From Dietzia sp. NCCP-2495 (lineage in GTDB: Bacteria; Actinomycetota; Actinomycetes; Mycobacteriales; Mycobacteriaceae): a stretch of DNA of 64,000 nt. Shown here in pieces: positions 1-64,000 of the stretch; positions within the stretch are counted from its first letter, which is position 1; the number at the start of each line of letters is the position of its first letter. The position numbers and the translations under genes are program-made. The stretch lies in the NCBI RefSeq assembly GCF_026011735.1, contig NZ_BRVN01000010.1, forward strand, positions 1 to 64,000, in the 5' to 3' direction. The notes below the pieces were generated by a model. The model saw nothing but the letters and a program-made list of their open reading frames with translations, ran no database searches and was not told the DNA's origin.

Positions 1-82
1 GGCTGAGCTCGGGTTACCGCAGCTGACCGCGGCTGGTGAGCTCCGGCAGTCGAGATGTCCCCGCGCCGCTAGCCTCGCCCTG

Positions 83-1006
83 CTAGATGTTCGAGTCCAG
101 TGCCGGGAAGCTGGAGGGCAGTCCTGCAGCGGCGTCGCCCGGGCCGCCGGCGTTCCCGACGGAGCCCGCGGCGGCGACCTCGGCCACCTTCGCTGGATCG
201 AGGCCGAGCGAGTAGCAGGTCATGGACAGCGATCCGGCCGCGTAGCCTTCGACGAGCACGTCCAGCGGCGTGGTGTCCGCGAGTCCGGCGAGGTAAAGCA
301 GCGGCAGGTAGTGGTCGGGCGTGGGGACGGCCTTGGTGAAGTCGCCGTGGCCGTCGAGGGTGAGGATCCGGCTGGGATCGTCTATGAGCAGTTCCCGGGC
401 GGAGTCGTCGAAGCGCCGGGCCCAGTCGAAGCCGGTATCCGGCTTGGACATGTCGACCGCGCGCAGGTTGTGCACCACGTTGCCGCTGCTGATGATCAGC
501 ACGCCGTGCTTGCGCAACTCGGCCAGCTTCCGGCCCAGGTCCAGGTGCTTCTCCGGCTCCTTGAACGCGTTGAGTGAGAGCTGGAGGACCGGGATCGAGG
601 CGTCCGGGAACGCGTGCACGAGAACGGACCAGGTGCCGTGGTCGATCCCCCAGCTGTCGACGTCGTGGCCGACCCAGGTGGGTTTGACCACGTCCACCAC
701 GAGGTCGGCGATCTCGGGGTCGCCCGGCGCCGGGTACTCCACGTCGAACAGGTCCTGCGGGAAGCCGTAGAAATCGTGGATCGTCCGGGGCCGGGTCATG
801 GAGGTGACGGCGGTGGCATTGGTGTACCAGTGCGCAGAGACCACGAGGATCGCGCGCGGGCGCGGGACGGCCCGCCCGAAGGCGGCCCAGGCGGCGGTGT
901 AGCGGTTGGACTCCAGGGCGTTCATCGGATTGCCGTGGCCCAGGAAGGCGGCGGGCATCATGTCGGTGGGAACGGATTCAACGGACACGGGAGCCTCCGG
1001 GGACAT
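83..1006 (-). CDS. DODA-type extradiol ring-cleavage dioxygenase (YgiD-like)
   Basis: A 307-residue member of the LigB/DODA superfamily (class III extradiol dioxygenase, 4,5-DOPA dioxygenase type). The N-terminal LGHGNPMNALESN segment, the VSAHWYT strand, the WGIDHGTWSVL segment and the GNVVHNLR segment are family hallmarks that supply the metal-binding histidines. The family cleaves catechol-type rings with O2 using Zn or Fe; the substrate here cannot be told. I chose the ATG at 1006 because the residues encoded upstream of it are low-complexity Arg/Ser and overlap the preceding gene; an ATG at 961 would also keep the whole domain. It lies 55 bases behind the amidase on the same strand, so co-transcription is likely. 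Confidence 0.85.
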   Translation of the reverse strand: MSPEAPVSVESVPTDMMPAAFLGHGNPMNALESNRYTAAWAAFGRAVPRPRAILVVSAHWYTNATAVTSMTRPRTIHDFYGFPQDLFDVEYPAPGDPEIADLVVDVVKPTWVGHDVDSWGIDHGTWSVLVHAFPDASIPVLQLSLNAFKEPEKHLDLGRKLAELRKHGVLIISSGNVVHNLRAVDMSKPDTGFDWARRFDDSARELLIDDPSRILTLDGHGDFTKAVPTPDHYLPLLYLAGLADTTPLDVLVEGYAAGSLSMTCYSLGLDPAKVAEVAAAGSVGNAGGPGDAAAGLPSSFPALDSNI

Positions 1007-1061
1007 CGGGTGGGGCACCCGCGACTCTATGCCGCCGGACCCACTGCTGCTCTCGGATTCA

Positions 1062-2558
1062 CTACTCCCAGATCCGCGCGAACGGGAACGCGGCCTCGTA
1101 CTGGGCGGCCAGCTCGAGGAGGAGCCGGTCCTCACCGCGGCGGGAGGACAGGTGCATCCCGATCGGCATCCCGTCGGGCGCCTGCCCGGTGGGTAGCGAG
1201 ATCGCGGGAGAGCCGGTGACGTTCTGCAGCGGGGTGAACGTCACCCACCGGCTGACGTGCTCGAGGTGGGTCTCGAACGGCAGATCCGCGCCGAGGTACC
1301 CGACTTCCGGGGTCTCGGCAGCGACCACCGGGTTGAGGTAGACGTCCACATCGCCGAACTTCGAGTCGAACTGGCGACGGACCCGCTCGAGCCGAAGCAG
1401 GTGTAGAGGGAGCGTGTGGAGTCTCCGCTTGGCCCGGCGGGACAGGCCTACGGTGAACGGGTCGAGCAGGTCAGGGTCGAACTCCGGGTGGAACAGCTTC
1501 TTCCCTGACCCGGCGGTGCTCATCGCGAGCAGGGACCAGTAGGCGATGAAGTCGTCCCGGAAGCTCGCCGGTACCGGCGCAGTGGTGGGGATGATCTCGT
1601 GTCCCAGTTCGGCGAGACGATCGGCGGTCTGGCGCAGTGCCGCGCTGGTGGCGGCGTCCGGCGGACCGCCCGCGGGGGACTCTTCGACCAGTCCGATGCG
1701 CAGGCGACGGCCGGGCTCGGGAGGGGCGCCGGTCAGGGGCTTGAGTCCGACGGGAGGATGCGCGGACTCGAAGGCCGAGACGAAGGCGACCGTGTCCCGG
1801 ACGGATCGCGTCACGACGCCCTGCGAGATGAGGGGGATCGGCATCGAGCGCGAGAAGACCTCGTCAGGGTGACGGCCCCGGCTCGGCTTGAAGCCGACCA
1901 GGCCGGTGACGGCGGCCGGGATCCTGATCGAGCCACCGCCGTCGTTGGCGTGCGCGATCGGCAGCGCCCCGGACGCGACGAGCGCCGACGCGCCGCCGGA
2001 GGATCCGCCGCTGGTCCGGCCGGTGTTCCACGGGTTGCGGGTGATGAGGCCGCCCTGGCGTTCGGTGGCCGCGGTCCATCCGAACGGCGGCATCGCGGTG
2101 GTGCCGAGAGGGTTGAGTCCGGTGGCCCGGAGTGCGCGGACATGCGGGCTGTCGGCATCGGACGGGGTCGCGGGGACCGCGGGCGAGCCCATCGTCATGG
2201 GGGAGCCCCCGACACGCACGTTGTCCTTGAAGGCCGTCGGGAGGCCCGCCAGCGGTGCTGAGGCGAGTGCGTCGCGGTCCGTTCGGGCGCGGGCGCGGGC
2301 GCCCTCGAAGTCGGTGAACGCCAGCGCGCCGAGCGTGGGGTCGACGGCCTCGCAGCGCGCGATCGCGGCTTCGAGAACTTCGTCAGGGGAGACCTCTCGT
2401 CGGCGGATCCGCTCGACGAGCGCGGTGGCGTCGTCGTACCCCAGGGCGTCATCACGGAAGGCGTGCACGCGGCCGGGGCTGGTGGTGCCGGTGTTGTCGT
2501 CTGCGGCGTCGATCACATTCCCCACAGTAGGGACGCTGGCCGGGCGGTGGGGCTCCAC
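1062..2558 (-). CDS. Amidase, amidase-signature family
   Basis: A 498-residue amidase-signature hydrolase that would hydrolyse an amide, releasing ammonia or an amine. The Ser-cisSer-Lys triad is visible: K111 in AFKDNV, cis-Ser S186 in the GGSSGG loop and nucleophile S210 in DGGGSIRIPA; the 24-residue spacing between the two serines is the family norm. The length is normal. No signal peptide is visible, so it is probably cytoplasmic. It is the first gene of a two-gene unit with the downstream dioxygenase. Its start lies about 30 bases from an iron-box-like element shared with the divergent gene at 2689, so iron control is possible but unproven. The substrate is unknown. Confidence 0.88.
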   Translation of the reverse strand: MEPHRPASVPTVGNVIDAADDNTGTTSPGRVHAFRDDALGYDDATALVERIRRREVSPDEVLEAAIARCEAVDPTLGALAFTDFEGARARARTDRDALASAPLAGLPTAFKDNVRVGGSPMTMGSPAVPATPSDADSPHVRALRATGLNPLGTTAMPPFGWTAATERQGGLITRNPWNTGRTSGGSSGGASALVASGALPIAHANDGGGSIRIPAAVTGLVGFKPSRGRHPDEVFSRSMPIPLISQGVVTRSVRDTVAFVSAFESAHPPVGLKPLTGAPPEPGRRLRIGLVEESPAGGPPDAATSAALRQTADRLAELGHEIIPTTAPVPASFRDDFIAYWSLLAMSTAGSGKKLFHPEFDPDLLDPFTVGLSRRAKRRLHTLPLHLLRLERVRRQFDSKFGDVDVYLNPVVAAETPEVGYLGADLPFETHLEHVSRWVTFTPLQNVTGSPAISLPTGQAPDGMPIGMHLSSRRGEDRLLLELAAQYEAAFPFARIWE

Positions 2559-2589
2559 CCTTGACAGGGCCGAGGACGTCCGGCATTTT

Positions 2590-2621
2590 AGGGATACCTA
2601 AGTAAGGCTAGGGTCGCCTAA
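2590..2621. promoter_or_regulatory. Candidate IdeR/DtxR iron box in a divergent promoter
   Basis: Positions 2603-2621 match 14 of 19 bases of the IdeR/DtxR consensus (half-sites TTAGG and CCTAA nine bases apart). Further half-sites lie just left of it (TTAGG at 2588-2592, CCTAA at 2597-2601), so several overlapping sites could bind two dimers. It sits between the divergent amidase (start 2558) and the gene at 2689. Repression by Fe-loaded IdeR would be expected. This is a consensus match by eye. Confidence 0.55.
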
Positions 2622-2688
2622 AGCTGAAGCCGGTGCGGACGTAGTGACGCGCTGTCGAGTACGGCGAGGGGGCCACTCCGGAGGATTC

Positions 2689-3366
2689 ATGTCAGAGCAT
2701 CCCGTCACGTCGACCCCCGTCACCACGGGCGCACGCAGGCTCCTCGACGGCGCGGGCATCGCGACAATCGCCGTTCGCGGCAGCAAGAACCGCTCGGACG
2801 TGCTCGTCTCCGCGGGGCACCGGTGGATCGGCGACGGCCGGATCGTGGTGACCGGGACGCCGGCTCCGTGGTCCGGGCTGATGGTCGCGCCGGGAGAGTC
2901 CGTCGAGGTGGTGGTGATGATCGACGAGTTCGCCCCGATCGTCGAAGCCAAGGTCCACGTGGCCAGCCTCTACGGGTTCGGCGTCGCCCGCGAGGCGCGT
3001 CAGGGCGAGGGGTGGATCGTGGAGATCGAGATCCAGCTCGGAGATGTCGACATCAAGCGGCTGGGCCACACCGGCACGGTCGACGCCCGACTGCTCGACG
3101 CGGTGCCCGTGGATCCGCTGGCCGGCGACACCGCAGGGCTCGCCGACGAGATCCGGGCACGCTTCGGCGGGGAACTGTCGACGGTCGCGGGGTCCGGGGA
3201 TCCGGCCACCCCGCCGTTCGTGCTGGGCGTGGATGCCGACGGCCTGCACCTCATCACGGCACTCGGGGTGGACGCCGATGTGGTTCACGTGCCGTTCGAG
3301 GACCGGGCCGGGACCGTGGGGGACGTGTTCCGGGAGATGGGCCGGTACATCGCCCGGGTGAGCTGA
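2689..3366 (+). CDS. Hypothetical protein, possible DUF2470-like C-terminus
   Basis: A 225-residue soluble protein. The start is fixed by GGAGG at 2680-2684, four bases before ATG 2689; a GTG at 2644 in the same frame has no ribosome site. The last 45 or so residues (GVDADGLHLITA...VHVPFEDRAGTVGDVFREMGRYI) resemble the C-terminal half of DUF2470, a domain found in pyridoxamine-oxidase-fold proteins including HugZ/HutZ-type haem-degrading proteins, but the usual His/NADH first half is not obvious. Together with the iron box upstream, a role in iron or haem handling is a reasonable guess, not a conclusion. A strong hairpin follows the stop. Confidence 0.6.
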   Translation: MSEHPVTSTPVTTGARRLLDGAGIATIAVRGSKNRSDVLVSAGHRWIGDGRIVVTGTPAPWSGLMVAPGESVEVVVMIDEFAPIVEAKVHVASLYGFGVAREARQGEGWIVEIEIQLGDVDIKRLGHTGTVDARLLDAVPVDPLAGDTAGLADEIRARFGGELSTVAGSGDPATPPFVLGVDADGLHLITALGVDADVVHVPFEDRAGTVGDVFREMGRYIARVS

Positions 3367-3425
3367 CGGGGGCCTTCGTCGTCGTCGACGACATCAGGCC
3401 CTCGCGCGCGGCGCCGGCTACCACG

Positions 3426-3468
3426 CGAGACGAGGCCTCTGACCGGCATGGTCGGAGGCCTCGTCTCG
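3426..3468. terminator. Bidirectional hairpin terminator
   Basis: A perfect 14-bp stem (3426-3439 with 3455-3468) around a 15-base loop that can itself pair, placed between the convergent ends at 3366 and 3488. There is no T tract, which is usual in high-GC actinobacteria. Confidence 0.75.
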
Positions 3469-3487
3469 TAGGGGGGTGGGGAGCCGC

Positions 3488-3778
3488 TCAGGCGGGGGAG
3501 TAGCTCAGGCAGTCCGCGGTGTCGGCGCCGGCACCGATCGTGACCGAGTCCGCCGTGCAGAGTAGGTCCGAGTTGTGCGAGCACTCGACGCGCTGGCAGG
3601 CGCCGACGTGCGCCGCGGCGGTGGGGAGGCCTCCGCGGACGTCGAGGGCGATGAACGTCCCGCATTCGGCGTGGTCGGGCGAGCCGGCGACGGTGATCGC
3701 CCCGGCGTTGCAGTTCTGTTCGGTGTTGAACGAGCACGCGGTGACCGTGCAGGTGCTGATTCCGGTGAGAGTGGCCAT
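3488..3778 (-). CDS. DUF1540 domain-containing small Cys-rich protein
   Basis: A 96-residue protein with two DUF1540-like repeats. Each has cysteines in a C-x4-C-x7-C-type pattern: CTVTACSFNTEQNC ending in ECGTF, then CQRVECSHNSDLLC ending in DC. DUF1540 is a short Cys-rich, probably metal-binding module of unknown function. The start is ATG 3778, preceded on the minus strand by a GAGGAG ribosome site; the reading frame upstream of it looks non-coding. It is monocistronic and converges on the gene ending at 3366. Confidence 0.8.
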   Translation of the reverse strand: MATLTGISTCTVTACSFNTEQNCNAGAITVAGSPDHAECGTFIALDVRGGLPTAAAHVGACQRVECSHNSDLLCTADSVTIGAGADTADCLSYSPA

Positions 3779-4011
3779 GACGATCGCTCCTCGCGTCGCG
3801 TCGGGTGGGTGCTCAAGATTTAACTCCGACCCCAGACGATTTGCAACCAAAGCAAGGCTGTGCTAATTCACGCGCGATCGGGATTCGGCCGGTCGGTGAG
3901 CCGCGTTTGAGCAGGTGGTGGCCGTGCCGGCGGTGCCGTTCTCCTCGACGCCCCACGGGCGTGGCGGGAATGTGGCCGAGAAGTCGGGGAGAATTTCGTC
4001 GATTCCCGCTC

Positions 4012-4040
4012 TGGACATTTGTGAGCCGTGGCACTAATGT
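4012..4040 (+). promoter_or_regulatory. Promoter of the accD1 operon
   Basis: TGGACA (4012-4017), a 17-base spacer, then TAATGT (4035-4040): a good sigma-70/SigA-type match, rare in this GC-rich sequence. The inverted repeat at 4044-4069 lies where transcription would begin, so a bound repressor would block initiation. Confidence 0.6.
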
Positions 4041-4043
4041 CGA

Positions 4044-4069
4044 TTTCAGTTAATCCGACTTAACTGAAA
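4044..4069. promoter_or_regulatory. Palindromic operator before the leucine-catabolism operon
   Basis: A perfect inverted repeat: arms TTTCAGTTAA (4044-4053) and TTAACTGAAA (4060-4069) around a six-base spacer, ending 13 bases before ATG 4083. It is much more AT-rich than its surroundings. In M. tuberculosis a TetR-family repressor (Rv2506) neighbours the equivalent operon; no such gene is adjacent here, so the regulator is elsewhere or of another type. Confidence 0.75.
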
Positions 4070-4082
4070 GGGAGCGGCGCCG

Positions 4083-5672
4083 ATGACATCCGCGACCACC
4101 GACCGCGCGACAACCAATCGCCAGGCTCACGAGGAACTCCTCGCCGACCTGCGCGCCCGCCTCGACCGCGCCGCGCTGGGCGGCGGTGAGAAGGCCCGCG
4201 CCCGCCACCTCGAGCGGGGCAAACTCCTGGCCCGTCAGCGCGTGGACGTTCTTCTCGACCCGGGTAGTCCGTTCCTCGAACTCTCGCCGCTCGCGGCGGA
4301 GGAGATGTACGGCGGCAAGGCGCCCGCGGCGGGTGTCGTCGCCGGCATCGGCCGCGTGTCGGGCCGCGAGTGCCTGATCATCGCCAACGACGCGACGGTC
4401 TCCGGCGGCACCTACTACCCCATGACGGTCAAGAAGCACCTGCGCGGCCAGGAGGTCGCGCTGGCCAACAACCTGCCGTGCATCTACCTCGTCGACTCGG
4501 GTGGTGCCATGCTGCTGCAGCAGGACGACGTGTTCCCGGACCGCGACCACTTCGGCCGCATCTTCTACAACCAGGCCACCATGTCCGCCAAGGGCATCCC
4601 GCAGATCGCGGCGGTCATGGGCTCCTGCACCGCCGGTGGCGCGTACGTCCCGGCGATGAGCGACGAGGCGGTGATCGTCCGCAACCAGGGCACGATCTTC
4701 CTCGCCGGGCCGCCGCTGGTGAAGGCCGCCACCGGCGAAGAGGTGACCGCCGAGGAGCTGGGTGGCGGCGACCTGCACGCCAAGACGTCAGGTGTGGTGG
4801 ACCACCTCGCCGACGACGACTACGACGCGCTCATGAAGGTCCGGGAGATCGTCGCGACGTGCCCGCCGGCCCCCGCTCCTGACTGGGATGTCCTCGAACC
4901 GCGCGAGCCCGCCCGCCAGCAGAGCGATCTCTATGACCTCGTCCCGACTGACTCGCGCACGCCGTACGACGTCCGCGACATCATCGGAACGATCGTCGAC
5001 GGCGGAGAGTACACGGAGTTCAAGGAGAACTACGGCACCTCCATGGTGACCGCGTTCGCCCGCATCCACGGTCACCCGGTGGGGATCATCGGTAACAACG
5101 GCGTGATCTTCTCCGAGTCCGCCCTCAAGGGTGCGCACTTTATTGAACTGTGCGACCGCCGCAAGATCCCGCTGGTGTTCCTGCAGAACATCACCGGCTT
5201 CATGGTGGGCCGCCAGTACGAGGCCGGCGGCATCGCCAAGAACGGCGCCAAGATGGTCACCGCCGTGGCGTGCGCCCGCGTGCCCAAGTTCACGATCGTC
5301 GTGGGCGGCTCGTTCGGCGCCGGCAACTACTCGATGTGCGGCCGCGCCTACTCGCCGCGCTTCCTGTGGATGTGGCCCAACGCGCGCATCGCCGTGATGG
5401 GTGGTCCGCAGGCCGCCGACACGCTGGCCTCGGTACGCGCCGCACAGGTCACCAAGGCGGGCGGGGAGTGGACCGACGAGCAACAGGCCGAGTTCACCGC
5501 CCCGATTCGTGAGCAGTTCGAGGAGCAGTCCACCGCGTACTACTCCACGGCCCGACTCTGGGACGACGGGATCATCGACCCCGCCGACACCCGCACCGTC
5601 CTCGGCCTCGCGCTCGCCGCGGCCGCCAACGCACCCCTCGAGCCGGTCAACAACGGCGTCTTCCGGATGTGA
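4083..5672 (+). CDS. accD1: Acyl-CoA carboxylase beta (carboxyltransferase) subunit, AccD1/MccB type
   Basis: A 529-residue biotin-dependent carboxyltransferase with N- and C-terminal crotonase-fold halves. Marks include the [14 protein letters not shown] region, VDSGGA, the [17 protein letters not shown] oxyanion-hole segment and, in the second half, [20 protein letters not shown] and [20 protein letters not shown]. It transfers CO2 from carboxybiotin to the acyl-CoA; the operon makes 3-methylcrotonyl-CoA (leucine pathway) the likely substrate. The ATG follows GGGAG. It is the first gene of the operon and directly precedes its alpha subunit, with which it forms the holoenzyme. Confidence 0.92.
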
Positions 5673-5680
5673 GAGAACCC

Positions 5681-7756
5681 ATGTCGCAGAAACTTCACAC
5701 AGTCCTGGTCGCCAATCGCGGCGAGATCGCGTGCCGCGTCATCCGCTCGCTGCGGGCCGCCGGGATCCGCTCGGTGGCGGTGTACTCCGATGCCGACGCC
5801 GACGCGCTGCACGTGCGCATGGCCGACGCCGCGGTGCGGCTCGGTCCGGCGCAGGCCACGCAGTCCTACCTCGACATCGACAAGGTCATCGACGCCTGCC
5901 GCCAGACCGGTGCTCAGGCCGTGCACCCCGGCTACGGCTTCCTGTCGGAGAACGCGGCGTTCGCCCGCGCGCTGGAGAACGCCGGCCTGATCTTCATCGG
6001 CCCGCCCGCCTCGTCCATCGAGACGATGGGCGACAAGATCACCGCCAAGGCGGCCGTGTCCGAGCGCGACGTGCCGACCGTGCCGGGGATCTCCCGGCCG
6101 GGCCTGACCGACGACGAGCTCGTCGCCGGCGCCCAGGAGGTCGGCTACCCGGTTCTGGTCAAGCCGTCCGCCGGTGGCGGCGGCAAGGGCATGCGCCGGG
6201 TGGAGAAGCCCGCCGACCTGCGGGCCGCGCTGGAGTCCGCGCGTCGTGAGTCGGCCAATGCCTTCGGCGACGACACGCTCTTCCTCGAGCGCTTCGTCGA
6301 CACCCCGCGCCACATCGAGGTGCAGGTCCTCGCCGACACCCACGGCAACGTCGTCCACCTGGGCGAGCGCGAGTGCTCCCTCCAGCGTCGTCACCAGAAG
6401 GTCATCGAGGAGGCGCCGAGCGCCCTGCTGGACGAGGCCACCCGCGCCCGCATCGGCGAGGCTGCCTGCGACGCCGCCCGCTCGGTGGGCTACGTCGGCG
6501 CCGGCACCGTCGAGTTCATCGTGTCCGCCCACGCTCCGGACGAGTTCTTCTTTATGGAGATGAACACCCGCCTGCAGGTGGAGCACCCCGTCACCGAGAT
6601 GGTGACCGGCGTGGACCTGGTCGACTGGCAGGTCCGCATCGCCGCCGGCGAGGAGCTGACCCTCCGCCAGGAGGACATCACCCTCACCGGCCACGCGATC
6701 GAGGCCCGCGTCTACGCCGAGGACCCGGCCAAGGGCTTCCTGCCCACCGGTGGCACGGTGCTCGGGCTCGCCGAGCCGACGGGCAGCGGAATCCGCGTGG
6801 ACTCCGGGCTGCGGGTCGGCACCGTCGTCGGCTCCGACTATGACCCCATGCTCGGCAAGGTCATCGCCCACGGTGCCGACCGCGCCGAGGCGCTGGCACG
6901 CCTGGACGCGGCGCTGGCGGGCACCCAGATCCTGGGCCTGCGCACCAACGTCGACTTCTGCCGCTTCCTGCTCGCCCGCCCCGAGGTCGTGGCCGGGGAC
7001 CTGGACACCGGCCTGCTGGACCGCAGTGTCGACGACTACACCGCGACCGCGGCGCCGGAGGGCGCCCTGGTGGCCGTCGCCATTCACCGTACCGAGGAGC
7101 GGTGGGCGCGCGTGCCCGCCACCCGTCGCGGGCCGTGGGACGTGCCCAACGGCTGGCGGGTGGGCGGCCGCGCCGAGGTCTGGACCCGGCTGGACGCCGG
7201 GCCCGGGACCGAGGCCGTCACCGTGGGGCTCAGGGGTACTCCCGACGACGCCGAGGTGACCATCACCGACGCGACCATCGGCTCCACCGACGAGCCGACC
7301 GTGTCCTCGACCCGCCGGGCGCGCGTCGCCCGGGACGGTGCCTCGTTGCGGCTCACCGTGGACTCCACCCAGCAGCGGTGGACCGTCGTGCGCTCCACCG
7401 ACCGCCAGTCCGCCGACACCTACTGGGTGGCCGGTGACGGTGGCGCATGGGACCTGCGGCTGCTGCCGCTGATCGACTCGCGGATCCACGACGCCGGCGC
7501 CGCCGACGGGCAGATCTTCAGCCCCATGCCCGGCTCGGTCATCGCCCTCTTCGCCGCGGACGGCGCGGAGGTCACCGCGGGAGAGAACATCCTGGCCGTC
7601 GAGGCCATGAAGATGGAGCATGCGCTCACCGCACCGATCGACGGAGTCGTCCGGATCCACGTCAGCCAAGGCGAGCAGGTCCCCGCTGACCACCTTTTGG
7701 CCACCGTCGAGCCCCATCCCTCCACCGAGGAATCCGAAGGAGAATCCGATGCCTGA
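5681..7756 (+). CDS. accA1: Acyl-CoA carboxylase alpha subunit (biotin carboxylase + BCCP), AccA1/MccA type
   Basis: A protein of about 690 residues: biotin carboxylase ATP-grasp core first ([16 protein letters not shown], the GGGGKGMR glycine loop, [14 protein letters not shown]), a linker of about 130 residues, and a C-terminal biotinyl domain with the biotin lysine in EAMKMEH. It carboxylates its own biotin with ATP and bicarbonate. ATG 5681 follows GAGAG; a GTG at 5669 overlapping the accD1 stop would add four residues. Its end overlaps the next start (ATG 7749). Confidence 0.92.
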
Positions 7757-8906
7757 GTTGGAAGAGCACTACGCAGACCTCAAGTCGACGGTCGCCGAGT
7801 TCGCCGACAAGGTCGTCGCCCCGGCCTCGGCCGAGCACGACCGCAACCACACCTTCCCGTACGAGGTCGTGTCCCAGATGGGTCAGATGGGCCTGTTCGG
7901 CCTGCCCTTCCCGGAGGAGTACGGCGGCATGGGTGGCGACTACTTCGCGCTCGCCCTCGCGCTCGAGGAGCTCGGCCGCGTCGACCAGTCCACCGCCATG
8001 ACCCTCGAGGCCGGTGTCGGGCTGGGCGCGATGCCGATCTACCACTTCGGAAACGAGGAGCAGAAGCAGAAGTGGCTGCCGGACCTGGCCGCGGGACGGA
8101 AGCTCGCGGGCTTCGGCCTCACCGAACCCGGCGCCGGGTCGGATGCCGGTGCCACCAAGACCACCGCCAAGCGCGACGGCGACCAGTGGGTGATCAACGG
8201 CAACAAGCAGTTCATCACCAACTCGGGGACCGACATCACCTCGCTGGTCACCGTCACCGCCGTGACGGGGGTGCGGGAGGCCGCGGACGGCACCACCAAG
8301 AAGGCCATCTCGACGATCATCGTGCCGTCCGACACCCCCGGCTTCACGGCCGAGCCGGCATACGACAAGGTCGGCTGGAACTCCTCCGACACCCACCCGC
8401 TGACCTTCGCCGACGCCCGGGCCCCGGTCGAGAACCTGCTGGGCGAGGAGGGGCGCGGCTACGCGAACTTCCTGTCGATCCTCGACGAGGGCCGGATCGC
8501 GATCGCCGCGGTGGCCACGGGTGCCGCGCAGGGCTGCGTGGACGAGTCCGTCAAGTACGCCCGTGAACGCGAGTCGATGGGGCAGACGATCGGGTCCTTC
8601 CAGTCGATCGCGTTCAAGATCGCCCGCATGGAGGCCCGCGCCCACACCGCCCGCTGCGCCTACTACGAGGCCGCCCGCCTCATGCTGGCCGGCAAGCCGT
8701 TCAAGAAGGAGGCCGCGATCGCCAAGATGGTCTCTTCCGAGGCGGCGATGGACAACGCGCGCGACGCCACCCAGATCCACGGCGGGTACGGCTTCATGAA
8801 CGAGTACCCGGTGGCGCGCCACTACCGCGACTCGAAGATCCTCGAGATCGGCGAGGGCACCACCGAGGTGCAGCTCATGCTGATCGCCCGGGGGATGGGG
8901 CTGTGA
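7749..8906 (+). CDS. fadE19: Acyl-CoA dehydrogenase, isovaleryl-CoA dehydrogenase-like (FadE19)
   Basis: A 385-residue FAD-dependent acyl-CoA dehydrogenase. Visible marks: [13 protein letters not shown] (FAD/substrate loop), the [11 protein letters not shown] segment, and the C-terminal signature [32 protein letters not shown], in which the Glu of the short EG(T/E) segment has the position expected for a catalytic base. It would oxidise isovaleryl-CoA to 3-methylcrotonyl-CoA, feeding the carboxylase encoded just upstream. The ATG lies inside the accA1 end (8-base overlap), implying translational coupling. Confidence 0.88.
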
Positions 8907-9430
8907 GCGCCGCGGAGAACGCCGGCGACGCGGGTCAGGCGCGCAAGGAGGTCGTCCAGCGCGGCCTGTGGTTCGAGGAGTACGAGGTCGGTACCGCGTA
9001 TCTCCACCGCCCGGGTCGCACCATGACCGAGGCGGACAACGTCCTGTTCACCACGTTGACCATGAACACCCAGTCCCTGCACCTGGACGCGGCGTGGTCG
9101 GCGGAGCAGCCGGGCTTCGGCGGCGAGCGGCTCATGAACTCGATGCACACCCTGTCGACGCTCGTCGGACTCTCGGTCGCACAGCTCACCCAGGGCACGA
9201 TCGTCGCCAACCTCGGTTTCTCCGAGGTCAGCTTCCCCAAGCCGGTCCTCCACGGCGACACGCTCTACGCGGAGACGATCTGCACCGAGAAGCGTGAGTC
9301 GAAGTCGCGCCCGGGCGAGGGGATCGTCACCCTCGAGCACATCGGCCGCAACCAGCACGGCGACATCGTCGCCAAGGCCGTCCGCAAGACGCTGGTCCGC
9401 ATGCGCCCGGCCGACGAGGCCACGTCATGA
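8903..9430 (+). CDS. MaoC-family enoyl-CoA hydratase (Rv2499c-like)
   Basis: A 175-residue hot-dog-fold hydratase. The TMTEADNVLFTTLTMNTQSLHLD segment carries the Asp/His-type hydratase motif. By analogy with the M. tuberculosis neighbourhood it should hydrate 3-methylglutaconyl-CoA (and perhaps itaconyl-CoA). It starts with GTG overlapping the fadE19 stop (GTGA) and ends overlapping the citE start (ATGA), so it is fully coupled to its neighbours. Confidence 0.85.
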   Translation: MSAAENAGDAGQARKEVVQRGLWFEEYEVGTAYLHRPGRTMTEADNVLFTTLTMNTQSLHLDAAWSAEQPGFGGERLMNSMHTLSTLVGLSVAQLTQGTIVANLGFSEVSFPKPVLHGDTLYAETICTEKRESKSRPGEGIVTLEHIGRNQHGDIVAKAVRKTLVRMRPADEATS

Positions 9431-10311
9431 GCGGCGCGCCCGCGTGGATCCCGCCCGGTCCGGCGCTGCTGTTCTGCCCTGCCGACCGCCCGGAGCGGTA
9501 CGGCAAGGCCGCGGAGCGCGCGGACGTGGTGATCGTTGATCTCGAGGACGCGGTCGCCCCCGCCGACCGTCCGGCGGCGCGCGAGGCGCTGACGGCCTCG
9601 GACCTGGACCCGGACCGGACGATCGTGCGCGTCAACCCCGTCGATACGGAGGACCACGCGCTGGATCTCGAGGCGCTCGCCGCCACCGGGTACCGCTGCG
9701 TCATGTTGGCCAAGACGGAGTCGGCGGCGCAGGTCACGGACGTCCATTCGGCGACCGGCGCCGCGGTGTTGGCGCTGGTGGAGACGCCGCTCGGCGTGGT
9801 CCGTGCGGAGGAGATCGCCTCCGCGCCGGGCTGCGCCGGCCTGATGTGGGGCGCCGAGGACCTGCTCGCCGCGATGGGCGGGTCCACGAGCCGGTTCTCC
9901 ACCGCGGAGGCCGGCGGGCCGCGGGTCGCGGGGGAGTACCGCGACGTGCCGCGGCACGCCCGAGCCCGGGTCGCGCTCGCCGCGGCCGCGTTCGGTCGGT
10001 GGGCGGTGGACTCGGTCCACCTGGACATCGCCGACGAGGCGGGTCAGCGCGCCGAGGCGCTCGACGCCGTCGCCCTGGGGTACGTGGGTACCGCGTGCAT
10101 CCATCCGTCCCAGGTGGCGGTGGTGCGGGGAGCCTATGCGCCCGACGACGACGAGGTCGCGTGGGCCCGGAAGGTCCTCGCCGCCGCGGAACACAACCAG
10201 GGCGTGTTCCAGCTCGACGGTCGGATGGTCGACGGTCCGGTCTTCCGTCAGGCCGAGTCGACGATGCGCCGCGCCGCCGCGGCCGAAGGAACCACCGCTT
10301 TCCCCGTGTAG
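9427..10311 (+). CDS. citE: CitE-like HpcH/HpaI aldolase-family acyl-CoA lyase
   Basis: A 294-residue TIM-barrel lyase of the citrate-lyase-beta-like family. Visible: LFCPADRPERYGKAAERADVVIVDLEDAV (metal-site Asp/Glu), the Arg in VRVNPVDT, and ETPLGVVRAEEI with the metal-binding Glu. It stands alone, without citrate lyase alpha or gamma subunits, as in mycobacteria, where the homologue Rv2498c cleaves beta-hydroxyacyl-CoAs in leucine and itaconate breakdown. Here it would split HMG-CoA into acetoacetate and acetyl-CoA. ATG 9427 overlaps the maoC stop. Confidence 0.86.
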   Translation: MSGAPAWIPPGPALLFCPADRPERYGKAAERADVVIVDLEDAVAPADRPAAREALTASDLDPDRTIVRVNPVDTEDHALDLEALAATGYRCVMLAKTESAAQVTDVHSATGAAVLALVETPLGVVRAEEIASAPGCAGLMWGAEDLLAAMGGSTSRFSTAEAGGPRVAGEYRDVPRHARARVALAAAAFGRWAVDSVHLDIADEAGQRAEALDAVALGYVGTACIHPSQVAVVRGAYAPDDDEVAWARKVLAAAEHNQGVFQLDGRMVDGPVFRQAESTMRRAAAAEGTTAFPV

Positions 10312-10358
10312 AACACCTCCCGGGTCGGCTGCCGGCCCCACCCTCAAGGAGCACCGAG

Positions 10359-12008
10359 ATGTCCATCGATTCTCTCGATTCCACCCCGCTCGACCCCGCC
10401 GTGTCCCACACCCGCGGGGAGTCCGACGTCCCCCTTCTCACCCAGACGATCCCCGACAATCTCGCGGCCACGGTCGAGGAGTTCGGCGAGCGCGACGCGT
10501 TGGTCGATGTCCCTGCCGGGCGGCGCTGGACCTACTCCGAGTTCCTGGCGGGCGTCCGCCGGCTGGCCTCGGGCCTGCACCGCCTGGGCATCCGGGCCGG
10601 TGACCGGGTGGGCATCTGGTCGCCCAACCGGTGGGAGTGGGTGATGGTCCAGTACGCCACCGCGGAGATCGGGGCGATCCTGGTCAACATCAACCCCTCC
10701 TATCGGGTGCACGAGTTGGAGTACGTCCTCAAGCAGGCCGAGATCAAGGCCGTCCTGGCCGCGCCCCAGTTCAAGGACTCGGACTACACGGGCATGCTCT
10801 CGCAGGTGCAGCCGAACTGCCCGGACCTTGAGATCGTGGTGCTCTTCGGTGACGAGGAGTGGGAGTCCATGATGTCGGGGCCGACCCACGCCGAGGAACT
10901 GTCGGAGATCCGCGCCGGCCTCACCCCGGGCGACCCGATCAACATCCAGTACACCTCGGGGACGACGGGCTTCCCGAAGGGGGCCACGCTCTCGCACTCG
11001 AACATCCTCAACAACGGTTTCTCCGTGGGCGAGCTCATCAACTACTCGGACGTCGACCGCGTGTGCATCCCGGTGCCCTTCTACCACTGCTTCGGCATGG
11101 TGATGGGCAACCTGGCGTGTACCACGCACGGTGCGGCCATGGTCATCCCCGGCCCGGCGTTCGACCCGGTGGCCTCGCTGCGCGCCGTGGAGCAGGAGAA
11201 GTGCACGAGCCTCTACGGAGTGCCGACGATGTTCATCGCCGAGCTCGCCCTGGAGGATTTCGACTCCTACGACCTGTCCACGCTGCGCACCGGGATCATG
11301 GCGGGGTCGCCGTGCCCCGAGACCACCATGCGTCAGGTGATCGACCGGATGAACATGGAGGAGGTCTCGATCTGCTACGGCATGACCGAGACGTCGCCGG
11401 TGTCCACCCAGACCCGGACGGACGACACTCTCGACCGGCGCGTGTCCACCGTGGGTCGGGTCGGCCCGAACCTGGAGATCAAGATCGTGGACCCGTCCAC
11501 GGGCGAGACCCTGCCGCGTGGTGCGGCCGGCGAGTTCTGCACCAAGGGCTACAGCGTCATGGTGGGCTACTGGAACGAGCCGGAGAAGACCGCCGAGGCG
11601 ATCGACGACGCCGGGTGGATGCACACCGGTGACATCGGTGAGATGGACGACGAGGGCTACGTGCGGATCACCGGCCGGATCAAGGACATGGTGATCCGTG
11701 GCGGCGAGAACATCTACCCGCGCGAGGTGGAGGAGTTCCTCTACACCCACCCGGACATCCTCGACGCCCAGGTGATCGGTGTTCCCGACGCCAAGTACGG
11801 CGAGGAGCTCATGGCGTGGATCCGCCTCAAGCCCGGCCGGGATGACCTCACAGCCGAGCAGGTGCGCGAGTTCGCGACCGGCAAGCTGGCCCGCCACAAG
11901 ATCCCGAAGTACGTCCACATGGTGGACGAGTTCCCCATGACGGTGACGGGCAAGGTCCGCAAGGTCGAGATGCGCGAGTCCGCCGTGGAGATCCTCGGCC
12001 TGGTCTGA
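10359..12008 (+). CDS. fadD35: AMP-dependent acyl-CoA synthetase (FadD35-like)
   Basis: A 549-residue ANL-superfamily ligase. It has the ATP motif YTSGTTGFPKGATLSH, the YGMTETSPVS motif, the GYVRITGRIKDMVIRGGENIYP hinge and the terminal catalytic lysine in MTVTGKVRKVE. It activates a carboxylic acid to its CoA thioester through an adenylate. The start is ATG 10359, with AAGGAG at 10346-10351; the open frame upstream is not coding. M. tuberculosis also keeps fadD35 beside scoAB and the accD1 operon, so a short or branched acid is the probable substrate. It is last in the operon, with a hairpin behind it. Confidence 0.88.
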   Translation: MSIDSLDSTPLDPAVSHTRGESDVPLLTQTIPDNLAATVEEFGERDALVDVPAGRRWTYSEFLAGVRRLASGLHRLGIRAGDRVGIWSPNRWEWVMVQYATAEIGAILVNINPSYRVHELEYVLKQAEIKAVLAAPQFKDSDYTGMLSQVQPNCPDLEIVVLFGDEEWESMMSGPTHAEELSEIRAGLTPGDPINIQYTSGTTGFPKGATLSHSNILNNGFSVGELINYSDVDRVCIPVPFYHCFGMVMGNLACTTHGAAMVIPGPAFDPVASLRAVEQEKCTSLYGVPTMFIAELALEDFDSYDLSTLRTGIMAGSPCPETTMRQVIDRMNMEEVSICYGMTETSPVSTQTRTDDTLDRRVSTVGRVGPNLEIKIVDPSTGETLPRGAAGEFCTKGYSVMVGYWNEPEKTAEAIDDAGWMHTGDIGEMDDEGYVRITGRIKDMVIRGGENIYPREVEEFLYTHPDILDAQVIGVPDAKYGEELMAWIRLKPGRDDLTAEQVREFATGKLARHKIPKYVHMVDEFPMTVTGKVRKVEMRESAVEILGLV

Positions 12009-12116
12009 CGGACGGCCCCGCCGGCGTTGATCATCCGGACGTCGCCGTTTCTGACGTAGATCGTCCGGACGTCGATCATCCGGGCGGTGCCGGGCCGGGT
12101 CGGGCCGTCCACGCCG

Positions 12117-12156
12117 CGCAGCGCCTTCGGGTCCGCTCAGGACCGGAGGCGCTGCG
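12117..12156. terminator. Terminator between convergent fadD35 and the IclR gene
   Basis: A 10-bp stem, CGCAGCGCCT (12117-12126) with AGGCGCTGCG (12147-12156), with an inner GGTCC/GGACC pairing. It overlaps the last codons of the IclR gene. Upstream at 12028-12082 the decamer GATCrTCCGG occurs three times; I assign it no role. Confidence 0.65.
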
Positions 12157-12895
12157 TCATCTCGTGGGCCGCCCGCAGCAGCGCCGCCCCGAGGGACGGC
12201 TCCCGGTCGGGCCGGAAGCGCGTCTCGACCCCGGTCAGGCTCAGCGCCCACGCCGGCTGGCCGGCGCGGTCGAACACCGCGGCGCCCAGCCCCCAGCTCC
12301 CCTCGACGATCGTCCCGGGGTTGACCGCATACCCGGTGGAGAGGGTGGCCGCGATCCGCGAACGGATCGCGGCCTCGCTGTTCTGGGCGCCCCACTTCGG
12401 GTCGACGGGGGACCGGGTGAAGTACTCGTCCACCTCACGGGCGGGCAGGTGGCTGAGGATGACCAGCCCGGCGGAGGCCACCCCGAGCGGGAACCGGATC
12501 CCCTCGTGCAGGACGTGGGACCGCAGGGGAAAGCTGCCCTCCTCGCTGAGCAGGCAGACGGTCTCGTCCCCGCGACGTGCCGACAGGAATGCGCTCTCCC
12601 CGGTCGCCCGCGCGAGCTCGCGGACCAGGTCGCGAGCGCGTCCGGTCACGTCGTACCGCCCGGCCGCGGTCGCGCCCAGCAGGTACAACTCGGGCCCGAG
12701 GGACCAGTTCCCGCTCTGGTTGTCGCGATCGACCAGGCCCTCGTCCGCCAGCGCGGTGAGGAGCCGGTGCGCGGTCGGGCGCGCCAGGCCGGTCGAGCGG
12801 GCCAGCTCCGTGGTGGTGGCGCCGTCTGTGCCACTCGATCCGATCGCACGCAGAAGTGCCCCGGTCCTCGCGATCACTCCGGAGCTCTCGGTCAT
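12137..12895 (-). CDS. IclR-family transcriptional regulator
   Basis: A 252-residue regulator: N-terminal winged helix (TTTELARSTGLARPTAHRLLTALADEGLVDRD, about residues 26-60) and a C-terminal IclR effector domain (GVASAGLVILSHLP..., AVNPGTIVEGSWGLGAAVFD). I place the start at ATG 12895 (MTESSGVIARTGALLRAI), the normal distance before the HTH; ATG 12919 would add eight residues. It is divergent from scoAB across about 200 bases, the usual arrangement for an IclR protein controlling its neighbour. Confidence 0.85.
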   Translation of the reverse strand: MTESSGVIARTGALLRAIGSSGTDGATTTELARSTGLARPTAHRLLTALADEGLVDRDNQSGNWSLGPELYLLGATAAGRYDVTGRARDLVRELARATGESAFLSARRGDETVCLLSEEGSFPLRSHVLHEGIRFPLGVASAGLVILSHLPAREVDEYFTRSPVDPKWGAQNSEAAIRSRIAATLSTGYAVNPGTIVEGSWGLGAAVFDRAGQPAWALSLTGVETRFRPDREPSLGAALLRAAHEMTQRLRS

Positions 12896-13009
12896 GAGCC
12901 TGAGGATAGCTGCGTTCACTCAGTGGACGTCGAAGCGCCACGCATTCCGGAGAGTGACCGGATCGCAGTGCATTGTCCGAACTCCTTGCGGGTGCCACCT
13001 GCACCATTG

Positions 13010-13022
13010 TTGACTGGAGTCA
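13010..13022. promoter_or_regulatory. Short inverted repeat in the iclR-scoA intergenic region
   Basis: TGACT-GG-AGTCA (13011-13022) is a perfect 12-base palindrome overlapping a TTGACT -35-like hexamer (13010-13015), about 75 bases before scoA. It could be the IclR operator; no good -10 is visible at the right distance. Confidence 0.4.
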
Positions 13023-13094
13023 GGACGGACGGGGTCGGCACCGGATTGCCATCCAGTGGACGCCGACAGTCGGAGACCAGAGAAGGGAGAGGGC

Positions 13095-13871
13095 GTGTCC
13101 AGCAAGCTCATGACCGCGGCGGAGGCCGTGGCGGACATCCCGGACGGAGCGAGTATCGCCGCTGGCGGGTTCGGCCTGTGCGGGATCCCGCAGATCGTGA
13201 TCCAGGCACTCGCCGCCCGCGACGTGGGGAACTTCGAGGTGTTCTCCAACAACGCGGGCGTCGACGGCAAGGGACTGGGGATCCTGCTCGAGAACGGGAA
13301 GCTGCGCCGGATCGTGGCCTCGTACGTGGGGGAGAACAAGGAGTTCGCCCGCCAGTACCTGTCCGGGGAGCTCGAGGTGGAGCTCACCCCGCAGGGCACG
13401 CTCGCCGAGCGCATGCGCGCCGGCGGCTCGGGCATCGGAGCGTTCTTCACCCGCACCGGCGTCGGCACCTACGTCGCCGACGGCGGGATGCCGTGGAAGT
13501 ACGACTCGGATGGTGGCGTGGCGGTGTCCTCCCCGGCCAAGGAGACCCGCGAGATCCGCGGCGAGACCTATGTCCTCGAGCAGGCCATCGAGGCCGACTA
13601 CTCGCTCGTGCGCGCGGCCGTGGTCGACCGTAGCGGCAACCTGCGGTTCAACCTGACCGGCCGCAACTTCTCGCCCCTGGCCGCCATGGCCGGGAGGACC
13701 TGCATCGTGGAGGCCGAGAAGGTCGTCGAGGTGGGCGAGCTGGCGCCCGACGACATCCACCTGCCGGGAATCTTCGTCCATCGCATCGTCGAGCTCACCC
13801 CCGGGCAGGTCGAGCAGACCAAGTGGATCGAGAAGATGACCACCAACCCGCCCTCGGAAGGACAGCGCTGA
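13095..13871 (+). CDS. scoA: 3-oxoacid CoA-transferase subunit A
   Basis: A 258-residue family I CoA-transferase alpha subunit with the [10 protein letters not shown] glycine-rich CoA loop near the N-terminus and the [19 protein letters not shown] segment. Paired with ScoB it moves CoA between succinate and acetoacetate (or itaconate), which would activate the acetoacetate released by the citE product. The start is GTG 13095 after AAGGGAGAGGG; the open frame continues upstream without family similarity. Its stop overlaps the scoB start (TGATG). Confidence 0.9.
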
Positions 13872-14560
13872 TGAGCAACGCCTCGAACTCTGATTCCGCG
13901 CAGGCCCCCGCACCCGCGCGCCGGGACCGCAAGGCGATGGCCGCCCGCGCCGCACTGGAACTCTCCGACGGCCAGTACGTCAACCTCGGAATCGGCCTGC
14001 CGACCCTCGTGCCCAACTACGTGCCCGAGGATGTCAACGTCACCCTCCAGTCCGAGAACGGTCTGCTGGGGATCGGCCCCTACCCGCATCCCGACGACGT
14101 GGACCCGGATCTCATCAACGCCGGCAAGGAGACCGTCACCACGCTTCCCGGTTCGGCGATCTTCGACTCGGCGACCAGCTTCGGCATGATCCGCTCCGGC
14201 AAAATCGACGTCGCGATCCTCGGCGCGATGCAGGTGAACCCGGCCGGCGACATCGCCAACTGGATGGTTCCCGGCGCCATGGTCAAGGGCATGGGCGGAG
14301 CGATGGACCTCGTCGTGGGCGCCCGCCGGATCGTCGTGGTGATGGACCAGGTCGCCAAGGACGGCTCGTCGAAGATCGTCTCCGACATCACCCTGCCGCT
14401 GACCGGGCTCGGCTGCGTCAACCGCGTCATCACCGAGCTCGGTGTGTTCGACCGCACCGACGACGGGCTGGTGCTCATCGAACTCGTCGAGGGCGTGACG
14501 CTTGAGCAGATCACCGCCGCGACCGACGCCCCCTTCACCGTCGCCGAGGGGCTCGTCTGA
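13871..14560 (+). CDS. scoB: 3-oxoacid CoA-transferase subunit B
   Basis: A 229-residue family I CoA-transferase beta subunit. The catalytic glutamate that forms the enzyme-CoA thioester lies in the SENGLLGIG motif; [12 protein letters not shown], the GGAMDL turn and [11 protein letters not shown] are also typical. About 17 N-terminal residues, rich in Ser/Ala/Pro, precede the conserved MAARAALEL. The ATG overlaps the scoA stop, so the two subunits are coupled. Confidence 0.9.
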
Positions 14561-14643
14561 GCCACACGACGCCGCCCCCGAATCCCGGCTCACCCCGACC
14601 ACCCGGACCACCCGGCCTCTGGACCACCCCGGTCCGGGGCCGG

Positions 14644-15336
14644 GTGGCGCTTTTCGCGTTCGCCTGGGTGCTGGCGTATGCGGCCGTTGTCGTCGTCGTC
14701 ATCATCGGAGCTCTCCTCGTCGCCCGGGCGCTCGGCGCCGGGCGACCACCCACCGCCCCGCTCGCGCTGGCGGTCCTCGGGGGCACGGCGCTGGCGGTCC
14801 TCGTCGCCGTGCGCGTCCACCTGCTCCGGCGACGGGGGCTGCGCTGGGCGGACGTCGGGCTGCGACGCCCCGACCGCTCGCTCCTCCATCTCGTGTGGCA
14901 GATCCCCGCGGTGATGGGCGCCGGCGCGGTGGCCTCCATGTTCGTGCTGATCCCGCTCGGACTCGGCGGTGCGGCGGGGGAGGACCCGGCGGGCGAGGTG
15001 ATCGACGACCTGGTCTCCGGCGGCCCGGTGCTCGCAGTCCTCGGGGTGGCGTGTGTCGCGGTGCTCGTCCCGATCGCCGAGGAGGTCGTCTTTCGCGGAA
15101 TCGTCCTGCCGGCACTGCGGGCGCGCTACCGCGCGGTCACGGGCATCACGCTCGCGGGTGTGGTGTTCGCGGCCGTGCACCTACTCCCGCCTGCGCTGCC
15201 GTACCTGCTCGTCCTGGGGATCGCCCTGTGCGCAATGGCGGAGTGGTACCGCTCGATCGTGCCCGGCATCGTGCTGCACGGCGTGAACAACGCACTGGTC
15301 ACCCTCGCCGTGATCACCGCCGGGGGAGCGGTCTGA
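14644..15336 (+). CDS. CPBP-family intramembrane metalloprotease
   Basis: A membrane protein of at least 230 residues with about six hydrophobic segments. The CPBP/Abi motifs are present: EEVVFRG (catalytic Glu pair and Arg), the His of VVFAAVHLL, and HGVNNA in a late helix. The family includes CAAX-type proteases; no substrate can be named. The start is uncertain. GTG 14644 begins right at the first membrane segment; in the same frame CTG 14557, preceded by GAGGGG at 14546-14551 and overlapping the scoB stop, would add a 29-residue Pro-rich tail that looks like a genuine N-terminus. Confidence 0.8.
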   Translation: MALFAFAWVLAYAAVVVVVIIGALLVARALGAGRPPTAPLALAVLGGTALAVLVAVRVHLLRRRGLRWADVGLRRPDRSLLHLVWQIPAVMGAGAVASMFVLIPLGLGGAAGEDPAGEVIDDLVSGGPVLAVLGVACVAVLVPIAEEVVFRGIVLPALRARYRAVTGITLAGVVFAAVHLLPPALPYLLVLGIALCAMAEWYRSIVPGIVLHGVNNALVTLAVITAGGAV

Positions 15337-15340
15337 CGCG

Positions 15341-16333
15341 TCAGGCCAGGAGCGCGGACACAAGCAGGAGCACTGGTAGCGCCCCGAGGGTCGTGAGGAC
15401 GGCCGAATCTCGCGCCAGCAGCATCCCGCGGCCGTAGCGGGTCGCCACCACGAGCACGTTCTGGGCGGTCGGCAGGGCCGCGGCCACCACCACGGTGAGC
15501 AGCTCGTGGTCGCGCATGCCGAGCACCCACACGCCGATCGCATAGGCGATCAGCGGGTGGGCGACGAGCTTGAGGACGCTCGCGAGCGCGATCTCGCGGC
15601 GGGGTGAGGCGCCGGCCTCGAGGACCTTGACCCCGTAGAGCGACATGCCGAACACCAACAGGGCGCCGGGAACGGAGATCTGTCCGACGAGCTTGACCGG
15701 TTCGAGCACCGTCTCGGGAAGGGTCCACGGGCTCGCGGCGATCACCACGCCGGCGAGGGCGGCCAGGACGATCGGCTGCTTGACCGCCTGGGCCAGGGCG
15801 CCGATGGCGCCGCCGTGACCGTCGTCGCCGTCAGAGCCGAGTCCGCCGTCACCGCCGTGTCCGCCGTCGGGATCGCCGGCGCGGGCTGTCCGCGCGGCCT
15901 TCTCGAGGACGGCGATGGCGATCGGCTGCATGACCACCACCTGGAACAGCAGCAGCGGCATGACGAAGCCGAGGTCGCCGAGCACGTACAGGGCGATCGG
16001 GATCCCGAGGTTCGCCGAGTTGACGTAGCCGGCGGAGAGGGCGCCCACGACGAGATCGGCCGCCGGAGTCCGCAACCACATCCGGGCGATCGCCGCGTAG
16101 AGGACCGCGATGATGATCGCCGAGACCGTAGACACCACGAACACCCCGGTGAACACCTGGTCGAGCGTCGTGCGGGCGAGGGAGTCGAGGAGAAGTGCCG
16201 GTGTGGCGACGTAGAAGACCAGTCGGTTGATGACGATCCGGGCGTTGTCCCCGAGCACGTCGGTGCGGGCGAGGATCCAGCCCAGGGCGACGAGAGCCAC
16301 GATGACGGCGAAGCCGCTCAGGACACCGGCCAT
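15341..16333 (-). CDS. AEC-family (auxin efflux carrier-like) transporter
   Basis: A 330-residue membrane protein with about ten transmembrane segments and a cytoplasmic Gly/Asp-rich loop after residue 155. The SAGYVNSANLGIPIALYVLGD segment is the AEC crossover motif (compare NxANxGIP). Bacterial members move malate or malonate and similar acids; the substrate here is unknown. It lies downstream of the alternative ribosomal protein genes but behind their terminator (16393-16434), so it is probably transcribed separately. Confidence 0.82.
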   Translation of the reverse strand: MAGVLSGFAVIVALVALGWILARTDVLGDNARIVINRLVFYVATPALLLDSLARTTLDQVFTGVFVVSTVSAIIIAVLYAAIARMWLRTPAADLVVGALSAGYVNSANLGIPIALYVLGDLGFVMPLLLFQVVVMQPIAIAVLEKAARTARAGDPDGGHGGDGGLGSDGDDGHGGAIGALAQAVKQPIVLAALAGVVIAASPWTLPETVLEPVKLVGQISVPGALLVFGMSLYGVKVLEAGASPRREIALASVLKLVAHPLIAYAIGVWVLGMRDHELLTVVVAAALPTAQNVLVVATRYGRGMLLARDSAVLTTLGALPVLLLVSALLA

Positions 16334-16392
16334 GGGAATCTCCTTGGATCGGCAGGTGGGAGAGAAGTGAGGGGAAGGTCAGCGGAACGCCA

Positions 16393-16434
16393 ATCGGGGC
16401 CGTGCGCTCCTTGTACAGGAGACACGGCCCCGAT
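16393..16434 (-). terminator. Terminator of the rpmB-rpmG-rpsN-rpsR operon
   Basis: A perfect 12-bp stem (ATCGGGGCCGTG at 16393-16404 with CACGGCCCCGAT at 16423-16434), with a further CTCCT/AGGAG pairing inside. It is placed after the rpsR stop and before the transporter start. Confidence 0.78.
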
Positions 16435-16517
16435 CAGGGTGCTGTTGCCTTGAGTCGGCGGCCCGGTGGGCACGCGCAGGGTCGAGCCGACGCGGCGCTA
16501 GGCGCGTCGAGCGGGAC

Positions 16518-16775
16518 TCAGCGGCTGGTGAAGGGCAGCAGAGCCATCTCGCGTGCATTCTTGACGGCCACCGCGACCTGACGCTGCTGCTGCGGGGTCA
16601 GGCCGGTGACGCGACGCGAACGGATCTTGCCGCGATCGGAGATGAACGTACGGAGGGTGTTGACGTCCTTGTAGTCGACGGTCTCGATGCCGGCGACCTT
16701 CAAGGGGTTCTTCTTGGGCCGGCGGCCCTCCTGGGCCCGGGCCTTCTTGGACGGGGTGCTACGTGCCTTAGCCAT
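16518..16775 (-). CDS. rpsR: 30S ribosomal protein S18, zinc-independent paralogue
   Basis: An 85-residue S18 ([50 protein letters not shown]). It contains no cysteine, so it is the C-minus form that needs no zinc. It is last of four same-strand genes in the order of the Zur-controlled M. tuberculosis set rpmB2-rpmG1-rpsN2-rpsR2. It would replace the zinc-binding S18 when zinc is scarce. Confidence 0.93.
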
Positions 16776-16784
16776 GTTTCCTAC

Positions 16785-17090
16785 TCACCAACTCGACTTC
16801 GTGACACCGGGCAGCTCGCCACGGTGGGCCATCTCGCGCATGCGGACGCGGGAGAGGCCGAACTTGCGGAGGTAGCCGCGGGGGCGACCATCGGCGACGT
16901 CGCGGTTACGCACCCGCACGGGCGAGGCGTCACGCGGCATCTTGTTGAGAGCGGTCTGGGCATCCATGCGTGCCTCATCGGTGCTCTCGGGGTTCTTGAT
17001 GATTGCCTTGAGCTCGGCGCGGCGCTCGGCGAACCGGGCGACCTTCGCCTTGCGCTGCTCGTTGCGCGCGATCTTGGACTTCTTGGCCAC
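16785..17090 (-). CDS. rpsN: 30S ribosomal protein S14, long zinc-independent form
   Basis: A 101-residue S14 starting [14 protein letters not shown] and ending in [30 protein letters not shown]. The long form without the CxxC...CxxC zinc knuckle (no Cys at all). It lies nine bases upstream of rpsR and four bases behind rpmG, within the same operon. Confidence 0.93.
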
Positions 17091-17093
17091 GGG

Positions 17094-17258
17094 TCAGCGC
17101 TCCTCTCGGAATTCGACGTGCTTGCGGACGACCGGGTCGAACTTCTTGAGGACGATGCGGTCCGGGTTGTTGCGACGGTTCTTACGGGTCACGTAGGTGA
17201 ACCCGGTACCGGCCGTGGACTTCAGCTTGATGATGGGACGAATGTCGTTACGGGCCAT
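17094..17258 (-). CDS. rpmG: 50S ribosomal protein L33, zinc-independent form
   Basis: A 54-residue L33 ([42 protein letters not shown]...). The four zinc-ligand cysteines of the C-plus form are missing. I start it at ATG 17258, immediately behind the rpmB stop; the open frame extends further upstream, where it is not coding. Confidence 0.92.
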
Positions 17259-17259
17259 C

Positions 17260-17496
17260 TCAGATCTTCTCCCCACGGGCGCGGATGCGGGCCACGACGG
17301 CCTCAATTCCATCGCGATCAATGGTCTTGATGCCCTTGGTCGAGACGGTCAGCGTGACGCGACGTCCCTCCGAGGGCAGGAAGTAGCTACGACGCTGGAT
17401 GTTCGGGTTCCAGCGACGGTTGGTCCTGCGGTGTGAGTGCGAGACGGACTTGCCGAAACCCGGCTTCCGTCCCGTTACCTGGCAATGCGCCGACAT
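17260..17496 (-). CDS. rpmB: 50S ribosomal protein L28
   Basis: A 78-residue L28 ([39 protein letters not shown]...). Only one cysteine (residue 5) remains, so the zinc site of C-plus L28 is not formed. ATG 17496 has GGAG upstream on the minus strand. It is the first gene of the four-gene minus-strand group; its promoter must lie in 17497-17880. Confidence 0.92.
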
Positions 17497-17881
17497 GGCG
17501 TGGTTCTCCTTCCGCCTCGTCCTTGGGTGGCGCGCGGCGGATGACCACTCCCGGTCGACCCTCGGGCCGAACAGAATGGATCGCCACGTCGCGAACACCC
17601 CGAGAGGCGATTGCAAACGTGCAGACAACAGCGGTGTTCTAGTTTACGACTAGGTGGCCTGAAACGGTAATCGGCACGTCAACGGCGGAATCTGCGGCCT
17701 CGGGAGCGCTCGGCACCGTCCGCGGAGTCTCGTCGATTGGGTGCTCGACCATCATAGGGGTAACATCTACCGATGCGTGTGCTGAAGCCGGGATCCCCGG
17801 TTCGGCCACTGGCCACAGCCCGCCTCGTGAGGGGACGGGCGCCAGACCCACAGACTTCTACCGAGCTAGAGGGATCCAGTT
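17497..17881. other. Divergent control region between rpmB and rpmE
   Basis: This 385-base gene-free interval serves both ribosomal-protein groups. Zur control would be expected from family knowledge, but I found no convincing Zur box (TGAAAA-N-TTTTCA type); the nearest candidate, TGAAACGGTAATCGGCA at 17661-17677, is poor. A minus-strand TATGAT (17751-17756) is the best -10-like hexamer. A 70-codon minus-strand frame at 17639-17851 looks like chance. Confidence 0.45.
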
Positions 17882-18142
17882 ATGAAGAACGACATCCACC
17901 CCGACTACCACCCGGTGGTCTTCCAGGACTCGGGCACGGGCACCAAGTTCCTGACCCGTTCCACCTCCACCAGTGACCGCACGGTCGAGTGGGAGGACGG
18001 AAATACCTACCCGCTGATCGTCGTGGACGTGACCAGCGAGTCGCACCCGTTCTGGACCGGCGCGCAGCGTGTCATGGACACCGCCGGCCGCGTCGAGAAG
18101 TTCCAGCGCCGCTACGGCACCCGTACCCGCCGCTCCAAGTGA
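17882..18142 (+). CDS. rpmE2: 50S ribosomal protein L31 type B (zinc-independent)
   Basis: An 86-residue L31 of the long B type ([31 protein letters not shown]...[26 protein letters not shown]), which lacks the CxxC zinc site of type A. It starts with ATG 17882. It is divergent from the rpmB group and precedes rpmF by 54 bases. Confidence 0.93.
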
Positions 18143-18196
18143 GACTCGGGGCCACCGCGCCCCGACTCCACCGTCACAGACCCGAGGACATACATC

Positions 18197-18367
18197 ATGG
18201 CAGTTCCGAAGCGCCGCCTCTCGCGCGCCAACACCCATTCCCGCCGTTCGCAGTGGAAGGCCGACGACGTCGCCATCCAGGAGACCAAGATCGATGGTCG
18301 TTCCGTCGTTCTGCCGCGCCGCCTGGTGAAGGCCGCGAAGCTCGGTCTGGTCGACCTCGACCGCTGA
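18197..18367 (+). CDS. rpmF: 50S ribosomal protein L32, zinc-independent form
   Basis: A 56-residue L32 ([20 protein letters not shown]...). The reading frame is intact from ATG 18197 to TGA 18365-18367. It lacks the C-terminal cysteine zinc knuckle; the last residues are LGLVDLDR. With L31B this completes a set of six zinc-free ribosomal proteins in 1.9 kb. A strong terminator follows. Confidence 0.9.
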
Positions 18368-18440
18368 CCCTCCTCCCGCTGATCGACTGATCAGCTGAGG
18401 GCGGCGGCGCCTCGTGCGTCGCACGCACACGCCCGGTTAC

Positions 18441-18482
18441 GAACCCGGTGGATCCCCCGTGAGCGGGGGAACCACCGGGTTC
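18441..18482 (+). terminator. Terminator after rpmF
   Basis: An 11-bp stem (18441-18451 with 18472-18482) continues into CCCCC/GGGGG (18454-18458 with 18465-18469) around a short loop. It separates the ribosomal genes from mprA. Confidence 0.75.
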
Positions 18483-18550
18483 GTCGGCGTATGTGGGGTC
18501 GGGGTCGATTCCTCAGCAGGGGTTCAGGCGGGTACGCGAGACTGTGTGTC

Positions 18551-19234
18551 ATGAAGATCCTCGTTGTAGATGACGACCAGGCGGTGCGCGAGTCGCTGCG
18601 CCGTTCACTGACTTTCAACGGTTACGAGGTCGAGCTGGCCGGAGATGGCGTGGAGGCGGTCGAGCACATCGACGAGGACCGTCCCGATGCCGTGATCCTG
18701 GACGTGATGATGCCGAGGCGTGACGGCCTCGAGGTGTGCCGGATCCTGCGCAGTCGCGGGGACGACCTTCCGGTACTCATGCTCACGGCTCGCGACGCTG
18801 TCTCCGAGCGGGTCGCGGGACTCGACGCCGGAGCCGACGACTACCTGCCGAAGCCGTTCGCTCTCGAAGAACTCCTCGCCAGGCTCCGCGCGCTGCTCCG
18901 GCGCCGTGGTTCGGAGTCGGAGGTCGCGGAGGAGATCCTGGAGTTCGAAGACCTGCGGATGGACCTCGCGACCCGTGAGGTGACCCGCGGGGAGCGGCGG
19001 ATCCAGCTGACCCGCACCGAGTTCTCCCTGCTCGAGCTCCTGATGCATCACCCGCGTCGGGTGCTGACCCGCAGCCATATCCTCGAAGAGGTGTGGGGCT
19101 ACGACTTTCCGACCTCCGGTAACGCACTCGAGGTATATATCGGCTATCTGCGACGCAAGACCGAAGGGGAGGGCGAGGTCCGTCTGATCCACACGGTCCG
19201 TGGTGTGGGATACGTGCTGCGCGAGACGCCCTAG
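18551..19234 (+). CDS. mprA: Two-component response regulator MprA
   Basis: A 227-residue OmpR/PhoB-class regulator. Receiver domain 1-115 with acidic pocket D7-D9, phosphoacceptor D51 (ILDVMMP), Thr in MLTARD and Lys in LPKPF; C-terminal winged helix about 130-227 ([35 protein letters not shown]). The start is ATG 18551 (MKILVVDDD). It is followed with one-base overlap by the sensor kinase. Gene order mprA-mprB-pepD-moaB2-mscL is as in mycobacteria, where MprAB responds to envelope stress and controls pepD and sigma factors. Confidence 0.93.
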
Positions 19235-20625
19235 TGGTGGTGCGCGAGAGGGGGCGCAGACCCGCCCCGATCTCGCTTCACCGGCGGGTGACGCTGCTGG
19301 CGGCGAGTTCCGTGGGGGTCGCGGTGGCCTTGATGGCCGTCGCGGCCTACTTCGTCGTGTCCGGATCCCTGTACAAGCAGGTCAACGATCGGCTCCAGCA
19401 GCAGGCTGACCAACTGATCAACAGCCAGCTCGCCTCGGAGTTCGCGCTGCAGTCACGTAGTACCCTCATCGCACTCCGGGCGTTCAATCCCAACCTGGAC
19501 GCACAGATCGTCGTGCCGACCGGCGGACGTACCGCCACCGGCGAGCCCTTCCAGATCGGTGCCCCCGAGATCAACGTCGTGCGCGGGGCCGCAGAATCAA
19601 GTCTGCGCACCTCCGGGGGCAAGCAGATCTACGCGGTCGGCGTCCGCGACGGATCCACGCTCATCCTCGCGCAGGATCTCGGGCCGACGCGGGAGACCCT
19701 GAACAGACTCGCGATCGTGCTCACCCTGGTGGGAGCAGCCGGCATCGCGTTGGCGGCGGTGGCCGGCACCGCGGTCGGCCGGACGGGCCTGGCGCCCGTC
19801 GCCAGACTCACGCGGGCGGTCGAGCGCATCTCGAGAACCGATGAACTCCGGCCCATCCCCGTGACCGGGGACGACGAGATCGCCCGACTCACCGCCTCTT
19901 TCAACCAGATGCTCGTCGCTCTGCGGGAGAGCAGGGAGAGACAGGCGCGCCTGGTCGCGGACGCGGGACACGAACTCAAGACCCCGCTGACGAGTCTGCG
20001 GACGAATGTCGAGCTGCTCATCGCGGCCAGTAAACCGGGGGCTCCGGCGATTCCCGACGATGACCGCGGTGCGCTCGAACAGGACGTGGTGGGGCAGATC
20101 TCGGAGCTGAGTCAGCTGGTCGGGGACCTCGTGGAACTTGCGCGTGAGGATTCAGGTGAGGTCGAGCCCGAGCCCGTCGCGGTGGCGGACGCCATCGAGC
20201 GTGCGCTCGAGCGGGTCCGTCGCCGGTCTCACGACGTGGACTTCCGGGTGGAGCTGATCCCCTGGTTCTCGTTCGGAGACTCGGCAGGTATCGAGCGCGC
20301 TGTCCTGAACATCTGCGACAACGCGGCCAAGTGGAGTCCGAAGGGCGGGATCGTCACGGTGCGGATGCAGACCATCTCCGACTCGGTGATGGAGTTGATC
20401 GTCTCGGACCAGGGGCCCGGCGTGCCGGTAGAGGACCGACAGCTGGTGTTCGAGCGGTTCCACCGCTCGCGCGTGGCCCGGGCGATGCCGGGTTCGGGAC
20501 TGGGACTGGCGATCGTCCGACAGGTGGTGACACGGCACGGCGGCACCGTGGAGATCGGTGATGCCGACGGCGGCGGCGCCGAGGTACGGATGACGCTTCC
20601 CGGGAGTGGCGAGCCGACCGACTGA
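19234..20625 (+). CDS. mprB: Sensor histidine kinase MprB
   Basis: A 463-residue kinase: membrane segment about 20-45, extracytoplasmic sensor about 46-150, second membrane segment about 155-178, HAMP 180-235, HisKA with phosphoacceptor H246 in DAGHELKTPLTSLRTN, then HATPase with the N box (NICDNAAKWSP), G1 (DQGPGVP) and G2 (GSGLGLAIVRQ). It starts with GTG overlapping the mprA stop. In mycobacteria the sensor domain responds to misfolded envelope protein. Confidence 0.93.
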   Translation: MVVRERGRRPAPISLHRRVTLLAASSVGVAVALMAVAAYFVVSGSLYKQVNDRLQQQADQLINSQLASEFALQSRSTLIALRAFNPNLDAQIVVPTGGRTATGEPFQIGAPEINVVRGAAESSLRTSGGKQIYAVGVRDGSTLILAQDLGPTRETLNRLAIVLTLVGAAGIALAAVAGTAVGRTGLAPVARLTRAVERISRTDELRPIPVTGDDEIARLTASFNQMLVALRESRERQARLVADAGHELKTPLTSLRTNVELLIAASKPGAPAIPDDDRGALEQDVVGQISELSQLVGDLVELAREDSGEVEPEPVAVADAIERALERVRRRSHDVDFRVELIPWFSFGDSAGIERAVLNICDNAAKWSPKGGIVTVRMQTISDSVMELIVSDQGPGVPVEDRQLVFERFHRSRVARAMPGSGLGLAIVRQVVTRHGGTVEIGDADGGGAEVRMTLPGSGEPTD

Positions 20626-20699
20626 AATCCACGGACTCGTCTGTCCCGGTCGGCAGCGGTTTCAGCCAGCACACAGGACCGTGGGGGACGATAGAGGTC

Positions 20700-22154
20700 A
20701 TGGAGAACGAAAACGGTCGCGTTCCGGGTACGCCCGGGTCAGGCGAGCAATGGTCGACGGGTGCAGGTGCAGGTGCAGGTGCTGGAGGGAGCGGGGGCGC
20801 GCAGCGGCCCGGCGGACAGTACCCGCCCTCCGGGCAGAACCCGTACCTCCAGGGGGCCGGACACCAGCCCGGACCACAGCAGGCGGGTGAGCCCTACCCG
20901 GGATCACCTCAGCCGGGTCAGCAGTACCCCGGACCCCAGCAGGGCGGACCCCACGGGCCGGGCAGCCAACCGACCACGGCGTTCCCGCCGACGGGTCCAC
21001 AGCCGACCACGACCTTCCCTCCGATGGGTGCGGTTCCTCACCAGGTCGCCCCGTCGGAGCAGCAGAACACGGGGAAGGGGAAGTCCGGTCGAGGTCTTCT
21101 CGCCGCCGGGATCGTCGCGGCGATGTTGCTCTCCGGTGGGCTCGGCGGCTGGGTCGGTGCGAGTGTGGCCGGCGGGTCCGGCGGTGTCGGCTCCGGTGGA
21201 CTCGGTGCACCGATCAGTGTCGACCAACCGGAGGGCCAGGCGCCGGACGGAACGTTCCAGGCGGTGGCGGACAAGGTCCTGCCGAGCGTGGTCTCGATCG
21301 ATGTCCGCGCACAGCAGGGTCGCGGTGAGGGCTCCGGCGTGATCCTCACCCAGGACGGCCTCATCATCACCAACAACCACGTGGTCGGGATGGCCGCGGC
21401 CGGTGGCCAGATCCAGGTCCGGTTCGACGACGGCACCACGGCGCCCGCCACGATCGTCGGCACCGACCCGACAACCGATATCGCCGTCATCAAGGCGGAG
21501 TCGTCCACGCCCCGTACGCCGATCGCGCTCGGGACCAGTGCGAACCTGGACGAGGGCCAGGCGGTCGCTGCGGTCGGCTCCCCCCTGGGGCTGTCCGGAA
21601 CCATCACCACAGGCATCGTGTCGGCGTTGAACCGGCCGGTGCGCGCGGGTGGTGAGCAGTCCGACCAGAGCACGGTCATCGACGCGATCCAGACAGATGC
21701 GGCGGTGAACCCGGGCAACTCGGGTGGCGCGCTCGTCAACATGAACGGCGAGCTCGTCGGAATCAACTCCGCGATCGCCTCGCTGGGCTCGGGCAGTTCC
21801 GGATCCATCGGACTGGGCTTCGCTATCCCTGTCGACCAGGCGCGTCGGATTGCTGACCAGTTGATCAAGCAGGGGTACGCCACCCGAGCGGTGATCGGCG
21901 TGTCCGTCACCGACAGTCCCGACGGCAACGGGGCCCTCGTCCACTCCGTCGAGCCCGGTAGCCCGGCGGAGCGCGCCGGCATCAAGGACGGAGCGGTCAT
22001 CACCAAGGTCGGTGACCGTCTGATCGAGGGCGGTGACTCGCTTGTCGCCGCGATCCGCTCGCTTGCCCCGGGGGACACGATCTCCGTGACCTATGCTGCA
22101 CAGGAGAGCGAGCAGCCGAGCACCGTCGACGTAGTACTGGGAGAGGCGAGATGA
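20700..22154 (+). CDS. pepD: HtrA-type serine protease/chaperone PepD
   Basis: A 484-residue membrane-anchored DegP/HtrA protease. A Pro/Gln/Gly-rich cytoplasmic tail (1-120), one membrane helix (about 125-150), a trypsin-like domain with triad H227 (NNHVV), D260 (TDIAVIK) and S341 (NPGNSGGAL), and a C-terminal PDZ domain (about 395-480). It degrades or refolds misfolded envelope proteins. It directly follows mprAB; the mycobacterial MprAB system activates it. The N-terminus contains a short Gly/Ala run from a gcaggt-type repeat at 20764-20786. Its stop overlaps the next ATG. Confidence 0.92.
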   Translation: MENENGRVPGTPGSGEQWSTGAGAGAGAGGSGGAQRPGGQYPPSGQNPYLQGAGHQPGPQQAGEPYPGSPQPGQQYPGPQQGGPHGPGSQPTTAFPPTGPQPTTTFPPMGAVPHQVAPSEQQNTGKGKSGRGLLAAGIVAAMLLSGGLGGWVGASVAGGSGGVGSGGLGAPISVDQPEGQAPDGTFQAVADKVLPSVVSIDVRAQQGRGEGSGVILTQDGLIITNNHVVGMAAAGGQIQVRFDDGTTAPATIVGTDPTTDIAVIKAESSTPRTPIALGTSANLDEGQAVAAVGSPLGLSGTITTGIVSALNRPVRAGGEQSDQSTVIDAIQTDAAVNPGNSGGALVNMNGELVGINSAIASLGSGSSGSIGLGFAIPVDQARRIADQLIKQGYATRAVIGVSVTDSPDGNGALVHSVEPGSPAERAGIKDGAVITKVGDRLIEGGDSLVAAIRSLAPGDTISVTYAAQESEQPSTVDVVLGEAR

Positions 22155-22726
22155 CCACGAGATTTGATCCGACGACGTTGCCCGGAGGCCGCACGCTGCC
22201 CAGTACGGTCGAATTCGATCCGGACAGCACCGATCTGGTCGAGCCGCATGTCGTCGGCCGCGCGATGGTCGTGGTGGTGACCGACCGTCTCGGTGAGCAC
22301 GAGGACTCGATCGGGCCACTGGTCACCGAGCTGCTCGAGGAAGAGGGCTTCTTCGTGGGAGGCGTCGTGGGCGTGGCCTCCGAGGAGGCCGAGGTCCGTA
22401 AGGCCCTCGAGACCGCGGTGGTCGGCGGGTTCGACTTCGTGGTGACCGTCGGTGGAACCGGTGTCGGCCCTCGTGACATCACCCCGGAGGTGACCGAGGA
22501 GATCCTGGACCAGCGACTCCCCGGCATCGCCGAGGCCATCCGGTCCTCCGGGCTGACCGCGGGAGCCGTGGACTCGATCGTGTCCCGGGGGCTCGTGGGG
22601 GTATCCGGCAGCACGGTCGTGGCCAACCTCGCACCGAGCCGCGCCGCGATCCGCGACGGCATGGCCACGCTGTGCCCGCTCGTGTCGTACGTCGTCGGCC
22701 AACTGTCGGACCTCGACGAGCTGTGA
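22151..22726 (+). CDS. moaB2: MogA/MoaB-family molybdopterin-binding protein
   Basis: A 191-residue protein with the MoCF-binding fold: VVTDRLGEHEDSIGPLV near the N-terminus and the FDFVVTVGGTGVGPRDITPEVTEEIL signature (molybdopterin-binding GGTGxGxRD). The family adenylylates molybdopterin. The MoaB2 branch sits beside pepD in mycobacteria, and its exact role there is not settled. ATG 22151 overlaps the pepD stop. Confidence 0.88.
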   Translation: MTTRFDPTTLPGGRTLPSTVEFDPDSTDLVEPHVVGRAMVVVVTDRLGEHEDSIGPLVTELLEEEGFFVGGVVGVASEEAEVRKALETAVVGGFDFVVTVGGTGVGPRDITPEVTEEILDQRLPGIAEAIRSSGLTAGAVDSIVSRGLVGVSGSTVVANLAPSRAAIRDGMATLCPLVSYVVGQLSDLDEL

Positions 22727-22923
22727 CGGGGACCGACGACCCGGGGACCGCCGACCCGGTTTCCGACGATCAGTCGGCCGCCGAGCGAGCGGCCGTGAAG
22801 GCTCGGGTGGACGCCGTGTTCGGTCAGACGCTCCCCGAGACCACGTCGGACGAGGCCAGGGGACGCGATAGCCGGATCGACGACGACTGGTGGCGGGAGC
22901 AGCGGCCTCCGCACCACGGCTGA
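22723..22923 (+). CDS. Small acidic hypothetical protein
   Basis: A 66-residue protein starting with GTG 22723, which overlaps the moaB2 stop (GTGA). It is rich in Asp/Glu/Ala and ends DDWWREQRPPHHG. I see no known domain or membrane segment. The coupling to moaB2 and the high third-position GC argue that it is real; a terminator follows directly. Confidence 0.6.
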   Translation: MTGTDDPGTADPVSDDQSAAERAAVKARVDAVFGQTLPETTSDEARGRDSRIDDDWWREQRPPHHG

Positions 22924-22970
22924 CCGCCAGGTGCAGACGTCGTCAGGTGCATTCGTGGTCAGACACAGAA

Positions 22971-23010
22971 CAGGACCCCGTCTTCTCCAGAGGGAGGAGG
23001 CGGGGTCCTG
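22971..23010. terminator. Strong hairpin between the mprA-pepD block and mscL
   Basis: An 18-bp stem with two G-T pairs (22971-22988 with 22993-23010) and a four-base loop. It lies downstream of the convergent gene sets and could act in both directions. Confidence 0.75.
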
Positions 23011-23087
23011 TGCGTGGTGGGCCGGTCCGTGCGACCGGCCACCGGGTGCGAGCCCGGGCGACATCGGGCCCGCGGACCCGTCGGCTA

Positions 23088-23501
23088 TCAGGCCTGCGGG
23101 TCGGAGGGGTGGGTGAGCGGACGACCGGCGAGCAGGTCGCGGATCTCGACCAGCAGCTCGTTGTCGGTGGCCGGGGCCTCGATGCCCTTGCGCTTGGCGG
23201 CGGCCTCCTTCATCGTGTTCATCGGCGCCACCAGGACGAAGTAGATGATCGCCGCGATCAGCAGGAAGTTGATGGCGGCCGTGATGAGCAGCCCGAAGTC
23301 CATGACGGTCTCGGGGTTGTCCGGCAGCAGCTGAACGGCGAAGCCGATCTCCTTGTTGCCGCCGAGTAGTGCGATGAGCGGGTTGATGATCGCGGTGGTG
23401 AACGCGTCGACGATGGAGGCGAACGCCGAGCCGATAACGACGGCGACGGCGAGGTCGATCACGTTGCCCTGCATGATGAAGTCCTTGAAGCCCTTGAGCA
23501 T
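23088..23501 (-). CDS. mscL: Large-conductance mechanosensitive channel MscL
   Basis: A 137-residue MscL. N-terminal amphipathic helix MLKGFKDFIMQGNVIDLAVAVVIGSAF (TM1), periplasmic loop, TM2 (FGLLITAAINFLLIAAIIYFVLV) and a charged C-terminal helix. It opens under membrane tension in hypo-osmotic shock. The start is ATG 23501 with a GGGGG-type ribosome site; the frame continues 13 codons upstream without similarity. Confidence 0.93.
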   Translation of the reverse strand: MLKGFKDFIMQGNVIDLAVAVVIGSAFASIVDAFTTAIINPLIALLGGNKEIGFAVQLLPDNPETVMDFGLLITAAINFLLIAAIIYFVLVAPMNTMKEAAAKRKGIEAPATDNELLVEIRDLLAGRPLTHPSDPQA

Positions 23502-23621
23502 CGAGTCCCCCTTCTCTTTATGGCCCGGCCCACTTGACATGGGTCCGTGCGTTCTCTATTTGAACCGGACGGACGATACCAGCACGGGAGTCAGATAAGC
23601 ACGGATATCACCATGGCCCGG

Positions 23622-24200
23622 TCAGCCGTGGACAACCACCGCGAGCGGGCTCGTGGCGGCGGTCGCCGCCAGGTGAGGGGCGATCGATTCTCCGACCTCC
23701 ACGAGGATCGAGCGCCCACCGGACCGACCTGTCGGGACAGCTCTCACGAGCGCCGCCCGGGCCACGATGACCGGTCCCGTGGGGGCCGTCGACGCCTCGG
23801 GTGGCAGGTCGGGATCGGGCGTCGTGTCGGCGAGAGTGAGCAGGTCAACCATGTCGCCGGCCTCGAGCGCATCGGCGACGGCCGGATCAGCCAGGGGCAC
23901 CGGGACCACGCGGATCTCCTCGGCCCCGACTCCTCCCGGCGCCGCGGAGTCCGGTGCGGCGCCGCCGGCAGCGGCGGCCAGGGAGCCGGGTGCCGCGGAC
24001 GCGGGTGGCGTGCCTGAGCCAATGTGAGAGTCGAGTCGAGCGGCGCTGGTTATTGACTGGTCAGCGATGTGGGAATTCTCACTGCCGGAGTGCCCGGCGA
24101 ACGGCGCGGCGACGATCAGCGCGGTGGCTGCCGCGATCCGTGCGATGCGCCGACGCCGCCATCGTCCCGAGGTGGTCGGGCTGGCGATCGTCCGGCGCAT
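23622..24200 (-). CDS. Secreted/membrane-anchored protein with a SAF-like domain
   Basis: A 192-residue protein. N-terminal basic stretch (RRRRIARIAAATALIVAAPFAGH) forms an export signal or anchor, then an Ala/Gly/Ser/Pro-rich linker (about 45-85), then a C-terminal module (IRVVPVPLADPAVADALEAGDMVDLLTL...VIVARAALVRAVP...) resembling SAF/CpaB-RcpC-type beta-clip domains. The start is ATG 24200 with GGAGGGG upstream. It follows the fmdB-like gene on the same strand, as a comparable gene does in M. tuberculosis. Function unknown. Confidence 0.7.
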   Translation of the reverse strand: MRRTIASPTTSGRWRRRRIARIAAATALIVAAPFAGHSGSENSHIADQSITSAARLDSHIGSGTPPASAAPGSLAAAAGGAAPDSAAPGGVGAEEIRVVPVPLADPAVADALEAGDMVDLLTLADTTPDPDLPPEASTAPTGPVIVARAALVRAVPTGRSGGRSILVEVGESIAPHLAATAATSPLAVVVHG

Positions 24201-24367
24201 GTGGGCCCCTCCGTCGTGTCGGTGCACCCGGGATCCGGGTGGTGCGACACGACGCTAGCGGCCACCCGCCGCGCCGAACGGCCGACGGCAGCCGGAGGGA
24301 GGGGGCCTGTGGACGGTGCCGAGCGCCTGTGGAATGACGACGACGCCGACGCCGCCGTCGACACCGG

Positions 24368-24763
24368 CTACGAGGAGGAGCCGCCGGAAGACGAGGCACT
24401 CGAGGACGAGGCGCTCGACGATGAGCTGCTCGAGGAGGAACCACTCGACGACGAACCGCCCGAGCCGCCGGACGAACCGGAGGTGGACCCGCTGCTCGAC
24501 GAGCTACCGCTGGAGGAGGTGCTGCTCGACGAGCCCGAGCCCCCGTTGCCGCCTGAGCCACCCGAGCTGCCGGAACTCCCCGAGCCGGAGCGGCTGTCCG
24601 TGCGGTAGAAGCCGGAGCCCTTGAACACGACGCCCACGGTGTTGAACAGCTTGCGCAGCGAGCCTTCGCACTGCGGGCAGACCGTCAGTGTGTCCTCGTC
24701 GAACGACTGCTGGATGTCGAACGCGACGTCACAGTCACGGCACCGGTACGAGTAGGTGGGCAT
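24368..24763 (-). CDS. FmdB-family zinc-ribbon protein with Ser/Gly tail (Ruc-like)
   Basis: A 131-residue protein: N-terminal zinc ribbon (CRDCDVAF and CPQCEGS, about 1-45), the conserved FNTVGVVFKGSGFYRTDSR segment, and a tail of about 75 residues made almost only of Ser and Gly with some Ala. The M. tuberculosis homologue in the same place (Rv0991c, Ruc) is an oxidation-activated chaperone with a disordered tail; the same role is a fair inference. Because the tail is so repetitive, its codons create long acidic frames on the opposite strand that are not genes. Confidence 0.82.
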   Translation of the reverse strand: MPTYSYRCRDCDVAFDIQQSFDEDTLTVCPQCEGSLRKLFNTVGVVFKGSGFYRTDSRSGSGSSGSSGGSGGNGGSGSSSSTSSSGSSSSSGSTSGSSGGSGGSSSSGSSSSSSSSSASSSSASSSGGSSS

Positions 24764-24799
24764 GGGGCCTCCCGGAGAGAAGGGACAACGATTGGCACT

Positions 24800-25378
24800 C
24801 TACTCGGATGAGTGCCAGGTTCCGAAGTCGAGAACCCCCTCCTCGGTGATCACCCCGTCCACGGCACGGTCGTGCTCCTCGACGGGCACGCGGTCCAGGA
24901 CGTTCTCCGCATCCATCAGCGCGATCAATCGTGTGCGCGGTCCCGCGTAGGCGAGCGACCGGTCGTAGTAACCGCCACCGCGTCCCAGTCGCTGTCCGGC
25001 TCGGTCCACGGCGACCGCGGGAACCAGGACGAGATCGGCGTCGGCGATGAGCTCCGGACCTCCTGGTTCCGCCGAGGGGACGGGAATGCCGAACCTGCCC
25101 GGGATCAGGTCCGCCGGCCCGGTGTACTCCGCCCATCCGAGCGGCCCCACCGAGGGGGAGACAGGCAGGAGGACACGGGCCCCGACTCGGGAGAGTGCGT
25201 CGAGAAGTCCCGGTCCGCCGGCCTCGTCGTCGTCGGGGACATAGGCGCACACCACCAACCCGGCGGTGACGATCCCCGCCAGGTGGCCGAGGATCGCGCG
25301 GTCCCGATCCGCACGCACCGACGCCGGTACGGCCGCGCGGCGGGCCAGCACCACCCGCCGGAGATCTGACTTGTCCAC
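24800..25378 (-). CDS. 5-formyltetrahydrofolate cyclo-ligase
   Basis: A protein of about 192 residues of the MTHFS family, converting 5-formyl-THF to 5,10-methenyl-THF with ATP. The LGRGGGYYDRSLA motif and the VDKSDLRRVVLARRAAVP N-terminus are typical, as is the LVLVPAVAVDRAGQRLG strand-turn. I start it at GTG 25378 because the frame upstream is low-complexity Ala/Pro. It is divergent from galU and heads a minus-strand group with the fmdB-like and SAF-like genes. Confidence 0.86.
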   Translation of the reverse strand: MDKSDLRRVVLARRAAVPASVRADRDRAILGHLAGIVTAGLVVCAYVPDDDEAGGPGLLDALSRVGARVLLPVSPSVGPLGWAEYTGPADLIPGRFGIPVPSAEPGGPELIADADLVLVPAVAVDRAGQRLGRGGGYYDRSLAYAGPRTRLIALMDAENVLDRVPVEEHDRAVDGVITEEGVLDFGTWHSSE

Positions 25379-25574
25379 GGCGACAGTCTGCCGCGTCCGG
25401 ACGGGCGGGGCGAGCGCGGCATGAGTGGCGAGAGCGACCGGCGGGGCGGGCGCGACCTGCAGGACGAGCGTGGCCGGCAGGGCTGGTCGAGCGGACTCGG
25501 CGGGAGCACCGCGGGCGACGAACACGGCGAGGCACGCCATGGACGACGGTGGCATGCCGTCTACAGTGGGGCGC

Positions 25575-26474
25575 ATGACGTCCACCTCCTCGTCCGATGC
25601 GCAGTTCCGGACCGCTGTCGTGCCCGCCGCCGGCCTCGGCACCCGGTTCCTGCCCGCCACCAAGACGGTCCCCAAGGAGCTGCTCCCGGTCGTGGACACT
25701 CCGGGTATCGAGCTCATCGCCGAAGAGGCGACCGAGGCCGGAGCCGGGCGCCTGGCGATCATCACCTCCGAACGCAAGGTCGGCGTGATGGCGCACTTCG
25801 CCGACGATCCGGTGCTCGAGGGCACCCTGGAGGATCGTGGCAAGGACGTGCTGCTGCACAAGGTGCGGCGCGCGCCCGGCCTCATCGAGGTCGTGGACGT
25901 GCGCCAGGACGAGCCCCTGGGGCTCGGCCACGCCGTCGCACAGGTCGAGTCCGTGTTGGGCGAAGACGAGCAGGCCGTGGCCGTGCTCCTGCCCGACGAC
26001 CTGGTGCTCCCCATGGGGATCCTCGGCCAGATGGCGCAGGTCCGGGCAGCCCGCGGCGGTAGCGTCCTCTGCGCGTTCGAGGTGGACCCGGAGAACGTCT
26101 CCTCCTACGGCGTGTTCAACGTCGAGGACACCGACGACCCGGCGGTCAAGCGCGTGCTCGGCATGGTCGAGAAGCCCGCGGCCGAGGACGCGCCGTCGAA
26201 CCTCGCCGCCGCCGGACGCTATGTCCTGGACCGCGCGATCTTCGACGCCCTGCGCCGCATCACCCCCGGTGCCGGTGGGGAACTGCAGCTCACCGACGCG
26301 ATCGACCTGCTCATCTCCGAGGGGCACCCCGTGCACGTCGTGGTGCACGACGGGGACCGGCACGATCTCGGCAACCCCGGCGGCTACATCAAGGCCTGCG
26401 TCGACTTCGCGCTGGGCGAATCGGCATACGCCGACGACCTGCGAGAGTGGCTCACCAACCGGCTCGGGTCCTGA
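25575..26474 (+). CDS. galU: UTP-glucose-1-phosphate uridylyltransferase
   Basis: A 299-residue GalU: nucleotidyltransferase signature AAGLGTRFLPATKTVPKELLPVVD at the N-terminus, LGLGHAV, PDDLVL metal-site region and VEKP. It makes UDP-glucose for glycan and glycolipid synthesis. The start is ATG 25575 (MTSTSSSDAQFRTAVVPAAG). It begins the plus-strand galU-glp-rimJ-glpR group. Confidence 0.92.
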   Translation: MTSTSSSDAQFRTAVVPAAGLGTRFLPATKTVPKELLPVVDTPGIELIAEEATEAGAGRLAIITSERKVGVMAHFADDPVLEGTLEDRGKDVLLHKVRRAPGLIEVVDVRQDEPLGLGHAVAQVESVLGEDEQAVAVLLPDDLVLPMGILGQMAQVRAARGGSVLCAFEVDPENVSSYGVFNVEDTDDPAVKRVLGMVEKPAAEDAPSNLAAAGRYVLDRAIFDALRRITPGAGGELQLTDAIDLLISEGHPVHVVVHDGDRHDLGNPGGYIKACVDFALGESAYADDLREWLTNRLGS

Positions 26475-26655
26475 CACCGGGACGCGGCGGCCGAACGCCG
26501 TCGCGGGGCGAACCCGACCGCACCCGGCGCTGCCGCCGCGGCACCGGACCGCTCGGCCGCTAGTCTCTCCACTACAGACCCGAGGTCCCTCGCGCGCCTG
26601 CACTTGTGGGCGCCGATGAGGCCCGGGCGGCAACTGGTACGGGAAGGGGGCCCTG

Positions 26656-27909
26656 GTGCGCTCCGTCGAGGAACAACTGGCGCTGGTGACGGCAGCGGCC
26701 GTCGCGCCGCGCCCCGTTCGCGTGTCGATCTCCGAGGCGCAGGGACTCCTCTGCGCGGAGGAGGTCGTGGCCGAGCGCCCGCTCCCGTCCTTCGACCAGG
26801 CGGCCATCGACGGCTACGCCGTGCGCAGTGTCGACATCCGCGTCGGCGACGGGCGTGGCAGCGACGACCAGGAGGGGCCGACGACGCTGCCCGTGGTCGG
26901 ACAGATCACCGCCGGCTCGCGACAGCCCACCCGACTCCAACCCGGCCAGGTCGTCCGGGTGGACACCGGAGCGCCGCTGCCCACTCTCGCCGACGCCGTC
27001 CTGCCCGTGGGCTGGGCCGACCAGTCGGGCCGGAACATCACCCCGACACGCGGCGTCCGGACCGGCGACTACGTCCGCCGCATCGGCGACGACGTGCAGC
27101 CCGGTGACGTGGCCGTGCGTGCGGGCGCGATCATCGGCCCCGCCCAGGTCGGGCTGCTCGCCTCGGTCGGGCGCGCGAAGGTGCTCGTGCACCCCAAGCC
27201 CCGCATGTCCGTCATCTCGGTGGGCGACGAACTGCTCGACGTGGACGCCTCGCCGGGGACCGGGCAGGTCTACGACGTGAACTCGTACGCCCTCACGGCC
27301 GCTGGCCGCGACGCCGGCGCCGACGTACACCGGGTCGGTATCACCAGCACCGAGCCCGCCCACCTGCGGGAGGTCCTCGAGGGCCAACTCGTGCGCTCCG
27401 AGATCGTGGTGGTCTCCGGCGCCGCCGGCGGCGAGGCCACGACCCGAATCCGGCAGGTCATGGCCGCACTCGGCGAGATCGAGGTCAACCGTGTCGCCAT
27501 GCACCCCGGCTCCGTCCAGGGCTTCGGTCGCCTCGGACGCGACGAAGTACCGACCTTTCTGCTCCCGTCGAACCCCGTCAGTGCGCTGGTGGTGTTCGAG
27601 ATCATGGTGCGTCCCCTGATCCGCATCGCGCTGGGCAAGCGGCAGCCCATGCGGCGCACCGTCCGGGCCAGGACCGTCGCACCGATCTCCTCGGTCGAGG
27701 GGCGCCGCGGGTACCTGCGTGGACAGCTCATGCGTGACACGGACACCGGCGAATACCTGGTCCGGGCACTCGGCGGCGCCCAGGGCGCCTCCACCCACCT
27801 GTTGGCGTCGCTCGCCGAGGCGAACTGCCTCGTGGTGATCGACCCCGAGATCAGCTCGGTCCGGGCCGGCGACGAGGTGGACGTGATGTTCCTCGCCCAG
27901 CGCGGCTGA
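26656..27909 (+). CDS. glp: MoeA/gephyrin-like protein (Glp)
   Basis: A 417-residue MoeA-fold protein: N-terminal MoeA domains (SVEEQLALVTAA..., LPSFDQAAIDGYAVRS), the central MoCF-binding domain (VISVGDELLDV...GQVYDVNSYAL..., VVVSGAAGGEA) and C-terminal domain IV. The usual SGG(V/I)S(V/M)GxxD motif of the central domain is replaced by VSGAAGGEATTRI, so the catalytic loop is altered. It lies between galU and rimJ/glpR, the order in which Corynebacterium encodes Glp, a gephyrin-like protein that binds FtsZ and the membrane receptor GlpR. I therefore favour a cell-division role over cofactor synthesis. GTG 26656 follows GAAGGGGG. Confidence 0.78.
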   Translation: MRSVEEQLALVTAAAVAPRPVRVSISEAQGLLCAEEVVAERPLPSFDQAAIDGYAVRSVDIRVGDGRGSDDQEGPTTLPVVGQITAGSRQPTRLQPGQVVRVDTGAPLPTLADAVLPVGWADQSGRNITPTRGVRTGDYVRRIGDDVQPGDVAVRAGAIIGPAQVGLLASVGRAKVLVHPKPRMSVISVGDELLDVDASPGTGQVYDVNSYALTAAGRDAGADVHRVGITSTEPAHLREVLEGQLVRSEIVVVSGAAGGEATTRIRQVMAALGEIEVNRVAMHPGSVQGFGRLGRDEVPTFLLPSNPVSALVVFEIMVRPLIRIALGKRQPMRRTVRARTVAPISSVEGRRGYLRGQLMRDTDTGEYLVRALGGAQGASTHLLASLAEANCLVVIDPEISSVRAGDEVDVMFLAQRG

Positions 27910-27930
27910 GACGACCGGACACCGGACGAC

Positions 27931-28590
27931 ATGCTCGACGCGCTGTTGGGGGAGGGCGCCGACCACCCGGGCTGGCCGATCGAGGCCGGGCCACTGCGCG
28001 TACGAGCCGGGGTGGTCACGCTCCGGCCGGTGCGACGCCGGGACGCGCGGGACTGGTCGGCACTGCGGTTGACGGAGCGCGACTACCTCGAACCGTGGGA
28101 GCCGACTGTCGAGGGACGCTGGCACGAGAACAACTCGCCTCGCGCCTGGCCCGCGATCCACGGGCAGCTGCGTCGCTTTGCACGGGCCGGCGCGACGATC
28201 CCGGCCGCCATCGAGGTCGACGGCCGCTACGCCGGGCAGATCACGGTCGGCGGCATCGTCCGTGGAGCCCTGCACTCGGGCTGGATTGGCTACTGGGTCG
28301 GTCAGCCCTTCACCGGTGGCGGAGTGGCCACCGCGGCGCTGGCGCTGGGGCTGGATCACGCCCTCGGTGCGGGGGCTCTGCACCGGGTCGACGCCACCGT
28401 GCGACCCCAGAACCACGCGAGCCGGGTGGTGCTCGAACGCTGCGGCTTCCGCGAAGAGGGACTGCTCAGGCGCTACCTCCACGTGGACGGTGCCTGGCGG
28501 GATCACCTGCTCGTGGCGCGCACCCGCGAGGAGCACGGGCGGGGTGCCGTGGCGGCTCTCGTCGGTGCGGGTCTGGCCACCCGCGTCTGA
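27931..28590 (+). CDS. rimJ: RimJ/RimL-type GNAT N-acetyltransferase
   Basis: A 219-residue GNAT enzyme: VVTLRPVRRRDARDWSALR N-terminus, the GYWVGQPFTGGGVATAALAL acetyl-CoA loop, and NHASRVVLERCGFREEGLLR (family motif B). It transfers acetyl groups from acetyl-CoA to N-termini, probably of a ribosomal or other protein. It sits between glp and glpR as in related genomes. Confidence 0.84.
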   Translation: MLDALLGEGADHPGWPIEAGPLRVRAGVVTLRPVRRRDARDWSALRLTERDYLEPWEPTVEGRWHENNSPRAWPAIHGQLRRFARAGATIPAAIEVDGRYAGQITVGGIVRGALHSGWIGYWVGQPFTGGGVATAALALGLDHALGAGALHRVDATVRPQNHASRVVLERCGFREEGLLRRYLHVDGAWRDHLLVARTREEHGRGAVAALVGAGLATRV

Positions 28591-28710
28591 GTAACTCCTG
28601 AGCATCGTGACCGGCGGCGCGCCGCCGCGAACTGCGAGGTCTGCGCCGTTACGGTTGGTTTCTCACCACGACGTCCCGAGTCGGGGTAGACGCTCGAGGA
28701 GGCCTGATCG

Positions 28711-29961
28711 ATGTCGAGCTCGCTGCTGATCATCCTACTGGTGGTGGTCTGGCTCTTCGTCCTCGCGCCGATGCTCATCCGGTCGCGCAATCCGATCCGC
28801 CGCACCGGTGACGCGTTGGCCCAGACGCGAACGCTGTACTCCGGTGGTTCCGGCCGCCTCGTGCCCAGCCGTGGGCGCGCGGCCGCGGACCCCGTGCAGG
28901 TCGAGCCGGAGGAGTCGCTCTTCGGGCTGCCGTCAGGGGCCGGTGCCACCGACGCCGAACTGCTCGACACCGAGACGTGGGAGCACATGTTCGAGCAGAC
29001 CTTGCGCCGCGAGGCCGCCAGCCGTCGGGGCGAGGCCGTCCGTCGCGCGATGGAGGAGCGTCGCGCGGCGGCCGCCGACGACGAGGCGTCCTCCGAGGAG
29101 ATCACGACCGAGATCCCGACCGTGTCCGAGGCCGGCAGCGGGGCCGGTGTCGACGGGGCGTCCCGGAGGGGCCGTGCCGTGCCGGCCGCCGCATCCGCCG
29201 GAGACGCCGGCGTGCGGGCCAACCGGAGCATCGATGATGCGGAGTTCGACGAGGCCACCGAGTCGGCCGATGCCGCGGAGTACGCCGAGTCCGTCGAGGC
29301 CTCACGACCCGAGGTGGTCGACGGCGAGCTGGTCGAGCGCCCGGCCCACGCACAGTCAGCCGAGGACATCGATCACGCCGAGGACGCGGCCGGGATCGAC
29401 GCCGAGGCCGTGCACCTGCACCGTGGTCGTCGTCGTCACCACCCCGAGCCCGAGGTCGAGCTCACCGACGCGGATCTGTCGTTCGCCGAGCGGCGGCGTG
29501 GGCGCGGGGCCTACGACCCGATGGCGGACCGGCTGGCCGCCGAGCAGCGTGCGCATGCCCGTCAGCGGACCGCGCTGATCCTCGTAGGACTGTCCGTGGT
29601 CGCGGTGATCGCCGCACTGCTCACCGTTCCGGCTGTCTGGTGGTTCGCCGGCGGCTCGATCCTGCTGCTGGCCGCTTACATGACTTACCTGCGTCGGCAG
29701 GTGCGGCTCGAGGAGAGTCTGCGTCGGCGCCGCGTCGAGCGCATGCGTCGCGCCCGGCTGGGCGTCGAGTCGCGTGAGGACGACGAACTGTCGATCGTAC
29801 CGCCGCGCCTGCGCCGGCCCGGTGCCGTGGTGCTGGAGATCGACGACGAGGACCCCGCATTCGACGTGCTGGACACGGTCGACCAGTACGAGGGCAGCGA
29901 TCCCGGCCACCACGACGACCGGGGCTTCCGCCGCGAGCCGCTGCGCAGGGCGGTCGGCTGA
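28711..29961 (+). CDS. glpR: Membrane protein GlpR/SepX-like, divisome partner of Glp
   Basis: A 416-residue protein: N-terminal membrane helix (SSLLIILLVVVWLFVLAPMLI, about 3-23) followed by IRSRNPIRRTGDALAQTRTL, a long acidic, probably disordered cytoplasmic region (about 60-275), two membrane helices (about 290-330) and a charged C-terminal tail (RRRRVERMRRARLG...). This architecture and the link to glp match corynebacterial GlpR and streptomycete SepX, which act at the divisome. No enzymatic motif is visible. Confidence 0.75.
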   Translation: MSSSLLIILLVVVWLFVLAPMLIRSRNPIRRTGDALAQTRTLYSGGSGRLVPSRGRAAADPVQVEPEESLFGLPSGAGATDAELLDTETWEHMFEQTLRREAASRRGEAVRRAMEERRAAAADDEASSEEITTEIPTVSEAGSGAGVDGASRRGRAVPAAASAGDAGVRANRSIDDAEFDEATESADAAEYAESVEASRPEVVDGELVERPAHAQSAEDIDHAEDAAGIDAEAVHLHRGRRRHHPEPEVELTDADLSFAERRRGRGAYDPMADRLAAEQRAHARQRTALILVGLSVVAVIAALLTVPAVWWFAGGSILLLAAYMTYLRRQVRLEESLRRRRVERMRRARLGVESREDDELSIVPPRLRRPGAVVLEIDDEDPAFDVLDTVDQYEGSDPGHHDDRGFRREPLRRAVG

Positions 29962-30020
29962 GACGCACCCGAGCCGGTGGATCGGGAGATTCGCGCCCGC
30001 CACTGTTGACGCGACGACAC

Positions 30021-30050
30021 ACGCCGCGACCGGAGATCCGGTCGCGGCGT
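30021..30050. terminator. Bidirectional terminator between glpR and the redox-methyltransferase gene
   Basis: A perfect 14-bp stem (30021-30034 with 30037-30050) and a two-base centre, between the converging ends at 29961 and 30115. Confidence 0.8.
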
Positions 30051-30114
30051 GAGTCATTTCCGTGGGGGCTGGGCCGGAAGCCTCAAGACTGGAGCTGGCT
30101 GGCGCGGGCGCCTC

Positions 30115-31764
30115 TCAGGTGAGGCGACGGAGGAGAAGAACGCCGTCCTTGATCGTGGCCGTCTGCGTGCCGTCAGGAGACGTTATCTCGCGCGGGCGGA
30201 TCTCCTGCATGACGACCTCCCACGCCGCGGGGTCGAAGGCGAGCTGCTCGAGCTCTTCGGCGGGGGTGGGCAATGCGTGCACGCCGTGGCCGTTCCCGTG
30301 TCCGTGAGAGCGGCCGTGGACGTGCGTGACGAGCAGTAGATGTCCGCCGGGGCGGAGGCGGTCGGCAGCGCGACGAAGGATGTCGATGCGCTGGAGCTCG
30401 ACCTCGGAGTGGAAGAAGCTGGCCGTCACCAGGTCGAACTGCTTGTCGGTATGCCACGTGGTCAGGTCGTGCGCCACCCACTCGATGCTGCTGGAGACTC
30501 CACGCGCGGATGCGGCGTCGGCCCCGCGAGCGGTGGCGGTGGGGGAGATGTCCACTGCGGTGACCTGCCAACCGTGCTCGGCGAGCCAGACCGCGTCGCC
30601 GCCCTCACCGCAGCCGAGCTCGAGGACGTCTCCGGCTTCGAGCGTGCGGACCACCGCGGCGGTGGACTCGTTGACGTTGCCCGACCAGCGGATCTCGCCA
30701 CCGGAGTGCCGGCGCTCCCAGTGGTCGGCGGGGGAGTCGACGGAGGTGGCGTGCTCGGCGGGGGAGTCGGCGGAGGTCGTGTAGTCGGCTGAGGAGTCGC
30801 CGGCAGCGGCGCGCTCGGCGGCGTCGAAGTCCTCGGTCACGAGCGCCATGTTGACCATGCCGCCGGCCCTGGCGCCGGCTGCCATGGCCACGGGTACGGT
30901 CGCGCTCGGGTCGGACACGTTCCCGGCTGCCCAGATCCGCGGGTGGCTGGTCTGTCCCACGATGTCCGTGGCGAGGAACGACCCCATTGGAGTGCTCGCC
31001 CGCTCCAGATCGAAGTGCGCGACGAGATCGTCGTGGGGCTGCGCCTGCGAGGCGACGAAGATCGCGTCGACCTCCACCATCGAGCCGTCGGCAAGCCGGA
31101 CGCCGCGCAGCTCGCCGTCACGGGAGACGACCTCACGGACTGGAGTGTCGATCAGCGTGACGCCGCGAGAGGCGAGCCGTGACGCGACCGGGGGGTCGAT
31201 CTCGCCGAGTGCGGCGGTGAAGAACACGAGATCCGCGCTCCACTGGCGCACGAGCTGCGCCTGGTGGAGCGACATCTCGCTCGTCCCCAGAACTGCTAGC
31301 CGGCGGCCCCGGACCTCCCACCCGTGGCAGTACGGGCAGTGCAGGACGCTGGTGCCCCAGCGGTCGCGGAGCCCGGGAATCTCGGGAAGGCCATCGGTCA
31401 TTCCCGTCGCCAGGATCAGGGCCCGCGCGACGGCGGGCGCGGCGTCAGCGAACCGGACGGTTAGGCCGGCCTCGTCGTCGTCGCCCTCCTCCACGCTCGT
31501 CACCACACCACGTCGGACGGTGACGTGGTACGCCGACAGTTCGTGGCGGCCGCGGCGGAGGAGTTCGGCGGGGTCCGTGCCGTCGTCGCCCAGGACGCCG
31601 TGCATGTGGGCGGCGAACCGGTTGCGGGGCTCGCCTGCGTCCACCACGAGGACGCGGCGGCGGGCGCGGCCGAGCATCAGGGCTGCGGACAGTCCGGCGG
31701 CGCCACCGCCGATGACGATCGCATCCCAGCGGTCTGTCAGTGGGGTGGTGGGGTTTTCTCTCAT
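30115..31764 (-). CDS. Fusion: thioredoxin-reductase-like FAD enzyme + SAM methyltransferase
   Basis: A 549-residue two-domain protein. Residues 1-310 are a low-Mr thioredoxin-reductase-like flavoprotein: FAD loop IGGGAAGLSAALMLGRA, redox pair in CPYCHG, second nucleotide-type segment LAVLGTSEMSLHQ, and IWAAGNVSD near the end. A degenerate linker (about 325-370, repeated SADSPAEH units) leads to a class I methyltransferase (about 370-549) with motif I VLELGCGEGGDA, VTAVDIS and a His-rich loop HVHGRSHGHGNGHGVH. The fusion suggests a thiol/disulfide substrate that is redox-processed and then S-methylated; that is inference. The start is ATG 31764. It is divergent from an XRE-cupin regulator across a palindrome. 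Confidence 0.85.
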   Translation of the reverse strand: MRENPTTPLTDRWDAIVIGGGAAGLSAALMLGRARRRVLVVDAGEPRNRFAAHMHGVLGDDGTDPAELLRRGRHELSAYHVTVRRGVVTSVEEGDDDEAGLTVRFADAAPAVARALILATGMTDGLPEIPGLRDRWGTSVLHCPYCHGWEVRGRRLAVLGTSEMSLHQAQLVRQWSADLVFFTAALGEIDPPVASRLASRGVTLIDTPVREVVSRDGELRGVRLADGSMVEVDAIFVASQAQPHDDLVAHFDLERASTPMGSFLATDIVGQTSHPRIWAAGNVSDPSATVPVAMAAGARAGGMVNMALVTEDFDAAERAAAGDSSADYTTSADSPAEHATSVDSPADHWERRHSGGEIRWSGNVNESTAAVVRTLEAGDVLELGCGEGGDAVWLAEHGWQVTAVDISPTATARGADAASARGVSSSIEWVAHDLTTWHTDKQFDLVTASFFHSEVELQRIDILRRAADRLRPGGHLLLVTHVHGRSHGHGNGHGVHALPTPAEELEQLAFDPAAWEVVMQEIRPREITSPDGTQTATIKDGVLLLRRLT

Positions 31765-31792
31765 GGATGTAGTGTGTCCGCGACCGTGCTTA

Positions 31793-31814
31793 TACTGCAA
31801 GGCAGTTTGCAGTA
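31793..31814. promoter_or_regulatory. Palindromic operator in the divergent redox/XRE promoter
   Basis: Inverted repeat TACTGCAA (31793-31800) and TTGCAGTA (31807-31814) with a six-base spacer, lying between the two divergent starts (31764 and 31833) and only 18 bases from the regulator's start codon. Likely the binding site of the XRE-cupin protein, controlling both directions. Confidence 0.72.
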
Positions 31815-31832
31815 TTGGCAAGGAGTTGATGT

Positions 31833-32393
31833 GTGGTGGCCGATGACCTCAAGCAGGTGGGACTGAGGCTCCGGGCGTTTCGGCACAGTCGTGGCTGGAC
31901 GCTCGACGAGCTGGCTGAGAGGGCGGAGATGTCGGCGAGCACGCTCTCCCGACTGGAATCGGGGAAGCGTCAAGCCAGTCTCGAGCTCCTGCTCCCACTG
32001 GTCCGGCAGCTCGGGATCCGACTCGACGATCTGGTGGCGCCCGAGGTCGCCGATCCGCGGGTGCGGCGGCCCGTCATCTATCGCGACGGGATGACGATCG
32101 CCCCGCTCGCGCCAGAGGGATCTCCCGTATCCACCTACAAGATCACCTATCCACCGGCCCCGACGACGCCGGAGCCGCGCGTGCACGACGGGTTCGAGTG
32201 GATCTACGTCCTGTCCGGCAAGCTCCGATTGGTGCTGGGGGATCAGGAGCTGATCCTCGTGCGCGGGGAGGCCGCCGAGTTCGACACGCGCGTGCCGCAC
32301 AGCATGTCCGCCGCCGGGGCGAAGCCGGCTCAGGTGATCAGCATCTTCAACGACGACGGCATGCGGATGCACACGCACACGGCGGGCGAGTGA
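31833..32393 (+). CDS. XRE-cupin transcriptional regulator
   Basis: A 186-residue regulator: N-terminal HTH_XRE (RLRAFRHSRGWTLDELAERAEMSASTLSRLESGKRQASLELLLPLVRQL, about 10-60) and C-terminal cupin_2 beta-barrel (EWIYVLSGKLRLVLGDQELILVRGEAAEFDTRVPHSM). The cupin senses a small ligand in this class. GTG 31833 has AAGGAG at 31820-31825. It probably represses itself and the divergent fusion enzyme. Confidence 0.88.
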   Translation: MVADDLKQVGLRLRAFRHSRGWTLDELAERAEMSASTLSRLESGKRQASLELLLPLVRQLGIRLDDLVAPEVADPRVRRPVIYRDGMTIAPLAPEGSPVSTYKITYPPAPTTPEPRVHDGFEWIYVLSGKLRLVLGDQELILVRGEAAEFDTRVPHSMSAAGAKPAQVISIFNDDGMRMHTHTAGE

Positions 32394-32551
32394 CGGGCGG
32401 TGGGACGCGAGCGACGGGACATGGGCAAACGGCTCTGGCGGGCGGCATCGGGGCCCCTCCACCCTCCCGGTTTGGTTTGCGGCCCAGGGGTGCTGGTAAG
32501 GTAATCCCCGCTGCTCGAGAGGGTGGCAACCGCGACTCGTAAGAGTTGCGG

Positions 32552-32624
32552 GGGGCTATAGCGCAGTTGGTAGCGCGTCTCGTTCGCATCGAGAAGGTCA
32601 GGGGTTCGATTCCCCTTAGCTCCA
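32552..32624 (+). tRNA. tRNA-Ala (anticodon CGC)
   Basis: A complete 73-base cloverleaf: acceptor GGGGCTA/TAGCTCC, D arm GCGC-AGTTGGTA-GCGC, anticodon stem TCTCG/CGAGA with loop TTCGCAT (anticodon CGC, reading GCG), T arm AGGGG-TTCGATT-CCCCT, discriminator A. The 3' CCA is not encoded. Confidence 0.95.
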
Positions 32625-32639
32625 CAATAGAGACAGGTC

Positions 32640-32674
32640 AGAGGCCGTTCCCGCGGAAAGCGGGGACGGCCTCT
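32640..32674 (+). terminator. Terminator after tRNA-Ala
   Basis: Stem 32640-32654 with 32660-32674 (AGAGGCCGT... / ...ACGGCCTCT, one G-T pair) around a GAAA-type loop, 16 bases after the tRNA. Confidence 0.75.
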
Positions 32675-32938
32675 GAGCATTCAGCGGGTGCTGGCGTTGC
32701 AGGCGGGCTCGAGTCTCGACCCTCAGCTCCCGGGAACCGGATCCGGCCCGGCGCCGTGCTCGGCGACGTAGGCCACGGGCCATGGTGGGGAGGTTGACGA
32801 AGATCATCGAGAACTCCTCGAGGTCGGTTCCGGCGCGGTCGCGAGTCGTGCGCGCGGAGTCGACGCGGCCAACGATTCTCCTGCTGCGGGGCGGTGTCAA
32901 TGGGGTCGAGGCCTGGCGGCATCCGTAGCATCGACGCG

Positions 32939-33388
32939 GTGTCGACTGATCCGCGTGCCGAGCTGGCAACGTCGAGCTCCACGCCCGCAGCCCCGGGCAT
33001 CTCCGCATCCGCCCCAGGGATCGCCTCGCCGGCCCGCCGCTGGCTTTTCCTCGCCTGCGCCATCGCGCTGGAGGTCTCCGGATCGCTGTCCCTGAAGGGG
33101 GCGCTCGAGACGCCGGTGCTGTACGTCGTCGTCGTCGGCGGATACCTCGGCTCGTTCGTGTTTCTCGCCCGCACCCTCCGGGCCGGTCTGCCACTGGGCG
33201 TCGCGTACGGGATCTGGGGCGCGGCTGGCGTGGCGATGACCGCGGTCTTGTCGGCGTGGATCTTCGGCGAGCCGCTGACGGGGCTGATGGCGCTGGGGAT
33301 CGCCGTGATCATCGCGGGTGTGCTGTGCGTCGAGTTGGGGTCGCAGCGGGCGGCGGATTCGGTGCCGACCCGCGAGGCTCGCTCGTGA
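32939..33388 (+). CDS. SMR-family multidrug efflux subunit (first of a pair)
   Basis: A protein of about 149 residues with a non-conserved Ser/Pro/Ala-rich N-terminal tail (about 1-30) and a four-helix SMR core: RRWLFLACAIALEVSGSLSLKGA with the essential membrane Glu (ALEVSG), then GVAYGIWGAAGVAMTAVLSAWIFGEPL. SMR proteins exchange protons for cationic drugs or guanidinium. The start is GTG 32939; an in-frame ATG at 32894 is possible. Its stop overlaps the partner's GTG. Confidence 0.82.
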   Translation: MSTDPRAELATSSSTPAAPGISASAPGIASPARRWLFLACAIALEVSGSLSLKGALETPVLYVVVVGGYLGSFVFLARTLRAGLPLGVAYGIWGAAGVAMTAVLSAWIFGEPLTGLMALGIAVIIAGVLCVELGSQRAADSVPTREARS

Positions 33389-33705
33389 TCGCGTGGGTGT
33401 ACCTCGCGTCGGCCATCGCCTGCGAGGTCGCCGCGACCCTCTCGCTGCGCCGGGCCGTGGAGGTGCCGCGCTGGTACGCGCTGGTGGTGCCCGGGTATCT
33501 GGCGTCGTTCGTGTTGCTCTCGCTCACGTTGGCGGCGGGGATGGCGCTCGGCGTGGCGTACGGGGTATGGACGGCGACGGGCGTGGCCCTGACGGCGCTG
33601 CTGAGCCGCGTGCTGTTCAAGGAGGCGCTGACGCCGTTGATGGTGGCCGGGATCGGGCTGATCGCCGCGGGCGTGTTGCTCGTCGAGATGGGATCCGGCG
33701 CCTGA
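33385..33705 (+). CDS. SMR-family multidrug efflux subunit (second of a pair)
   Basis: A 106-residue four-helix SMR protein: WVYLASAIACEVAATLSLRRAVE with the essential Glu, GVAYGVWTATGVALTALLSRVLFKEALTP. GTG 33385 overlaps the stop of the first SMR gene (GTGA). Tandem, unequal SMR genes usually form antiparallel heterodimers. It has normal length, without the long tail of its partner. Confidence 0.86.
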   Translation: MIAWVYLASAIACEVAATLSLRRAVEVPRWYALVVPGYLASFVLLSLTLAAGMALGVAYGVWTATGVALTALLSRVLFKEALTPLMVAGIGLIAAGVLLVEMGSGA

Positions 33706-33829
33706 GGTGCGTGGTGGGTGCGGGAGAGGTGACCCTATGCCGCGCAGGTAGGCGGAGGGATTGGGTCCCGACGACGACGACAACGGCGCTTGCAGGTGCA
33801 AAACTGCTGGCAGGCACCCCGGCGATTGG

Positions 33830-33843
33830 TGGAACACGTTATA
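33830..33843. promoter_or_regulatory. KstR-like operator
   Basis: TGGAACACGTTATA fits the KstR consensus TnnAACnnGTTnnA at every fixed position. It ends eight bases before the start codon of the broken flavin oxidoreductase gene. KstR is the TetR repressor of cholesterol catabolism in mycolata. Confidence 0.5.
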
Positions 33844-33851
33844 GTTCCGGC

Positions 33852-34533
33852 ATGTCTCTCGCGCCTGGAACCCCCGCGCCCGACGTCTTCAGTCCCGGCA
33901 AGATCGGCAATGTGACGCTGCGTAACCGCATCGTCAAGGCCGCCACCTTCGAAGGCAGATGCCCGAACGGACGCGTGACCGACGAGCTGATCGAGTTCCA
34001 CGCCGAATACGCGCGCGGTGGGGTGGGTATGACCACCGTCGCCTACCTCGCCACCTCTCCCGAAGGCCGCCGACGCCCTGGTCATGACGGTCGGTAGTTC
34101 GCTGCTCAACCCGATCTACCTGTTCAAGGGTGACGCGCCGCTCGCGGAGTTCGCCGCCACGCAGCCTGCGGTCATCAAGATGGGCATGAAGGTCATCGGC
34201 CCGAAGATGTTCAAGGAATACCCGTACACCGACGCGTACATGTTCGACGACGCGCGGCAGATCCGCGAGGCGATCGACCTGCCGATGATGCTGCTCGGTG
34301 GCATCGTCGACCGCCCGTCGATGGACAAGGCCACGGGCGCCGGATTCGACTTCGTGGCCATGGGCCGCGGCTTGCTCCGCGAGCCCGACCTGCCGCTCAA
34401 GTTGCAGGAGGACGAGCGTCGCCGGTCGCTGTGCGTGCACTGCAACCGCTGCATGGCCACCATCTACTCCGGCAGCCGGTGTGTCCTGCGGGAGTACGTG
34501 CGGCCGATCCCGGCGCGATCCTCCGCGTCGTAG
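33852..34533 (+). pseudogene. NADH:flavin oxidoreductase (old yellow enzyme family), internal deletion
   Basis: ATG 33852 opens a normal OYE-like N-terminus (DVFSPGKIGNVTLRNRIVKAATFEGRCPNGRVTDELIEFHAEYARGG...), in frame until TAG at 34095-34097. From about 34068 a different frame encodes a normal OYE C-terminus (ADALVMTVGSSLLNPIYLF...GFDFVAMGRGLLREPDLP...CVHCNRCMATIYSG). About 75 N-terminal and 160 C-terminal residues remain of roughly 400; the FMN-barrel centre is gone and the frame is shifted. A single deletion joining two short GAAGGCC/AAGGCCG-like stretches near 34062-34072 explains it. Certainly inactive unless assembly error. Confidence 0.85.
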
Positions 34534-34667
34534 AGACGCGGCACGATCCTTCGCCTCGTAGTCGCGCGGCGTGATCCCGGACTGACTCCTGGCCTGCCCC
34601 CGGAGTCGCTCTCCGCGTGGCGCTGGTGATGTCGACGGCGCTGTGCGGACGAGGCATAGTGGTCGGC

Positions 34668-35579
34668 GTGTTCAGTGGACTGAGTGCATTCCCCCTGACC
34701 CCGTTCACCAGCGGGGGACCCGACAACGGTGGCGAGCCCGACCTCGACGCCTACTCCCGCCTGATCGCCGGGCTGGTCGCCGCCGGAGTCGATTCCGTGG
34801 GGGCGCTGGGCTCGACCGGCGGCTACCCGTACCTTCCGCGGCATCATCGACGCGACCTCGCCCGGGTCGCCGTGCGCGCGGCCGGATCCCGCCCGGTGAT
34901 CGTGGGGGTGGGGGCGCTCACGACGCGGGAGATCCTCGAGCACGTGGCGGACGCCGAGGACGCGGGAGCGGCCGGGATCCTCGTGCCGCCGCTGGGCTAC
35001 CAGCGACTCCGCCCGGCTGAGGTGGTGTCCCTGTACCGGACGGTCACCGGCGAGACCTACCTGCCTGTGGTGGTGTACGACAACCCGGTCACCACCGGCT
35101 ACACCTTCACCCGCGAAGTGCTCACCGAGGTGGCCGCGCTGCCCCGAGTGGTCTCGGTCAAGATCCCACCCGTGACGGCCGACCCCGACCGGTCGCACGA
35201 ACAACTCGCCGACCTCCGCGAGGCGGTGTCGCGCTACGTGTCGTTGGGGATCAGCGGGGACCGGGTGGGCGCGCAGGGGCTGCTCGGTGGGTGCGACACC
35301 TGGTACAGCGTGCTCGCGGGCGTGTTCCCGAAGACGTGCAAGGCGATCACCGTCGCCGCCCAAGAGGGGGACCGGGAGCGGGCGTTGGAACTGTCCGCGG
35401 AGTTGAACCCGGTGTGGGACCTGTTCGACTCCTACGGCAGCTACCGCGCGGTGTCGGCGATCGCTGCCGAGATCGGACTGGTCCGTCCGGAGGGACTCCA
35501 TCACCCGGTTCTGCCGCTCAGTGGGGTCGAGCGCGACGAGGTCCGGACCGCCCTCGAGGCCGTCGGGACTCACGACTGA
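34668..35579 (+). CDS. Dihydrodipicolinate synthase-family aldolase
   Basis: A 303-residue TIM-barrel lyase of the DapA/NAL superfamily. The Schiff-base lysine is in VVSVKIPP and the conserved Tyr in VVVYDNPVTTGY; ALGSTGGYPYL takes the place of the GTTGE loop, so the substrate is probably not aspartate semialdehyde. The start is GTG 34668 (VFSGLSAFPLTPF), the normal family N-terminus. It is followed by an SDR gene on the same strand, about 115 bases away. Confidence 0.82.
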   Translation: MFSGLSAFPLTPFTSGGPDNGGEPDLDAYSRLIAGLVAAGVDSVGALGSTGGYPYLPRHHRRDLARVAVRAAGSRPVIVGVGALTTREILEHVADAEDAGAAGILVPPLGYQRLRPAEVVSLYRTVTGETYLPVVVYDNPVTTGYTFTREVLTEVAALPRVVSVKIPPVTADPDRSHEQLADLREAVSRYVSLGISGDRVGAQGLLGGCDTWYSVLAGVFPKTCKAITVAAQEGDRERALELSAELNPVWDLFDSYGSYRAVSAIAAEIGLVRPEGLHHPVLPLSGVERDEVRTALEAVGTHD

Positions 35580-35694
35580 GCTCTGCACCGCGCCTGACCC
35601 ACGCCGCGAGACGTCCGGTCACGAGGGCCCGCCGACCGCTACGGTGGGACACCAGCGGTCCGATCCGACTTCGCGGGCCGGGACAGGGGAGCAG

Positions 35695-36558
35695 ATGCCG
35701 AAGCGACGGATCAAGGACTACCGGGACACACTGTGCGTCGTCACCGGGGCGGCCAGCGGGATCGGACGGTCGACGGCGATCAGGCTCGCCGGCGAGGGCG
35801 CCCGGCTCGTGCTGACCGACGTGAAGGACGAGGGCCTGCAGGCGACCGCGCGGGACTGCGAGGTGCAGGGCGCGGCCGTGCTGGTGTCCGAGGCGCTCGA
35901 CCTCACCGACCACGAGGCGGTCACCGCCTTCGGCGAGAAGGTCATCGCCGAGCACGGTGCCCCCGACGCGATCCTCCACGTGGCCGGGAACTCCGCCTGG
36001 GGGCGGCCGGACGTGCTCGAACACCGCGTGTGGCGGTCCATGGTCGAGGTCAACCTCATGGGCACGATCCACGTGATCGAGGCGTTCATCCCCGCCATGA
36101 TGGTCGCCCGCAAGCCTGCCGCTCTGGTGATGGTGTCCTCCGCCGCCGGGCTCCTCGGGCTGCCCTGGCACGCCGCCTACAGTGCCGCCAAGTTCGGCAT
36201 CCGCGGGATCGCCGAGGTCCTGCGCTTCGACCTGGCCCCCTATGACATCGGCGTACACCTGGTCTGCCCGGGCGCCGTCGACACCCCGCTCGTGGGCACC
36301 ATCGAAATCGCCGGAGTGGACCGGTCCGATCCCGAGGTGGCCAAGACCGCCGCGCAGTTCCAGCGGCACGCCGTCACCCCCGATCAGGCCGCCGAGTCAA
36401 TGCTCGAGGGCGTCCGTAAGGGCCGCTACCTCATCTACACCTCGCCCGACATCCGACTGGCGTTTGCGGCCCAGAAGTTCGCGCCGCCCGCGTACCGCCT
36501 GGCGATGAAGCTCATCTCCCGCAAGATCAACAAGGCCGCCGCGGGCCGACTCCCGTGA
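35695..36558 (+). CDS. Short-chain dehydrogenase/reductase
   Basis: A 287-residue classical SDR: NAD(P) loop TGAASGIGRS (about 18-27), the NSAWG region in place of NNAG, catalytic Ser in VMVSSAAG, Tyr and Lys in AYSAAKFG, and a longer C-terminal extension (about 240-287) with ISRKINKAA. ATG 35695 follows GGGG-A-GCAG. The substrate is not identifiable. Its stop overlaps the DoxX start. Confidence 0.85.
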   Translation: MPKRRIKDYRDTLCVVTGAASGIGRSTAIRLAGEGARLVLTDVKDEGLQATARDCEVQGAAVLVSEALDLTDHEAVTAFGEKVIAEHGAPDAILHVAGNSAWGRPDVLEHRVWRSMVEVNLMGTIHVIEAFIPAMMVARKPAALVMVSSAAGLLGLPWHAAYSAAKFGIRGIAEVLRFDLAPYDIGVHLVCPGAVDTPLVGTIEIAGVDRSDPEVAKTAAQFQRHAVTPDQAAESMLEGVRKGRYLIYTSPDIRLAFAAQKFAPPAYRLAMKLISRKINKAAAGRLP

Positions 36559-36962
36559 GGGGGATGGAGACCCTCACCGACGCCGCGATCCTCCTGGCGA
36601 GGGTCGGGCTCGGTGTGGTGTTCGTGGCACATGGATGGCAGAAGTTCTTCACGCTCGGCGTGACGCGGGTGGGGGAGCAGTTCGCCACCTACGGCGTCCC
36701 CCAGCCGTTCGTCACCGCCGCGATCGTCGCCGGTGTCGAACTGGTGGCCGGGATTGCGCTGGTCGCCGGGATCCTCACCCCTCTCGCCGGCATCCTGCTC
36801 GGCGTGGACATGGCCGGGGCGTTCTACTTCGTCCACGCCACCAACGGCCCGTTCGTCACCCAGAACGGCTGGGAACTCGTCGTGGCGCTGGGAGTGGGCG
36901 CGTTGCTCGTCGCAGCAGTCGGGGCCGGCCGGTTCAGCGTCGACCGGGCGCTGGGCGGCTGA
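36555..36962 (+). CDS. DoxX-family membrane protein
   Basis: A 135-residue protein with four membrane helices: LLARVGLGVVFVAHGWQKFF (DoxX signature with the HGxQK motif), FVTAAIVAGVELVAGIALVAGIL, LAGILLGVDMAGAFYFV and WELVVALGVGALLVAAV. The family is linked to redox and respiratory functions; no specific role is evident. GTG 36555 overlaps the SDR stop; ATG 36564 is an alternative. Confidence 0.82.
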   Translation: MRGMETLTDAAILLARVGLGVVFVAHGWQKFFTLGVTRVGEQFATYGVPQPFVTAAIVAGVELVAGIALVAGILTPLAGILLGVDMAGAFYFVHATNGPFVTQNGWELVVALGVGALLVAAVGAGRFSVDRALGG

Positions 36963-37049
36963 CCGGGCAGGCTCCGACCGGGCGGCGACCGCCTGAGTTG
37001 TCCTCCGACCGGGCGGCCACCGACCGGCTAGGCCCCCGCAGCTGTCCGA

Positions 37050-38141
37050 CTATTCGGCCGGGGACAGGGCCTTCATCGGCGACACCGGAAGACCCTGCTG
37101 GTAGGGGGCGTCGATCCCGGCCTCGGCGAACGCGTTGCGGATGCGCCGCCGCAGCTCACGCTCCGTCGCCCACTGCATGTTGGCGTGGGTGACCGCGGTC
37201 ATCCGCAGCGACCACGAATCCGCCCCCAGCTCGTTGACACCGGCCAGCTCCGGCCCGGAGATGAGGTTGGACCTGATCGGCTCCCTGGCCGCCGCGCGCT
37301 TGGCGGTGTCGATCGCGATGGTGCAGGCACGGTCGATGTCCGCGCCGTAGGACACCGGGATCTCGAGGAACGCCACGCCGAAGTCCTGGCTGTAGTTGCC
37401 CACGCGCTGGATGTCGCCGTTGCGGCAGTACCAGAGCGTGCCGTGCAGGTCGCGGACGGACGTGATGCGCAGGCCGACGTTCTCCACGGTGCCCTCGGCG
37501 TCGCCCAGGTCCACCCAGTCGCCCACGCCGTACTGGTCCTCGAAGAGCATGAACAGCCCGGACAGGAAGTCCCGCACCAGTGCCTGCGCGCCGAAGCCCA
37601 GCGCCACGCCGACGATGCCGGCCGAGGCGATGAACGGCGCCACGTTGACGCCGAGGATCGCCAGCGTCTGCAGGATCACCCAGACCAGGACGACGAAGGA
37701 CACCAGCGACTTGAGCACCGAGCCGATGGTGAGCATCCGTTGCGCCCGCCGCTCGGCCCGCTTCCGGTCGGCGATTGCCTGCTCCGCCGGCTTCCGGTGA
37801 TTGCTCTTGTTGAGACTCTCGGCGGTCAGCCCACCGCTCTCGTCGGCGCTTACCCCGGTGTCGTCGTCACTCTCGTCACCGGCCCCGTCGACATCGGTGA
37901 GGGCCCCGCCCTCGGACCGTGCGCGGCGTCGGGGCCACAGGCGGCGCGTGCTGCCGTCCGGGGCGGGTGTGGTGACGCGGTCGATGCCGCGGTGGAGCAA
38001 CCACCGCACGACCAACGCCAACAGGATGTACACGACGATCATGACCGGCTTGTTGACCAGCCACTCCTGCATCACGTCGGACATCGCGAGATCGGGAAGG
38101 GGAAGAGTCAGCTCGTTCACGTCCGCGACGGTACGGATCAC
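37050..38141 (-). CDS. MscS-family small-conductance mechanosensitive channel
   Basis: A protein of about 363 residues. First membrane helix about 28-50, a charged acidic cytoplasmic insertion (about 60-130), then the MscS core: LKSLVSFVVLVWVILQTLAILGV, the Gly/Ala-rich pore helix APFIASAGIVGVALGFGAQALVRDFLSGLFMLFEDQYGVGD, and the beta domain (VENVGLRITSVRDLHGTLWYCRNGDI). It opens on membrane tension. The start is uncertain (GTG 38141 or GTG 38120). Confidence 0.87.
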   Translation of the reverse strand: MIRTVADVNELTLPLPDLAMSDVMQEWLVNKPVMIVVYILLALVVRWLLHRGIDRVTTPAPDGSTRRLWPRRRARSEGGALTDVDGAGDESDDDTGVSADESGGLTAESLNKSNHRKPAEQAIADRKRAERRAQRMLTIGSVLKSLVSFVVLVWVILQTLAILGVNVAPFIASAGIVGVALGFGAQALVRDFLSGLFMLFEDQYGVGDWVDLGDAEGTVENVGLRITSVRDLHGTLWYCRNGDIQRVGNYSQDFGVAFLEIPVSYGADIDRACTIAIDTAKRAAAREPIRSNLISGPELAGVNELGADSWSLRMTAVTHANMQWATERELRRRIRNAFAEAGIDAPYQQGLPVSPMKALSPAE

Positions 38142-38283
38142 CTGCCCGGAGTGCGAAGGGCGATGCGGTGACCTCGCCCACGATTCAGGCCATGCTCAGC
38201 CCCAGATCAGGGCCGGTTCAGCGCCGAGGCCCCAGTGCTGCAGGGGAGCGCCGGGGCCCGAGCGCTGGAGGGGAGCGCCGCGG

Positions 38284-39861
38284 TCAGCGCCACGACGGCA
38301 ACCACAGCTGCAGGGACCACTCGGCGGGGGTGATGGGCAGGCCCGCGAGGATCGGCGTGATGTAGATGAAATTCACCACGACCAGGGACAGGTACAGGGC
38401 CACGATCGAGCGGCCCACGATCTGCCTCCGGGGGGAGTCGGTGGACTTGCCCGCGATCTCGCCGAGCACCAACGCGAGCAGCATGACGAAGAACGGGATC
38501 ATCACCGCGGCGTAGAAGAAATACATCTGCCGGTCGTGCTGGAAGAACCACGGCACGTAGCCCGCGCAGTAGCCGACGAGCCCGAACGCGTACCGCCCGT
38601 CGCGGCAGACCACGGCACGCCAGAACGCCCACGCCAGCACGGGGATCGCCAACCACCAGATCGCGGGCGTGCCCAGCAGCATGATCGCGCGCACGCAGGA
38701 GTCCTGGCCGCAGCCGGCGACGTCTTCGCCCTGCTCGATGTAATAGAGCATCGGCCGCAGGCTCATCGGCCACACCCACGGCTTGGATTCCCACGGATGC
38801 CGGTTGCCGGCGGACGTGGTGAGCGCGGCGTGGAAGTCCAGGACCGAGGACTGGTAGTACAGCCACGACTGGATCGAGTCGGGCAGCCAGTTGTCCTGGA
38901 CCTTCGTCCCCACGACGTGGCGGTACACCGCGTTCTCGTCGGCGAACCACGGCAGCCACGAGAAGAGGTGGAGGACGAGCGGCCAGATCACCAGGCTGGC
39001 GAACGCCGGGACCGCATCACGCACCAGCGCCCCGGCCAGCGGGCGGGCGACGCCGTAGCGGCGCCGCAGCGCCCAGTCCCAGGCGACGGTCATGAGGCCG
39101 AAGAACGCGATGAAGTACAGGCCAGACCATTTGACGCCCAGCGCCAGGCCGAGCATCACGCCCGCGGTGAAGCGCCACCAGCGGAACCCGAGGCGGGGCC
39201 CGAGATCGGTCAGGTGCACGCGCCCGGCGAGCGCGGCGCGGTGCATCCGCCCGCGCATCTGGTCGCGGTCCACCAGGAGGGCACCGGCGGCGGCGACGAC
39301 GAAGAGGACCTGGTAGATGTCCAGCATGCCGATTCGGGAGGTGACGAACGTGACCCCGTCCAGGCAGAGGAGCAATCCGGCGATGAGCCCGAGTTGCGTG
39401 GACCGCGTCAGCCGGCGGGTGATGCGCATGACCAGCAGCACCACCAGGACGCCGCAGATCGCGGCGGTGACGCGCCAGCCGAGCGGGGTGTAGCCGAACA
39501 GGAACCCGCCGATCGACTCGATCTGCTTGGCCACCGGCGGGTGGACCACCAGTCCGTAGCCGGGGTTCTCCTCGATGCCCAATTGGGAGATGTTGAAGGA
39601 CTGGGGTGCGTAGTGCTTCTCGTCGAAGATCGGGGTGCCGCCGTCGGTGGCCGAGTTCAGTCCCCAGAACCTGGAGACGAACGCTAATACCAGGACCACG
39701 CTGGTGGCGATGAGATCGCGGACGGTCTCGACCGGCCCGGTGTCGGGGGCGGGGAGCGTGCGGCCCGGGGAGCGCTCGCTGACCGGGGAGCGCTCGCCGA
39801 CCGGGGGCACGCCGGCTGAGGGCGGGCCTCCGGGGTGGCGCGCACCGAGGGTCGAGGTCAC
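38284..39861 (-). CDS. pmt: Protein O-mannosyltransferase (Pmt)
   Basis: A 525-residue GT39 polyprenol-phosphomannose-dependent protein mannosyltransferase with about ten membrane helices. The catalytic acidic pair is in the first loop (IFDEKHYAPQSF), with HPPVAKQIESIGGFLFGYTPLGWR after it, and PWESKPWVWPMSLRP further on. It mannosylates Ser/Thr of exported proteins during Sec export, as Rv1002c does. A variable 45-residue Pro/Ser-rich tail with ERSP repeats precedes the first helix. It is divergent in position from rsmI as in mycobacteria, but here a broken acyl-CoA synthetase gene intervenes. Confidence 0.9.
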   Translation of the reverse strand: MTSTLGARHPGGPPSAGVPPVGERSPVSERSPGRTLPAPDTGPVETVRDLIATSVVLVLAFVSRFWGLNSATDGGTPIFDEKHYAPQSFNISQLGIEENPGYGLVVHPPVAKQIESIGGFLFGYTPLGWRVTAAICGVLVVLLVMRITRRLTRSTQLGLIAGLLLCLDGVTFVTSRIGMLDIYQVLFVVAAAGALLVDRDQMRGRMHRAALAGRVHLTDLGPRLGFRWWRFTAGVMLGLALGVKWSGLYFIAFFGLMTVAWDWALRRRYGVARPLAGALVRDAVPAFASLVIWPLVLHLFSWLPWFADENAVYRHVVGTKVQDNWLPDSIQSWLYYQSSVLDFHAALTTSAGNRHPWESKPWVWPMSLRPMLYYIEQGEDVAGCGQDSCVRAIMLLGTPAIWWLAIPVLAWAFWRAVVCRDGRYAFGLVGYCAGYVPWFFQHDRQMYFFYAAVMIPFFVMLLALVLGEIAGKSTDSPRRQIVGRSIVALYLSLVVVNFIYITPILAGLPITPAEWSLQLWLPSWR

Positions 39862-39924
39862 ACGGCGAGCATAGTGGGGCCCTGCCCGGACCGGGACGGC
39901 CGTGGTCCCGAATCGGGCGGGGCG

Positions 39925-41250
39925 TCAGGTCCCGACCGGCGCGTGGACCTCACGACGCAAGATCTTGCCGGTCGGGCCCTTGGGCAGTTCCGGGACGATC
40001 CAGACCTCGCGGGGGTACTTGTAGGGCGCGATGCGTTCCTTGACGAACTCGCGCACGTCGTCCGGGCTGGCCTCATGACCGGCCTTGAGGGCGACGGCGG
40101 CGGCGACCTCCTCACCCAGCGTCTCGTGTGGGATGCCGATCACGGCCGCCTCGGCGACCCCCGGGTGCTCGTACAGCACCTCCTCGACCTCGCGCGGGTA
40201 GACGTTGTAGCCGCCGCGGATGATCATGTCCTTCTTCCGGTCCACGATCGTGAAGCAGCCCTCGGTATCGCGGACGGCCAGGTCCCCGGTGCGCAGCCAC
40301 CCCTCGACGACCGTCTCGGCCGTGACCTCGGGACGGCGCCAGTACCCCTTCATGACGTTGGGGCCGCTGATGACGATCTCGCCCACCTCGCCGTCGGCCA
40401 CCTCGTTGCCCTCGGTGTCGACGACCCGCAACGCCACGTCCGCCACCGAGACCCCCACCGTGCCCGGCTTGCGCTCCAGGTGCGGGTGGTTGAAGCACGC
40501 CACCGGGGCGCTCTCGGACAACCCGTACCCCTCGAGGATCACGCACCCGAGCGTGGCCTCGAACCGGTTGAGCAACTCGACCGGGAGCGGGGCGCCGCCG
40601 CAGATACACGTGCGGATCGTCGCCACATCCCCACCGAGGGTGCCGTCGGCGTCCCGTGCGGCCAACATCGCCGCGTACATCGTCGGCACGCCCTCGAAGA
40701 CGGTCACGCCGTCGCGCTCGATGACCTCGAGGGCCTTGGCGCCGTCGAACCGCGGGATCAGACTCAGGCAGGACCCGGCCTGGACCGAGGCGAGCAGCCC
40801 GCAGGTCAGGCCGAAGACGTGGAACAGCGGCAGGCAGCCCATGACCACGTCGTCCGGCCCGGTCTCGATCAGCGTCTCGCGCGTCACGGCAGCGTTGCTG
40901 CGCAGGTTCTCGTGTGTCAGCTCGGCCCCTTTGGGGCGGCCGGTCGTGCCAGAGGTGTAGAGGATGACGGCGGTATCGTCGTCGTCACGATCGGCGATCG
41001 GGGACCGTCCCGGGGCGCTCGGTGCGGGACCACCGTCACCCGCGACGACGGCGACCCTCGACCCGGCCGGTGTCGCGCCCGCCTGCACCTCGTCGGCCGC
41101 CTCGGGCACCGTGAACACCACCGTGGCACCCGCGTCGGTGAGGTGATACCCGACCTCGCGGGCCTTGAGCAGAGGATTCAGCGGAACGACGACGCCCCCG
41201 GCCAGCAGCACCCCGAAGAGGTGCACCGGGTAGGCCGGTACGTTCGGCGC
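39925..41250 (-). pseudogene. Acyl-CoA synthetase lacking its N-terminus
   Basis: ANL-superfamily ligase with intact ATP motif [28 protein letters not shown], the [22 protein letters not shown] hinge and the C-terminal catalytic lysine [10 protein letters not shown]. Homology begins abruptly with [33 protein letters not shown]; the usual 75 or so residues before it are absent. A GTG at 41226 leaves a 433-residue frame with no ribosome site. At the break the sequence passes directly into the 3' end of a PucR-like gene on the other strand. Probably inactive, although the frame downstream is still clean, so the loss may be recent. Confidence 0.75.
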
Positions 41251-41417
41251 CCTACTACCGGCTCGAGCGCATCGCCGAGCGCACCGGGTGCGACCTACGC
41301 GGTTTCGCTGATCTGCAGGATCTGCTGGTCGCGATCAGACTCATGACCACTACCGGCGGTCGGCAGAGGCACCCGGGTGCCACAGGGTCCGCAGGTCCCG
41401 CAGGGCGGCAGGGATAG
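41247..41417 (+). pseudogene. 3' fragment of a PucR-family regulator
   Basis: The plus-strand frame reads [32 protein letters not shown] and ends at TAG 41415-41417. This is the C-terminal helix-turn-helix typical of PucR regulators (xRYRLxRIxExTGxDL...LxLxxALRL). Everything upstream is missing and the truncated acyl-CoA synthetase gene begins within a few bases on the other strand. Confidence 0.65.
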
Positions 41418-41427
41418 TGTGGACCGC

Positions 41428-42276
41428 ATGACGTCCGGACGGGTCGTGTTGGCGGCCACCCCCATCGGGAACCCGGCAGACGCCTCGGGCCGCCTGCGTC
41501 AGCTGCTCGAGACCGCCGACGTGGTGGCGGCGGAGGACACCCGGCGCCTGCGCTCACTGGCCGCGGCGCTGGAGGTCAGCATCGGCGGCCGGGTGATGAG
41601 CTTCTACGAGCACAACGAGGCCGGGCGGGTGCCGCAGCTGCTCGATCGCGTTCGGTCGGGTGACGTGGTGGCGGTCGTGACCGACGCCGGTATGCCCGCG
41701 GTCTCGGACCCGGGGTATTCGCTGGTGACGGCCTGTATCGAGGAGGGGCTGCCGGTGACGTGCCTGCCGGGGCCGTCGGCCGTGACCACCGCGCTCGTCC
41801 TCAGCGGACTGCCCGTGGACCGCTTCTGCTTCGACGGATTCCCGCCGCGCCGTGCCGGGCGTCGTCGCACGTGGCTGGCCCGGCTGGTCGCCGAGGAGCG
41901 CACCTGCGTGTTCTTCGAGTCGCCGCACCGCGTGGCCGACACCCTGGCCGAGGCCGCCGAGGTGCTCGGGCCGGATCGCCGCGCCGCGGTGTGCCGGGAG
42001 CTCACCAAGACCTACGAGGAGGTCCTGCGCGGGACCCTCGCGGAGCTGGCCGAGCTCACTGCCGGCGGGGTGCTGGGTGAGATCGTCGTGGTGCTCGAGG
42101 GCGCCTCCGCGGCGGATACCGAGGCCTCGCTCGAGGACCTGGTCGAGATCGTCGAAGAGCGCGTCGCTGCCGGTGAGCGACTCAAGGACGCGTGCGGGGT
42201 GGTGGCGGAGGGTGCGTCGCTGACCAAGCGCGAGCTGTACCAGGCGGTGCTCGACGCCCGCGCCGAGAACGATTAG
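41428..42276 (+). CDS. rsmI: 16S rRNA 2'-O-ribose C1402 methyltransferase
   Basis: A 282-residue RsmI: LAATPIGNPADAS, AAEDTRRLRSL, VTDAGMPAVSDPGYSLV, CLPGPSAVTTALVLSGLP, ESPHRVADTL and RELTKTYEEVLRG are hallmarks of this SAM-dependent tetrapyrrole-methylase-fold enzyme. ATG 41428; GTG 41419 is possible. A second, diverged copy of its last 26 or so codons lies at 43915-43998, beyond the nuclease-like gene. Confidence 0.92.
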   Translation: MTSGRVVLAATPIGNPADASGRLRQLLETADVVAAEDTRRLRSLAAALEVSIGGRVMSFYEHNEAGRVPQLLDRVRSGDVVAVVTDAGMPAVSDPGYSLVTACIEEGLPVTCLPGPSAVTTALVLSGLPVDRFCFDGFPPRRAGRRRTWLARLVAEERTCVFFESPHRVADTLAEAAEVLGPDRRAAVCRELTKTYEEVLRGTLAELAELTAGGVLGEIVVVLEGASAADTEASLEDLVEIVEERVAAGERLKDACGVVAEGASLTKRELYQAVLDARAEND

Positions 42277-42304
42277 ACGCCACCTTCGCAGCTACATCTG
42301 CTGG

Positions 42305-42359
42305 TTTGGCAGTACTCAGCGAGGTTTTCTCGGCGTGTCGTCTCGCTGGTGACTGCCAA
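42305..42359. repeat. Palindromic repeat family 1, copy A
   Basis: Outer arms TTGGCAGT (42306-42313) and ACTGCCAA (42352-42359), inner arms CAGCGAG (42317-42323) and CTCGCTG (42342-42348), and a loop containing CGGCGTGTC. Copies B and C share the inner arms and loop. Confidence 0.8.
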
Positions 42360-42384
42360 TCGGGAGGTGGTGGCTGGTGGCGTC

Positions 42385-42414
42385 GCAGCCGCAGCCGCAG
42401 CCGCAGCCGCAGCC
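42385..42414. repeat. Five tandem GCAGCC hexamers
   Basis: A perfect five-unit run of GCAGCC between copies A and B of the palindromic repeat. Confidence 0.85.
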
Positions 42415-42438
42415 TCGGCCGCCGACTTCTCTGATGTG

Positions 42439-42487
42439 GGAGTAATCAGCGAGACTTTGTCGGCGTGTCCTCTCGCTGATGATGTCC
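42439..42487. repeat. Palindromic repeat family 1, copy B
   Basis: Inner arms extended to ATCAGCGAGA (42445-42454) and TCTCGCTGAT (42471-42480), with the same loop core. The outer arm pairing seen in A and C is lost on the left side (TGTGGG facing GTCCAAA). Confidence 0.8.
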
Positions 42488-42540
42488 AAACCGTGGGGGT
42501 GGGGCGGAGCGTGGTCAGTCAGCGTGGTCAGGTGCCGGGG

Positions 42541-43476
42541 TCAGATATCGGGGCAGCCCTGTCGCCGCAATTTCTCCGCGATCCGCCGCAACAGCGTGTC
42601 ACTATCTCGCAGCATGCCCGCTGTGATTCTCAGGTCCAGCCACCCCTCGTCGAACAGTCGCGCAGTCATGGCGGAATCCCAGTCTCGTTGTTCACGGTCG
42701 AGGTGGTGCTCGCCGTCATAGAGCAGGGCCACCCGGTACTTGCGGTACGCCAGGTCGGCCTTGACGATGTGGCGTCCGGCGGAGTCTGCGATATTCACCT
42801 GCAGGTCAGGTTGAGGCAGCGACGAATCGGCGATGATCAGCCTGACCCGGGTCTCGCGTGGTGAATCAGCACGGTGATCGCTGCGTCCGAGCACGTACAG
42901 CGCGCGCCTGCGACCGTGGAGCCCGGATGTGGAGTGCGCGATGCGCTCGACATCGGTCGCAGGAGTCCCGGTGACGTTGCAGAGGGCATCCACGGCGATG
43001 GTGGCCGCGAGCGGATCCCGCGTCCACCGCGCCAGGTCCAGTGCGGTCCGTTCGGGCGAGGTGCACCGCATCGCGTGCCTCTCGCTGATATCTGCCGAGG
43101 TCAAGGGCTGCCGGAGGCGTCGAATCCGGATTCCATTCGGAGCACGAACGGAGTGCGGGAGGCACAGGTCGACACTGCGGAAAGCGTGTACCGGCGCGAC
43201 CTGATACTCCCCGTGGAGGAGCGCCGCTGCTGGTCCCGCGAGTATCGCACCACGTGGTGCCCAGAGCCATGCCGACCGGACACGCGTGTAGACGTCACAG
43301 TCGAAGCCTTCGAATTGGTAGATGCCGGGCAGGACTCGCCTGAACAGCGTGCGCAGCTCGTGCTCGGTGACGATACCGGCTGCCTGCGCGGCCGCGCCGA
43401 CGAACGGACGGCCCCGGAACACGGCGTCGGCGAACGCGTCGGAATCTGCGGCGGCACGAATTCTGGTCGGAGACAC
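42541..43476 (-). CDS. AbiEi-like/DUF559-like nuclease-fold protein, paralogue 1
   Basis: A 311-residue protein. N-terminal part (RPFVGAAAQAAGIVTEHELRTLFRRVLPGIYQ, then LAGPAAALLHG and SPERTALDLAR) resembles AbiEi-type winged-helix/antitoxin proteins; the C-terminal 110 residues (ADSPRETRVRL...VKADLAYRKYRVALLYDGEHHLDREQRDWDSAMTARLFDEGW) resemble the Vsr/DUF559 endonuclease fold with E, D and E/H acid positions. GTG 43476 has GGAGG upstream. There is no adjacent partner toxin gene. It is flanked by three palindromic repeats and has a full-length paralogue at 57776. Biochemical role unknown. Confidence 0.75.
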   Translation of the reverse strand: MSPTRIRAAADSDAFADAVFRGRPFVGAAAQAAGIVTEHELRTLFRRVLPGIYQFEGFDCDVYTRVRSAWLWAPRGAILAGPAAALLHGEYQVAPVHAFRSVDLCLPHSVRAPNGIRIRRLRQPLTSADISERHAMRCTSPERTALDLARWTRDPLAATIAVDALCNVTGTPATDVERIAHSTSGLHGRRRALYVLGRSDHRADSPRETRVRLIIADSSLPQPDLQVNIADSAGRHIVKADLAYRKYRVALLYDGEHHLDREQRDWDSAMTARLFDEGWLDLRITAGMLRDSDTLLRRIAEKLRRQGCPDI

Positions 43477-43914
43477 GCCTCCACTGTCGGGCGTCGCGGA
43501 GCCGGAATTCCTCTCAGAGAGGCCACCTGTGGATCAGTGCGACGACCATTCACAGCCACGCGGTCTCCTGCGCTTGTGCCGTCTCTCGAGTGCCCGCCGA
43601 CCTGCATCGATGCCGCCAGGTCCTGTCTCAGATGAAATCTCGCGGCCTCAGGGGCCGGTCGCAGCGTTACGACGGCCCAACCAGGCTCAAACCTCAATTT
43701 GGAAGTAGTCAGCGAGACTTTGACGGCGTGTCATCTCGCTGGTGATGTCCAAATTTGAGGGTGGTGGGTGTTGAGGTTGGTGGGCGACGTACCGGGGGAA
43801 TGCAGGCCACGCGGGCGGTAGATGTGGTGCCGGGAGAGTCGACGTGCCGGCCAACACCGCCACGCGGGCTCCGCCCAGCCCCGCTACCAGGGACTCGCCC
43901 AGCCCCGCTGCCAC
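43477..43914. other. Gene-free stretch upstream of nuclease paralogue 1
   Basis: 438 bases with no supported gene. It holds the leader of the minus-strand nuclease gene, palindromic repeat copy C, and then GC-rich sequence with a doubled motif (cgcccagccccgct at 43873-43886 and 43898-43911) just before the rsmI 3' fragment. Confidence 0.55.
43693..43759. repeat. Palindromic repeat family 1, copy C
   Basis: Outer arms CTCAATTTGGA (43693-43703) and TCCAAATTTGAG (43748-43759, one bulge), inner arms CAGCGAGA (43710-43717) and TCTCGCTG (43734-43741), loop core CGGCGTGTC. The outer arms differ from copy A yet still pair. Confidence 0.82.
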
Positions 43915-43998
43915 GGCGCCGCGGTGGCCGAGTGGGCGAGCGTGACCAAGCGGGACCTCTACCAGGCGGTACTCGACTCGCGCGCCGCCGACGACTGA
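43915..43998 (+). pseudogene. Diverged second copy of the rsmI 3' end
   Basis: The plus-strand frame reads AVAEWASVTKRDLYQAVLDSRAADD followed by TGA 43996-43998, aligned along its whole length with the real RsmI terminus VVAEGASLTKRELYQAVLDARAEND (42204-42276). DNA identity is roughly three quarters, so it is not a recent duplication. No RsmI sequence precedes it. Confidence 0.78.
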
Positions 43999-44014
43999 CC
44001 GGCGGGCGGTCAGC

Positions 44015-45277
44015 TCACCACGGCGCCGGGCCGCCACCCCAGGTGAACGCGGCCTTGTGCAGGCACTCCTCCCACTCGGCCTGCGGGTCGGAGTCAATGG
44101 TGATGCCGCCGCCGACGCCGAACTCACAACGGCCGTCCGGGCTGATCTCGATCGTGCGGATGGCCACCGACAGGTCCAGCTCGTCCGGGCCCGAGATCCC
44201 GATGGCGCCGCAGTGCAGCCCGCGAGCCCTGGGCTCCCAGCCGGCGATGAGTTCCCGGGCTCGCAGCTTGGGAGTGCCGGTGACGGATGCCGGAGGGAAC
44301 GTGGTCTCCACGAGCTCCCGATGCGTGACGTCGGTCTGCGACGCGACGGTCGAGACGAGGTGCCACACCCCGGGGGCCTCGTGGACCGCGAGCAAGTCGG
44401 GAACGGTCACCGAACCCGTGTCGGCGGTCTGTCCGAGATCGTGCCGGACGAGGTCGACGATCATGATGTTCTCCGCCACGTCCTTGTCCGACGCACGCAG
44501 GAGCGCGGGGTCGGCGCTGCGGGGGAGCGTTCCCTTGATGGGGGCTGACAACACGTCCCGGCCCGTGCGGGTCAGGTACGTCTCCGGCGAGAGCGAGACG
44601 ACCGCCCCCCACGAACCCTGGAGGAACGCCGCGCGCTGCGCACCGGTCCGGCGCCACAGCGCGAGGAACAGGTCCACCGGCTCGCCCAGCACCCGCCCGT
44701 CCAGCCGCGTCGACAGACAGGCCTGATAGATCTCGCCGGCCCGGATCGCCTCGAGGCAGTCCTCCACCGCCGCCTGATGCGCCTCCCGGTCCGGTGCGGA
44801 CCAGAGGAGGGAGGCGGCGTTGTCGTCGTCGAGGCCCGGGGTCTGAGAGGTCAGGGCGAGCGCGGCGGGGGAGGGCACCGCGCCACGGGTGGACCACCGG
44901 CCGTCGTGGCTCAGGACGAGCAGGCCCTCGGCGCGCCCGGACACTGCCTCGGGCAGCAGCGAGGTGGCGCCGCGCGGGACGTCCGGGAAGGAACGGAAAC
45001 CGAGGACGTAGCGGGAGGACCCGTCGCCGGACGGGCGGTCGAAGGCGGATCCGGGATCGACGGTCTGAAGGGCCACGGACGGGGCGATCACGGCGGCCGA
45101 CCCCAACCAGTTCCCGAGCAGCGCGGCCGGCGGCGCCAGACCCTCGTGCGTGGCGCGGCGGGCGAGGGCGTCCAGGACGCGGAGCGGATCCGGCGGCAGG
45201 TCCGCCCATGTGTGCACGGAGACAACGGTGGCAGAACCGGGGGCATGTGGTCCAGTCGGGGGCCGGCGCCCCTGCAC
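44015..45277 (-). CDS. pabB: Aminodeoxychorismate synthase component I
   Basis: A protein of about 420 residues of the chorismate-binding family. Core motifs: RAGEIYQACLSTRLDG, SLSPETYL, APIKGTLPRS, KDVAENIMIVDLVRHDLGQ, GVWHLVSTV, FPPASVTGTPKLRARELI and EFGVGGGITIDSDPQAEWEECLHKA. It makes 4-amino-4-deoxychorismate for folate. The first 20 residues are not conserved; GTG 45217 is an alternative start. M. tuberculosis also has pabB just beyond rsmI. Confidence 0.88.
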   Translation of the reverse strand: MQGRRPPTGPHAPGSATVVSVHTWADLPPDPLRVLDALARRATHEGLAPPAALLGNWLGSAAVIAPSVALQTVDPGSAFDRPSGDGSSRYVLGFRSFPDVPRGATSLLPEAVSGRAEGLLVLSHDGRWSTRGAVPSPAALALTSQTPGLDDDNAASLLWSAPDREAHQAAVEDCLEAIRAGEIYQACLSTRLDGRVLGEPVDLFLALWRRTGAQRAAFLQGSWGAVVSLSPETYLTRTGRDVLSAPIKGTLPRSADPALLRASDKDVAENIMIVDLVRHDLGQTADTGSVTVPDLLAVHEAPGVWHLVSTVASQTDVTHRELVETTFPPASVTGTPKLRARELIAGWEPRARGLHCGAIGISGPDELDLSVAIRTIEISPDGRCEFGVGGGITIDSDPQAEWEECLHKAAFTWGGGPAPW

Positions 45278-45399
45278 GGGGGCGCAGGGGAACGCCGTCG
45301 GCCCGGGACAGTCGAACGATCGGCGCGGGTCAGGCGAATGCGGGTAAGCCTGCGTTTCCCGAGGTAGTGCACGTGACCGACGGGGCCGATGGGGCCAAT

Positions 45400-45418
45400 G
45401 GTGAAAGGGAGTTTCACC
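45400..45418. promoter_or_regulatory. Inverted repeat upstream of the BCCT transporter
   Basis: GGTGAAA (45400-45406) and TTTCACC (45412-45418) with a five-base centre, 35 bases before ATG 45454. It could be an operator or a leader hairpin. Confidence 0.45.
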
Positions 45419-45453
45419 CCACGGGCGGGGTGTGACGTGCTAATGCTGGACTC

Positions 45454-47097
45454 ATGACCATCGACGCAGAACGGTCCTCACCACCTTCTCAGCCGGGCCC
45501 GCCCGGGAAGGGGGCGCCTCCGACCCGCATCAGTAACGGGGTGTTCTACCCGGCGCTGGCCCTCGTGGTGGGCGTCCTGATCTGGGGACTGGTCTTCACT
45601 AGTTCTTTCAATTCCGCAGCAGAGGCTGCCTTCTCCTGGACCGCCAACAGTGTCGGCTGGCTGTTCGTGCTCGCCGGCACCGCGTTCGTGGCGTTTGTCC
45701 TGTGGCTCGCGTTCAGTAAGTACGGCACCGTGCGACTGGGCGGCGACGACGAGAAGCCGCAGTACCGCACGTCGAGCTGGATCTCGATGATGTTCGCCGC
45801 CGGCATGGGCATCGGGCTCATGTTCTACGGCGTGAGCGAGCCGCTGTCCCACTTCCTCACCACACCGCCCGGCTCCCGTCCCGGTGTGACCACCGCCATG
45901 GCCACCACCACGTTCCACTGGACCGCGCACGCGTGGTCCGTCTACGCGGTGGTCGGCCTGGCACTGGCGCTGACCGCCTACCGATACGGTGGACGCCACC
46001 TCATCTCAAGCGCGTTCACTCCGCTGATCGGCGAGGAGCGGGCAGCGGGCTGGATGGGCAAGGTCCTCGACGTGCTGGCGATCTTCGCCACCGTCTTCGG
46101 CACCGCCGCCTCGCTCGGCCTCGGCGCCCTGCAGATCCAGACCGGCCTGCAGGAAACCGGCGCGGTGAGCGGGCAGAGCATCGCCGTGGTGATCGGCATC
46201 ATCGTGGTGCTGGGCCTGTGCTTCGTCGCCTCCGCCGTCAGTGGCATCGAGCGCGGCATCCAGTGGCTGTCCAACATCAACATGGTGCTGGCCGTGCTCC
46301 TGGCGATATTCGTCCTGGTGGCCTCCGGTGCCGCCGTGTTCATCCTCGACCTCATCCCCACCTCGATCGGCGGGTACTTCCAGAACTTCTTCCAGATGGC
46401 CTCGCGCACCGGCGCCAGCGCCAACGGTGAGGCCGGCGACTGGTTGTCGGGCTGGACCGTCTTCTACTGGGCCTGGTGGATCTCCTGGTCGCCCTTCGTC
46501 GGCATGTTCCTCGCCCGCATCTCCCGCGGCCGCACCATCCGCGAGTTCGTGGTGGGCGTGATCATCGTCCCCAGTGCGCTGAGCATCGTCTGGTTCGCGA
46601 TCTTCGGCGGCGCCGCGCTCAAGCTCGAGCTCGACGGCCACAGCATCTACGGCGACGGCGACTCGACCGCGCAGCTGTTCAACCTGTTCCGTGAGCTGCC
46701 GATGACCGGCGTGCTCGCCGTGGTGGCGATGATCCTCGTCGGCATCTTCTTCATCACCGGCGCCGATTCGGCGTCGATCATCATGGCCGGAATGTCCCAG
46801 TTCGGTGCCGAGGAGCCGCGCAAGCCATTCGTGATCCTCTGGGGCGTGCTCACCGCGTCGGTGGCGGTGCTCATGCTGCTCCCGGGCCTGAGCGAGGGTG
46901 ATCCTTCAAGTGCCCTGACGAGTCTGCAGAACCTGACGATCATCGCGGCGTCGCCGTTCGTGCTCGTCCTGACGGCACTGTGCGTGTCGATCTTCAAGGC
47001 CTTGTCCGCGGACCCGTTCATCACCGAGCGGACCTACATGCTGCCCAAGTCGCAGCAGGGTCGCCGGAAGGCCGCGTCCGGCGGCGCCGAGGCCTAG
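45454..47097 (+). CDS. BCCT-family betaine/choline/carnitine transporter
   Basis: A 547-residue carrier with 12 membrane helices. Marks: [43 protein letters not shown], and the signature [33 protein letters not shown] with the aromatic substrate box. It takes up quaternary-ammonium osmolytes with Na+ or H+. The N-terminal 35 residues are a short disordered tail. There is no long osmosensing C-terminal tail as in BetP. An inverted repeat lies upstream and a terminator follows. Confidence 0.9.
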
Positions 47098-47109
47098 CCA
47101 GGGGACAGT

Positions 47110-47139
47110 GGGGGCACCACCTGATCGGGAGGTGCCCCC
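47110..47139 (+). terminator. Terminator between the BCCT gene and metG
   Basis: A nine-bp stem GGGGGCACC (47110-47118) with GGTGCCCCC (47131-47139), extendable by ACC/GGT-type pairing inside. Confidence 0.7.
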
Positions 47140-47161
47140 GCGACCCCCTAGTCTGTATCCC

Positions 47162-49012
47162 ATGGCGAAGACAGTCCTCACCGCGGTCGCGTGGCCGTAT
47201 GCGAACGGCCCCCGGCACATCGGACACGTGGCGGGCTTCGGTGTCCCCTCCGATGTGTTCGCCCGCTACCACCGCATGGTCGGCAGCGACGTCCTCATGG
47301 TCTCGGGCACCGACGAGCACGGCACCCCGCTGCTCGTCCAGGCCGAGAAGGAGGGCGTGTCCGTCCAGGAGCTGGCCGACCGCTACAACCGGCAGATCGT
47401 CCAGGACCTCGCCGGACTCGGGCTGACCTACGACCTGTTCACCCGCACCACCACGCGGAACCACTACGCGGTGACGCAGGAGCTGTTCCTGGGGCTGTAC
47501 CGGAACGGCTACATGATCCGCGAGACCACAATGGGCGCGATCAGTCCGTCGACGGGCCGCACGCTCCCGGACCGCTACATCGAGGGCACCTGTCCGATCT
47601 GTGGTGCGGGTGGCGCGCGCGGCGACCAGTGCGACAACTGCGGCAACCAGCTCGACCCCGCCGACCTGGTGGACCCGGTCTCCAAGATCAACGGCGAGAC
47701 CCCGGAGTTCATCGAGACCGAGCACTTCCTGCTGGACCTGCCCGCGCTGGCCGAGGCGCTGGGGGACTGGCTGCGCGAGCGGAAGGACTGGCGACCCAAC
47801 GTCCTGCGCTTCTCGCTGAACCTGCTCGAGGACCTGCGCCCGCGCGCGATGAGCCGCGATATCGACTGGGGCGTGCCGATCCCGCTCGAGGGCTGGTCGG
47901 AGAACAACGCCAAGAAGCTGTACGTGTGGTTCGACGCAGTGGTGGGTTACCTTTCGGCGTCGATCGAGTGGGCGCACCGCTCCGGCGACCCGGAGGCGTG
48001 GCGCCGCTGGTGGACGGGCGACGACGCGCTCTCGTACTACTTCATGGGCAAGGACAACATCACCTTCCACTCCCAGATCTGGCCCGCCGAGCTGCTCGGC
48101 TACGACGGCCGGGGCGCCTCGGGGGGAGAGCCCGGTGAGTTCGGTGCGCTGAACCTGCCCACCGAGGTGGTCTCCTCGGAGTACCTCACCATGTCCGGCT
48201 CCAAGTTCTCCTCGTCCAAGGGCGTGGTGATCTACGTCGAGGACTTCCTCGCCGAGTTCGGGCCCGACCCGCTGCGCTACTTCATCGCCGTGGCCGGGCC
48301 GGAGAACAACGACACCGACTTCACGTGGGACGAGTTCGTCCGCCGGATCAACAACGAGCTCGTGGGGTCCTGGGGCAACCTCGTCAACCGCACGGTCTCG
48401 ATGGCGCACAAGAACTTCGGCGAGGTGCCCACGCCCGGCGAGCTCGCCGCCGAGGACCGCGAGCTGCTCGACGAGGCGTTCGCGGCGTACGACGTGGTGG
48501 GCGCGGCGCTGGAGCAGTCGCGGTTCCGGGCCGGCATCACCGAGGCCATGCGGATCGTGAACCGCGCCAACCAGTACATCGCCGCCACCGAGCCGTGGAA
48601 GCTCGCCAAGGACCCCGAGCAGGCCGAGCGTCTTGCGACCGTCCTGTGGACTGCCCTGCAGGTGGTCTCCGACGCCAACACGCTGCTCACCCCGTACCTG
48701 CCGGCCTCCGCGCAGAAGATCCACGAGACTCTCGGCCGCACGGGCGAGTGGGCGGCAATGCCGCGGATCGAGGAGGTCGCCGACGACATGCCGGTCGACC
48801 CCGTCGGTGCGGGCGTGCCCGAGGCCGGGCGCAGCTACCCCGTTATCACCGGCGACTACGCCGCGCAGCAGGCCCACTGGGGTCGAACCGACATGGCCCC
48901 CGGTACCGCGCTGAGCAAGCCCACCCCGGTCTTCACCAAGCTCGACACGGAACTGGCCGAGACCGGCCCGGAGTGGGCGCCCATCCAGCCGCAGGGCGAG
49001 CAGGAGGCCTGA
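47162..49012 (+). CDS. metG: Methionyl-tRNA synthetase
   Basis: A 616-residue class Ia synthetase. [15 protein letters not shown] contains the HIGH motif, [19 protein letters not shown] is the zinc knuckle in the connective peptide, [19 protein letters not shown] follows, and KFSSSKG is the KMSKS motif variant. The anticodon-binding helical domain occupies the last 200 or so residues; there is no C-terminal tRNA-binding extension. ATG 47162 ([16 protein letters not shown]). Confidence 0.94.
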
Positions 49013-49017
49013 GCGTC

Positions 49018-49884
49018 GTGGGCAAGCGCAAGTCCCGCCCGACCCCGGTCCTGCCCGAGCCGCTACCCGGGCTCGTCGACGCGCACACGCACCTGTACTC
49101 GTGTGGCCACCGCACCGCCGACGAGGTGCGCGCCGCCGCGGACCGGGCAGCGCTGGCCGGGGTCGCCGCAATCGTGACCGTCGGCGACGACCTGGCCGAG
49201 TCCGAGGCCGTGGTGGTCGCCGCCGAGGCCGACGAGCGGGTCTACGCGGCCGTGGCCGTGCACCCCACCCGGGCCCGCGAGGTCACCGACCCCGAGACCG
49301 GCCCCGCCGTGCGGGACCGGCTCGCCGAGCTCGCCGCCCATCCGCGCGTGGTGGCGGTGGGGGAGACGGGCCTGGACCACTACTGGGTGGGGACGATGGA
49401 GGGCTGCGCGGATCCGGCCGAGCAGGAGGAGTCCCTGCGCTGGCACGCGGGCCTCGCCGCGCGGCTCGGCAAGTGTCTGATGATCCACAACCGTGAGGCC
49501 GACGACGACCTCATGCGCGTGCTGGACGAGGTGGCGGGTCCGGGCTCGGGCGTCCCGAGCGTGATGCTCCACTGCTTCTCCTCGCCGTTGGACGTGGCGA
49601 AGGAGGCCCTGGATCGCGGCTACGTGCTCTCGTTCACCGGGAACGTGACCTTCAAGGCCAACGATCACCTGCGTGAGGCGGCCAGACTGGCCCCCGCCGG
49701 GCAGATCCTCGTCGAGACGGACGCCCCGTACATGGCGCCCGAGCCGTTCCGCGGTGCCCGCAACGAGGTGGGGCTGGTGGGCTACACCGCCCGGGCGATC
49801 GCCGAGGTGCGCGGGCAGGAGCCCGATGAGTTCGTCGCCGGGGTCGCCGACACCGCGCGGGAGATCTTCGGTCTGACGGTCTGA
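49018..49884 (+). CDS. tatD: TatD-family metal-dependent DNase
   Basis: A 288-residue TIM-barrel hydrolase: LVDAHTHLYSCG (metal His pair), VAVGETGLDHYW, MIHNREADDDL, VMLHCFSSPLDVA and ILVETDAPYMAPEPFRGARNEVG. The family are 3'-5' DNases or related phosphoesterases. GTG 49018 lies five bases behind the metG stop; the metG-tatD-rpfB-ksgA order is as in mycobacteria. Confidence 0.9.
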   Translation: MGKRKSRPTPVLPEPLPGLVDAHTHLYSCGHRTADEVRAAADRAALAGVAAIVTVGDDLAESEAVVVAAEADERVYAAVAVHPTRAREVTDPETGPAVRDRLAELAAHPRVVAVGETGLDHYWVGTMEGCADPAEQEESLRWHAGLAARLGKCLMIHNREADDDLMRVLDEVAGPGSGVPSVMLHCFSSPLDVAKEALDRGYVLSFTGNVTFKANDHLREAARLAPAGQILVETDAPYMAPEPFRGARNEVGLVGYTARAIAEVRGQEPDEFVAGVADTAREIFGLTV

Positions 49885-49952
49885 CGAGCGGGTCCGGTAG
49901 CCACTTTTGGTACCCGGCGAGCTGTGTGACTGATGTGACTCACGGGATTTAG

Positions 49953-49967
49953 GTAACAAATTGTGAT
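49953..49967 (+). promoter_or_regulatory. Candidate MtrA box upstream of rpfB
   Basis: GTAAC (49953-49957), five bases, GTGAT (49963-49967): a direct-repeat arrangement close to the MtrA consensus GTAAC-N5-GTAAC. MtrA controls rpfB in mycobacteria. It lies in a locally AT-rich patch. Confidence 0.45.
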
Positions 49968-50006
49968 CACGCCACTTCGTCGTCGTCGCATGTCAGGGCA
50001 CTCACG

Positions 50007-50035
50007 TTGCCCCCTGCGCGCCGTCTCGTTACGCT
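50007..50035 (+). promoter_or_regulatory. Candidate rpfB promoter
   Basis: TTGCCC (50007-50012), 17-base spacer, TACGCT (50030-50035), about 60 bases before the GTG start. Moderate match; a GAGGAGAG ribosome site follows at about 50079. Confidence 0.4.
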
Positions 50036-50053
50036 ATCGTGATGAAACGCTGA

Positions 50054-52224
<2,171 letters not shown>

Positions 52225-52311
52225 CCTGGCTCGGGGCGCCGGCCTGACGCCTGTGGGATCGCGGGGTCGGTCGCGGGGTCGGCGCCGGGTCGCGCGGCGG
52301 CGTCGCGGCGG

Positions 52312-53232
52312 TCAGTCCGCTTTGGGATCCGCGACGCGGAGGTCCCGCCGCGCGATCGTCACCAGGTCACCGGCCGGGCCGGAGAGCTGACGAGGTGGCC
52401 GCCAGACCGCCCGCAGCTGGCGGGACAGGTCCAGTCCCTCCACGGGAACGACCCGGAGCGTGCCCGCGCGGACGTCGCCGGACACCGCGAGCGTCGACAT
52501 GACCGCCGGCCCCATCCCGGAGAGCACGCTCGTGCGGACCGTCGCCGAACTCCCCAGCTCCAGTAGCGGCGCCGCCCGCTCGTACTCCTGGAGCGCCACG
52601 TCGAGGGTGATGCGGGTCCCCGACCCGGGCTCGCGGACGATGAGAGGCGTGGCCGCCAGCTCGGCCACGGTGAGCGGCCTGCGTCGCCGAGTCCACGGAT
52701 GACCCTCCGGTACCACCACGACGAGTCGGTCTGCGGCCACCGTCGTCGAGTGCAGACCGGCCGGGACGGTCGGTGACTCCACGAACCCCACGGCGCACGC
52801 CCCCTCGGACACGTCCTCGAACACCCGCACCGAGTTCCGCACGTTCAGGTGCAGCCCCACCTCGGGCTGCTCGGACCGCAGACGCCCGAGCCACCGGGGG
52901 AGCAGGTGCTCGGCGACGGTCATGCTGGCGCTCACCGTCAGTTCCGCGGCGCGCTCGCTCCGTAGGCCCTCGGCCACCTCGATCAGCCGAGTAGCGTCCT
53001 CGAGGACGCGCCTCGCCCAGTGCACGAGCACCCGCCCGTGCGGGGTGAGCGTGGCCCCGGTCGGGCGTCGCTCGAGCAACGGGGTGCCCAGTCGGTGCTC
53101 GAGCTGCTTGATCATCCGGCTGGCATTGGGCTGCGCCACACCAGCCGCGCGGGCGGCGGCACTCAGCCCTCCGTGGTCGTCCACACCGGTGAGCAGCTCG
53201 AGTATGAGCAGGTCGGGCCACTTCTGTGCCAT
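52312..53232 (-). CDS. LysR-family transcriptional regulator
   Basis: A 306-residue LTTR: N-terminal HTH (LLTGVDDHGGLSAAARAAGVAQPNASRMIKQLEHRLGTPLLERRPTG) and a periplasmic-binding-like effector domain. ATG 53232 (MAQKWPDLLILELL). It is divergent from the YeiH-like gene across 102 bases, like the LysR-type regulator YeiE beside yeiH in enterobacteria. Confidence 0.87.
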   Translation of the reverse strand: MAQKWPDLLILELLTGVDDHGGLSAAARAAGVAQPNASRMIKQLEHRLGTPLLERRPTGATLTPHGRVLVHWARRVLEDATRLIEVAEGLRSERAAELTVSASMTVAEHLLPRWLGRLRSEQPEVGLHLNVRNSVRVFEDVSEGACAVGFVESPTVPAGLHSTTVAADRLVVVVPEGHPWTRRRRPLTVAELAATPLIVREPGSGTRITLDVALQEYERAAPLLELGSSATVRTSVLSGMGPAVMSTLAVSGDVRAGTLRVVPVEGLDLSRQLRAVWRPPRQLSGPAGDLVTIARRDLRVADPKAD

Positions 53233-53334
53233 GCGCAAAGCATATGCCCCAGTCTCTGGCCATGTCGAGACGATATGGGTAGATGCTGAACTTGGGGCTA
53301 CCGGGACGCGCCGGCGGGGCCGAGGCTGGGCACC

Positions 53335-54363
53335 ATGACATACCGTGCCGACGCGCGACTCTCCGCGCCCCAGGCCAAGCGGCGCTCCACACCGCTGCCG
53401 GGTCTCGCCCTGTCCGCGGCGGGAGCGGCCGCCGCGATCGGGCTCGGCCAGCTCCTGCCCGCGGTGAGTCCGCTCCTCATCGCAATCGCTCTGGGGGCGG
53501 TGCTCTCCAACCTGGCCCGGGTCCCCGCTGCGACCGGCCCGGGAGTCGCTGTAGCCTCGCGCTCGCTGCTGCGGGTCGGCATTGCCCTGCTCGGACTGAA
53601 CCTCGTGCTGGGCGACATCCTCGGGTTGGGGTGGCGGGTCATCGTCGTCGTCGTGGTCGTTGTCGCGCTCGGGGTGGCGGGAACCCTCTACGCCGGGCAC
53701 GCGCTGGGCATCGGCTGGCGGCAGCGGGTCCTGATCGCGTGCGGGTTCTCGATCTGCGGCGCGGCGGCGGTGGCGGCCGTTGACGGCGTCGTCGAGGCCG
53801 ACGAGGACGAGGTCTCGACCGCCGTCGCACTCGTCGTGATCTTCGGAACACTCATGATCCCGGCCGCACCCCTGGTGGCCCACGCCCTGGGACTGTCGGA
53901 GGAGGCGGCCGGGATCTGGGCCGGAGCGTCTGTCCACGAGGTTGCGCAGGTGGTCGCGGCCGGCGGAGCGCTCGGCGGGACGGCGCTGGGGGTCGCGGTG
54001 GTGGTCAAGCTCGCACGGGTGCTCACGCTCGCCCCGGTGGTGGCCGCGGTGAGCCTGCGGCAGCGCCGGATCGCCGCCGAGACCGGCACGCGTCGGCCAC
54101 CGCTCGTGCCCCTGTTCATCGTCGGGTTCCTCACCTGCGTGGCGGCTCGCTCGACCGGACTCGTGGGGCCCGGCGCGCTGGAGGTCGCCGGGGGAGCGCA
54201 GACGGGGCTGCTCGCCGCGGCAATGTTCGCGCTCGGCACCGGTGTACGCGTGGCCTCGCTCCGGCGCGTCGGCGCGAAGCCGTTCCTGCTCGCCGCCGTC
54301 GCGACCGTGTGGGTGGCCGGGATCGCGCTGGTGGGCGTGCTCTGGGCCGGGGCGGAGGGGTGA
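53335..54363 (+). CDS. YeiH-family putative membrane exporter (UPF0324)
   Basis: A 342-residue membrane protein with about ten helices. Family marks: LLIAIALGAVLSNL, LLRVGIALLGLNLVLGDIL, ACGFSICGAAAVAAVDGVVEADEDEVSTAVALVVIFGT and GIWAGASVHEVAQVVAAG. YeiH proteins are annotated as putative sulfate exporters. The divergent LysR gene probably regulates it. The intergenic GCATATGC (53240-53247) is a small palindrome near the LysR start. Confidence 0.85.
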   Translation: MTYRADARLSAPQAKRRSTPLPGLALSAAGAAAAIGLGQLLPAVSPLLIAIALGAVLSNLARVPAATGPGVAVASRSLLRVGIALLGLNLVLGDILGLGWRVIVVVVVVVALGVAGTLYAGHALGIGWRQRVLIACGFSICGAAAVAAVDGVVEADEDEVSTAVALVVIFGTLMIPAAPLVAHALGLSEEAAGIWAGASVHEVAQVVAAGGALGGTALGVAVVVKLARVLTLAPVVAAVSLRQRRIAAETGTRRPPLVPLFIVGFLTCVAARSTGLVGPGALEVAGGAQTGLLAAAMFALGTGVRVASLRRVGAKPFLLAAVATVWVAGIALVGVLWAGAEG

Positions 54364-54411
54364 CCGGGCGACCAGCGCGTCCGGTCGCGCGCGGCCGCAC
54401 GGGAGGGGCCG

Positions 54412-55428
54412 GTGGCCGTCACGACTAGGCTGGGGGGCGTGTCCTCTGTTCTCGCCGGTGCCCGCGCCGTGACGGCCGTCGCGCCCGCCAAGATCAACCT
54501 GCACCTGGGTGTCGGCGACCTGCGCGCCGACGGCTACCACGACCTGCTCACCGTGTACCGCGCCGTGGACCTGTGGGAAGAGGTCACCGTCGAGGTGGTG
54601 GAAACCGGCGGGGGCGACGACGACGTGACCGTCACCGTGTCCGGGCCCGGGGCGGGTCAGGTGCCAGCGGACCGGACCAATCTCGCAGCTCGGGCGGTCG
54701 ACCTGCTCCGTGACGAAGCCGGTTCGGACGCCCGGATCGCCATCGGAATCCGCAAGGGTGTGCCCGTGGCCGGCGGGATGGCCGGTGGCAGCGCAGACGC
54801 GGCAGCCGCTCTGGTGGCCACCGACCGGCTGCTCGGCCTGGGACTCGGCAGGGCGGCGCTGGAGGAGCGGGCCGCGCGTCTCGGCAGTGACGTCCCGTTC
54901 TGCGTCCGCGGCGGTACCGCGCTCGGCACCGGCCGCGGCGAGAAGCTCGCCACGCTGCTGCACGCACGCGTCGAGCAACACATCGTCGTCGCGCTCGCCG
55001 ACGGCGGACTGTCCACCCCGGTCGTGTTCGCCGAGCTCGACCGACTGCGCGCCGAGCGGGCAGAGCTGACCCGAGCGGGCCGCACCGAGGCGCTGGTCCA
55101 GGCGCTGGCCGAGCCGGACCCGTCCGCGGTGGCGAGACTCCTGGCCAACGACATGGAACCGGCCGCACTCTCGCTCATGCCAGCGCTACGCCGGACCCTG
55201 CGCGCGGGAGAGGAGGCCGGGGCCCTGCGCGGCATGGTCTCTGGTTCCGGCCCGACGTGCCTGTTCTTCTGCTCCGACCGCGAGCACGCGATCTCCGTCG
55301 CCGCCGAACTGAGCGAGTCCGGCGTGGCCCGCGAGGTCCGCATGACCAGTGGTCCCGTCGGCGGCGCCCACATCATCGACGGCCCGGGCTCCGGTCCCGC
55401 TGCCGTACACCGCGCCCAAGGAAAGTAG
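54412..55428 (+). CDS. ispE: 4-diphosphocytidyl-2-C-methyl-D-erythritol kinase
   Basis: A 338-residue GHMP kinase of the MEP isoprenoid pathway: VAPAKINLHLGVGDLRADGYHDL (CDP-ME site), the ATP loop VPVAGGMAGGSADAAAALV, SDVPFCVRGGTALGTGRGE and GMVSGSGPTCLFF. GTG 54412 has GGGAGG five bases upstream; GTG 54439 would be shorter. It lies near ksgA as in mycobacteria, with the LysR/YeiH pair inserted between. Confidence 0.92.
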   Translation: MAVTTRLGGVSSVLAGARAVTAVAPAKINLHLGVGDLRADGYHDLLTVYRAVDLWEEVTVEVVETGGGDDDVTVTVSGPGAGQVPADRTNLAARAVDLLRDEAGSDARIAIGIRKGVPVAGGMAGGSADAAAALVATDRLLGLGLGRAALEERAARLGSDVPFCVRGGTALGTGRGEKLATLLHARVEQHIVVALADGGLSTPVVFAELDRLRAERAELTRAGRTEALVQALAEPDPSAVARLLANDMEPAALSLMPALRRTLRAGEEAGALRGMVSGSGPTCLFFCSDREHAISVAAELSESGVAREVRMTSGPVGGAHIIDGPGSGPAAVHRAQGK

Positions 55429-55431
55429 GAA

Positions 55432-57375
55432 ATGGCCCCCACGAACCTCATCAACCTCGAGCACGGCTCGGTCTCCTTCGGGATCCGGCAGGTTCTCGAC
55501 GACGTCTCCCTGGGCGTCAACGCCGGGGACCGGATCGGCGTGGTGGGCCTCAACGGTGGTGGCAAGACCACGCTGCTGGAGGTGCTCACCGGGATCGCTG
55601 AGCCCGACTCGGGCCGCGTGTCCCACGTCGGTGACCTGCGGATGGCCGTGGTCACCCAGCGCACCGAACTCGCCGCGGAGACGGTCGGCGAGGCCGTGGT
55701 CGGCGGACTGGGTCTGGAGACGCACGAGTGGGCCGGCGACGCCCGGGTGCGTTCGGTGCTCGACGGCATCGGCATCCACGACCTCGGCCTGGACACACCC
55801 GTCGAGGCACTGTCCGGTGGAGAGCGGAGGCGGGTGTCGCTCGCGGCGGCACTGGTGCGGGACCTGGACCTGCTCATCCTCGACGAGCCGACCAACCATC
55901 TGGACGTCGAGGGCGTCCAGTGGCTCGCTGATCACCTCGTCGGGCGATCGAGTGCACTCGTCGTCGTCACACACGACCGTTGGTTCCTCGACACGGTGGC
56001 CACCCGCACGTGGGAGGTGGTCGACGGCCACGTCGAGCAGTACGAGGGAGGCTACAACGACTGGGTGTTCGCGCGCGCCGAGCGGGACAGGCAGGCCGCG
56101 GCCGCCGAATCGCGGCGGCAGAACCTCGCCCGCAAGGAGCTCGCGTGGTTGCGTCGCGGGGCGCCGGCCCGCACGTCCAAGCCGCGATATCGCATCGAGG
56201 CGGCCGAGGCTCTCATCAAGGACGTGCCGCCGCCCCGAGACTCTCTACAGTTGTCGAGTTTCGCGGCGCGCCGGTTGGGCAAGGTCGTGGTGGAACTCGA
56301 GGACGTCCGACTCGACACCCCCGACGGCCGGACCCTCGTCGACGACCTCACGTGGCGGCTCGCTCCGGGCGAGCGGATCGGTCTCGTGGGCGTCAACGGC
56401 TCCGGCAAGACCACGCTGCTCCGGGCGCTCGCGGGCGAGGCAGAACTCGCCGCCGGGCGTCGCAAGGAGGGCAAGACCGTCCGCATCGGCTGGCTGCGGC
56501 AGGAGCTCGACGACCTGCCCCTGGACCAGAGAGTTCTCGACGCGGTGGAGGACGTGGCCGCCCGCGTCGCGTTCGGCAAGGACGAGCTCACCGCGTCGCA
56601 GCTGGCCGAGCGACTCGGCTTCTCGCCGGCCCGACAGCGCACGCCCGTACGGGACCTGTCCGGCGGTGAGCGGCGCCGGCTGCAGCTCACGCGCGTGCTC
56701 ATGGCCGAGCCGAACGTCCTGCTGCTCGACGAGCCGACCAACGACCTGGACATCGACACCTTGCGCCAACTCGAGGACCTGCTCGACGGGTGGCCGGGCA
56801 CGATGGTCGTGATCTCGCACGACCGTTACCTGATCGAGCGGATCTGTGACTCGGTGTGGGCTCTGTTCGGTGACGGTGGGCTCACCAACCTTCCACGCGG
56901 CATCGACGAGTACCTCGAGCGGCGGCGGGTGGCCGGAGCGTCGGGCGATACGGGCAAGGTCACGCGGGCTGCTGCAGTAGCGGCGGCTGAGGCTGGCTCG
57001 GGTGCGGCGCCTGGCGTGGCGGGTGCGGCTGGCTCGGGTGCGGCTGGCTCGGGTGTGGCTGGCTCGGGTGTGGACATCGGCGCCTCCGCGGACGCCGGAT
57101 CTGCCATGACTTCCTCGGCAGGCATTGGCGCCGGCCGCACCCTCAGCTCCGATGAGCAGCGCGACATGCAGAAGGAGATGAACAAGCTCGAGCGGCAGAT
57201 GACCAAGCTGACGCAGCGTGAGGAGAAGCTCCTCGCCGACCTCGCCGCGGCCGCGGCGGAAGCATTGGACACCGAGAAGCTCGCCAACCTGGACCGAGAG
57301 CTCAAGGCCGTGGTAGCGGAGAAGAAGCAGCTCGAGGAACGCTGGATGGAGTTGGGTGAGCAGCTCGAGAGCTAA
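55432..57375 (+). CDS. ABC-F family ATPase, Uup-like
   Basis: A 647-residue soluble protein with two ABC domains and no membrane part. Domain 1 has GLNGGGKTT, LSGGERRRVSLAAAL and LLILDEPTNHLD; domain 2 has GVNGSGKTT, LSGGERRRLQLTRVL and LLLDEPTNDLD. The linker between them holds the P-site motif region. A Gly/Ala/Ser-rich hinge (about 515-560, from a 15-base tandem repeat at 57006-57070) leads to a C-terminal coiled coil (DEQRDMQKEMNKLERQMTKL...) like the Uup DNA-binding tail. ABC-F proteins act on ribosomes. AGGA precedes ATG 55432. Confidence 0.9.
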   Translation: MAPTNLINLEHGSVSFGIRQVLDDVSLGVNAGDRIGVVGLNGGGKTTLLEVLTGIAEPDSGRVSHVGDLRMAVVTQRTELAAETVGEAVVGGLGLETHEWAGDARVRSVLDGIGIHDLGLDTPVEALSGGERRRVSLAAALVRDLDLLILDEPTNHLDVEGVQWLADHLVGRSSALVVVTHDRWFLDTVATRTWEVVDGHVEQYEGGYNDWVFARAERDRQAAAAESRRQNLARKELAWLRRGAPARTSKPRYRIEAAEALIKDVPPPRDSLQLSSFAARRLGKVVVELEDVRLDTPDGRTLVDDLTWRLAPGERIGLVGVNGSGKTTLLRALAGEAELAAGRRKEGKTVRIGWLRQELDDLPLDQRVLDAVEDVAARVAFGKDELTASQLAERLGFSPARQRTPVRDLSGGERRRLQLTRVLMAEPNVLLLDEPTNDLDIDTLRQLEDLLDGWPGTMVVISHDRYLIERICDSVWALFGDGGLTNLPRGIDEYLERRRVAGASGDTGKVTRAAAVAAAEAGSGAAPGVAGAAGSGAAGSGVAGSGVDIGASADAGSAMTSSAGIGAGRTLSSDEQRDMQKEMNKLERQMTKLTQREEKLLADLAAAAAEALDTEKLANLDRELKAVVAEKKQLEERWMELGEQLES

Positions 57376-57464
57376 TTCGCCCCGCCCGCGTCCCGCCTGG
57401 CATGCCACTCACGGCCTGTCGGGTGCCTGCCTTGAGTTTGGTCGCCACCACGGCGCACCTTGAC

Positions 57465-57506
57465 GCCGCCACTGCGGAGAATCAAGCGATTTCCCGCAGT
57501 GGTGGC
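57465..57506. repeat. Palindromic repeat family 2, left copy
   Basis: A 13-bp stem (57465-57477 with 57494-57506, one G-T pair) around a loop AGAATCAAGCGATTTC, followed by CTCTAGATTTTC. Stem, loop and tail align with the right copy at 58734-58787 in the same orientation. Confidence 0.8.
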
Positions 57507-57547
57507 CTCTAGATTTTCTGCTGCCTGCTGCCTGCTGCCTGCTGCCT

Positions 57548-57697
57548 GCGGCGCGCCTGCCCGCGCCGCGTCATCCTGCGGCGTGCGTGCCCGCGGCGCG
57601 TCATCCTGCGGCGTGCCTGCCCGCGGCGCGTCATCCTGCGGCGTGCCTGCCTGCGGCGCGTCATCCTGCGGCGTGCCTGCCTGCGGCGCGTCACCCC
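57548..57697. repeat. Five 30-base tandem repeats
   Basis: Contiguous units at 57548, 57578, 57608, 57638 and 57668 of the type GCGGCGTGCCTGCC + CGCGGCGCGTCATCCT with one to three changes each. No spacers, so it is a minisatellite and not a CRISPR array. Confidence 0.88.
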
Positions 57698-57775
57698 GCG
57701 TTTGTCACCCCTATCCGCTTCGCCTGTGAATGGTCGTCGCTCGAATCCACAACATCGTGTTCGGCCGTTCCGTCC

Positions 57776-58732
57776 ATGACGTCCGGCACGCACGATGAAC
57801 TGGTGAGTGAAATAAGAGCGGACGAGTCCTCGACAAGCGGAGCGCATCGCGGGAGGGGGACACCATTTCTCGGCAGTGCCGCCGTGGCATCGGGTCGGCT
57901 GACATCGCATCAGCTACGCACTCGCTTCCGACGCCTTTTTCCGGACGTCTATATCGAACTGACCTGCATCGTCACGCCGGAGATCCTCGTTCGAGCCGCG
58001 GCTCTGTGGGCGCCGACGGGCTCTGTGCTCGCTGGTGCGGGAGCAGCACTACTTCATCGGGAACGCTGGTATGCAAAGAAAGCTGTCCAAGCGGAGGTCG
58101 ACTTCTGCTGCAGAGGAACCCCGAGGTCGACACCCGGCGTCAGACTCCGCCGCCATGACAGAGCGTTCCCGCCGGGCCACCTGGTGCGGAGGGAGGGGAT
58201 TCGACTGACATCAGTGGCCAGGACCGCCGTTGACGTGGCGCGGTGGGAACCCAACGACGACATCGCCATCGCCAAGGTCGACGCTGTCTGCAATAGGGGA
58301 CAGATCAAGGTACGCGAACTGCCTGAGGTGCTGGATCAGATGGGCGGCCTACACGGTGTGAGTCGGGTAGGGGCCTTGCTCCGTTGGTGTGATGTGCGCG
58401 CGGACTCGCCGCCGGAGACGCGCCTGCGACTAGCTCTGATCCGCGCCGGTCTGCCGTCGCCGACTCCGCAATTGATCATTCGCAACGAGTTCGGGGCGAG
58501 AGTAACGAAAGCCGATCTCGGGTACGAGCAGCAGAAGGTGGCGATCTTCTACGACAGCGAACTCCACCGGGAGAAGTCGAACTGGGAATTCGACAACTGG
58601 GTCAATGCGCAGCTGGCGGAACTCGGATGGGAACGGTTTCGCGTCACCGCGCAGATGCTGCGGAACCCGGGCACGTTGTTGCGGCAGATCAGTTCCGCGC
58701 TCGTGCGCCGGGACGCGCTGGGCGGAGCATGA
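57776..58732 (+). CDS. AbiEi-like/DUF559-like nuclease-fold protein, paralogue 2
   Basis: A 318-residue paralogue of the protein at 42541-43476. Shared features in the same order: TPFLGSAAVASGRLTSHQLRTRFRRLFPDVYI, LAGAGAALLHRERWY, SVARTAVDVARWE, VDAVCN, GLHGVSRVGALL, ADSPPETRLRLALIRAGLP, TKADLGYEQQKVAIFYDSELH and LGWERFRVTAQMLRNPGTLLRQIS. In the nuclease-like core the second acidic/His group is DSELH instead of DGEHH. Start ATG 57776 chosen by matching the paralogue; GTG 57803 is possible. GC is visibly lower than in the neighbouring genes. Flanked by palindromic repeats of family 2. Confidence 0.74.
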   Translation: MTSGTHDELVSEIRADESSTSGAHRGRGTPFLGSAAVASGRLTSHQLRTRFRRLFPDVYIELTCIVTPEILVRAAALWAPTGSVLAGAGAALLHRERWYAKKAVQAEVDFCCRGTPRSTPGVRLRRHDRAFPPGHLVRREGIRLTSVARTAVDVARWEPNDDIAIAKVDAVCNRGQIKVRELPEVLDQMGGLHGVSRVGALLRWCDVRADSPPETRLRLALIRAGLPSPTPQLIIRNEFGARVTKADLGYEQQKVAIFYDSELHREKSNWEFDNWVNAQLAELGWERFRVTAQMLRNPGTLLRQISSALVRRDALGGA

Positions 58733-58733
58733 T

Positions 58734-58787
58734 CTAGACGCCGTTCCTGCGGAGAAACGGGCGATTTTCCGCAGTAGAGGCGTCTAG
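58734..58787. repeat. Palindromic repeat family 2, right copy
   Basis: Outer stem CTAGACGCC (58734-58742) with GGCGTCTAG (58779-58787), inner stem CTGCGGA (58747-58753) with TCCGCAG (58768-58774), loop GAAACGGGCGATTT. It begins one base after the stop codon of the nuclease gene. Confidence 0.82.
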
Positions 58788-58882
58788 TTTCGCAGTAGCG
58801 GCGGCATGAGTTGCGGCGTCTAGTTTCGCAGTAGCGGCGGCATGAGTTGCGGCGTCTAGTTTCGCAGTAGCGGCGGCATGAT
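58779..58882. repeat. Three 36-base tandem repeats
   Basis: Units start at 58779, 58815 and 58851; each begins GGCGTCTAGTTTCGCAGTAG and continues CGGCGGCATGAGTTGC. The third stops after CATGA. The unit's start is the right arm of the palindromic repeat. Confidence 0.9.
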
Positions 58883-58888
58883 CAGCAT

Positions 58889-59629
58889 TCAGCTGCACGC
58901 TGCGTGAACTGCGTCCACCACGGCCCGGGGAGACGTGAGGTCGGGCAGGACCACGTGGGCGCCTGCCTCGCGCAGGTCCTCGGCACTCACCCGGCCGGTC
59001 GCCACGCCGACGAAGCGCACCCCGGCGTCCAGGGCACCGCGGACATCATGGACATGGTCGCCAATCACCACCGTCCGCCCCGGCAGCACGTCGAGATCGC
59101 GGCCCCGGGTGGACGCGACAGCCTCTCGTACCAGGTCGGCCCGATCGAGATGGTCGTCACCGAACGCACCCAACCCGGGATCAGGCAGACCGTCGAATCC
59201 ACAGAGACGCAGCTTGAGCAGGGCGGTGCGCTTCATGTTGCCGGTGACGATCCCCTGGTGGACCAGCGGGTCCCCGGACAGCGCTCGGACCGCCTCACGG
59301 GCGCCGGGGAGCGGACCCCCGCCGGCATCGAGGAGGTCGTGGCCGAATCTCTCGCAACGCTCGGCCACGGCGTCCATGACGGTGATGAGCTCGGGGTGAA
59401 CGGTGGCGTTGTCGTCGTCAGGAACCATCCCGTTGGACCCGAGCAGTGCGGTGAGGATCGCGCGGTCGGTCCGTCCGGCGAACGGCACGTCCAATACCGG
59501 TTCGCGGCCGAGGCGTTGCTCGAGGACCGGCGCGATCATCCGCGTACCGAAGCCGGCGGGGTCGAGGAGTGTGAGGTCGAGGTCCCACAGCACCAACAGG
59601 GGCGCGGGCATCGACGCAGGGCCGGTCAT
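58889..59629 (-). CDS. HAD-superfamily phosphatase
   Basis: A 246-residue HAD hydrolase: motif I LVLWDLDLTLLD, a helical cap, motif II IVTGNMK, the Lys in LLKLRL, and motif III/IV VVIGDHVHDVRGALDAG. In motif IV the usual DxxxD reads DHVHD. A phosphoglycolate-phosphatase-like role is possible. ATG 59629 overlaps the TetR stop (ATGA), so the two are coupled. Confidence 0.85.
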   Translation of the reverse strand: MTGPASMPAPLLVLWDLDLTLLDPAGFGTRMIAPVLEQRLGREPVLDVPFAGRTDRAILTALLGSNGMVPDDDNATVHPELITVMDAVAERCERFGHDLLDAGGGPLPGAREAVRALSGDPLVHQGIVTGNMKRTALLKLRLCGFDGLPDPGLGAFGDDHLDRADLVREAVASTRGRDLDVLPGRTVVIGDHVHDVRGALDAGVRFVGVATGRVSAEDLREAGAHVVLPDLTSPRAVVDAVHAACS

Positions 59630-60180
59630 CGCGTGAGCGAGGCCAGCGTCGGCGCGACCCACGTGGTGAGGACCTCGCGCAGGGCGTCGTCGGAGCGGGT
59701 CTCGGGTCGGTCCAGGCACAGCACCGACCAGCCGACGTGCACGGCAAGATCGGCGACCCTCTCAACGCGGCCGGCCATCTCGGGAAACCGGTCGGCCGCG
59801 GGGGAGAGCAGGGCCACCCCGTACTCGAGTGCACGCTCGGCCGCCCCGGCGTCGAAGATCGGATTGGCCGTCCCTGACAGGGTGAGATATTGCAGCATCG
59901 GGTCGCCGAGCACCTGCGCGCGCGCCTCGACGACCATCTCCACGAACAGTTCCAGTAGCGAGTCCGCCGCGGCCAGGAGCTTCTCGAACGATCCGAGCAG
60001 CTGAGTGAGGCGATCGGTGAGGGCCTGGGAGACCAGCTCCTCGCGTGTGCCGAAGATCGAGTACACGGTCTGGCGGCTCACCCCGGCCCGCTTGGCCACG
60101 CCAGCGATGGACACGCCCTCGAAACCGGACGCCCCGATCTGGGCCCGTGTGGCCTCGAGAATGATGTCGCGCGAGCGCAT
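59626..60180 (-). CDS. TetR-family transcriptional regulator
   Basis: A 184-residue regulator with N-terminal TetR HTH (ILEATRAQIGASGFEGVSIAGVAKRAGVSRQTVYSIFGTREELVSQAL) and a helical ligand domain. It is coupled to the HAD gene downstream and lies 19 bases downstream of the lipase gene on the same strand. Its target is unknown. Confidence 0.85.
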   Translation of the reverse strand: MRSRDIILEATRAQIGASGFEGVSIAGVAKRAGVSRQTVYSIFGTREELVSQALTDRLTQLLGSFEKLLAAADSLLELFVEMVVEARAQVLGDPMLQYLTLSGTANPIFDAGAAERALEYGVALLSPAADRFPEMAGRVERVADLAVHVGWSVLCLDRPETRSDDALREVLTTWVAPTLASLTR

Positions 60181-60199
60181 CTGCCCATTATCGCCGGGC

Positions 60200-61618
60200 T
60201 CAGTCCAGGGTGCAGCCGCTGCCCCCGCCCTCGAGGGTGGACACCAGCCAGGGGGTCACGTCGTCGAAGAGCATGGTGTCCCGGATGAGGGGGCCGAAGT
60301 GGTCGGGCAGGGTCCAGCCGGGGGCGAGTGCGGGCATCGGGGTGGTGCGGAAGGTGACGTCGGCGCCGGCCGCGCACCAGTCCTCGGCGAGTCGGCGGGC
60401 CTGCCCGTAGGGGACCGTGTCGTCGTGGGGTGCGGCGGTGACGAGGACGGGCACCTCGGGCGTGAGCTGGCCGACGCGCTGGTCACGGAGGATCTCCAGG
60501 GCTTCGGGGTGGTCGTTGATCCAGTCCCCGAGGGGGCGGCCGTCGACGGTGTAGTCGGCGGAGCGGACGAACGGGGCCTTGAAGATCACGTCGCCGATAC
60601 ACTTGGTGCGCGCGGATTCCAGCAGGGCGGTGCCCTCGTCGGTGAGGGCCTCGTCCAGGAGGGGCTGCAGCTGGGGGTACCTGTCTACCATTCCGTTGAC
60701 GGCCCAGGCGATCACGCCGCCGATGAGTCCGCCGTCGGCAACTTTCATGACCTGTTCGAGGTCGGCGACGGGGGCGCCGGCCCAGGCGCCGCGGAGGTCG
60801 AGGTCGGGTGCGTAGGTGGGCTGGAGTTCTGCGGCGGAGCCGGTGGCGCCGCCGCCCTGCGAGTAGCCCCACAGAAGTAGAGGGGAGTCGGCGCCGGCGA
60901 GGGTTCGGGCCGCGCGGGCGGCGTCGAGGACGGCGCGCCCCGTCTCGACCCGGTTGATGTAGGTGTGGACGCCCGGGGTGCCGAGGCCGACGTAGTCGGT
61001 CACCACCACGCGGGCGCCCCGCGCGTGCCACTTGGCGGCGGAGACGATCTCCTGGTTGGCGGAGAAGTAGGGGTCGGGGTTGGCGCCCACCCACAGTCCG
61101 CTCGGGGTGGTGAGGGAGAGGGCGCAACGGTCGCCTTGGCCGGTGGTGCCGGGCGCGATCACCACGGTGGGCCGCTCCCCGGGGCCCTGCCACGGCCCGG
61201 ATTCCTCGATGACCATGGCGGTCACGGCGGTGGGCCGGTCGTGGACGTCGCGCGAGGTGAACATGACGCGGGTGCCGTCGGCGGGCCAGGCGCCGTCGGA
61301 GCCGGGCAGGGTGGCGGGGATGCCGACGGGTTGGGTCTTGATCACGGTGCCGGGCGCGTCCGGCAGGTCGGCCGGGGGGAGGTAGAAGGGGTCGACGACC
61401 TCGTCCGGTGTGGCGGCGTGGAAGCGCACGGAGCCGGCCGGGTCGGGGAGGTCCACGGAACCAGCCGGATTGGCGGGAGTGCCCACGGAGCCGGCCGGGT
61501 CGGCGTGGGCGGCGGGGGTCGCGGTGGTGCTGAGGGTTCCGGGCAGTCCGACGACGACGACGGCGACCGCGGCCGCGACCGCGGCCGCGGCCACGGTGGA
61601 GATTCTGCGGTTCGACAT
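60200..61618 (-). CDS. Secreted lipase (LIP family)
   Basis: A 472-residue exported alpha/beta hydrolase. Signal peptide about 1-40 (RRISTVAAAAVAAAVAVVVVGLPGT...AHA), a short DPAGSV-repeat spacer, nucleophile Ser in GYSQGG, Asp/His region in TAAPHDDTVPYGQA and LPDHFGPLI. Related secretory lipases act on triglycerides or wax esters. The gene immediately follows the cholesterol oxidase gene on the same strand. Confidence 0.85.
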   Translation of the reverse strand: MSNRRISTVAAAAVAAAVAVVVVGLPGTLSTTATPAAHADPAGSVGTPANPAGSVDLPDPAGSVRFHAATPDEVVDPFYLPPADLPDAPGTVIKTQPVGIPATLPGSDGAWPADGTRVMFTSRDVHDRPTAVTAMVIEESGPWQGPGERPTVVIAPGTTGQGDRCALSLTTPSGLWVGANPDPYFSANQEIVSAAKWHARGARVVVTDYVGLGTPGVHTYINRVETGRAVLDAARAARTLAGADSPLLLWGYSQGGGATGSAAELQPTYAPDLDLRGAWAGAPVADLEQVMKVADGGLIGGVIAWAVNGMVDRYPQLQPLLDEALTDEGTALLESARTKCIGDVIFKAPFVRSADYTVDGRPLGDWINDHPEALEILRDQRVGQLTPEVPVLVTAAPHDDTVPYGQARRLAEDWCAAGADVTFRTTPMPALAPGWTLPDHFGPLIRDTMLFDDVTPWLVSTLEGGGSGCTLD

Positions 61619-61731
61619 AACTTATGGGCTCTTTCCGGGCGGGGTGCGGTGTGCGGGCGGATTGCGGCGTGTGGGCAGGATGCGGTGTGCGAGCGGAGTT
61701 CGGTGTGCGGGTGGGTACGGGTGTGGCGTGG

Positions 61732-63348
61732 CTAGAGGACGGTGCCGACGTCGTGTCGGACGATCCGGTCGAGGGCTCGCTCGGCGACCGCGGCGATGGT
61801 CCACGACGGATTGCATGCCGCCGTGGTGCCGGGCATGAGCGCACCGTCCACCACGTACAGCCCGCGCTGGCCGAGCACGCGGCCCTCGGTGTCGCACACG
61901 GTTCCCATCGGAGCGCCGCCGAGCGGATGCCAGGTGGAGTTGACCATGAGGTTGGAGTCGGAGAGATGTCCGGTCGGGCCGGCGATCCTCTGGGCGGTGG
62001 GGCCGATGTGGTTGTTCTGGATCCACGAGTCTCCGCCGGTCGGCCAGCGGATGATCCCGCGGTTCTGGGCGGCGTCGTAGGTGATCCGGCCCCGATCGGC
62101 GCTGACGCCGTAGCCGACCATCATCGTGGAGTGCGGCGGGATTCCGACCGTCGGTATGGATGCCTGGATTAGGGTGTGCGCGGAGTGCGGGTTGTTCCAG
62201 TTGAGGCTGCCGTAGACGACCGGTCCGCCCTGGTCCACGCCGAATCCAGCGCCGGGGTCGGTCCACAGGTAGATGCGGTCGGCGTTGGTGCCCCAGCCGG
62301 TGCCGAGCCCGTCGGGTAGGTCGGTGACCTCGCCGGTCGCGGCGGCGCGGGTGAGGAGGGTGCTGGTGCCGACGGAGCCGGCGGACAGGATGAGCGTGGG
62401 TGCGCGGAGAGCCAGGGTCCGCAGGATGCGCCCGGAGGTGTCGAGGACCTCGACGTCCAGTTCCCAGCGGCCGTCGGGCAGGCGTCGCATGCCGCGGACG
62501 TCGTGCAGGGGCCGTACGTCGACGAGTCCGGAGGCCTCCGCGCGGGCGAGGTAGGTCACGTCGACGGAGTGCTTGCCGCCGTTGTTGACGCCGATAGCGC
62601 CGGCGCCGTTGGTGTACGACGGGCGCATCTCGCCGCGGAGTTCGGCCAGAGCGTAGTCCCAGTCGATGGGCATGGGGATCTTGCGCAGCGGCAATCCTTC
62701 GGCGCGGACTCGTGCGGCGAAGTGGCGTGCGGCGGCGTAGGTGGGCGAAGCGACTAGCTCCTCGGGCGCTTCGGCGAGCTGGAGCATGCGGGCGACGCGC
62801 GGGTAGTACTCGCGGTCGAGTTCGGCCCAGTCGATGCCGCCCGGGAACCAGGTGTGGAAGAGCTCCTCGCTGGGTTGCAGCGCCATGCCCTGGTAGACGA
62901 GCGAGCCGCCACCCACGCCCGCGGCGCAGACGGCGGTCATGTTCTCGCCGACGGAGGCATCGAGGAGTCCCGTGAAGCGCGGCAGGTTGACGGGGAGTCC
63001 GAACGCCTCGGGCGAGGACCGGAACCACAGGAACCGTTCGTCGGGGGAGGTGATCTCGGGGAAGGTGCGGGCGTTGGGGCCGGTGGGCCAGCGGCGCCCT
63101 CGTTCGACGACGACGACGGGTACCCCGGCCTCAGCGAGCCGCAGCGCGGAGATTCCCCCTCCGAACCCACTGCCCACCACGAGTACCCGGTGGTCTTCGA
63201 TCTCGTGGGGGATCCTCCCACCGGCTCCTGTGGGAGCGGTGTCGGCGGACCCTGTGGGCTGGCCGGCGGCGGACGGGTTGGCGGCGAGCGTGGCGATGCC
63301 AGCGGCGGCGACGGAGCCGAGGAAGCCTCGACGTGAGATGTGCTGCAT
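61732..63348 (-). CDS. Cholesterol oxidase, GMC family, Tat-exported
   Basis: A 538-residue FAD oxidoreductase. Twin-arginine signal [25 protein letters not shown] dinucleotide loop [49 protein letters not shown] and the C-terminal [11 protein letters not shown]...[18 protein letters not shown] with the catalytic His/Asn region. This pattern fits the non-covalent cholesterol oxidases of Rhodococcus and Streptomyces, which oxidise 3-beta-hydroxysterols to 4-en-3-ones with O2. A lipase follows on the same strand, suggesting extracellular lipid use. Confidence 0.87.
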
Positions 63349-63402
63349 ACGGTCCTCGGGTCAGGGTGGGAGCGCTGGGCCGGGTGACGCGCGCCACAGC
63401 AG

Positions 63403-63432
63403 AAGCTAGACAGTTTACGGCGAAAGTGTCAA
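63403..63432 (-). promoter_or_regulatory. Promoter of the cholesterol oxidase gene
   Basis: On the minus strand TTGACA (63427-63432), an 18-base spacer and TAGCTT (63403-63408). The spacer holds an imperfect inverted repeat (GACAGTTT...AAAGTGTC, 63409-63430). About 55 bases before the start codon. Confidence 0.5.
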
Positions 63433-63482
63433 GAGGTTGGTTTGGACAGGACAGCCGTTCTCGTCGACTTAGGATGAAGCGC

Positions 63483-64000
63483 ATGGGCAGCAAAAACGGC
63501 GACACGAAGTCAGGCAAGAAGGCCGACGAGAAGGGCGAGGGCAAGGCCGACAAGAAGGCTGGGGGCAAGTCCGGCAGCAATGCCGCGGGCAAGGGCTCGG
63601 GCAAGGGGTCGAAGGATCTCTTGCCCAGTGGGCTGGAGAAACTACCCAAGAAGGCATACGAGAAGGAGCTCGAGCGGCTCCAGGCTGAGCTCGTGGAGAT
63701 GCAGGCCTGGCTCAAGGCGACCGGAAATCGGCTCGTCGTAGTGTTCGAGGGGCGTGATGCAGCGGGAAAGGGGTCCGCGATCAAGCGGATCACCCAGTAC
63801 CTCAACCCCCGTCATGCCCGGGTCGTGGCATTGCCGGTGCCCACCGAGGTGCAGAAGACGCAGTGGTACTTCCAGCGCTACATCGAGCACATGCCGGCCG
63901 CCGGGGAGATCGTGATCTTCGACCGGTCCTGGTACAACCGAGCCGGCGTCGAGCGGGTGATGGGCTTCTGTACGACCGACGAGTACCGGCGATTCCTGCA
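63483..64000 (+). CDS. ppk2: Polyphosphate kinase 2 (partial, runs off the window)
   Basis: The first 172 codons of a PPK2-family kinase. A Lys/Gly-rich tail (about 1-46), then [45 protein letters not shown] with the Walker A loop, [16 protein letters not shown], and Walker B-like [21 protein letters not shown]. It transfers phosphate between polyphosphate and nucleotides. ATG 63483; the 3' end lies beyond 64000. Confidence 0.9.

Follow-up and report, generated by a model that had tools for sequence, protein, structure and literature searches.

The window is a 64,000-nucleotide stretch of the 3.69-Mb genome of Dietzia sp. NCCP-2495 (G000). It contains a nuclease-like gene flanked by rsmI and by a gene which, following the sequence-only reading of this DNA, we take to be pabB-like (Table 1). 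That reading placed an AbiEi/DUF559-like gene between copies A/B and copy C of one palindromic repeat, and both gene and repeats are there: identity to copy B is 89% for C and 77% for A, and all three carry the loop GACACGCC between CAGCG and CGCTG when read on the strand of the nuclease gene (minus). A strict palindrome finder overlooked real copies. With the plus strand folded as RNA, a single shuffle in 200 equaled A, and likewise for C (z −3.4 and −3.9, respectively), and 29 shuffles equaled B (z −1.1); on the minus strand, 0 of 200 shuffles matched C (z −5.9) and 4 matched B (z −2.5). GTAG is present inside the stem of copy C. A short GCAGCC repeat lies between A and B at 42384-42413.

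The window protein matches the Pfam models AbiEi_1 (E 0.038) and DUF559 (E 0.097), both under the curated cut-offs; a confident structural model predicts an AbiEi-like front and an EDxHD/Vsr-like nuclease back, and both halves of the earlier assignment are backed by predicted structure. E208, D241, and D267 are invariant and H258 is at least 90% conserved among 30 family members, as judged from sequence. PF18741 (REase_MTES_1575) was matched by 16 of the 30 members and PF04480 (DUF559) by 10, at E ≤ 0.01. A search of NCBIfam gave zero matches, and one of Rfam gave a tRNA and nothing else.

The second rsmI end noted in the earlier reading is genuine. Positions 43916-43994 and 42194-42272 are 76% identical over 79 nt, in the same frame through the second copy's own stop, and the stretch continues colinearly into pabB in relatives without the unit; this colinearity and a match of 65 nt at E 1e-12 rule out chance similarity. 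The rsmI gene itself is 82 to 92% identical in DNA to those of the eight relatives compared. Compared over its final 80 nt and stop codon, the second end is closest to G015 (0.80), and the sister genome G003 scores lower (0.72). In the pabB tree, G000, G003, G001, G017, G020, G004, and G009 form one starred group of 7, with mostly weak inner branching; the tree gives no clear sign of import, and import of pabB along with the second end is unsupported. The second end may be a product of local repair or an import. Direct duplications outside the palindromes gave matches in 3 of 121 stretches tested (97 + 24; the two sets overlap in some Dietzia genes). Two of the three matches are palindromes belonging to their loci, farther from a partial gene, and the window therefore shows the only gene-end duplication among the 121. 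Considered as a possible target-site duplication, this is also the one long case, among duplications long enough to be delimited. The duplicated rsmI end is not a hallmark of the unit.

Table 1. Features of the window locus and of its paralogue (window positions, or residues of the window protein)
Feature	Position	Strand	Remark
rsmI	41377-42276	plus	host gene left of the unit
Palindrome copy A	42304-42360	minus	between the rsmI stop and copy B
Palindrome copy B	42434-42490	minus	~50 nt beyond the nuclease gene's stop codon
Nuclease-like gene	42541-43476	minus	311 aa
AbiEi-like N-terminal part	residues ~7-200		predicted
EDxHD/Vsr-like nuclease domain	residues ~205-308		predicted
Palindrome copy C	43697-43753	minus	~220 nt upstream of the nuclease gene start
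Second, diverged rsmI 3′ end	43916-43998	plus	own stop codon
pabB-like gene (presumed)	44015-45277	minus	right of the unit
Palindrome left of paralogue	57459-57512		
Nuclease-gene paralogue	57776-58732	plus	40% identical to the window gene (query residues 7-306)
Palindrome right of paralogue	58734-58787		just past the paralogue's stop codon; 79% identical to the left one

Comparative analysis

The rsmI site was compared in all 23 genomes of the genus. In 15 of them rsmI and pabB are adjacent, the nuclease gene is absent, and the palindrome pattern has no match between the two genes; these are the empty alleles for which the earlier reading had proposed to look. G001 has a palindrome with the same loop and another outer stem, again with the nuclease gene absent. 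The gene is present in three genomes, namely G000 (the window), G021 (69% identical to the window gene), and G006 (74% identical over the 81 residues on the contig). The remaining four are unscored, since a contig ends or a neighbor differs. Tandem repeats of ~60 nt end the G021 contig beyond its unit (L029 1-190) and make the pabB side there unreadable. The closest homologue outside the site, 66% identical, lies on another contig in G001, where a palindrome of G001's own type was found on the downstream side only.

Copies of the palindromes without a gene are found elsewhere in the same genomes, as sequence searches indicate for more than one palindrome type. The G006 palindrome, used as a query, gave 14 matches at 13 places in G006, 12 of them away from the gene, and 9 in G021, 7 of them away from the gene; 2 further stray copies are in G003 and 1 is in G000. 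The gene-adjacent places number 1 in G006, where the contig ends, and 2 in G021, and close homologues of the window gene number one in each of these genomes among the matches listed. No family gene was found beside the stray copies in the fetched stretches, some of which are shortened by contig ends. Most stray copies consist of TTGCGCACCATCAGCG (often twice), the GACACGCC loop, and CGCTGATGGTGCGCAA. Two stray palindromes with the window-type loop lie in G003 (L097 and L101), a genome in which the best family match reaches only 42% identity with the window gene; they are perhaps relics.

Covariation of stem positions is shown by an alignment of 25 of 26 Dietzia copies, picked by script on loop and inner-stem motifs. 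This choice favors the inner stem and left out copies lacking the motifs, such as L106 and L120. In the 17-pair stem, 85.6% of cells are paired, and changes on both sides number 24, against 12.2 ± 3.0 in shuffles (0 of 500 reach 24; relatedness of the copies remains in this test) and at most 9 in slid versions of the stem. The seven pairs with both-side changes all lie outside the motif-selected inner stem. By eye, a GTAG-type tag is absent from the palindrome ends in the consensus of the 25 copies.

One stray place can be followed across the genus. The intergenic region that holds the palindrome in G006 and G021 is 438 and 344 nt long there, 34, 16, and 16 nt long in G000, G003, and G015, respectively, and 89 to 129 nt long, with that palindrome absent, in G017, G009, G004, G005, and G010. 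At this position G005, G010, and G004 (L256, L257, and L259) have an unrelated palindrome built on ATCCGCTACC where G006 and G021 have the GACACGCC palindrome. The place seems to take up palindromes repeatedly.

A paralogue at 57776 with its own repeat family, also claimed earlier, is confirmed together with its palindrome pair. The right palindrome has zero further matches at E ≤ 0.001 in the 23 genomes. It is followed at 58788-58890 by tandem half-palindromes, with units containing GGCGTCTAGTTTCGCAGTAGCGGC. A second palindrome type, that of a gene in G003, gave 17 matches in G003 (12 places) and 7 in G000 (6 places). One place in each of these genomes has a family gene beside it, and the others are, by coordinates, not adjacent to any listed family gene. 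The window genome also holds a third family gene (G000:C6:15444-16298), with a match to this second type (TTGCAAGACA) ~350 nt upstream.

Bracketing was scored as a repeat shared by the upstream 450 nt and the downstream 300 nt of a gene, at a bar of E ≤ 1e-6 set after the data were seen. Within the genus, 12 of 23 full-length members share such a repeat, compared with 0 of 65 control long open reading frames (14 of 23 versus 4 of 65 at 1e-3); 5 of the 30 loci had too little flank and 2 partial members were dropped. Among named or order-level loci the repeat is shared by 43 of 103, compared with 0 of 151 neighboring open reading frames (69 of 103 versus 8 of 151 at 1e-3). This set derives from 110 best-scoring loci (80 of 570 confirmed, plus 30), no random sample and including some orthologues, from which 7 with too little flank were dropped; gene starts were extrapolated from the profile, and the 103 include 11 Dietzia genes, most of which the genus set contains as well. 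Outside Dietzia, 37 of 92 loci share a repeat at E ≤ 1e-6 and 63 at 1e-3, which leaves 55 below the first bar and 29 that miss even the second. The shared repeat is more palindromic than letter shuffles in 29 of the 43 loci (at most 3 of 60 shuffles of single letters, not dinucleotides, reach it) and not above shuffles in 14. When 44 loci were matched against the downstream flanks of all 103, 31 found their best match in their own flank; for 13, the flank of another locus matches equally well or better. Gene-specific palindromes thus bracket many family members in Actinobacteria. The arrangement is no one-off, as the sequence-only reading had argued, and its question of whether repeats always flank these genes has the answer that they do for many and not for every member. 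A family match is present in 124 of 150 genomes of the order, with at least 15 matches in the richest. Four loci with very similar family genes (L050, L060, L063, and L064) are flanked by tandem TTGGCGGAC arrays with a period of ~21 nt, plus inverted copies, and these arrays differ between genomes.

Five mycobacterial loci at one orthologous place have a 60-nt palindrome, the downstream copy of which overlaps the stop codon of the gene. The paired copies are 0.92 to 0.97 identical within a genome and 0.77 to 0.90 identical to their counterparts in other genomes; the paired palindromes thus evolve together at this site. The genes themselves are 0.74 to 0.86 identical between genomes. Stray copies of the 60-nt type without a family gene within ~1.5 kb are present in L236, L242, L244, L245, L246, and L249.

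For one mycobacterial place, 60 genomes were searched and 30 loci were fetched and classified; 27 remained after 3 with one flank only were set aside. The gene is there in two, G210 (the query's own kind), where it lies between two palindromes, and G218, where a palindrome reaching score 16 is absent. Another 24 have a short intergenic region, 12 with a palindrome (score ≥ 12; two score just 12, one of them G180) and 12 without, and one has 1,056 nt with the gene absent. G180 and G065 each have a single palindrome here, and it matches either palindrome of the occupied site, the upstream as well as the downstream one. G210, G180/G065, and the palindrome-free loci therefore show one place in three states: the gene between two palindromes, a lone palindrome, and no palindrome.

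Several genomes carry another palindrome type at that place, GCGAGCAGACGC...GCGTCTGCTCGC, of ~61 to 64 nt. It has 67 matches at 40 places in G184 (stretches L319, L349-L384, and L389), 27 matches in G188, 24 in G222, 11 in G213, 2 each in G117 and G065, and zero at E ≤ 0.001 in G124 and G029. If the family makes such palindromes, this type was expected to lie on both sides of a family gene in a genome that carries it, and in G184 it does. A first scan of 70 stretches (L319-L388; 30 loci, 36 from G184, and 4 from G222) gave one partial family match, at the end of stretch L378. A longer fetch there (L389) contains a family gene of 304 residues at 2118-3029 on the minus strand (profile score 113.8), with palindromes of the type on both sides at 3049-3110 and 2040-2105 that share a repeat at E 2.3e-13. 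When the upstream copy was compared with the 61 motif hits from 34 stretches of G184, the median score was 48, against a maximum of 22 for shuffles and 14 for the other mycobacterial type. Both gene-side copies are missing from the genome-wide match list at E ≤ 0.001, so that bracketing pairs can escape a genome search. In G222, G188, and G213, no family gene was found in the stretches fetched. The exact GCGAGCAGACGC motif occurs once each in 2 of the loci L121-L230, and a looser, longer form occurs in none of them. Three G184 stretches with palindrome pairs, read by eye, showed no nuclease-like gene.

Interpretation

Since palindromes bracket a predicted nuclease gene here and in many mycobacteria, and several of these genomes have more copies elsewhere for which no adjacent gene of this kind was found, the protein likely recognizes the palindrome and promotes its spread, and sometimes that of its own gene. 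The bracketed gene in G184 slightly raised our support for this reading. In its specific form, the window protein would bind and cut its own ~57-nt palindrome, and repair would copy the palindrome, at times with the gene, to further places; we put this at slightly better than even odds (about 0.53). Binding, cutting, and movement are what we infer from the pattern. AbiEi proteins bind inverted repeats, and the target of I-Bth0305I is nearly 60 bp; by analogy with both, a dimer of the protein would bind the palindrome and then nick or cut it. With another copy as the template for its repair, the broken palindrome would come to resemble its partner. Repair could also insert the gene and one palindrome at a lone palindrome. 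Recombination between the palindromes on its two sides could remove the gene, and the single palindrome that remained would account for the arrangement in G001, G180, and G065. In its operation the system would resemble a REPtron (REP plus transposase) or a homing gene, with a different and unrelated enzyme.

Several observations count against this mechanism. The palindrome at 57776 lacks a stray match in 23 genomes, the bracketing figures include 55 of 92 loci that miss the bar, 14 of 43 repeats not above shuffles, and 13 of 44 loci for which another locus's flank does equally well or better, and G222, G188, and G213 carry the G184 type with no family gene in the stretches fetched. Homing normally destroys its target, whereas here whole palindromes remain beside the gene.

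The same features can be read in other ways. AbiEi proteins use similar repeats as operators, and for the upstream palindrome such a role could fit the AbiEi fold equally well, with no need for mobility of that copy. The protein might then be an AbiEi-type self-repressor with a nuclease domain, the downstream palindrome being a terminator and the stray copies a regulon or decoys, with nothing moving. We regard this as unlikely, though as a serious candidate: the downstream copy matches the upstream one and overlaps the stop codon in the five mycobacterial loci, stray copies in some genomes are missing from the same place in relatives, and the nuclease positions are kept conserved. Operator use and mobility do not exclude each other. 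Alternatively, the palindromes could be REP-like elements spread by another enzyme, with the nuclease gene as a passenger between two copies. This would suit the undispersed palindrome at 57776 and the three of four mycobacterial genomes rich in the G184 type that lack a family gene in the stretches fetched, but it is improbable given that 0 of 65 and 0 of 151 other open reading frames are bracketed at E ≤ 1e-6, that the repeats are mostly gene specific (31 of 44), that the G184 type does bracket a family gene, and that the pairing of palindromes within genomes is kept over divergence.

The sequence-only reading had proposed a candidate mobile unit of the kind that enters the 3′ end of a gene and brings its own replacement end. 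Mobility as such finds some support in a polymorphic site, a 66% identical gene on another contig, and many bracketed members. The mode of entry does not, and we consider it very improbable. In its favor are the genuine second rsmI end and the absence of the unit from the rsmI-pabB site of relatives; against it, a gene-end duplication occurs among the 121 stretches at the window only, the second end and pabB lie in the colinear order also found in unit-free relatives, and the pabB tree has no clear sign of import.

The preferred reading, in which the protein spreads its own palindrome, can be extended to the family as a whole. Actinobacterial AbiEi-EDxHD nucleases would then be an independently evolved counterpart of REPtrons. 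As dimers they would cut their own long palindromes, they would spread them through the genome and reinsert the gene where a lone palindrome lies, and palindrome sequences would turn over rapidly and in a gene-specific way as a result. This extension is tentative, and we would not yet favor it over its negation.

Relation to known systems

In a REPtron, the gene of an HUH-superfamily transposase goes with REPs (PMC8266576, PMC3733652). As with REPs and their RAYT/TnpA-REP enzymes, family genes, though not every member, are flanked by palindromes of their own type, the genome contains further, dispersed palindromes (those of the window type in G006 and G021, the second Dietzia type, and the G184 type, though not the 57776 type), and the palindromes differ by gene type. 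Unlike in a REPtron, the family enzyme is by its predicted fold no HUH tyrosine transposase, and the palindromes are ~57 to 76 nt long, have no GTAG tag at the consensus end, and, in Dietzia, carry a conserved GACACGCC loop. Among the open-access matches listed, no paper describes such palindrome-bracketed nuclease genes or names a maker of these palindromes.

With EDxHD homing endonucleases (I-Bth0305I) and Vsr, the family protein shares a predicted EDxHD/Vsr nuclease fold and the conserved E, D, H, and D residues. It differs from an EDxHD homing endonuclease in that the gene has no intron, the DNA-binding half is AbiEi-like, and the presumed palindrome target is whole on both sides of the gene. 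The predicted AbiEi fold and the inverted repeats upstream of the gene are shared with AbiEi antitoxins (type IV AbiE; Rv2827c), but an AbiEii toxin gene is absent beside the window gene, where the neighbors are rsmI and the pabB-like gene, a nuclease domain is fused, and the repeats also lie downstream and elsewhere. DUF559 and REase_MTES_1575 (PF04480 and PF18741) are families named by sequence, and members match both; bracketing palindromes are not described for either among the open-access matches listed. If the proposed mechanism is true, widespread proteins now named antitoxins or DUF559 gain a function, and the REP/RAYT pattern arose twice, with unrelated enzymes.
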